Source: Paracoccaceae bacterium (GTDB lineage Bacteria; Pseudomonadota; Alphaproteobacteria; Rhodobacterales; Rhodobacteraceae). From it: a stretch of DNA of 38,534 bases. Positions within the stretch are counted from its first letter, which is position 1. The number at the start of each line of letters is the position of its first letter. Both the position numbers and the translations under genes were made by a program. This document shows positions 1 through 38,534 of the stretch, one piece after another. The stretch covers positions 1 through 38,534 of the forward strand of contig PUOA01000305.1 of the NCBI GenBank assembly GCA_003551925.1. The letters are read 5' to 3'. A model generated the notes under the pieces. That model made no database searches. It worked only from the letters and a program-made list of their open reading frames with translations, and was not told the DNA's origin.

Positions 1-39
1 GAACGACTGATCCAGAAACGCCGCGGGCTGGACCACTGA
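1..39 (+). CDS. C-terminal fragment of an upstream ORF (...ERLIQKRRGLDH*), probably the permease of the sulfonate-type ABC transporter
   Basis: Frame 1 reads gaa cga ctg atc cag aaa cgc cgc ggg ctg gac cac tga, 28 bp before the ATPase start; permease identity inferred only from position. Confidence 0.45.
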   Translation, partial: ERLIQKRRGLDH

Positions 40-67
40 AACCGCAGGGCAAGCAGGAGAACCACGC

Positions 68-865
68 ATGGGAGTGATCCGGTTCAAGGATGTGGGCAAG
101 ATCTTCGGGCCCCGCAAGACGGGCTTCGTCGCGTTGCAGGACATCAACCTCGAGGTGCGCGACAAGGAGTTCGTGGCCATTGTCGGCCCCTCGGGGTGTG
201 GCAAGACCACCTGCCTGCGCATGGTTGCGGGGTTCGACAGCGCAACCGACGGCACCGTGTCGGTGGACGGCACGCCGATCAAGCGCCCCGGCCCCGACCG
301 CGCCGTGGTCTTTCAGCAATTCGCGCTGTTTCCGTGGAAAAGCGTCTACGACAACATTGAACTGGGGCTGCGAAACCTCAACGTCAGCGCGTCCGAGCGC
401 GCCTCGCGGATCGACGCGATCCTGAAGCTGATGAACCTGACCGACTACGCCAGGCACTTCCCGCACCAGCTGTCGGGCGGGATGCAGCAGCGCGTGGCGA
501 TCGCGCGGGCCTATGTGCTGGACCCCGATGTGCTGCTGATGGACGAACCCTTCGGCGCGCTGGACGCCCAGACCCGCGTGGTCATGCAGGAGGAACTCGT
601 CCGGCTGGCGCGCAAGAACCCGCGCACGGTGATGTTCATCACCCACGCGGTAGAGGAGGCCGTCTATCTGGCCGACCGCGTGGCGATCATGACCCGCGCC
701 CCCGGCCGCATCAAGGAGGTGCTCGACGTCGCGTCCATCCGCAACGCCGAGGACTGGGACAGCCACGAAAGGATCGAGGACGTGATGGACCTCGAGAGCT
801 TCGTGCATCTGCGCACGCATATCTGGCGCAGCCTGCGCGAGGAGAAGGCGGCTCAGCACGCCTGA
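68..865 (+). CDS. ABC transporter ATP-binding protein, nitrate/sulfonate/taurine type
   Basis: Walker A GPSGCGKTT, signature LSGGMQQR, Walker B VLLMDEPFGALD; SsuB/TauB-like. Confidence 0.95.
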   Translation: MGVIRFKDVGKIFGPRKTGFVALQDINLEVRDKEFVAIVGPSGCGKTTCLRMVAGFDSATDGTVSVDGTPIKRPGPDRAVVFQQFALFPWKSVYDNIELGLRNLNVSASERASRIDAILKLMNLTDYARHFPHQLSGGMQQRVAIARAYVLDPDVLLMDEPFGALDAQTRVVMQEELVRLARKNPRTVMFITHAVEEAVYLADRVAIMTRAPGRIKEVLDVASIRNAEDWDSHERIEDVMDLESFVHLRTHIWRSLREEKAAQHA

Positions 866-900
866 GCCGGACAGCAAGGACCAACAAGGAGGACACCCCC

Positions 901-1947
901 ATGAAACCGACCCTGAAGGCCGCGGCGCTTGCCACGGCGGCAAGCGTGGCCACGTTCGGACCCGCGCAGGCCGAAGAGCTGACGCCGATCAACCTGAGCT
1001 ACCAGCCCGCGCTCTACTGGGCGCTGCCGTTCTATCTGGCGACCGAATTCGGCTGGTGGGCCGAGGTCGGCCTGGACCCCAGCTTCACCACCTTCCCCGC
1101 GGGCGCGCCGCAGATCGCGGCCGCGCAGGCCAATGACTGGGACGTGGGCGGCACCGGGTCGGTTCCGGCGGTTCTGGGTGCTGCGCGCTTCGGGCTGGTG
1201 ACCGCGGGTCTGACCAATGACGAAAGCGCCGCCAACGCGCTGATGGCCACCAACGACGCGATCGAAGGCTTCCGCGAGGATCCCTCGAGCCTTGCCGGCG
1301 AGCGCGTCCTGCTGACCACCAACTCGACCGTCGATTACGCCACCCGCGCCTGCCTCGAGATGATGGGGCTGGGGCAGGATGACGTGACCTTCGTCAACCT
1401 TGGCCAGGCGCAGGTGATCACCGGCGTCATCGCCGGCGAAGCCAGCCTTGCAGGGGTCTGGGCGCCCAACACCTACACCCTGCAGGAACGTGCCGACAGC
1501 GACTATCTGTGCAGCGGTGCGGATGCCGGCGCGATCGTGCCCGGCGCGCTGGTGGTCCGCCCCGGCTTTGCCGAGGAGAGCCCCGAACTGGTCGCGCGTG
1601 TGCTGGCAGCGTTCCTGCGCGGTGTGGTCTGGGCGCGCGAGAACCCCGAAGAGGCGCGCCGCCATCTGGTCGATTTCTACTCGGATGGCGGGGTCGAGAT
1701 TTCGGACGCCGCGGTCAACGCCGAGTTCGACCTGCGCCCGACCTTCTCGCTCGAGGAGCAGCTCGAGCTGCTCGACCGCACCGACGGGATGAGCGACATC
1801 GACCAGTGGCTGACCGCCATCGGCGACTTCATGACCTCGGTCGGCACCACCGACGTCACGCCCGATGCGATGGATTACATCGACGGAAGCTTCATGCAGA
1901 TGGTCATGGACGACCCCGAACTGCGGGCCTTTGCCAACAACGAGTGA
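901..1947 (+). CDS. ABC transporter substrate-binding protein, NMT1/TauA/SsuA-like
   Basis: Signal peptide (MKPTLKAAALATAASVATFGPAQA) and NMT1-like fold pattern; follows the ATPase; upstream ggagg. Confidence 0.9.
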   Translation: MKPTLKAAALATAASVATFGPAQAEELTPINLSYQPALYWALPFYLATEFGWWAEVGLDPSFTTFPAGAPQIAAAQANDWDVGGTGSVPAVLGAARFGLVTAGLTNDESAANALMATNDAIEGFREDPSSLAGERVLLTTNSTVDYATRACLEMMGLGQDDVTFVNLGQAQVITGVIAGEASLAGVWAPNTYTLQERADSDYLCSGADAGAIVPGALVVRPGFAEESPELVARVLAAFLRGVVWARENPEEARRHLVDFYSDGGVEISDAAVNAEFDLRPTFSLEEQLELLDRTDGMSDIDQWLTAIGDFMTSVGTTDVTPDAMDYIDGSFMQMVMDDPELRAFANNE

Positions 1948-1956
1948 GCCCGAACC

Positions 1957-1988
1957 GGCCTGCCGCCGTGCTCGGCGGCAGGCCTTTT
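1957..1988 (+). terminator. Intra-operon terminator/attenuator hairpin after the SBP gene
   Basis: GGCCTGCCGCC-gtgctc-GGCGGCAGGCC followed by TTTT; 11-bp perfect stem. Confidence 0.8.
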
Positions 1989-1999
1989 CCCCAAGCTGA

Positions 2000-3328
<1,329 letters not shown>

Positions 3329-3331
3329 GCG

Positions 3332-4543
3332 ATGGCGCCGCTGCCCGATCTTGGCCGCCCGCCGGAAATCCCGGACGAGGCCATCGCGCAGGCCACCGAG
3401 CTGCTGCGCGCAGGCCGGTTGCATCGCTACGCCGAAGCGGGCGGCGATGGCGGCCCGGTGGCCGAGCTCGAGCGCCGTTTCGCGCAGCTTGTGGGTCGGC
3501 GCTACGCGGTCGCGGTGAACTCGTGCGGGGGGGCGCTGTTCCTGGCGCTGCGCGCGGCGGGGGTGCGCCCGGGCGATCCGGTGCTGATGAACGCCTTCAC
3601 GCTGGGCCCGGTGCCGGGGGCGCTGGAACACGCGGGCGCCCGGCCCGTGCTGGTCGAGATCACCGAGGATCTGGTGATCGACCTGGACGATCTGCGCGCC
3701 AAGGCGCGCGCGTCGGCGGCGCGGGTGCTGATGCTGTCGCACATGCGCGGGCATCTGTGCGACCTGGACGCGCTCGGCGCGCTGTGCCGCGACGAGGGGA
3801 TCACGCTGATCGAGGATTGCGCCCACGCGCTGGGCGCGGCCTGGGCGGGGCATCCGGCGGGCAGCTTCGGGCAGGCGGGGTGCTTCAGCTTCCAGTCCGG
3901 AAAGCACGTCAACACCGGCGAGGGCGGGGTGCTGGTCACCGATGATGCCGACATCGCCGCGCAGGCGATCCTGCATTCGGGGAGCTACCAGCTGCACGCC
4001 CAGAACGGCACGCCGCCGCCTGCGGATGTCATGGCGGCATGGTCGGGGCGGTGCGGCAACTTCTCGCTGCGGATGTCGTCGCTCGCGGCGGTGCTGGCGC
4101 TGCCGCAGTTGCCGCTTCTGCCCGCGCGGGTGGCCGACTGGAACGCCAGCCACGACCGCATCGCCGCGCGGCTGCGCAGCGCGCCGGGCTTCGTGCTGCC
4201 CCACCGCCCGCAGGCCGAGGCTTACGCCCAAAGCTCGCTGCAGTTCCGGCTGCGCGACCGCGATCACGCCGGGATGGCGGCCTTCGTGGACGCCGCGCGC
4301 GCCGCCGGGGTCTGGGTCAAATGGTTCGGGCGGCAGGCGCCCGAAGGCTACAACTCGAACCCCGCGCAATGGCCGGGCGCCGACCCGGCCGAGGTGCCGC
4401 GCGCCTGCGCGATCCAGGCGACGCTGTGCGATATCCGCCTGCCGCTGGGGCTGAGCGCGCCGGACTGCGCCGCGGTCGCCGACGCGCTGATCGCGGCGGC
4501 GGTGCAAACGGCGCGCAAGGTGTCCTCCGATGCCCCGGCTTGA
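3332..4543 (+). CDS. DegT/DnrJ/EryC1/StrS-family PLP-dependent aminotransferase
   Basis: [10 protein letters not shown] and [16 protein letters not shown] with the PLP lysine retained. Confidence 0.9.
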
Positions 4544-5288
4544 CGCGCTCTTTGATCTGACGGGCCGCGCCGCGCTGGTGACGGGCGGCAATTCGGGCAT
4601 CGGGCTGGCGATGGCGCGCGCGCTGGGCGGGCAGGGGGCGCGGCTGCATCTGGCGGCGCGCGACCGTGATCGGCTGGAGGCCGCGCAAGCCGAGCTGGCT
4701 GCCGACGGGCTGGACGCGGTGATCCACCCCACCGACCTGACCGATACGGACGCGCTGCAAGCGCTCGCCCATGCGGCGGGCGCGGTGGATATCGTGGTCA
4801 ACGCCGCCGGCGTGAACCTGCGCCAGCCCTACGCGCAGGTCACGCCCGCAGCCTTCGATCTGCACATGGCGCTGCACCTGCGCGCGCCGTTCTTTCTGGT
4901 GCAGCATCTGGCGCCCGCGATGGCGGCGCGGGGCTGGGGGCGGGTGCTCAACCTCGCCTCGCTGCAGTCGCAGCGGGCGTTCGCCAATTCCGCCCCCTAT
5001 GGCGCGGGCAAGGGCGGGATCGTGCAGCTGACGCGCGCGATGGCGCAGGAGTTCTCGGGGCGCGGGATCACCTGCAACGCCATCGCGCCGGGCTTCTTTC
5101 CCACCCCGCTGACCGCGCCGGTGTTCGACGACCCCGCGCTGGCCGAGGCCAACGCGCGGCGCACCGCCATCGGCCGCAACGGGCGGCTCGAGGATCTGCA
5201 CGGCGCGACGGTGTTCCTGTGTTCGGACGCCAGCGCCTACATCACCGGCCAGACCCTGTTCGTTGACGGAGGATTCACCGCATCATGA
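4530..5288 (+). CDS. SDR family oxidoreductase
   Basis: TGGNSGIG cofactor motif; catalytic S, YxxxK ([10 protein letters not shown]). Confidence 0.93.
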
Positions 5289-6295
5289 CCCCCGACACGA
5301 TGCAGGCGCTGGTCTATACCGGCCCGAACCGGATGGAACTGACCACGCAGCCCGTGCCCCGCCCCGCCGCGGACGAGGTTCTGGTCCGCGTCGCCGCCGT
5401 GGGGATCTGCGGGTCGGACATGCACGCCTATCACGGCCATGACGCGCGCCGCCCCCCGCCGCTGGTGCTGGGCCACGAGGCCGCGGGCGTGATCGCCGCC
5501 GGCCCGCGCGCGGGCGCGCGGGTGGCGATCAACCCGCTGGTGGTGGACCCCGACTGCCCGGTGGCGCGCGCGGGCCGTCCGCACCTGTCGCCCGGCCGGG
5601 CGATCATCTCGATGCCGCCGCGCCCCGGTGCGTTTGCCGAATACGTCACCATCCCCGAACGCAACCTGCTGGCGGTCCCGGATGCGCTGCCGCTGCGCAT
5701 CGCCGCGCTGAGCGAGCCCGTCGCGGTGTCCTGGCACGCGGTCCGCATCGGGCTGGAGCGGCTGGGCGAGCCCGCGCCGCGGGTGCTGGTGCAAGGGGGT
5801 GGGGCCATCGGCGTGGGCGCGGCGCTGGTCGCGCGCCACATGGGCGCGGCGGTGATCGACGTCGCCGAACTCCACCCCGGGCGGCGCGCGGTGCTGTCGG
5901 CCGAGGACGGGATCGCGGTCTTCGACCCCACCGCGCAGGATCCGGGCGCGGACGGCTACGACCTGATCGTCGATTGCGTCGGCGCGGTGGCCACGCGGGA
6001 GGCGGCCTCGCGGCTGGTGCGGCCGGGCGGCGTGATCGTGCATGTGGGCCTTTTGCCCGGCAATGACGGCTACGACATCCGGCGCGTGACCTTGCACGAG
6101 ATCACCATCACCGGCAGCTACTGCTACACCCCCGAGGACTTCGCCGCCGCGCTGGACGCGCTGGCCGGGGGCAAGCTGGGCGCGCTGGATTGGGTCGTCG
6201 CGCGCCCGTTCGCCGATGGGGTGGCGGCGTTTCGGGACCTCGATGCCGGGCGGGTGGACGCGGCCAAGATCGTGCTGGACCTTGCTGCGGACTGA
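5285..6295 (+). CDS. Medium-chain (zinc-type) alcohol dehydrogenase, L-idonate/threonine dehydrogenase-like
   Basis: [33 protein letters not shown] overlap with the SDR gene. Confidence 0.9.
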
Positions 6296-6312
6296 GCCGC
6301 ACGCAACAGGCG

Positions 6313-7044
6313 TCAGCGTGAGGCATCGAGCGCTGCGATGATCGCCCCGAAATCCGCCGCCTTGAGCGATGCGCCGCCCACCAGCGCGCCGTCGACATTG
6401 CCGATGGCGAAGATTTCCGCGGCGTTGGACGGCTTGACCGACCCGCCATAGAGCAACGCGATCTCGGGGTCGGGAAGCGCGGCGCGCAGCGTGTCGTGCA
6501 CCTCGGCGATCTGTTCGATGCTCGGCGTGCGCCCGGTGCCGATGGCCCAGACCGGTTCATAGGCAATCACGGTGCTCGCCGCCGTGGCGGCCTCGGGCAG
6601 CGATTCGCGCAGCTGTTCGGTGACCACCGCCAGCGTCTGGCCGGCGTCGCGCTGGGCCTCGGTCTCGCCGATGCAGATGAGCGCCACCAGCCCGGCGGTG
6701 TGGGCGGCGCGCGCCTTGGCGGCCACCAGCGCCGAGCCTTCGCCGTGATCGGCGCGGCGCTCGGAATGGCCCAGGATCACGTGGCTCGCCCCCGCATCGG
6801 CCAGCATCGGCGCGGCGATGTCGCCGGTATGCGCGCCCGTCGCCGCCGTGTGGCAGTCCTGCGCGCCGACCTGCAGCGCGGTGCCATGCGCGCGCGCGGC
6901 CATCGCGGCGATCAAGGTGGCGGGCGGGCAGATCAGGACCTCGGCGGTGCTGGGCATGTGATCGCGCAGCAGCGCGTCGATCTGCGCCAGATCGGCGGCA
7001 AGCCCGTTCATCTTCCAGTTGCCGGCGGCGAGTTTGCGGGGCAT
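6313..7044 (-). CDS. tpiA: Triosephosphate isomerase
   Basis: [45 protein letters not shown]. Confidence 0.97.
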
Positions 7045-7109
7045 CGACGTCTCCTGCAATGGCGCACCCGGCATCCGGGCATGTTTGCGCCGTTGGTTCC
7101 CTTGGTGGC

Positions 7110-7130
7110 GCACGCGCGTCCCGCGCGTGC
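7110..7130 (-). repeat. Short hairpin GCACGCGCG-tcc-CGCGCGTGC adjacent to the G4/C-loop element
   Basis: 9-bp perfect inverted repeat in the sufA-tpiA intergenic. Confidence 0.6.
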
Positions 7131-7180
7131 AGCGCCCGCGAGGTGCAACGGGGCGGGTGGGTGGGCGCCGAGCGGGCGCT
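7131..7180 (-). repeat. Stem-loop with C-rich loop on the sense (minus) strand; plus strand carries GGGGCGGGTGGGTGGG
   Basis: AGCGCCCGC/GCGGGCGCT arms; shares the 22-mer CGGCGCCCACCCACCCGCCCCG (as reverse complement) with 36739-36760. Confidence 0.7.
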
Positions 7181-7200
7181 TCCCCCGGCCAGGGTCGCGC

Positions 7201-7569
7201 TCAGCGCTCGCCCGGTGCGTCCACGTTGCCGAACTTGATCGATTCGCCGCAGCCGCAGGCTTCGGTCACGTTGGGGTTGCGGAACCTGAAGCCGCTTTCC
7301 AGCAGCCCGGATTCATAGTCGATTTCGGTGCCGAACAGGAACATCTGCGCCATCGGCGCGATGATCACGCGCGCGCCGTCCTGTTCGACGACCTCTTCGT
7401 GCTCGCCGACCTCGGCGGCGGTTTCCATGGTGTATTCCATGCCCGCGCAGCCGCCCTTCTTCACGCCGACGCGCAGCCCCTGCGCGCTCTCGCGTTCCAT
7501 CAGTCGGGCGATGTGGCGCACCGCGCGCGGGGTCAGGGTGACAGGAGGGTTTCCGGGGATGCCAAACAT
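7201..7569 (-). CDS. HesB/IscA/SufA-family Fe-S cluster assembly scaffold
   Basis: GCAGMEYTM and C-terminal CGCGESIKF cysteine motif. Confidence 0.93.
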   Translation of the reverse strand: MFGIPGNPPVTLTPRAVRHIARLMERESAQGLRVGVKKGGCAGMEYTMETAAEVGEHEEVVEQDGARVIIAPMAQMFLFGTEIDYESGLLESGFRFRNPNVTEACGCGESIKFGNVDAPGER

Positions 7570-8229
7570 TCACACAGCCTTCATGGTCGCGGCGCCCGTG
7601 TCGGGCGCGGGTGTCGTGTCTGCCGAAACGGGCGCCGAGAGCGCGTCCGCCGTGTCGGGCAGGGTGGTGCCGCGTCGGGCGATGACGCGGGCGGGGTTGC
7701 CGGCGACGGTGGCACCGGCGGGCACGTCGCGCGTCACCACGGCGCCGGCGCCGATGATCGCGTCGCGGCCCACGGTGATGCCGGGCAGGAGGATCGCGCC
7801 GCCGCCGATCCAGACATTGTCGCCCAGCGTGACGGCGCGCCCGGTCTCCACGCCCGCCGCGCGCGCGTGCGGATCACGCGGGTGATCGGCGGTCAGGATC
7901 TGCACGTTGGGGCCGATCTGGCAGCCCGCGCCGATGCGGATCTCGGCCACATCCAGCAGCACCGCGCCGAAATTCACGAAGCAGCCCGGCCCGAAATGGA
8001 TATGGCGCCCGTAATCGACATGAAGCGGCGGGCGGATCACCGCGCCGTTCCAGCTGCCCAGCAGCGCGCCCAGCGCCTCGGCGCGGGCGGCATCCTCGCC
8101 GAGGATGGTGGCATTGTAGCGGCGCATCAGCTCCTGCGCGCGGGTGCGCATGGCCACCAGCTCGGGGCACCCGGCATGGTAGGGCTGTCCCGCGATCATC
8201 AGATCATACTGGCGCGCCGCTGCCGTCAT
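7570..8229 (-). CDS. Maltose/sugar O-acetyltransferase (NodL/LacA/Maa-like, left-handed beta-helix)
   Basis: N-terminal Mac domain (YDLMIAGQPYHAGCPEL) and hexapeptide repeats (NVWIGGGAILLPGITVGRDAIIGAGAVVTRDVP). Confidence 0.93.
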   Translation of the reverse strand: MTAAARQYDLMIAGQPYHAGCPELVAMRTRAQELMRRYNATILGEDAARAEALGALLGSWNGAVIRPPLHVDYGRHIHFGPGCFVNFGAVLLDVAEIRIGAGCQIGPNVQILTADHPRDPHARAAGVETGRAVTLGDNVWIGGGAILLPGITVGRDAIIGAGAVVTRDVPAGATVAGNPARVIARRGTTLPDTADALSAPVSADTTPAPDTGAATMKAV

Positions 8230-8597
8230 CACATGAAGCCCAGTTCCAGCCGCGCTTCGTCCGACATCATGTCCATGCCCCATTGCGGTTCGAACGTCAT
8301 GTCGACATCGACCTGCTTGACGCCCGGCACCGCGTTGATCGCATCGGCCACCCAGCCCGGCATCTCGCCCGCCACGGGGCAGCCGGGCGCGGTCAGCGTC
8401 ATGGTGACATGGACCGCGTTCTCATCGTCGATGGCGATGGTGTAGATCAGCCCCAGATCGAAGATGTTCACCGGGATCTCGGGGTCGTAGACGGTCTTGC
8501 ACGCCTCGACGAGGTTTTCATAGAGCGGGTGGTCCGTGCTCGACGGGCGGATCAGCGGCTCGCCCTCGGCCGGGGTGGGGGCAGCGTTGGCGGTCAT
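8229..8597 (-). CDS. sufT: SUF system protein SufT / DUF59 (MIP18-like)
   Basis: TVYDPEIPVNIFDLGLIYTI, MTLTAPGCPVAGEMP, WGMDMMSDEARLELG. Confidence 0.92.
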   Translation of the reverse strand: MTANAAPTPAEGEPLIRPSSTDHPLYENLVEACKTVYDPEIPVNIFDLGLIYTIAIDDENAVHVTMTLTAPGCPVAGEMPGWVADAINAVPGVKQVDVDMTFEPQWGMDMMSDEARLELGFM

Positions 8598-8632
8598 GGG
8601 AACCCTCGCATGGTTGTTGAGTGAATACATAA

Positions 8633-9868
<1,236 letters not shown>

Positions 9869-9904
9869 CACCCCCATTGCGATGACATCGCCAAGAGCCC
9901 GCGC

Positions 9905-10126
9905 ATGACCGATCCCACCGACGACCCCCGCCTGACCCGCGCCGAGGAGCGCATCGCGCATCTGTTGCGCGTGGTGGACGAGCTGTCGGAGCTTGCCGCC
10001 GACCAGGCGACCCGCATCGCGCGGCTGGAAGCGCGGGTGGAGCGGCTGAGCGCCCGCCAGACGCAGGCCGAGGGCGACGAGGGCGGCGGGGTCATCCTCG
10101 GCGACGAGCGCCCGCCGCATTGGTGA
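9905..10126 (+). CDS. slyX: SlyX family protein
   Basis: Short coiled-coil protein with the C-terminal PPHW/Y motif typical of SlyX. Confidence 0.8.
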   Translation: MTDPTDDPRLTRAEERIAHLLRVVDELSELAADQATRIARLEARVERLSARQTQAEGDEGGGVILGDERPPHW

Positions 10127-10216
10127 GCGGTGGGGTGCGGCGGGTGCGCCGGCAGTGCGCCTCGGGGGCCGCGTGTCACGGCGCGCGCGGCGACGACAGC
10201 CCTGCGGCCCGTGATC

Positions 10217-10738
10217 TCACTCGAACCGCTCGCCCGGCTCCACGCCCCAGAGCTTGCGCGCCTCGACCCAGCCGCGGGTGCGGCCGAGCTGCAGCTGGCA
10301 CCAGTCCTGCGCGCAGCTGACAAGCCGCCCCACAACGCCGCGCTCAAGCTTCGCCACCGCGGCGGCGTCGGGCTGCGGGTGGCGGCGCAGGGTGACCATG
10401 TCCTCGGTCACCATCGCCGTGCGCACGCCCGACAGCAGCGCGAAATGCATCCAGCCGCCCTTGCCCTCGGCATCCTCGACCCGGCGCCAGTGCTCGAATT
10501 CGCCGGTCACGCGCAGCGGCATGTCGCGCAGCCGGTAGACCCAGTCGATCCGGTGCGCTGTGCTCGGCCCGCGCCGGGCGTTGGCCTCGGACGCCTTGAG
10601 CGACACGAAGCGCGGCATCGGCAGATCCGTCACCGGCCCGCGCCCGGCCCCATGCCCCGGCGTGCCCGGCTCGGCGCTCCAGCCCGGCGCCACCCCGATC
10701 AGCAGCGCCACCAGCGCCGCTCCCAGCCATGTCTTCAT
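10217..10738 (-). CDS. Exported bacterial SH3-domain protein
   Basis: Signal peptide MKTWLGAALVALLIGVAPGWSA; tandem SH3-like segments (NARRGPS..., W...GWVEARKLWGV). Confidence 0.85.
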   Translation of the reverse strand: MKTWLGAALVALLIGVAPGWSAEPGTPGHGAGRGPVTDLPMPRFVSLKASEANARRGPSTAHRIDWVYRLRDMPLRVTGEFEHWRRVEDAEGKGGWMHFALLSGVRTAMVTEDMVTLRRHPQPDAAAVAKLERGVVGRLVSCAQDWCQLQLGRTRGWVEARKLWGVEPGERFE

Positions 10739-10880
10739 GACCCTGCCTGTCCTGTCTGGCGTGCGGACCGCTGTGGCGCACACGCTGCCCGATTTCAGTG
10801 CCCTCGGCGCTTGTCGCGCGCGCCGTATTGCGTCACCTTGCCCTGATCCGCGCGACGTGAAAAGCCCTTTGGAGACCCCG

Positions 10881-11867
10881 ATGCCCGCAGAACGCCTGAG
10901 TGTTGTTGTCACGCGACGTTTGCCCGAGGCGGTGGAAACCCGCCTCAAGGAGCTGTTCAACGTCGAACTGCGCGACCCCGACGCCAAGATGACCCGCGAG
11001 GAGCTGGCCTCGGCCATGCGCCGCGCCGACGTGCTGGTGCCCACCATCACCGACCAGATCGACGCGGCGCTGCTGGCGCAGGCGGGCGAGCGGCTGAAGC
11101 TGATTGCCAATTACGGCGCGGGCGTCGACCATATCGACATCCAGAGCGCGCGCCAGCGCGGGATCCTGGTGTCGAACACCCCCGGCGTGGTCACCGACGA
11201 CACCGCCGACATGACGCTGGCGCTGATTCTGGCGGTCAGCCGGCGCATTCCGCAGGGGCTGGCCGAGATGCAGGCGGGCACCTGGGCGGGCTGGTCGCCG
11301 ATGGCGCATCTGGGCGCGCGGATCGGGGGCAAGCGGCTGGGGATCCTCGGGATGGGGCGGATCGGGCAGGCGGTGGCGCGGCGCGCGCGCGCCTTCGGGA
11401 TGCAGATCCACTATCACAACCGCAAGCGCCTGCGCGCGGAGGTCGAAACCGCGCTCGAGGCGACGTATTGGGAGAGCCTCGATCAGATGGTCGCGCGGAT
11501 GGACGTGATCTCGATCAACTGCCCGCACACGCCGTCCACCTTTCATCTGATGAACGCCCGGCGGCTGAAGCTGATGAAACCCACCGCGCTGATCGTGAAC
11601 ACATCGCGCGGCGAGGTGATCGACGAAAACGCGCTCACCCGCGGGTTGCGCGCGGGCGAGATCGCGGGCGCGGGGCTGGACGTGTTCGAGCACGGCCACC
11701 AGATCAACCCGCGCCTGCGCGAGATGCCCAATGTGGTGCTGCTGCCGCATATGGGCTCGGCCACGCTGGAGGGGCGGGTCGAGATGGGCGAGAAGGTGAT
11801 CATCAACATCAAGACCTTCGCCGACGGTCACCGCCCCCCCGATCAGGTGGTCCCGGCGATGCTGTGA
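10881..11867 (+). CDS. D-2-hydroxyacid dehydrogenase (glyoxylate/hydroxypyruvate reductase-like)
   Basis: GILGMGRIGQAVARRA, NCPHTPSTFHLMN, NTSRGEVIDENAL. Confidence 0.92.
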   Translation: MPAERLSVVVTRRLPEAVETRLKELFNVELRDPDAKMTREELASAMRRADVLVPTITDQIDAALLAQAGERLKLIANYGAGVDHIDIQSARQRGILVSNTPGVVTDDTADMTLALILAVSRRIPQGLAEMQAGTWAGWSPMAHLGARIGGKRLGILGMGRIGQAVARRARAFGMQIHYHNRKRLRAEVETALEATYWESLDQMVARMDVISINCPHTPSTFHLMNARRLKLMKPTALIVNTSRGEVIDENALTRGLRAGEIAGAGLDVFEHGHQINPRLREMPNVVLLPHMGSATLEGRVEMGEKVIINIKTFADGHRPPDQVVPAML

Positions 11868-11941
11868 GCGGGGAGCGGCACGCCCCCCCCATCCGGTTGG
11901 TGCAAAATTCCACAGATCCCCTGCGCGCGCGCGGATTTATG

Positions 11942-11953
11942 TGCGCAAGCGCA
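11942..11953. promoter_or_regulatory. Candidate operator palindrome TGCGC-AA-GCGCA
   Basis: Perfect 5-bp arms in a relatively AT-rich island upstream of the dioxygenase gene. Confidence 0.3.
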
Positions 11954-11994
11954 AGTATATCTTCGGAACAGACATCGACGCAGGAGGATTCCTC

Positions 11995-12909
11995 ATGACC
12001 GCACCATCCCCCTCAGCCCCGATCGCCGGGCTGCACCACGTCACCGCCATTTCGGGCCCCCCGCAGCCGAACCTTGACTACTACGTCAGGACGCTCGGCC
12101 AGCGGCTGGTGAAGAAGACGGTGAACTTCGACGCGCCCGACGTGTATCACCTCTATTACGGCGACGGCGAGGCCGCGCCGGGCTCGATCCTGACCTTCTT
12201 TCCGTTCATGAACGCGCGCAGGGGCACGGCCGGGCCGGGCATGGCGCAGGCGTTCTCCTACGCCGTCGATCCGGCCGCGATCGACTCGCTGGCGGCCGAG
12301 CTTGGCGGCACGCGCGCCGACCGCTTCGGGATGCCGGTGCTGCAGCTGCGCGATCCCGACGGGCTGGTGGTCGAACTGGTCGGCGAGCCCGGCGCGCCGG
12401 CGCGGCCTGAAGCCTTCTTCGGCGCCTCGCTGTGGCTGGACGACCCCGAGCCCACCGCGCGGCTTCTCGCCGACGGGTTCGGCTATGCCGAGGTCGGCAC
12501 CGAAACCGGCGCGGGCGGGACCTGGACGCGCCTGGCGCTGCCCGGAGATGCGCCCGGCCGCGTCATCGACCTGTGGCGCTCGGACACGCCCGCGCGCGGA
12601 CGCCCCGGCGCCGGGACGATCCACCACATCGCGTTCCGCGCGCAGGACGATGCCGATCAGGACGCCATCCGCGTGCGGTTGATCGATCTGGGCATGGAGG
12701 TGACCCCGCGAATCGACCGGCAGTATTTCAACGCGATCTACTTCCGCGAGCCGGGCGGCGTGCTGTTCGAGGTGGCGACCGATCCGCCGGGCTTCGCCAT
12801 CGACGAGGCACCGACCGAACTGGGCACCGCGCTCAAGCTGCCGCCGCAATACGAAGGCCGCCGCGCCCAGATCGAGGCCGCGCTGCCCCCCGTCACGGTG
12901 CCCGCATGA
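11995..12909 (+). CDS. Ring-cleaving dioxygenase, glyoxalase/bleomycin-resistance superfamily (MhqO/LinE-like)
   Basis: GLHHVTAISG, TIHHIAFRA, GVLFEVATDPPGF; RBS aggagg. Confidence 0.9.
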   Translation: MTAPSPSAPIAGLHHVTAISGPPQPNLDYYVRTLGQRLVKKTVNFDAPDVYHLYYGDGEAAPGSILTFFPFMNARRGTAGPGMAQAFSYAVDPAAIDSLAAELGGTRADRFGMPVLQLRDPDGLVVELVGEPGAPARPEAFFGASLWLDDPEPTARLLADGFGYAEVGTETGAGGTWTRLALPGDAPGRVIDLWRSDTPARGRPGAGTIHHIAFRAQDDADQDAIRVRLIDLGMEVTPRIDRQYFNAIYFREPGGVLFEVATDPPGFAIDEAPTELGTALKLPPQYEGRRAQIEAALPPVTVPA

Positions 12910-13583
12910 GCGGGGCCGATCCGCACGCCTCCGGCGCGCTTTTGCGCGCCGGAGCGGGGCACGGGGCTGCGCGCGGGCTGGTGCTGCTGCACGGGCGCGG
13001 CGCTTCGGCGCGCGATATCCTGGGGCTGGGGCAGGCGGTGGCCGACGACGCCACGGCGATGGTGGCCCCCGAGGCCGCGGGGAGTTCATGGTGGCCGGTG
13101 AGCTTCCTGGCGCCGATGGCGCAGCTGCAGCCGTGGCTCGACAGCGCGCTGGCGGCGGTGGACCGGGCCGTTGCCGCGCTCGAGGCCGACGGGCTGACGC
13201 GTGACCGGATCGCGCTGGCGGGGTTCTCGCAAGGCGCGTGTCTGGCGCTCGACCACGCTGCGCGGCGCGGCGGGCCGTGGCGCGCGGTGCTGGGGCTTTC
13301 CGGCGGGCTGGTGGGCACCGCCGACGCCGGCGGCGCGCGCGCGCAGGCGCTTTACGGCCACGCGCCCAAGCGCTTCGACTACGGGGCGCGGCTGGACGGC
13401 GTGCCGGTGCTGCTGGCCTGCCACAACGCCGACCCGCACATCCCCGAGGCGCGCGTCACCGAGACCGCGCAGGTGCTGCGCGACATGGGCGCGACGGTCG
13501 ATCTGCGGCTGCATGGCGGTGCGGGGCACGGGCTCGGGCCGGGGGACGTCGAGGCAGCGCGCGCGCTGCTGGGGGCGGGCTGA
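12906..13583 (+). CDS. Phospholipase/carboxylesterase, alpha/beta hydrolase (MhqD-like)
   Basis: LLHGRGASA, nucleophile elbow GFSQGACLALD, HGGAGHGL; ATGA overlap with the dioxygenase. Confidence 0.9.
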   Translation: MSGADPHASGALLRAGAGHGAARGLVLLHGRGASARDILGLGQAVADDATAMVAPEAAGSSWWPVSFLAPMAQLQPWLDSALAAVDRAVAALEADGLTRDRIALAGFSQGACLALDHAARRGGPWRAVLGLSGGLVGTADAGGARAQALYGHAPKRFDYGARLDGVPVLLACHNADPHIPEARVTETAQVLRDMGATVDLRLHGGAGHGLGPGDVEAARALLGAG

Positions 13584-13589
13584 GGCGCC

Positions 13590-14486
13590 TTACGCGCTGC
13601 CGCGCAGCTCCGACACGCGCCGCGCTTCGGCCAGCAGCGCGGCAAGCACCGGCGTGTGCGGCTCGCGCCACGGCGCGATCAGGCCCACCACCTGATCGGG
13701 GCCGCCACCGGACAGCGGCACCGCGCGCAGCCGCGCGTCGCCCGCCACCAGCGCGGCGGTGGCCTCGTTCACGATGCTCAGCCACGGCCCGGCGGTGACA
13801 TGCCCGATCAGCGCGAGGATCGAGTTCGACTCGACGCTGGGGCGCGCCTCGACGCCGGCTTCAGCCAGCCGCCGCGCGATGATCCGGCGGTTCTGCATGT
13901 CGGGCGTGAGCAGACACAGCGGCAGATCGCCCACATCCTCCCAGCCCAGCCGCGCCGCGCCCGCAAGCGCGTGGTCGCGACGCATCAGCAACACGTAGCG
14001 TTCGGCATAGAGCGGCACCTGCACCACGCGGCCCAGCGGTTCGCCATCGAGATAGGTCAGCCCGGCATCGAGCGTCAGGTTGCCGATCTCCTCGCGCAGC
14101 TCGGCCGAGGTGCGCGCGCGGATCTCCACGCGCACATTGGGGTGACGGCGCAGATAGGGGCCGGTCAGCCGCGCCACCATCGCCAGCGCGGTGGGAATCG
14201 CGCCCAGGCGCAGGTTGCCCGACAGCCCCTCGCGCGCGGCGCGCATCTCCTCGCGCAGGGTGCGCGCGTCGGCGACGATGCGGCGCGCCCAGTCCAGCAC
14301 GCGCGCGCCCTCGGGCGTCAGGCCCTGATAGCGGGTGCCGCGCCAGACCAGTTGCACGCCCAGCTCGGCCTCGAGCGCGCGGATCGCGCCCGACAGCGAC
14401 GGCTGGCTGACGCCGCAGGCTTCGGCCGCGCGGCCGAAATGCTCTTCGGTGGCCAGCGCGATGAACATCTCGAGCTTGTCGAGCAT
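13590..14486 (-). CDS. LysR family transcriptional regulator
   Basis: N-terminal HTH MLDKLEMFIALATEEHFGRAAEACGVSQPSLSGAIRALEAELG. Confidence 0.95.
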   Translation of the reverse strand: MLDKLEMFIALATEEHFGRAAEACGVSQPSLSGAIRALEAELGVQLVWRGTRYQGLTPEGARVLDWARRIVADARTLREEMRAAREGLSGNLRLGAIPTALAMVARLTGPYLRRHPNVRVEIRARTSAELREEIGNLTLDAGLTYLDGEPLGRVVQVPLYAERYVLLMRRDHALAGAARLGWEDVGDLPLCLLTPDMQNRRIIARRLAEAGVEARPSVESNSILALIGHVTAGPWLSIVNEATAALVAGDARLRAVPLSGGGPDQVVGLIAPWREPHTPVLAALLAEARRVSELRGSA

Positions 14487-14602
14487 TTCCGGGGCTCCTG
14501 CGGGCGCATGCTGCGGCGATCCTGCGCGCGGGCGGCGGCGCGCGCAAGCCCGCGCCAGCTTCGCACTTGTTGCGCGGCGCAAACGGGCCTACATCCGGTC
14601 GC

Positions 14603-15400
14603 ATGGCAGGTTTCCTTTCCCTATCGCGCTGGCGTGGCCCTGCGGTCGCGGTGATCCGGCTGGACGGCATGATCGCGCCCGGCGGCCCGGGGCGGCTGAG
14701 CGATCAGGCGCTGGCGCCGCTCCTGGGCGCGGCGTTCCGGCGCGGCAAGCCGCGCGCGGTGGCGCTGGCGATCAACTCGCCCGGCGGCTCGCCCGCGCAG
14801 TCGTCGCTGATCGGCGCGCGCATCCGGCGCCTTGCGGCCGAGCACAAGCTGCCCGTGCACGCCTTCGTCGAGGATCTGGCGGCGTCGGGCGGGTATTGGC
14901 TGGCCTGCGCGGCCGATGACATCTGGGTCGATCCGAACTCGGTCGTGGGCTCCATCGGCGTGGTCTCGGCAGGCTTCGGCTTCGACCAGTTGATCGAGCG
15001 TTACGGGGTCGAGCGGCGGCTCTACACCTCGGGCGCGCGCAAGGCGCTGCTGGACCCGTTCAGCCCCGAAAGGCCCGAGGATGTGGAGCGGCTGCGCGGG
15101 TTCCAGACCCAGATCCATCAGGGCTTCATCGACTACGTCAAGGACCGCCGCGGCGACCGGCTGGCCGACGAGAACCTGTTCGAGGGCGATGTCTGGATCG
15201 GCGCGCGCGCGGTCGAGAAGGGCCTTGCCGACGGGGTCGCGCATCTGGTGCCGAAGATGCAGGCGCTCTATGGCGAAAAGGTCCGGTTCATCCCCTATGG
15301 CCCGCGCCGCCCGCTGCTGCGCCGCTTCGGCCTGTCGTTGATGGAGGACGCCTGGGCCAGCGCCGAGGAGCGTGCGCTGCGCGCGCGCTACGGGTGCTGA
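14603..15400 (+). CDS. S49 family peptidase (SppA/SohB-like)
   Basis: NSPGGSPAQS, ASGGYWLACAADDI, VGSIGVVSAGFG, TSGARKALLDPF. Confidence 0.95.
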   Translation: MAGFLSLSRWRGPAVAVIRLDGMIAPGGPGRLSDQALAPLLGAAFRRGKPRAVALAINSPGGSPAQSSLIGARIRRLAAEHKLPVHAFVEDLAASGGYWLACAADDIWVDPNSVVGSIGVVSAGFGFDQLIERYGVERRLYTSGARKALLDPFSPERPEDVERLRGFQTQIHQGFIDYVKDRRGDRLADENLFEGDVWIGARAVEKGLADGVAHLVPKMQALYGEKVRFIPYGPRRPLLRRFGLSLMEDAWASAEERALRARYGC

Positions 15401-15404
15401 GCCG

Positions 15405-15578
15405 ATGCTGGTCAAGATCGTCACCCTGTTTCTGGTGTTCATGGTGGTCATGGGCGCCATCCAGCGCGCCATCGCCGGCCCCAGGGCGCGCGACCAGCGC
15501 CGGCTGGGCCGGCCACGGCGCTGCAAGCGCTGCGGGCGGTTCCTGATCGGGCGCGGCGACTGCGGGTGCGGCAAGTGA
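15405..15578 (+). CDS. 57-aa protein with an N-terminal TM segment and C-terminal CxxC...CxC cysteine motif
   Basis: MLVKIVTLFLVFMVVMGAIQRAIAGPR...CKRCGRFLIGRGDCGCGK; starts 4 nt after the S49 stop. Confidence 0.7.
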   Translation: MLVKIVTLFLVFMVVMGAIQRAIAGPRARDQRRLGRPRRCKRCGRFLIGRGDCGCGK

Positions 15579-15600
15579 ACGGGCCGCGCGGGTAGCGCGC

Positions 15601-16566
15601 ATGGTGGTCGATCTTGCCCAGATCGCAGGCGGGCTTGTGGTGCTGCTGATCGCGGGCGACCTGCTGGTGCGCGGCGCGGCGAGCCTGGCGCTGCGGCTGG
15701 GCATTCCGGCGATGATGGTGGGCATGACCGTGGTCGCCTTCGGCACCTCGGCGCCCGAACTGGTGGTGTCGGTCAAGGCGGTGTGGATCGGCGCGGGCGG
15801 GCTGGCGCTGGGCAACGTCGTGGGCTCGAACATCGCCAATATCCTGCTGGTGCTGGGGCTGCCGGCGCTGATCGCGCCGCTGGCCATCGATCCCGGGCTG
15901 CGGCGCGACATGGTGATCATGCTGGCGGCGACGGTGCTGTTTCTGGCGCTGGCGGCGACGGGCGGGTTCGGGGTGTGGCAGGCGGTGGTGCTGCTGGCGG
16001 CGCTGGGGTTGATGCTGGGCGACAATCTGCGCCGCGCGCGTGCGATCCGGGCCGGGAACGGGCGCATCGCCGCGCCCGAGATGCCCGAGGATGCCTCGCC
16101 CGAGATGCCGGGCTGGAAGCTGGCCGGGTTTCTGGGCGCCGGGCTTGTGGGCCTGCCCATCGGCGCCGAACTGCTGGTGCTGGGCGCGGTCGACGTGGCC
16201 GCGGCGCTGGGCGTCAGCGATGCGGTGATCGGGCTGACGGTGGTGGCGCTGGGCACCTCGCTGCCCGAGCTTGCGGCGACGCTGCTGGCCGCGCTCCGGC
16301 GCGAGACCGGGGTGGCGCTGGGCAACGTGATCGGGTCGAACGTGTTCAACCTGCTCGGGATCGTCGGCGTGGCGGCGCTGGTGGGGCCGATCGCGGTGCC
16401 GGTTGAGCTGATGCGCTTCGACCTGTGGGTGATGGCGGCGGCGTCGCTGGCGCTCTTGCCGTTCGTGTGGCGCGGACGCGCGATCACGCGCGGCGCGGGG
16501 CTGGCCTTGTCGCTGGCGTATCTGGGCTACATCGCCGTGCTGGGTGCAGGCGCGGGGGGCACATGA
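15601..16566 (+). CDS. Calcium/sodium antiporter, CaCA family (YrbG-like)
   Basis: Alpha repeats GTSAPELVVS...GNVVGSNIANILLVLG and GTSLPELAATLLA...GNVIGSNVFNLLGIVG. Confidence 0.95.
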   Translation: MVVDLAQIAGGLVVLLIAGDLLVRGAASLALRLGIPAMMVGMTVVAFGTSAPELVVSVKAVWIGAGGLALGNVVGSNIANILLVLGLPALIAPLAIDPGLRRDMVIMLAATVLFLALAATGGFGVWQAVVLLAALGLMLGDNLRRARAIRAGNGRIAAPEMPEDASPEMPGWKLAGFLGAGLVGLPIGAELLVLGAVDVAAALGVSDAVIGLTVVALGTSLPELAATLLAALRRETGVALGNVIGSNVFNLLGIVGVAALVGPIAVPVELMRFDLWVMAAASLALLPFVWRGRAITRGAGLALSLAYLGYIAVLGAGAGGT

Positions 16567-17345
16567 CGGGCAAGGCACTGGTGACGGGCGCGGGCAGGCG
16601 CGTGGGGCGCGCGATGGCGCTGTGGCTGGGCGCGCGCGGCTGGGACGTGGCGGTGCATTACGCCAGCTCCGCCGCCGGGGCCGAGGAGACTGTCGCCGAG
16701 TTGCACTCGGGCGGCACGCGCGCCGTCGCACTGCGGGCGGACCTGACCGACGAGGCCGCACTCGCCCCGCTGGTCGACCGCGCGGCGGCGGCGCTGGAGG
16801 GGCCGCTGACGCTGCTGGTCAACAACGCCTCGATCTTCGAGCGCGACAGCATCACCGATGCCACCCGCGAGAGCTGGGACCGGCACATGATGTCGAACCT
16901 GCGCGCGCCCTTCGTGCTGACCCAGCGCTTCGCCGCGCAGGCGCCCGGCCCGGTGACCGATGCGCAGGGCGAGCCCGTGGCGCAGGCGCAGGTCATCAAC
17001 CTGATCGATCAGCGGGTGTGGCGGCTCAACCCCGAATTCATGTCCTACACGCTGGCGAAATCGGCGCTGTGGACGCTGACGCGCACCGCCGCGCAGGCGC
17101 TCGCACCCCGGGTCCGTGTGAACGCCATCGGCCCCGGGCCGACGCTGCAGGGCCCCGACCAGTCGCCCGAGGGCTTTGCCGCGCAACGCGCCGCGACCAT
17201 CCTGCGCCGCGGCACCGATCCGGGCGAGATCTGCGCCGCGCTGGGCTATCTGCTGGAGGCACGCGCAGTCACCGGCCAGATGATCGCGGTCGATGGTGGC
17301 CAGCACCTGGCCTGGCGGACCCCGGATGTCATTGACACCGCATGA
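16563..17345 (+). CDS. SDR family oxidoreductase (pteridine reductase/FolM-like)
   Basis: TGAGRRVGRA, NNASIFERD, SYTLAKSAL; ATGA overlap with the antiporter. Confidence 0.88.
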   Translation: MTGKALVTGAGRRVGRAMALWLGARGWDVAVHYASSAAGAEETVAELHSGGTRAVALRADLTDEAALAPLVDRAAAALEGPLTLLVNNASIFERDSITDATRESWDRHMMSNLRAPFVLTQRFAAQAPGPVTDAQGEPVAQAQVINLIDQRVWRLNPEFMSYTLAKSALWTLTRTAAQALAPRVRVNAIGPGPTLQGPDQSPEGFAAQRAATILRRGTDPGEICAALGYLLEARAVTGQMIAVDGGQHLAWRTPDVIDTA

Positions 17346-17410
17346 GTTTTTCTGAGAGAGGGGTGACACTGCGACATTCTGCCCTACATCGGAAGCCGAA
17401 AGGAGGGCGC

Positions 17411-17650
17411 ATGTCCGCACCAAAGACCAACCTCGAAAAGCAGAAACGCCGCCATATCGGGCCGATCCTGGGCATCACCCTGGCGCTGGTGTTCGCCGGG
17501 CTGTTGCTGCTGTGGTTTCTCGGCAGTGTGCTGGTGGAAGAGCCGGTGGACACCGAGGCCGCCAGCCCGACCGACGTGCCCGAGGCGGTGATCGATCCGG
17601 TCAGCCCCGATGACAGCCCCGCCATCGAAGAGGGCGATCCCGCGGACTGA
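17411..17650 (+). CDS. Small single-TM hypothetical protein with acidic C-terminal tail
   Basis: RBS aaaggaggg; TM GPILGITLALVFAGLLLLWFLGSVLV. Confidence 0.65.
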   Translation: MSAPKTNLEKQKRRHIGPILGITLALVFAGLLLLWFLGSVLVEEPVDTEAASPTDVPEAVIDPVSPDDSPAIEEGDPAD

Positions 17651-17690
17651 CGGGTTGCCTTTGCGCGCGGGTCGGGTATCGGCTTCGGTC

Positions 17691-18185
17691 ATGAACACGA
17701 CATCCGATGCCTGCCTGACGCTCACCGCAGACACCCCCGAGGCGACAGCCGAGGTGGCGCGCGCGCTGGCGCCGCTGGTGGGGGCAGGCGACACGCTGCT
17801 GCTGCACGGCCCGGTCGGCGCGGGCAAGACGCATTTCGCGCGCGCGCTCATCCAGACACGGCTGGCGGAGGTCGGGCGGCATGAGGATGTGCCGTCGCCC
17901 AGTTTCACGCTGGTGCAGACCTACGCGGCCGGCGATCTGGAGATCTGGCATGTCGATCTCTACCGGCTGAGCCACCCCGACGAGGTGATCGAGTTGGGGC
18001 TCGACGAGGCGCTGGCCTCGGCGCTGTGCCTGATCGAATGGCCCGACCGGCTGGGCGCGGCGCCAGGCGGCGCGCTCGACATCACGCTGCACGACGGTCC
18101 GGAAGAGGACGCGCGTGTGGTGGCGTTTCGGGGAGCATCCGAACGCTGGTCCGGGGTGTTGGCGGCGCTGCGCGCAGCGGGCTGA
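17691..18185 (+). CDS. tsaE: tRNA threonylcarbamoyladenosine biosynthesis ATPase TsaE
   Basis: Walker A GPVGAGKTHFARAL; SPSFTLVQTY; WHVDLYRL. Confidence 0.95.
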   Translation: MNTTSDACLTLTADTPEATAEVARALAPLVGAGDTLLLHGPVGAGKTHFARALIQTRLAEVGRHEDVPSPSFTLVQTYAAGDLEIWHVDLYRLSHPDEVIELGLDEALASALCLIEWPDRLGAAPGGALDITLHDGPEEDARVVAFRGASERWSGVLAALRAAG

Positions 18186-18207
18186 TCGGGCGCGGCGTGG
18201 TCGGCGG

Positions 18208-18270
18208 CGCGCCCTCCGCGCCCAGGCGTCGCCCACCCTCCCACCCCGCCGCCTGGGCGCGGAGGGCGCG
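18208..18270 (+). repeat. 21-bp perfect inverted repeat with a 21-nt C-rich loop; minus strand carries GGGGTGGGAGGGTGGG
   Basis: CGCGCCCTCCGCGCCCAGGCG (18208-18228) / CGCCTGGGCGCGGAGGGCGCG (18250-18270). Confidence 0.8.
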
Positions 18271-18283
18271 GAGGGCGCGTGCG

Positions 18284-19192
18284 TCAGTCCACCGCCCCGA
18301 GGTGCCGTGTCCCGCGCGCGCGGGCGAGCGCCATCTGCCGGTGGCGTTCGCGAAAGCCTGCGCGCTGCGCGTCGGTGAACTCGGCCACGCAGTTGTGGCA
18401 CTGCACGCCGGGCTCGTGGTCGGGGTGCTCCAGATCAGCGGGCGCGAGCGGGCGGCGGCAGGCGTGGCACAGGCTGTGCGGGCCTTCGCGCAGCCCGTGT
18501 TCCACCGACACGCGCCCATCGAACACGAAGCACGCGCCGTCCCAAAGGCTCTGCTCCTCGGGCACCTGTTCGAGGTATTTCAGGATGCCGCCGCGCAGGT
18601 GGTAGACATCCTCGACCCCCTGTCCCAGCAGATAGTTGGTCGATTTCTCGCATCGGATGCCGCCGGTGCAGAACATGGCGATGCGCTTGTTGTGAAAGCG
18701 GTGGCGGTTGGCCTGCCACCACGCCGGAAAATCGCGGAATCGCTCGGTGCCGGGGTCGATGGCGCCCCGAAAGGTGCCGATCGCGACCTCATAGGCGTTG
18801 CGGGTGTCGATCACCGCGACATCGGGCGCCGAAATCAGCGCGTTCCAGTCGGCGGGATCGACATGGTGCCCCGTGGCTGCGCGCGGGTCGACATCGGGCT
18901 GGCCCATGGTGACGATCTCGCGCTTCAGGCGCACCTTCATCCGGCCGAAGGGCATTTCGGTGGCGGTGCTTTCCTTCCACTCCAGGCCCGCGCAGCCGGG
19001 CAGGGCGCGCAGATGCGCGAGCACCGCATCGACGCCGGCGCGCGGCCCGGCGATGGTGCCGTTGACGCCCTCGCGCGCCAGCAGCAGCGACCCGCGCACC
19101 CCGTGCCGCGCGCACAGCGCCGCCAGCGGCCCGCGCAGCGCGTCGGGGTCTTCGAACCGGGTGAAGTGATAAAGGGCGGCCACGGTGATCAT
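18284..19192 (-). CDS. trhO: Rhodanese-like tRNA uridine(34) hydroxylase TrhO (YceA family)
   Basis: [36 protein letters not shown]-terminal CHAC...CHNC. Confidence 0.95.
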
Positions 19193-19306
19193 CCGGGCGG
19201 ATGTAGCCGCGCGCCCGGTCCCGCACAAGAGCCGCGGCGGCATTGACGCGCGCGCCCCTCGGGCGTAGCGATGGCGCGTCCCGCAAGGCCGCGAAAGGGG
19301 GTTCCG

Positions 19307-19906
19307 ATGACCGACACCGCGCTGATCGTGATCGATGTGCAGAGCGATTTCTGCCCCGGCGGCGCGCTTGCCGTCGCAGGCGGCGACCAGATCGTGCCGG
19401 GTGTCAACGCCCGCATGGCCGAGGCCGCGGCGATCGTGCTCACCCAGGACTGGCACCCCGCGGGCCACAGCTCGTTCGCCAGCCAGCACCCCGGCCGCGC
19501 GCCGATGGAGGTCACGCGGATGCCCTATGGCCCGCAGGTGCTGTGGCCCGATCACTGCGTGCAGGGCAGCCCCGGCGCGGCGTTCCACCCCGACCTGCAG
19601 ATCGACCGCGCCGAACTGATCATCCGCAAGGGGTTCCGCCCGGCCATCGACAGCTATTCGGCGTTCTTCGAGAACGACCACCAGACCCCGACCGGGCTGG
19701 AGGGGTATCTGCGCACGCGCGGGCTGATGCGGTTGCACATGGTGGGGCTGGCCACCGATTTCTGCGTGAAGTTCTCGGCGGTCGATGCCGCGAAACTGGG
19801 GTTCGAGGTCACGGTGGAGCTGGAGCTGTGCCGCGGGATCGACCTTGATGGCTCGATGGCCGCGGCGCTGGACGAGATGCGCGCCGCCGGCGTGGCGCTG
19901 GTCTGA
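19307..19906 (+). CDS. pncA: Nicotinamidase (bifunctional nicotinamidase/pyrazinamidase)
   Basis: [38 protein letters not shown]. Confidence 0.96.
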
Positions 19907-19925
19907 GACGGCGGGGGGCGGGGGC

Positions 19926-21221
19926 ATGACCACCGATATCTCCACCCGGGTCTACAACCACCGCTGGAAGCTGGACCCGATCGTGCGGTCGCTGATCGAT
20001 ACCGATTTCTACAAGCTCCTGATGTGCCAGTCGGTGTTCACCAACCGCCCCGACACGCGCGTCACCTTCAGCCTGATCAACCGCTCGGCCGATGTGCCGC
20101 TGGCGCGCCTGATTGACGAGGGCGAGCTGCGCGAGCAGCTGGACCACATCCGGTCGCTGTCGCTCTCGCGCGGGGAGTCCACCTTCCTGCGCGGCAACAC
20201 CTTCTACGGCAAGCGCCAGATGTTCCGCCCCGATTTCATGGAATGGTTCGAGGCGTTCCGCATGCCGTCCTACCACCTGGAGCGCGTGGGCGATCAGTAT
20301 GAACTGACGTTCGAAGGGTCGTGGCCCGAGGTCATGCTGTGGGAGATCCCGGCGCTTGCGGTGCTGATGGAGCTGCGCTCGCGCGCGGTGCTCAACCGGC
20401 TGGGGCGGTTCGAATTGCAGGTGCTCTATGCCCGCGCGATGACCAAGCTGTGGGAGAAGATCGAGCGGCTCAATCGCCTCGATACGCTGCGCATCGCCGA
20501 TTTCGGCACGCGGCGGCGGCATTCCTTCCTGTGGCAGGACTGGTGCGTGCAGGCGATGCTCGAAGGGCTGGGCGAGCGTTTCGTCGGCACCTCGAACTGC
20601 CTGATCGCGATGCGCCGCGAAGTCGAGGCCATCGGCACCAACGCCCATGAACTGCCCATGGTCTATGCCGCGCTGGCCGAGGGCGACGACGCGCTCGCGC
20701 GCGCGCCCTATCAGGTGCTGGCCGACTGGCACGCCGAGCATTCGGGCAATCTGCGGATCATCCTGCCCGACACCTTCGGCAGCGCCGGGTTTCTGGAGCG
20801 CGCGCCCGACTGGCTGACCGGCTGGACGGGAATGCGGATCGATTCGGGGCGCCCGGAACTGGGCGGCGAGATGGCGATCGACTGGTGGACGCGGCGCGGC
20901 GAGGACCCGCGCGAGAAGCTGCTCATCTTCTCGGACGGGCTGGATGCGGACCGGATCGAAAGCCTGCACCAGCGCTTTGCGGGCCGGGTGCGCGTCAGCT
21001 TCGGCTGGGGGACGCTGCTGACCAACGATTTCCGCGGGCTGCTGGCCGACGATGCGCTGGCGCCGTTTTCGCTGGTGTGCAAGGCGGTGGCGGCGAATGG
21101 CCGGCCCACGGTCAAGCTGTCGGACAACCCCAACAAGGCGATGGGCCCCGCCACCGAGATCGACCGCTACAAGCGCGTCTTCGGCGTGGGCGCACAGGAG
21201 GCGCTGACGGTCGAGGTGTAG
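19926..21221 (+). CDS. pncB: Nicotinate phosphoribosyltransferase
   Basis: [43 protein letters not shown]. Confidence 0.96.
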
Positions 21222-21442
21222 CGCGAAGGGCGCCGTCAGCAGGCGGCTCCGGAACGCGACACCAGCCGCTGCCCGCCGCGAAAACCGCGCATCGCCCCGG
21301 CGCGCGCATGGACCTGGGTGCGGCAACGCGACAGCGCGGCGACGGGATGCCCGGGCCGGGGGGCGTCATGCCGGTCTTCACCCCATGACGGCAAGGCTGT
21401 GCGCCTGCCGCCGCCCCCCCCACCGGGTTCGCCGCGCCTGCA

Positions 21443-22390
21443 TCAGCGGCCGCGGATGCGTGGGTCGAGCGCGTCGCGCAGCCCGTCGCCGATGTAGTTC
21501 ACGCTCAGCACGGTGAGCGAGATGAACACGCCGGGCCAGACCACGCGGGCGGGATACTGCTCGATCCAGTCGCGGCCATCATAGAGGATCCGCCCCCAGG
21601 TCGGAAAATCCGGCGGGAAGCCGAGGCCGAGGAAGGACAGCGCCGATTCGGTGATGATCGCGGTGGCGATGCCCAGCGTGGCCGACACCATGATCGGCGA
21701 CATCACGTTGGGCAGGATGTGGCGCGTGTTGATCCGCCGCGAGGGCGTGCCGATCGAGCGCGCGGCCAGGACGAATTCGCGCTCCTTCAGCGCCAGCACG
21801 TCGCCGCGCACGATCCGCGCGGTCTGCATCCAGCTGGTGATGGCGATGGCGAACACGATCAGCAGGAACACCCCCGTCGCCTGCCCGAACATGCCTTCGA
21901 GCGTGTCGCGGAACAGCGTGACCAGGATCAGCAGCAAGGGCAGCAGCGGCAGCGCCAGGAACAGATCGGTGAGCCGCATCAGCGGGCCGTCCATCGGCTT
22001 GAAATACCCCGCCAGCACCCCGATCAGCGTGCCCAGCAGCAGCCCCAGCAGCATCGCCACCAGCCCCACCGCAACCGAGACGCGCCCGCCATACATCATC
22101 CGCGCCAGGATATCGCGGCCCAACTGGTCGGTGCCCATCGGGTGCGCCCAGCTCGAGCCCTGATTGCGCGAGCGGATATCGATCAGGCCGGGATCGACCG
22201 CCCAGATCCACGGACCGGCGGTGACGAACAGCAGGATCGAGATGAACACGATCATCCCCGCCAGCGCGCCCTTGTGGGTCTTGAACTGGTCCCAGACGTC
22301 CCACCACTGGTTGCGCGGCGGGCGCAGGTCGTGGACGTCCTCGGCCGGGGGCGGCGGGGTGCCCGAAGGCTGCATCGAGGCGTCAGTCAT
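21443..22390 (-). CDS. Peptide ABC transporter permease (DppC/OppC type)
   Basis: HPMGTDQLGRDILARMMYGGRVSVAVG; HILPNVMSPI. Confidence 0.95.
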   Translation of the reverse strand: MTDASMQPSGTPPPPAEDVHDLRPPRNQWWDVWDQFKTHKGALAGMIVFISILLFVTAGPWIWAVDPGLIDIRSRNQGSSWAHPMGTDQLGRDILARMMYGGRVSVAVGLVAMLLGLLLGTLIGVLAGYFKPMDGPLMRLTDLFLALPLLPLLLILVTLFRDTLEGMFGQATGVFLLIVFAIAITSWMQTARIVRGDVLALKEREFVLAARSIGTPSRRINTRHILPNVMSPIMVSATLGIATAIITESALSFLGLGFPPDFPTWGRILYDGRDWIEQYPARVVWPGVFISLTVLSVNYIGDGLRDALDPRIRGR

Positions 22391-23390
22391 AGCGGATCCT
22401 CGGGTCCAGGATGCCGTAGAGCACGTCGGCGATCAGGTTGAACAGCACGATCAGGATCGCGAAGATGAAGGTGATGGTCTGCACCATCGGCCAGTCGCTG
22501 ACATAGATCGCGCGGATCAGCGCATCTCCCAGCCCGTTCACGCGAAAGATCTGTTCGGTGATGATCGCGCCGGTGAACACCGTGGGAATGCCGATGGCGA
22601 TCACGGTCACGACCGGGATCATCGAGTTGCGCAGCACATGCACCAGCACCACGGTCTTTTCGCGCAGCCCCTTGGCGCGCGCGGTGCGCACATAGTCCTG
22701 GTTGAGGTTGTCGAGCATCGAGGCGCGCATGAAGCGGCTGATCTGGCTGGCGTTGAACAGCGCGAGCACCGCCACGGGCATGGCGATCTGGCGGACCTGG
22801 AACACGAAGCTGTCCCAGTCGCGCACCTGATGCGTGGTGTCATACATCGACGGGAACCACCCCAGCCAGACCGAGAAGATCAGGATGAAGACCACCCCGG
22901 TAAAGAAGGTCGGCACCGAAAACCCCACCATCGACACGAAGGTGCCGGCCTGGTCGAACCACGAATACTGCCGGTAGGCCGAGATCACGCCGATCGGCAC
23001 CGCGATCAGGATGCCGAACAGATAGCCCAGCCCCACGACCCACAGCGTCTGCGGCATCCGTTGCACGATGATGTCCCCCACCGGCGAGCGGGTCTGCCAC
23101 GACAGGATGCGCGGGCCTTCGACCCCGATGTTCCAGCCGGTGGCGTTGGCGATCATGTGCGAGGGTTCGACCACCACCATCATGTGCAGCCATTTGACAT
23201 ACCGCACCAGCACCGGATCGCCCAGGCCCAGCGCAAGGCGCATCTGCTCGCGCACCTCGGGGGGGATGGTCAGCGGCAGGCTGGCGGTCGGATCGCCCGG
23301 CGCCATGTCCAGCATCAGGAACACGATGAGCGAGATCACCAGCACGGTGGGCACGGCAAAGGCCAGCCGGCGAAGGGTGTAGTTGAGCAT
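22383..23390 (-). CDS. Peptide ABC transporter permease (DppB/OppB type)
   Basis: MLNYTLRRLAFAVPTVLVISLIVF; DYVRTARAKGL; 8-nt overlap with the downstream permease gene. Confidence 0.95.
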   Translation of the reverse strand: MLNYTLRRLAFAVPTVLVISLIVFLMLDMAPGDPTASLPLTIPPEVREQMRLALGLGDPVLVRYVKWLHMMVVVEPSHMIANATGWNIGVEGPRILSWQTRSPVGDIIVQRMPQTLWVVGLGYLFGILIAVPIGVISAYRQYSWFDQAGTFVSMVGFSVPTFFTGVVFILIFSVWLGWFPSMYDTTHQVRDWDSFVFQVRQIAMPVAVLALFNASQISRFMRASMLDNLNQDYVRTARAKGLREKTVVLVHVLRNSMIPVVTVIAIGIPTVFTGAIITEQIFRVNGLGDALIRAIYVSDWPMVQTITFIFAILIVLFNLIADVLYGILDPRIRYD

Positions 23391-23428
23391 CGGCGGGTGC
23401 CCCGCGGGTTGCGGCGTCAATCACGGAT

Positions 23429-23459
23429 GCCCGCCCCGGCGGCGCTGGCCGGGGCGGGC
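23429..23459 (-). terminator. Stem-loop between the SBP and permease genes (attenuator or mRNA stabiliser)
   Basis: GCCCGCCCCGGC-ggcgctg-GCCGGGGCGGGC, 12-bp perfect stem, no U-tract. Confidence 0.65.
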
Positions 23460-23474
23460 GGGGTCAGGGGTGGA

Positions 23475-25190
23475 TCACTCCTCGATCCGGTACCATTCGG
23501 CCTGGTTCCAGTGCTCGGAATCCCAGACGTTCATGACGATCCCGCCGACGGTGGTCGATGCCGCCGACACCCGGCCGCGCGCGACCAGCGGCAGATGCGC
23601 GAAGTCCTGCACGAACATGTCGTTGAGCGCGATCACCAGCTCGACCCGCCGGTCGGGGTCGGGCTCGCGGTTCAGTTCGGACCAGAGCGCGTCATACTCC
23701 TCGTTGCAGTAACGGTTGATGTTCTGGCCCTGCCACTGGGTGTCGGGCTGCGGCTCGCGTCCGCAGCGGCGCTGTTCCAGGTGCGGCGTGGGGTCGGTGC
23801 CCTCGAACAGCGAGGCATACATCTGCACATCGGCGTAGAACTTCAGATAGGTGTCCGGGCTGCCCGGGTCCGATCCGAAGAACACACCGGCGTCGATGTT
23901 GCGCAGCCGCGTGTCGATGCCGATCTCGCGCCACCACTGCTGGATCAGCGCCTGGAAGTCCTGCCGCACGGCGTTGGTCGAGGTCTGGAACAGCAGCTCC
24001 AGCCGCTCGCCATCCCTGGTGCGGATGCCGTCGGAGCCCATCTCCCAGCCGGCCTCGTCCAGCAGCTCGTTGGCGCGGTCGATGTCCTGCACAAGGCACG
24101 CGTCGTTGTTGGGCGAGGCCATCGCCGGCGGCGCGACGATGAAGTTGCAGGTCGGCTGGCCCATCGGGCCGAAGCCGATCTCGGTCAGCAATTCGCGGTC
24201 GATGGCCAGCGACAGCGCCTCGCGCACGCGGATGTCCGACAGGATCGGGTGCGGGTGCTGACGGGTCGCGCGCTCGCCCTCGGGCAGGCTGGGCGAGGGG
24301 TCGGTGAAGTTGATCTCGATCCGCTCCATCAGCGGGCCGAAATCGACCAGCAGCTCGCCGCGGCCGCCAGCCTCCATCTGCTCGATCACCTCGGGGGCGA
24401 GCTGCAGGTTCCATGCGTAGTCCATCTCGCCGGTCTGGAACACGGCGCGCGCGGCACCCGCCGCGTCACCGCCGCCCGCCCAGGTGATGGTCTGGAAATA
24501 GGGCTGCGTGGGCACGCGGTAGTTGGGGTTGGCTTCGAACTGCACCACGTCGTTGGGCCGGAAATCGGTGACCACATAAGGCCCGGTGCCGATCGGGGCG
24601 AAGTTCGCATCGGTGCATTCGGGCGCGCGGGTGCCGGTGCAGTCCTGGAACTGCGCGCGTTGGATGATCGGCGAGCCCGCGCCCACGAAGGGCAGATAGG
24701 GGTTCGGGGTCGCGTCCTCGAAGCTCACCACGATGGTGCGGTCGTCCACGGCCTCGACGCTCTCGACGCCGGCGAAGCGGTCGCGATAGGCGCACCCGCC
24801 TTCGGGGTGGGTGCAGTATTCCCAGGTGAACACCACGTCATCGGCGGTCACCTCGGTTCCGTCGGACCACAGAAGCCCCTCGGACAGCACCCAGGTGATC
24901 GATTTCAGATCCTCGCTCACGCCGCCATTGTCCAGCGTCGGAACCTCGTCCACCAGCCACGGGGTCAGCTCGCCCATGTTGTCGAAGCGCGCCAGCGGCT
25001 CCAGCACGATCGAGGCGGCGTTCATCTCCTTGGTGCCGCCGGACAGGAAGACGTTCATGGTCGAAATGGCTTGCCAGTAGATCATGTTCAGATGACCCGA
25101 CGAGCCGCGCTCGCGCTCCTGGGCCAGGGCCATGCCGGGGATCAGCGCCGCGGCGGCGACCGCGCCCATCAATGCCGTTCTGTGTCTCAT
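23475..25190 (-). CDS. Peptide ABC transporter substrate-binding protein (SBP family 5)
   Basis: Signal peptide ...LIPGMALAQ; family-5 SBP pattern ([24 protein letters not shown]). Confidence 0.94.
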
Positions 25191-26259
25191 GCGTCCTCTC
25201 CTTGCTGGATGCTTGTATTCGTTGGGGTGGCGCCGGTTGATCCGGCGCTCTGGTCGTGCGCGGCGCTGTCAGCCTCGAGAAGGTGGCAGGCCACGAAATG
25301 CCCGGGCCGATGCTCGCGGTAGGGCGGATCGACCCGGTGGCAGATCTCCATCACCTTGGGGCAGCGCGTGCAGAAATTGCAGCCCTTTGGCGGATTGGCG
25401 GGCGAGGGCACGTCGCCCTTGAGGATGATGCGCTCCACCCGCGCCTCGAGCGCGGGGTCGGGCTCGGGGACGGCGGACATCAGCGCCTCGGTGTAGGGGT
25501 GCAGCGGGCGCTCATAAAGCGCGTCGCGGTCGGCGAGTTCCACGATCTTGCCCAGATACATCACCGCCACGCGGTCGGCGATATGGCGCACCATGCTCAG
25601 GTCGTGGCTGATGAACATGTAGGTCAGCCCGAAGTCGTCCTGCAGCTTCTCAAGCAGGTTCACCACCTGGGCCTGGATCGACACGTCGAGCGCGGCGATG
25701 GGTTCGTCGCAAACGATGAACCTGGGGTTCAGCGCCAGCGCGCGCGCGATCCCGATCCGCTGGCGCTGCCCGCCCGAGAACGCGTGCGGGTAGCGGTTGG
25801 CGAAGTTGCGGTTCAGTCCGACCGCGTCCATCAGCTCGAACACCCGCTCCAGCCGTGCCTTGCCCGACAGCTTGCCGTGTTCTTCCAGTGGCTCGGCGAT
25901 GATGCCCGCCACGGTCATGCGCGGGTTCAGACACGCCTGCGGGTCCTGGAACACCATCTGCATCGCCGGGCGCATCCGGCGCAGCGAGGACTGGCCCATG
26001 GTGCCGATCTCGGTCCCGTCGATCCTGATCGAGCCTTCGGTGATGTCATAAAGCCGCAGCACCGCGCGCCCGCAGGTGGACTTGCCGCAGCCGGATTCGC
26101 CCACGATGCCAAGCGTTTCGCCCTCGTAGATGTCGAAGCTGACATCGTCGACCGCCTTGATCGCGCCGACCTTCCGGCGCAGCAGCCCGCCCGCGATGGG
26201 GAAGTGCATCTTGAGGTTCTTCACCTCGACCAGCTTCTTGCGCGGGCGCGCGGGGGCGC

Positions 26260-26263
<4 letters not shown>
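25187..26263 (-). CDS. Oligopeptide/dipeptide ABC transporter ATP-binding protein (OppF/DppF type)
   Basis: [31 protein letters not shown]-terminal [14 protein letters not shown]. Confidence 0.95.
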
Positions 26264-27261
<998 letters not shown>

Positions 27262-27409
27262 CTATCCCTCCCCGGGACGTATGAGATCGTTGACAAGCAA
27301 GGTCTTGCGCCTCGCCTTGCCAAAAGCATGGCCGATTTCTGCAATGCCTGACAAGCGGTTTTCCCGGGCTCTGCGCAAATCGCGGGCAACCTGCCGGAAC
27401 TGCACAAAA

Positions 27410-27436
27410 AAACCCCCGGCACGGGGCCGGGGGTTT
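27410..27436 (-). terminator. Rho-independent terminator of glnA
   Basis: AAACCCCCGGC-acggg-GCCGGGGGTTT followed on the minus strand by a T-tract. Confidence 0.9.
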
Positions 27437-27456
27437 CGAAGCGCAACAGCCGTCGA

Positions 27457-28863
27457 TCAGCAGCTGTAATACAGCTGATACTCGATCGGGTGCGGGGTGT
27501 GCTCGTAGGCGTAGACCTCTTCCCACTTCAGCTCGATATAGCCGTCGAGCTGGCTCTTGGTGAACACGTCGCCCGCCAGCAGGAATTCGTGGTCGGCTTC
27601 CAGCGCGCCGATCGCCTCGCGCAGCGAGCCGCAGACGGTGGGGATGCCGGCCAGTTCCTCGGGGGGCAGGTCATAGAGATCCTTGTCCGAAGCCTCGCCC
27701 GGGTCGATCTTGTTCTTGATCCCGTCGATCCCGGCCATCAGCAGCGCCGAGAACGCCAGATACGGGTTGCAGGACGGATCGGGGAAGCGGGCCTCGACGC
27801 GCTTGGCCTTGGGGCTTTCCGACCACGGAATCCGGATCGAGGCCGAACGGTTGCGCGCCGAATAGGCCAGCAGCACGGGGGCCTCGAAGCCCGGGATCAG
27901 GCGCTTGTAGCTGTTGGTCGAGGGGTTGGTGAACGCGTTCAGCGCCTTGGCGTGCTTGAGGATGCCGCCGATGAACCACAGCGCCTCCTGGCTGAGATCG
28001 GCGTATTTGTCGCCCGCGAAGAGCGGCTTGCCGTCTTTCCAGATCGACATGTTGCAGTGCATGCCGGTGCCGTTGTCGCCCTTGATGGGCTTGGGCATGA
28101 AGGTCGCGGTGCGGCCATAGGCGTGGGCCACGTTGTGCACGACATACTTGTATTTCAGCAGCTCGTCCGACTGCTTGGTCAGCGAGTTGAAGATCAGCCC
28201 CAGCTCGTGCTGGCACGAGGCGACCTCGTGGTGATGCTTGTCCACGTTCATGCCCATTTCCTTCATGGTGGTGAGCATTTCCGAACGCAGATCCATCCCG
28301 CCATCGGTGGGGTTGACCGGGAAGTAGCCGCCCTTCAGGCCCGGGCGGTGGCCCATGTTGCCCTGTTCGTATTCGGTGTCGGTGTTCCACGACCCGTCGA
28401 TGGCGTCGACCTCGTAGGACACCTTGTTGGTGGCGACCTGGAAGCGCACGTCATCGAACACGAAGAACTCGGCCTCGGGGCCGAAATAGGCGGTGTCGCC
28501 GATGCCGCTGGACTTCAGGTAGGCCTCGGCCTTGACGGCGGTGCCGCGGGGGTCGCGGTCATAGTGCTCGCCGGTGTCGGGCTCCAGGATGTTGCAGTGC
28601 AGGCAGATGGTCTTTTCGGCGTAGAACGGGTCGACATAGGCGCTGTCGGTGTCGGGCATCAGCTTCATGTCCGACTGGTCGATCGACTTGAACCCGGCGA
28701 TGGACGAGCCGTCGAACATCAGGCCTTCCTCGAGGAAGTCCTCATCGACCTGGTCGGCCATCATGGTGACATGCTGCAGCCGGCCGCGCGGGTCGGTGAA
28801 GCGGATGTCGACGTATTTGGCGTCCTCGCTCTTGATCAGGTTCAGAACGTCAGAGGTGCTCAT
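27457..28863 (-). CDS. glnA: Glutamine synthetase type I
   Basis: [40 protein letters not shown], adenylylation-site-like [25 protein letters not shown] terminus. Confidence 0.98.
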
Positions 28864-28920
28864 CGCTTGTTCATCCCTTTGCTGTTGTGGGGTATGGGTC
28901 TGGGGTTCGGGGCGCCGCGC

Positions 28921-29295
<375 letters not shown>

Positions 29296-29433
29296 TCAGA
29301 CCATTTCGGCGTGACAGGGACAATGCGTGCTGCCCCCGGGGCGAGGGCCTGCGGAGTGGATTCTGTGGCGGCGCCCGAAATTTGTGCAAAATGGCGCTTT
29401 GGTGGGCAGTTTTGAAATCCTGGATGCGCGGCC

Positions 29434-30939
29434 GTGACTGAAATCATGACATGTGCTCAAATGCGCGACGCTGAGTTGCGCGCCATCGACTCGGGGTGTG
29501 TGAGCGGCGAGGGGCTGATGGAGCGCGCCGGGGCGGGGGTCGCGGACGCGATCCACGGCCTCTGGCCGGGGCTTGCCGGGGGCTGCGCGCATGTGCTTGC
29601 CGGGCCCGGCAACAACGGCGGCGACGGCTATGTGATCGCGCGACTGCTGGCGGTGCGGGGCTGGGGCGTGCAGGTGTTCGCCATCGGCGATCCCGCGCGC
29701 CTGCCGCCCGATGCGCGCGCCAACGCCGCGCGCTGGCAGGCGATGGGCGGCGTGGTTCGCCCGCTCGGGGATGCGCCGGCCGCCCCCGCGCCCGATCTGG
29801 TGGTCGATGCGCTGTTCGGCACCGGGCTTTCGCGCCCGCCCGAGGGCGCGGCGCTGGCCGCGCTCGAGGCCGCGGCGCGCGGCGCGGCGCGCGCGGTCGC
29901 GGTGGACATTCCCAGCGGTGTGTGCGGCGAGAGCGGGCGCGCGCTCGCCGCGCCGCTGGCGGCCGATCTGACGGTGACGTTCCACCGCGCGAAGCCCGGG
30001 CATTACCTGGCCGATGGTCCGGCGCGCTGCGGGCGCGTGGTGGTGGCCGATATCGGGCTGCCCGATGACGGCAGGGCGCATCCGCGGCTCGCGCAGCCCA
30101 TGCGCGGGTTCGTGCAGGCGCGCGCCGGGCACAAATACGATCACGGCCATGCGTTGGTGCTCAGCGGCGGGGCAGGGCGCTCGGGTGCGGCGCGGCTGGC
30201 GGCGCGCGGGGCGCTGCGGGTGGGGGCGGGGCTGGTGACGCTGGGCGCGCCGGGCGCGGCGCTGCACGAGATCGCCTGCCAGATCACAGCGCTGATGCTG
30301 ACCCGGGTCGATGACGGGGACGCGTTGCGCGGCGTGCTGGTGGACCCGCGGCTGAACGCGCTCTGCCTCGGCCCCGGGCTGGGGACGGGGGCGCGGGCGG
30401 CGGCGTTGGTGGCGGCGGCCCTTGCCGCGCAGCGCGCCACGGTGCTGGATGCCGACGCGCTGAGCGTGCTGGCCGGCGATGAATCCCTGCGCGCCGCGCT
30501 GCATCCGGGCTGCGTGCTGACCCCGCATATGGGCGAATTCGCCCGGCTCTGCCCCGATCTGTCCGAGCGCCTGACGGCACCCGCCACGCGCGGGCCGGCC
30601 TTCGGGCGGCTCGATGCGGTGCAGGAGGCCGCGGCGCGCTTCGGCTGCACGGTGCTGCTCAAGGGCCCCGACACGGTGATCGCCGCGCCGGAGGCGGCGC
30701 CGGTGATCAGCGCTGCAGCCTATGACCGCGCCGCGCCGTGGCTGGCGACCGCCGGGGCGGGCGATGTGCTGGCGGGACTGATCAGCGGGCTTCTGGCGCA
30801 GGGGCTGGAGCCGCTCCGCGCCGCCGAAACCGCCGCCTGGCTGCATGTCGAGGCCGCGCGCCGGTTCGGCCCCGGGCTGATCGCCGAGGACCTGCCCGAG
30901 GCGCTGCCGCAGGTGCTGCGCGGGCTGCCGAGTGACTGA
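29434..30939 (+). CDS. nnr: Bifunctional NAD(P)H-hydrate epimerase / ADP-dependent NAD(P)H-hydrate dehydratase
   Basis: Epimerase GPGNNGGDGYVIARLL; dehydratase LTPHMGEFARL, TAGAGDVLAGLISGLLAQG; GTG start assumed (ATG alternative at 29446). Confidence 0.95.
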   Translation: MTEIMTCAQMRDAELRAIDSGCVSGEGLMERAGAGVADAIHGLWPGLAGGCAHVLAGPGNNGGDGYVIARLLAVRGWGVQVFAIGDPARLPPDARANAARWQAMGGVVRPLGDAPAAPAPDLVVDALFGTGLSRPPEGAALAALEAAARGAARAVAVDIPSGVCGESGRALAAPLAADLTVTFHRAKPGHYLADGPARCGRVVVADIGLPDDGRAHPRLAQPMRGFVQARAGHKYDHGHALVLSGGAGRSGAARLAARGALRVGAGLVTLGAPGAALHEIACQITALMLTRVDDGDALRGVLVDPRLNALCLGPGLGTGARAAALVAAALAAQRATVLDADALSVLAGDESLRAALHPGCVLTPHMGEFARLCPDLSERLTAPATRGPAFGRLDAVQEAAARFGCTVLLKGPDTVIAAPEAAPVISAAAYDRAAPWLATAGAGDVLAGLISGLLAQGLEPLRAAETAAWLHVEAARRFGPGLIAEDLPEALPQVLRGLPSD

Positions 30940-30962
30940 CCCCGATCGAGAGGCCCGCAACG

Positions 30963-31469
30963 ATGCCCGACTACCCCGCCCTTGCCGCCCGCCTGCGCGC
31001 GCTGACCGATGGCGAGCATGACGAGATCGCGCTGATGGCGACGCTGGCCTGCGAGATCCACCACAGCGACGCGCGCTTCGACTGGACCGGCTTCTACCGC
31101 GTGACCGAGCCGGGCGTGTTGCGCATCGGCCCCTATCAGGGCGGGCATGGCTGTCTGGTGATCCCGTTTTCGCGCGGGGTGTGCGGTGCGGCGGCGCGCA
31201 GCGGGCAGGTGCAACTGGTCCCCGATGTCGACGCGTTCCCCGGCCATATCGCCTGCGCGTCGTCGACCCGGTCCGAGCTGGTGCTGCCGGTGCATGACGG
31301 GGCAGGGCGCTTGCTGGGCGTGCTCGACATCGACAGCGACCAGCCCGACGCCTTCACCGACGACGACGCCCGCGCGCTGGAGGCGATCCTGGCAGAGGTG
31401 TTCGCGCAAAGCCGTGGCACGGCTTCGGCGGGGGGCGGTGCGACGGACGCGGCCAGCGGGGTCGCATGA
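30963..31469 (+). CDS. msrC: GAF-domain protein, free methionine-(R)-sulfoxide reductase-like
   Basis: GPYQGGHGCLVIPFSRGVCGAAA...FPGHIACASSTRSELVLP with the three fRMsr cysteines. Confidence 0.9.
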   Translation: MPDYPALAARLRALTDGEHDEIALMATLACEIHHSDARFDWTGFYRVTEPGVLRIGPYQGGHGCLVIPFSRGVCGAAARSGQVQLVPDVDAFPGHIACASSTRSELVLPVHDGAGRLLGVLDIDSDQPDAFTDDDARALEAILAEVFAQSRGTASAGGGATDAASGVA

Positions 31470-31471
31470 AA

Positions 31472-31493
31472 AAGGGGGCCGTGCGGCCCCCTT
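31472..31493. terminator. Terminator hairpin between convergent genes
   Basis: AAGGGGGCC-gtgc-GGCCCCCTT, with A5 upstream (U5 on the minus-strand transcript). Confidence 0.85.
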
Positions 31494-31514
31494 CGCCGGT
31501 GCGTGCTGGCGGGC

Positions 31515-31973
31515 TCAGTCCTCGGCGGTGTCGTCGAGGTTTTCCTCGACCGGGCTGAACTGCGCCAGATAGGCGAAGATATCCTCGCCGCTGCCGCGCA
31601 GGCGGTGATTCATGTTGCCGCGCGCACGGTTGTCGCCCAGAAAATCGCGCAGGAACCCGGTCTGGTTTTCCAGATAGGCGAGGAAGTTCTCCTCATCCCA
31701 GACCAACCCTTGCTCGCCGGCCTCGACCATGCTGGCCGAGAACCGGGTGTAGCCCTCATACGAGCCGGCCACGCGGCCGATCACACCGTAAAGGTTCGCC
31801 CCGGTGGGGCGCACCTGCGCGATCACCTCGCCATCGGGGCTTTCGATCCCGTGGCAGGCGGCGCATTGGCGAAAGTTCTCCTCGCCGGCTGCGGGGTCTC
31901 CGGCCAGCGCGCCGGTGGCGGCAATCGGCCCGACCAGCAGGGCTGCGGCCCCGATCGTCATCATCTTGTTCAT
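31515..31973 (-). CDS. c-type cytochrome (exported, single heme)
   Basis: Signal peptide and QCAACHGIES heme motif; candidate Met ligand in RARGNMNHRL. Confidence 0.92.
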   Translation of the reverse strand: MNKMMTIGAAALLVGPIAATGALAGDPAAGEENFRQCAACHGIESPDGEVIAQVRPTGANLYGVIGRVAGSYEGYTRFSASMVEAGEQGLVWDEENFLAYLENQTGFLRDFLGDNRARGNMNHRLRGSGEDIFAYLAQFSPVEENLDDTAED

Positions 31974-32126
31974 CGTCGTCCTCCTGTATCGCCGGGGCTG
32001 TGCCCGACCCTGTCGGCGTGGCCCGGGCTGGCGTCATGATGACGCGCGACCACAGCGCGCGGCCACATTATCAGCCCATGTGCCGCGATCAACGCGACCT
32101 TGTGGCACTGTGCGGGTGCAATGGAA

Positions 32127-32153
32127 AACGGCCCGGCACGACGCCGGGCCGTT
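32127..32153 (-). terminator. Rho-independent terminator of pnp
   Basis: AACGGCCCGGC-acgac-GCCGGGCCGTT; T-tract on the minus strand. Confidence 0.9.
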
Positions 32154-32174
32154 GCGCGTTCCGTCGCCGATGCC

Positions 32175-34301
32175 TCAGGCCTTTTCGGCCTGGATTTCCT
32201 GACCGGTGGCCTGGTCGACCATCTTCATGCCCAGCCGGACCTTGCCGCGGTCGTCGAAGCCCAGAAGCTTGACCTTGACCTCCTGGCCCTCCTTCAGCAC
32301 GTCCGAGGGGTGGTTGAGGCGCCGGTTCTCGATCTGGCTGACATGGACCAGCCCGTCGCGCTTGCCGAAGAAGTTCACGAAGGCGCCGAAATCGACCAGC
32401 TTGACCACGGTGCCGGTGTAGATCATGCCGACCTCGGGCTCGGCGACGATGCCGTGGATCATGTCGCGCGCCTTGTCGATGGCGCCCTGATCGCTCGAGG
32501 CGATCTTGATCATGCCGTCATCGTTGATGTCGACCTTGGCGCCCGAGACCTCGACGATCTCGCGGATGATCTTGCCCCCCGTTCCGATGACGTCGCGGAT
32601 CTTGTCGGTGGGGATCTGCATGGTCTCGATCTTGGGGGCATACTGGCTGAACCCGCCCGGGGTGGACAGCGCCTTGTTCATCTCGCCCAGGATGTGCATC
32701 CGCCCGTCCCTGGCCTGTGCCAGCGCCTGTTCCATGATCTCGAAGGTGATGCCGGCGACCTTGATGTCCATCTGCAGGCTGGTGATGCCCGCTTCGGTGC
32801 CCGCAACCTTGAAGTCCATGTCGCCGAGGTGGTCCTCATCGCCCAGGATGTCCGACAGCACCGCGAAGCGGCCGTCGGATTCCAGGATCAGCCCCATCGC
32901 CACGCCTGCCACCGGCGCCTTGAGCGGCACGCCCGCGTCCATCATCGACAGCGACCCGCCGCAGACCGTGGCCATCGAGCTGGACCCGTTCGATTCGGTG
33001 ATCTCGGAGACCACGCGGATCGTGTAGGGAAAGTCGGTCGCCGCGGGCAACACCGCCTGCAACGCGCGCCATGCAAGCTTGCCGTGGCCGATCTCGCGCC
33101 GTCCCGGAGGGCCGAAGCGGCCGACCTCGCCCACCGAATAGGGGGGGAAGTTGTAGTGCAGCAGGAAGTTGGCCTTCCATGTGCCGGTGAGCGCGTCCAT
33201 GAACTGCTCGTCATCGCCGGTGCCGAGCGTCGCCACGCACAGCGACTGCGTTTCGCCGCGGGTGAACAGCGCCGAGCCATGCGTGCGCGGCAGCACGCTG
33301 GTTTCCGCAACGATCGGCCGGATCGTGGTGCTGTCGCGCCCGTCGATGCGCGGCGCGCCGTTGATGATGTCGCCGCGCAGGATCTCGGCTTCGAGCTTCT
33401 TGAACGCGGCGCCGAGGTTCTCGTCGGCAAGCTCGTCCTCGCCCAGCGCAGCGCGCACGGCCTCGCGCGCGGCGGCGATGGCGTTGGTGCGCTCCTGCTT
33501 GTCCTTCAGCGCGAAGGCGGCGCGCATCAGCGGCTCGCCCTTGGCCTTCACCGCGGCATAAAGCGCGCTGTAGTCCGGGGGCGTGAAGTCGAAAGGCTCC
33601 TTCGCGGCGCTTTCGGCGAGCTCGATGATCAGGTCGATCACCGGCTGGCAGCTGTCATGCGCGAACTTGACCGCGCCCAGCATTTCGGCCTCCGACAGCT
33701 CATAGGCCTCGGATTCGACCATCATCACCGCATCGCGCGTGCCCGCGACCACCAGATCCAGCCGCTGCTCGGAATTCTCGCGCAGCTTGTGCATGTCCTC
33801 GCAGTCGGGGTTGAGGATGTATTCGCCGTTGGCATAGCCCACGCGCGCCGCCGCGATCGGGCCCATGAACGGCACCCCCGACAGCGTCAGCGCCGCCGAG
33901 GCCGCGATCATCGCCACGATGTCGGGCTCGTTCACCAGATCATGGCTGAGCACGGTGCAGATCACCAGCACCTCGTGCTTGAAGCCGTCGACGAACAGCG
34001 GCCGGATCGGCCGGTCGATCAGCCGCGAGGTCAGCGTTTCCTTTTCCGACGGCCGCGCCTCGCGCTTGAAGAAGCCGCCCGGCACCTTGCCGGCGGCGTA
34101 GTAGCGTTCCTGATAATGCACCGTGAGCGGAAAGAAGTCCTGCCCCGGCTTGGCCTGCTTGGCGAAGGTGACATTCGCCATGACGCTGGTGTCGCCCAGC
34201 GTGGCGATGACCGAGCCATCGGCCTGGCGGGCAACGCGGCCCGTTTCCAGTGTCAGCGTTTCACGGCCCCACTGGATCGATTTCGTCGTGATATCGAACA
34301 T
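32175..34301 (-). CDS. pnp: Polyribonucleotide nucleotidyltransferase (PNPase)
   Basis: [23 protein letters not shown] region [21 protein letters not shown]-terminal S1 domain. Confidence 0.98.
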
Positions 34302-34316
34302 GTCTGCATCCTGTAT

Positions 34317-34348
34317 GGGAGCGTTTCCGGGCGTATCCCGGCCCTCCC
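34317..34348 (-). promoter_or_regulatory. Nested hairpin in the pnp 5' leader
   Basis: GGGAG...CCGGG-cgtat-CCCGG..CTCCC, about 16-47 nt upstream of the pnp start. Confidence 0.55.
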
Positions 34349-34564
34349 GTCCAAATGGCGGCCCCATTGCCGCCGACCCCACATCCCAATCGCATCACGC
34401 CGGGGTCAGGGCGTCACGTCTCGGATGACCGCGCGGATACAGGAAAACCGCAGCCAAGGAAAGCGGCGATGCGCCCGTGCGGGGGCTGGCCGGCCGGAAA
34501 CGGGGTTGCAGGGTCGCCGTGCAGGGTCTACGTAGGCGACGTTCTCAAACCCGAGCCTGGCTGC

Positions 34565-34927
34565 ATGCAAAACATCGTCCTGACCGTTCATCTTCTGCTC
34601 GCGCTGGCGCTGATCGCCGTGGTGCTTCTGCAGCGCTCCGAAGGGGGCGGGCTGGGCATCGGGGGCGGCGGTGGTCCGCAGGCAAGCCGCCCGCCGCTGA
34701 CCGGGCTGGCCAAGATGACCTGGGCGCTGGCGATCGCGTTCATCGCCACGTCGCTGACGCTGACGGTGATTGCGGCGCAGCAAAGCGCGACGACCTCGGT
34801 GCTGGACCGGCTTGGTGTGCCCACGGTGCCGGCGCCGACCCCGGCCGAGCCATCCTTGCCCGATGCCGATGGTCTGCTGCCGCCGCCCGCGGACGATGCG
34901 CCGCTGACGCCGCCGCGCGCCGACTGA
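34565..34927 (+). CDS. secG: Preprotein translocase subunit SecG
   Basis: MQNIVLTVHLLLALALIAVVLLQRSEGGGLGIGGGGG; second TM segment; upstream of pyrG. Confidence 0.95.
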   Translation: MQNIVLTVHLLLALALIAVVLLQRSEGGGLGIGGGGGPQASRPPLTGLAKMTWALAIAFIATSLTLTVIAAQQSATTSVLDRLGVPTVPAPTPAEPSLPDADGLLPPPADDAPLTPPRAD

Positions 34928-35061
34928 GCGACATCATCACCACACGCAACCGCTGAGCGTGGGGCGGCCGGGGTCGGCTTGCGCTGCGGGAGCGATTGGC
35001 CTATGCCTCGGGTCCCGTGGCACGCGGCAGGCCCAGACACGTCACGGGGAGGTTCCAGAAC

Positions 35062-36705
35062 ATGGCGCGGTATGTGTTCATCACCGGGGGTGTGGTGTCC
35101 TCGCTGGGCAAGGGGCTGGCCTCGGCCGCGCTGGGGGCGTTGTTGCAGGCGCGCGGCTTCACCGTGCGGTTGCGCAAGCTGGACCCGTATCTGAACGTCG
35201 ACCCCGGCACCATGTCGCCGTTCGAACACGGCGAGGTGTTCGTCACCGATGACGGCGCCGAGACCGACCTGGACCTCGGCCATTACGAGCGCTTTACCGG
35301 TGTCCCCGCGCGGCGCACCGATTCGATCAGCTCGGGCCGCATCTACATGAACGTGCTCGAGAAGGAGCGCCGCGGCGACTATCTGGGCAAGACGATCCAG
35401 GTGATCCCGCATGTCACCAATGAAATCAAGGACTTCCTGTCCGTGGGTGACGGTGAGACGGATTTCATGCTGTGCGAGATCGGCGGCACCGTCGGCGATA
35501 TCGAGGGTCTGCCGTTCTTCGAGGCGATCCGCCAGTTCGCGCATGAGCGCCCGCGCGGGCAGTGTATCTTCATGCATCTGACGCTGCTGCCCTGGCTTGC
35601 CGCCAGCGGCGAGCTGAAGACCAAGCCCACGCAGCATTCGGTCAAGGAACTGCGCGCCATCGGCATCGCGCCCGACGTGCTGGTGTGCCGGTCCGAACAG
35701 CCGATCCCCGACAAGGAGCGCGCCAAGATCGCGCTGTTCTGCAACGTGCGCCCCGAGGCGGTGATCCCCGCCTACGACCTGCGCTCGATCTACGAGGCGC
35801 CGCTGGCCTATCACAAGGTCGGGCTGGATCAGGCGGTGCTGGACGCCTTCGGCATCGCTCCCGCGCCGCGCCCCGACATGCGCCGCTGGGAAGACGTGAT
35901 GGACCGGCTCGAGAACGCCGAAGGGCAGGTCCGCGTGGCCATCATCGGCAAGTACACGCAGCTCGAAGACGCCTACAAGTCGATCAAGGAGGCGCTGACG
36001 CATGGCGGCATGGCCAACCGCGTCGGCGTCCATGTGGAGTGGATCGATGCCGAGATCTTCGAGCGCGAGGACCCCGCGCCGTATCTTCAGGGCATCCACG
36101 CGATTCTTGTGCCGGGCGGCTTCGGCGAGCGCGGCACCGAAGGCAAGATCCGCGCTGCCGCCTGGGCGCGCGAGCGCAAGATCCCGTATCTGGGTATTTG
36201 CCTCGGGATGCAGATGGCGGTGGTCGAGGCCGCGCGCAACCTGGCGGGCCTGCCCGATGCCGGTTCCGAGGAGTTCGACCACGAGGCCGGCGCGAAGCGG
36301 TTCACCCCGGTGGTGTATCACCTGAAGGAGTGGGTCCAGGGCAATCACCGCGTCGAACGCCGCCCCGGCGACGACAAGGGCGGCACCATGCGGCTGGGCG
36401 CGTATTCGGCGACGCTCGCCGACGGTTCGCGCGCGGCCGAGGTCTATGGCGGCACGAAGATCGAGGAACGCCACCGCCACCGCTACGAGGTCGACATCGC
36501 GTTTCGCGAGAAGCTCGAGGAGGCGGGCCTGCGGTTCTCGGGCATGTCCCCCGATGGGCGGCTGCCCGAGATCGTCGAGCACGCGGGGCATCCATGGTTC
36601 ATCGGCGTGCAGTTCCACCCCGAGCTGAAATCCAAACCCTTCGCGCCGCACCCGCTGTTCGCCGACTTCATCCGCGCCGCGGTGGAGACCTCGCGCCTCG
36701 TCTGA
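35062..36705 (+). CDS. pyrG: CTP synthase
   Basis: [32 protein letters not shown]; glutaminase [28 protein letters not shown]. Confidence 0.98.
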
Positions 36706-36711
36706 CACGCT

Positions 36712-36790
36712 GCCCGGGCCTGCCCCCCGGTCGCGCCGCGGCGCCCACCCACCCGCCCCGCCGCGGCGCGACCGGGGCGCAGGCCCGGGC
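36712..36790 (+). repeat. 32-nt near-perfect inverted repeat (1 mismatch) with a 15-nt C-rich loop; minus strand carries GGGGCGGGTGGGTGGG
   Basis: GCCCGGGCCTGCCCCCCGGTCGCGCCGCGGCG (36712-36743) / CGCCGCGGCGCGACCGGGGCGCAGGCCCGGGC (36759-36790). Confidence 0.85.
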
Positions 36791-36866
36791 GGGGACATGG
36801 GGCAAGGACTTGCCCTGGCGGGCGCGCGGAACAGATCGGAAAGTGATACATCGCCGCGGAGCCGCC

Positions 36867-37979
36867 ATGATCAACGCCCCCCCGATCCCCGCCGGACAGG
36901 CGCTGAAGCTGCTGGAAACGGGCTGGCAGGCGCAGGCTGCAGGCACGCTCACCGCCAGCTGGATGCTGCATGGCCGCCCCGGCATCGGCAAGACCGAGAT
37001 CGTGCAGACGCTCGCCGGGCGGATCGGTGCGCGGCTCTTTGACCTGCGCCTGACCACAATCGAGCCGCAGGACCTGCGCGGGTTGCCGTTCTTCGACATG
37101 GAGCGCCAGCGCACCGTCTGGTTCCGCCCCGAGGATCTGCCCGACGACCCCGAGCGCCCGTCGGTGCTGTTCCTGGACGAGCTGACCGCCGCCGCGCCGC
37201 AGTTGCAACCGACCGTGTATGGTCTCTTGCAGGAACGCCGCGTGGGCCCGCACCGGCTGCCGCAGAGCTGCTTCGTGGTCGCTGCCGGCAACACGGTCGA
37301 GGATGGCGCGATCGCCTATGAGATGGGGACCGCGCTCAGCGACCGGCTGGTGCATCTGCAACTGACCGCCGAGGCCGATGACTGGCTCGCGGGTTATGCG
37401 GTGCCGCAGGGGCTGGACCCGGCGGTGATCGGCTTCATCCGCACCCGCCCCGACCGGCTGGATACGCTCGAGGAGGCGCTGCGCCGCGGCGAGGTCATCG
37501 CCGCCACGCCGCGGTCCTGGGCGCGGGTCTCGGCGCTGATGGGCGCAATCGGCGACCGCCGGCTGCGCAACCTCGCCATCGCCGGGGTGCTGGGCGAGGC
37601 GGTGGCGGCCGAATTCCTGCTGATCGCCGACGAGATCGCGGCGACGGTGCAGCTTGACGCGATGCTCGAAGCGTCCGCCCGCGAGCGCACCAGTCTCTAT
37701 CCTGCCTCGATGCACGGGCTCTCGGCGCTGGTCTATGCGCTCGTCACCCGCGCCGACGCCGCGCGCCTGCCGGCCATCATCGAGATCATGGCCGGGCTCC
37801 GCGAGCTGGGCGAGACGCGCGGCGCTCCGTTCGACGCGATGCCGCTGGCCGAGCTCGCCTCGCACGGGTTCGAGCTGTTGATCCGCAAGGCGCTGGAGAA
37901 TGGCTGGGAAGACGCCTTCGTCGACTCGCCCGCCTATGCCGCCTATGCCGCCGAACGCGCCCGGCTGGGGCTGGAATGA
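36867..37979 (+). CDS. MoxR-type AAA+ ATPase
   Basis: Walker A GRPGIGKTEIVQTLAG; Walker B PSVLFLDELTAA; sensor NTVEDGAIAYEMGTALSDRLVHL. Confidence 0.88.
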   Translation: MINAPPIPAGQALKLLETGWQAQAAGTLTASWMLHGRPGIGKTEIVQTLAGRIGARLFDLRLTTIEPQDLRGLPFFDMERQRTVWFRPEDLPDDPERPSVLFLDELTAAAPQLQPTVYGLLQERRVGPHRLPQSCFVVAAGNTVEDGAIAYEMGTALSDRLVHLQLTAEADDWLAGYAVPQGLDPAVIGFIRTRPDRLDTLEEALRRGEVIAATPRSWARVSALMGAIGDRRLRNLAIAGVLGEAVAAEFLLIADEIAATVQLDAMLEASARERTSLYPASMHGLSALVYALVTRADAARLPAIIEIMAGLRELGETRGAPFDAMPLAELASHGFELLIRKALENGWEDAFVDSPAYAAYAAERARLGLE

Positions 37980-38534
37980 CCGCGCCGGCGCGGCACTCGG
38001 CCCGTGCGTCGGCGACGTTGCAGGCGCTGACCGAGGCCGACCCGGCGCTCGCCGCGCTGTCGCTGTGGTGCGCACACCGCGACGACGACGCCCTTGTCCC
38101 GCCTGCCGAGACCGCGGGCACCGAAATCCGCTACGGCCCCGGCTTCAGCGCGCTTGCGCCGCATGAACGCGTCGGGCTGGCGGGGCACCACATCCTGCAC
38201 GCGAGCCTGCAGCATTCGGCGCGGATGGCCGACATGGCGCTGCGGCTCGGCGACCGGTTCGACCCCGAGCTCTGGCAGATCGCCGCCGACGCGGTGGTGA
38301 ACGAAGCGATCCTTGCCGCCGGGCACGCGCTGCCGCGCCCGGCGCTGACGCTGGCGGGGCTGCTCAAGCAGGTGGGCGACGCCAGCGACCCGGCGCTGGC
38401 GCTGTCGGAATGGGATTGCGAGCGGCTCTATCACCGGCTCGCGCTGTCGGCGACGGGGGCAGGGCGGGCGAAGTCGCATGCGCGCGCGCAAGGGTTCCGC
38501 CCCGATCTGCGCGCCGCCGGGGCGCAGGCCGCGC
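37976..38534 (+). CDS. vWA/metallopeptidase-like (DUF2201-type N-terminal) protein, truncated by the window end
   Basis: My own translation (absent from the ORF track because no stop is reached): MTAPARHSARASATLQALTEADPALAALSLWC...HERVGLAGHHILHASLQHSARM; ATGA overlap with the AAA gene. Confidence 0.65.
   Translation, partial: MTAPARHSARASATLQALTEADPALAALSLWCAHRDDDALVPPAETAGTEIRYGPGFSALAPHERVGLAGHHILHASLQHSARMADMALRLGDRFDPELWQIAADAVVNEAILAAGHALPRPALTLAGLLKQVGDASDPALALSEWDCERLYHRLALSATGAGRAKSHARAQGFRPDLRAAGAQAA

Follow-up and report, generated by a model that had tools for sequence, protein, structure and literature searches.

Behind the stop codon of the CTP synthase gene pyrG lies a long, nearly perfect inverted repeat with a C-rich loop, and the question is which nucleic acid strand folds there and to what effect. 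It lies in a window of 38,534 nucleotides (the whole stretch of Paracoccaceae DNA that was analyzed). The repeat belongs to a real, large, and structure-constrained family, which combines a quadruplex-type loop with placement at gene 3' ends and a strand bias.

Copies in the window and the architecture of the family

A first-pass annotation of the window had described three copies of a dispersed repeat, and we located all of them in the sequence at the coordinates it gave (Table 1). The upstream genes it named, pyrG, sufA, and tsaE, were confirmed by Pfam. The arm length, single mismatch, loop length, and distance to the stop codon that it gave for the pyrG copy are likewise correct, as is the G-quadruplex (G4) motif on the template strand: the complement of the loop, GGGCGGGTGGGTGGG, contains four G tracts separated by 1-nt loops. 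RNAfold with the G4 option predicts that a quadruplex caps this hairpin on the complementary strand. The exact 22-mer that had been seen to recur on the minus strand at 7149-7170 is indeed there, and forms the core of a weaker hairpin located about 20 nt past the sufA stop, with internal mismatches including a C.A and a score of 33 bits with the family covariance model. The tsaE copy lies between two convergent genes, tsaE and one for a UPF0176/rhodanese protein. As the annotation had noted, no U-tract is present 3' of the three window copies.

Table 1. Hairpin copies in the window and the genes upstream of them
Feature	Position	Strand	Description
pyrG copy, left arm	36712..36743	+	32 nt; starts 6 nt past the pyrG stop (TGA)
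pyrG copy, loop	36744..36758	+	15-nt C-tract loop CCCACCCACCCGCCC
pyrG copy, right arm	36759..36790	+	32 bp pairing with left arm, one mismatch
sufA copy	~7131..7180	-	Imperfect hairpin AGCGCCCGC..GCGGGCGCT; C-tract loop as in pyrG copy
tsaE copy	~18205..18270	+	~25-bp palindrome, loop CCCACCCTCCCACCC
pyrG (CTP synthase)	35062..36705	+	Adjoins the best copy; PyrG by Pfam
sufA-type Fe-S assembly gene	7201..7569	-	Fe-S_biosyn by Pfam
tsaE	17610..18185	+	TsaE by Pfam

The family is indeed dispersed, and far larger than three copies, with about 50 in the window's own genome. A covariance model search identified 53 copies in this 3.0-Mb genome (G000), a lower bound given the loop-motif matches at its contig ends, 112 copies in a complete congener (G002), 47 and 59 in two further congeners (G001 and G004, respectively), and 36 in a genome from another genus (G022). 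A 16-mer search of G000 returned about 80 near matches, about 45 of which are loops of long hairpins with differing arms. About 18 loop-motif matches in G000, mostly family copies, fall within about 150 bases of a contig end (contigs C2, C27, C29, C45, C51, C73, C74, C102, C127, C136, C138, C151, C203, C235, C252, C257, C295, and C335); palindromes seem to break short-read assemblies. Among 298 sampled Rhodobacteraceae genomes, 64 contain family matches; the distribution is patchy, with many copies in about a dozen genera. The family is almost wholly absent from the named relatives reached via PyrG (best protein identity 89%), and 1.46 Mb of their DNA contained one (CCCN)3CCC motif and zero such hairpins. 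In genomes with a GC content of about 58-60%, the same loop is surrounded by AT-containing stems, so the family does not simply result from GC content.

The comparison with Rfam that had been proposed gave no known family: there was no match in the window, and 11 copy-bearing loci searched down to E = 10 produced only a glycine riboswitch and chance matches. A tandem pair of glycine riboswitches is located near one G022 copy (L117, 670-880). A search of the open-access literature for the loop sequence found no description, and the family is apparently an undescribed strand-specific DNA element.

Each copy consists of a 17-35 bp palindrome, with freely varying and covarying stems, around a fixed 15-nt loop of the form (CCCR)3CCC. 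When 21 copies are aligned without gaps, 91% of the stem cells are paired vs. 56% after shuffling, G-U pairs are absent, and 18 of 19 pairs covary, so that the compensatory stem changes foreseen for a genuine family are present. The association of loop and stem is tight in both directions. In 796 kb of G002, about 52 of the 57 strong intergenic hairpins with a loop of at least 10 nt have C-tract loops. The (CCCN)3CCC motif occurs inside hairpins in 98 of 101 cases (52/54 in the same 796 kb, 24/25 in G097, and 22/22 in G267) vs. none of 15 C4 motifs with longer spacers (0/6 in the 796 kb of G002), a coupling far beyond chance. Read on the G-strand, the loop spacers are T (535), C (195), and A (10), that is, T or C in 730 of 741. 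Such a preference is expected for single-nucleotide quadruplex loops. Four G3 tracts with short loops, a defining feature of a DNA G-quadruplex element, are conserved across copies. In G002, a second hairpin, short and perfectly paired, directly adjoins the 3' side of many copies whose stem is 18 bp, but not of long-stem copies. This second hairpin (for example, at G002 loci L259, L265, and L285) has variable arms and nearly no wobble pairs on either strand.

Placement behind stop codons and the folding strand

For the placement counts, genes were predicted with a home-made caller based on codon usage, in which stops are exact and starts approximate. The copy is located 3' of a same-strand gene in 80 of 84 cases in G002 (expected 43%) and in 37 of 42 cases in G000, at a median distance past the stop of 28 and 12 nt, respectively, and with the C-loop in the sense strand of the gene. 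Thus the position just 3' of stops and the sense orientation that the window copies suggested hold for most copies counted in the window's genus. Convergent gene pairs, which hold 17% of the intergenic bases in G002, harbor 55 of 85 copies. Neighboring copies on opposite strands were observed in G002 at C73:56979/57392, C117:137944/138069, and C117:96246/96357, mostly at convergent genes with their own copy each. Among 449 testable gene ends of G002, the element occurs at 45 and recognizable U-tract terminators at 36. The two overlap at 4 of 449 ends, which is about chance, and mutual exclusion between them was rejected.

The sense orientation and the closeness to stops are what one would expect if the functional molecule were a hairpin in the 3'-UTR of the message, with its C-rich loop serving as a U-tract-free terminator, a landing pad for Rho or another protein, or a guard against exonucleases. 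The frequency of the element at gene ends, similar to that of U-tract terminators, and the second adjoining hairpin in many copies also agree with such a role. However, the T-tract is missing, the flanks are G-rich in contrast to the C-rich, G-poor Rho sites (a Rho-type C-over-G bias is thereby ruled out), the replication polarity seen in other genera (see below) is unexpected for an RNA element, and the stem mismatches point to the other strand.

A hairpin maintained as RNA tolerates G.U but not A.C pairs. Scored with equal penalties, after a pre-filter that favored G.T, the sense-strand stem mismatches in 255 copies comprise 110 A.C, 101 C.C, and 70 C.T vs. 14 G.T, 10 G.G, and 17 G.A; a single fixed position in the window's genus accounts for some of the C.C mismatches. 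Without positions 4-6 from the loop, the ratio is still 68 A.C to 12 G.T. The control, U-tract terminators of the same bacterial family, shows the reverse (43 G.U vs. 5 A.C; Fisher p ~1e-22). On the complementary strand, the sense A.C, C.C, and C.T become G.T, G.G, and G.A, which are mild mismatches. It is therefore on the G-loop strand, complementary to the message and the transcription template of the adjacent gene, that the stability of the fold is maintained. Reverse-complementing the alignment gives 8 G-U pairs vs. 0 in the sense alignment. Standard folding energies, with the quadruplex uncounted, likewise favor the G-strand hairpin over its complement, in 241 of 255 copies under RNA parameters and in 181 of 255 under DNA parameters. 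In view of the wobble test and its terminator control, the sense-RNA hairpin with a C-rich loop, which the annotation had favored, was ruled out as the leading reading, and we regard it as rather unlikely. Its other suggestion, that the loop pairs with Shine-Dalgarno sequences, appears improbable, as the loop reads CCCACCC and not the anti-Shine-Dalgarno CCUCC, and the folding strand argues against it as well.

The main alternative to selection on the G-strand is that a strand-biased mutation process could mimic the mismatch asymmetry. Known biases of transcription and replication, C-to-T on the coding and the leading strand, act in the opposite direction. RNA of the opposite strand as the folded molecule would give the same asymmetry, since the spectrum cannot separate DNA from RNA. 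Such a transcript, folded into a hairpin with a quadruplex loop, might stop convergent or antisense transcription before the 3' end of the neighboring gene, consistent with the wobble signature, with the 65% of copies between convergent genes, and with convergent pairs that can have one copy each. However, the A.C to G.T counts are 35/5 in tandem contexts, where no gene lies on the G-strand, and 50/5 in convergent ones; this equal asymmetry indicates that the RNA of a convergent gene is not the explanation. Moreover, the copies hug the sense gene and not the convergent one, and the T-tract is missing on that side save for 1-2 bases in G002. We consider this reading unlikely.

Replication polarity and turnover

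The strand of the copies follows the replichore in G097, G269, G124, G022, and G267, but not in the window's genus, where it follows genes only (66 of 100 copies on one strand in G002, as by chance). Within a contig, the copies on one strand number 43 of 43 in G097, 21 of 21 in G269, 17 of 17 in G124, and 33 of 36 in G022; G079 shows the same tendency without significance, and G267 has a strand switch between 2.15 and 2.97 Mb. In these polar genera, the C-strand is the leading strand by local GC skew, and the G-strand is the leading-strand template, although only 52-57% of coding is co-directional. The orientation relative to genes varies: 25 of 26 copies are gene-sense in G097, 18 of 23 in G267 (where the others lie antisense to head-on genes, at their 3' ends), and about half in G022. 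The position at genes and the polarity of replication can thus be told apart as two constraints. The G022 copies L297-L316 include two stem subfamilies, CCGCTGCCCTG... and GCAGCGCCGGGC..., with the same replication polarity but apparently different orientation relative to genes.

A replication-oriented chromosome element, with a role in fork passage, repair, or segregation, and only secondarily gene-oriented and confined to gene ends in the window's genus, would account for the uniform strand in contigs of G097, G269, and G124 (and largely in G022), for the flips at replichore borders in G267, and for a leading C-strand in spite of weakly co-directional coding. It is quite improbable, given that the polarity is at chance level in the window's genus, that the copies are spread along the chromosome, and that nearly all of them in G097 are in the sense orientation at gene 3' ends. 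In 14 carrier genomes (G000-G004, G022, G097, G267, and others), no SbcD homologue scored above the curated cut-off, which might make long palindromes tolerable. As no genome of either group passes this cut-off, SbcD does not discriminate between them, and loss of SbcCD was set aside as the reason for the lost replication polarity.

Turnover of individual sites is rapid, with G000 and G002 sharing only 2 of the 9 that were testable. Related upstream genes have copies in two congeners in 11 pairs; among the orthologous copies, G000_33/G002_8 and G000_34/G002_61 have identical loops and compensated arms. Downstream of pyrG, the copy in G003 is one of its own, with different arms, and those in G001 and G004 lie on the opposite strand, in the orientation of a copy that would belong to a convergent neighbor; none was found in G002 or in seven inspected pyrG loci of other genera. 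A conserved site after pyrG was rejected on these grounds.

Fast turnover, together with the multi-copy, extragenic, and patchy occurrence and the near-identical copies AAGCGCCCCCGAGCCGCGC... in G002, would fit a mobile repeat of the REP type that is non-autonomous and has no function in the cell. In such a repeat, however, one would not expect mostly unrelated stems around a constant loop, nor the precise placement behind stops and the strand bias. The Y1 (RAYT) transposase domain PF01797 matched in one of 14 genomes, G000, where the match is borderline at the cut-off; RAYT mobility was rejected in view of its absence from G002 and G022, and a purely mobile repeat is very unlikely.

A candidate barrier and its relation to known systems

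Our best explanation, put forward tentatively, is that gene 3' ends carry a quadruplex-capped DNA hairpin with the role of a strand-specific barrier. Once single-stranded, the G-strand, which is the template of the adjacent gene, would form a long hairpin whose cap is a parallel three-tier G-quadruplex with single-pyrimidine loops. The folded species would be DNA, and the quadruplex would form in vivo. The barrier may stall or release RNA polymerase leaving the gene, and so keep transcripts from running into the neighboring gene. In the other genera, polarity would keep the quadruplex off the lagging-strand template, the track of the replicative helicase DnaB.

In line with this explanation, bacterial G4s in general are more frequent on the template strand in the region past transcript ends (PMC12581993). 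Published work in Escherichia coli, however, finds that G4s form under the influence of transcription when the G-rich strand is not the template (PMC7603069), and hence the orientation observed here might avoid G4 formation and not use it. Avoidance of G4s in the non-template strand and mRNA could explain the orientation without a positive role of the quadruplex, whereas the constancy of the loop argues for such a role. It is possible, though doubtful, that the family represents a new class, in which quadruplex-capped DNA hairpins mark gene 3' ends as one-way barriers with a polarity set by transcription or replication depending on the lineage.

The family bears on how GC-rich bacteria without U-tracts end most of their transcripts: it is a candidate signal that is frequent, strictly placed, and evolutionarily maintained, with a textbook quadruplex sequence as its conserved part. 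If the barrier explanation is true, it would provide a natural, multi-copy, lineage-wide case in bacteria of a DNA quadruplex whose role is strand-specific, and it would explain why draft assemblies of these genomes tend to break at element sites. The change from one polarity to the other, gene or replication, among genera lends itself to direct comparison.

The Cuckoo/CcsR small RNAs of alphaproteobacteria are stem-loops with CCUCCUCCC C-rich loops, encoded by sRNA genes beside DUF1127. The family shares with them C-rich-loop stem-loops in Rhodobacteraceae, but has a (CCCR)3CCC loop, lies in the window downstream of pyrG, sufA, and tsaE, and has no Rfam match. The guard G4 of Neisseria pilE has four G3 tracts with very short loops and is orientation-dependent; it is a single locus, serves antigenic variation, and has no palindrome. 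The family resembles it in the tracts, short loops, and orientation, and differs in being multi-copy and palindromic. RAYT-linked REP and BIME elements are, like the family, short multi-copy extragenic palindromes, often behind genes. They have a conserved stem sequence, whereas here the loop is constant and the stems are free; the shared palindrome sequence that marks a REP is lacking, although one G002 subfamily partly shows it. The 15-nt loop and arms of up to 35 bp also exceed the RepRanger defaults of an 11-nt loop and a 32-nt palindrome (PMC12306157).

Intrinsic (Rho-independent) terminators and hairpin clusters (PMC8355165) are similar in having a GC-rich hairpin just past the stop, and the window's genus often has two hairpins in a row, as in the clusters. 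In contrast to intrinsic terminators, the loop of the family is long and fixed, its wobble pairs lie on the opposite strand, and a U-tract is lacking, with no T enrichment beyond 1-2 bases on either side of the hairpin; the sense-strand excess of A.C over G.T is the opposite of what an RNA hairpin that tolerates G.U and not A.C would show. The template-strand G4s enriched past bacterial transcript ends in Quadrupia (PMC12581993) likewise place a G4 motif on the template strand 3' of genes, whereas the G4 of the family caps a long palindrome. Bacterial G4s are also generally enriched on the leading strand (PMC12581993); in the polar genera, the G-strand of the family is on the lagging strand, the reverse of this bias.
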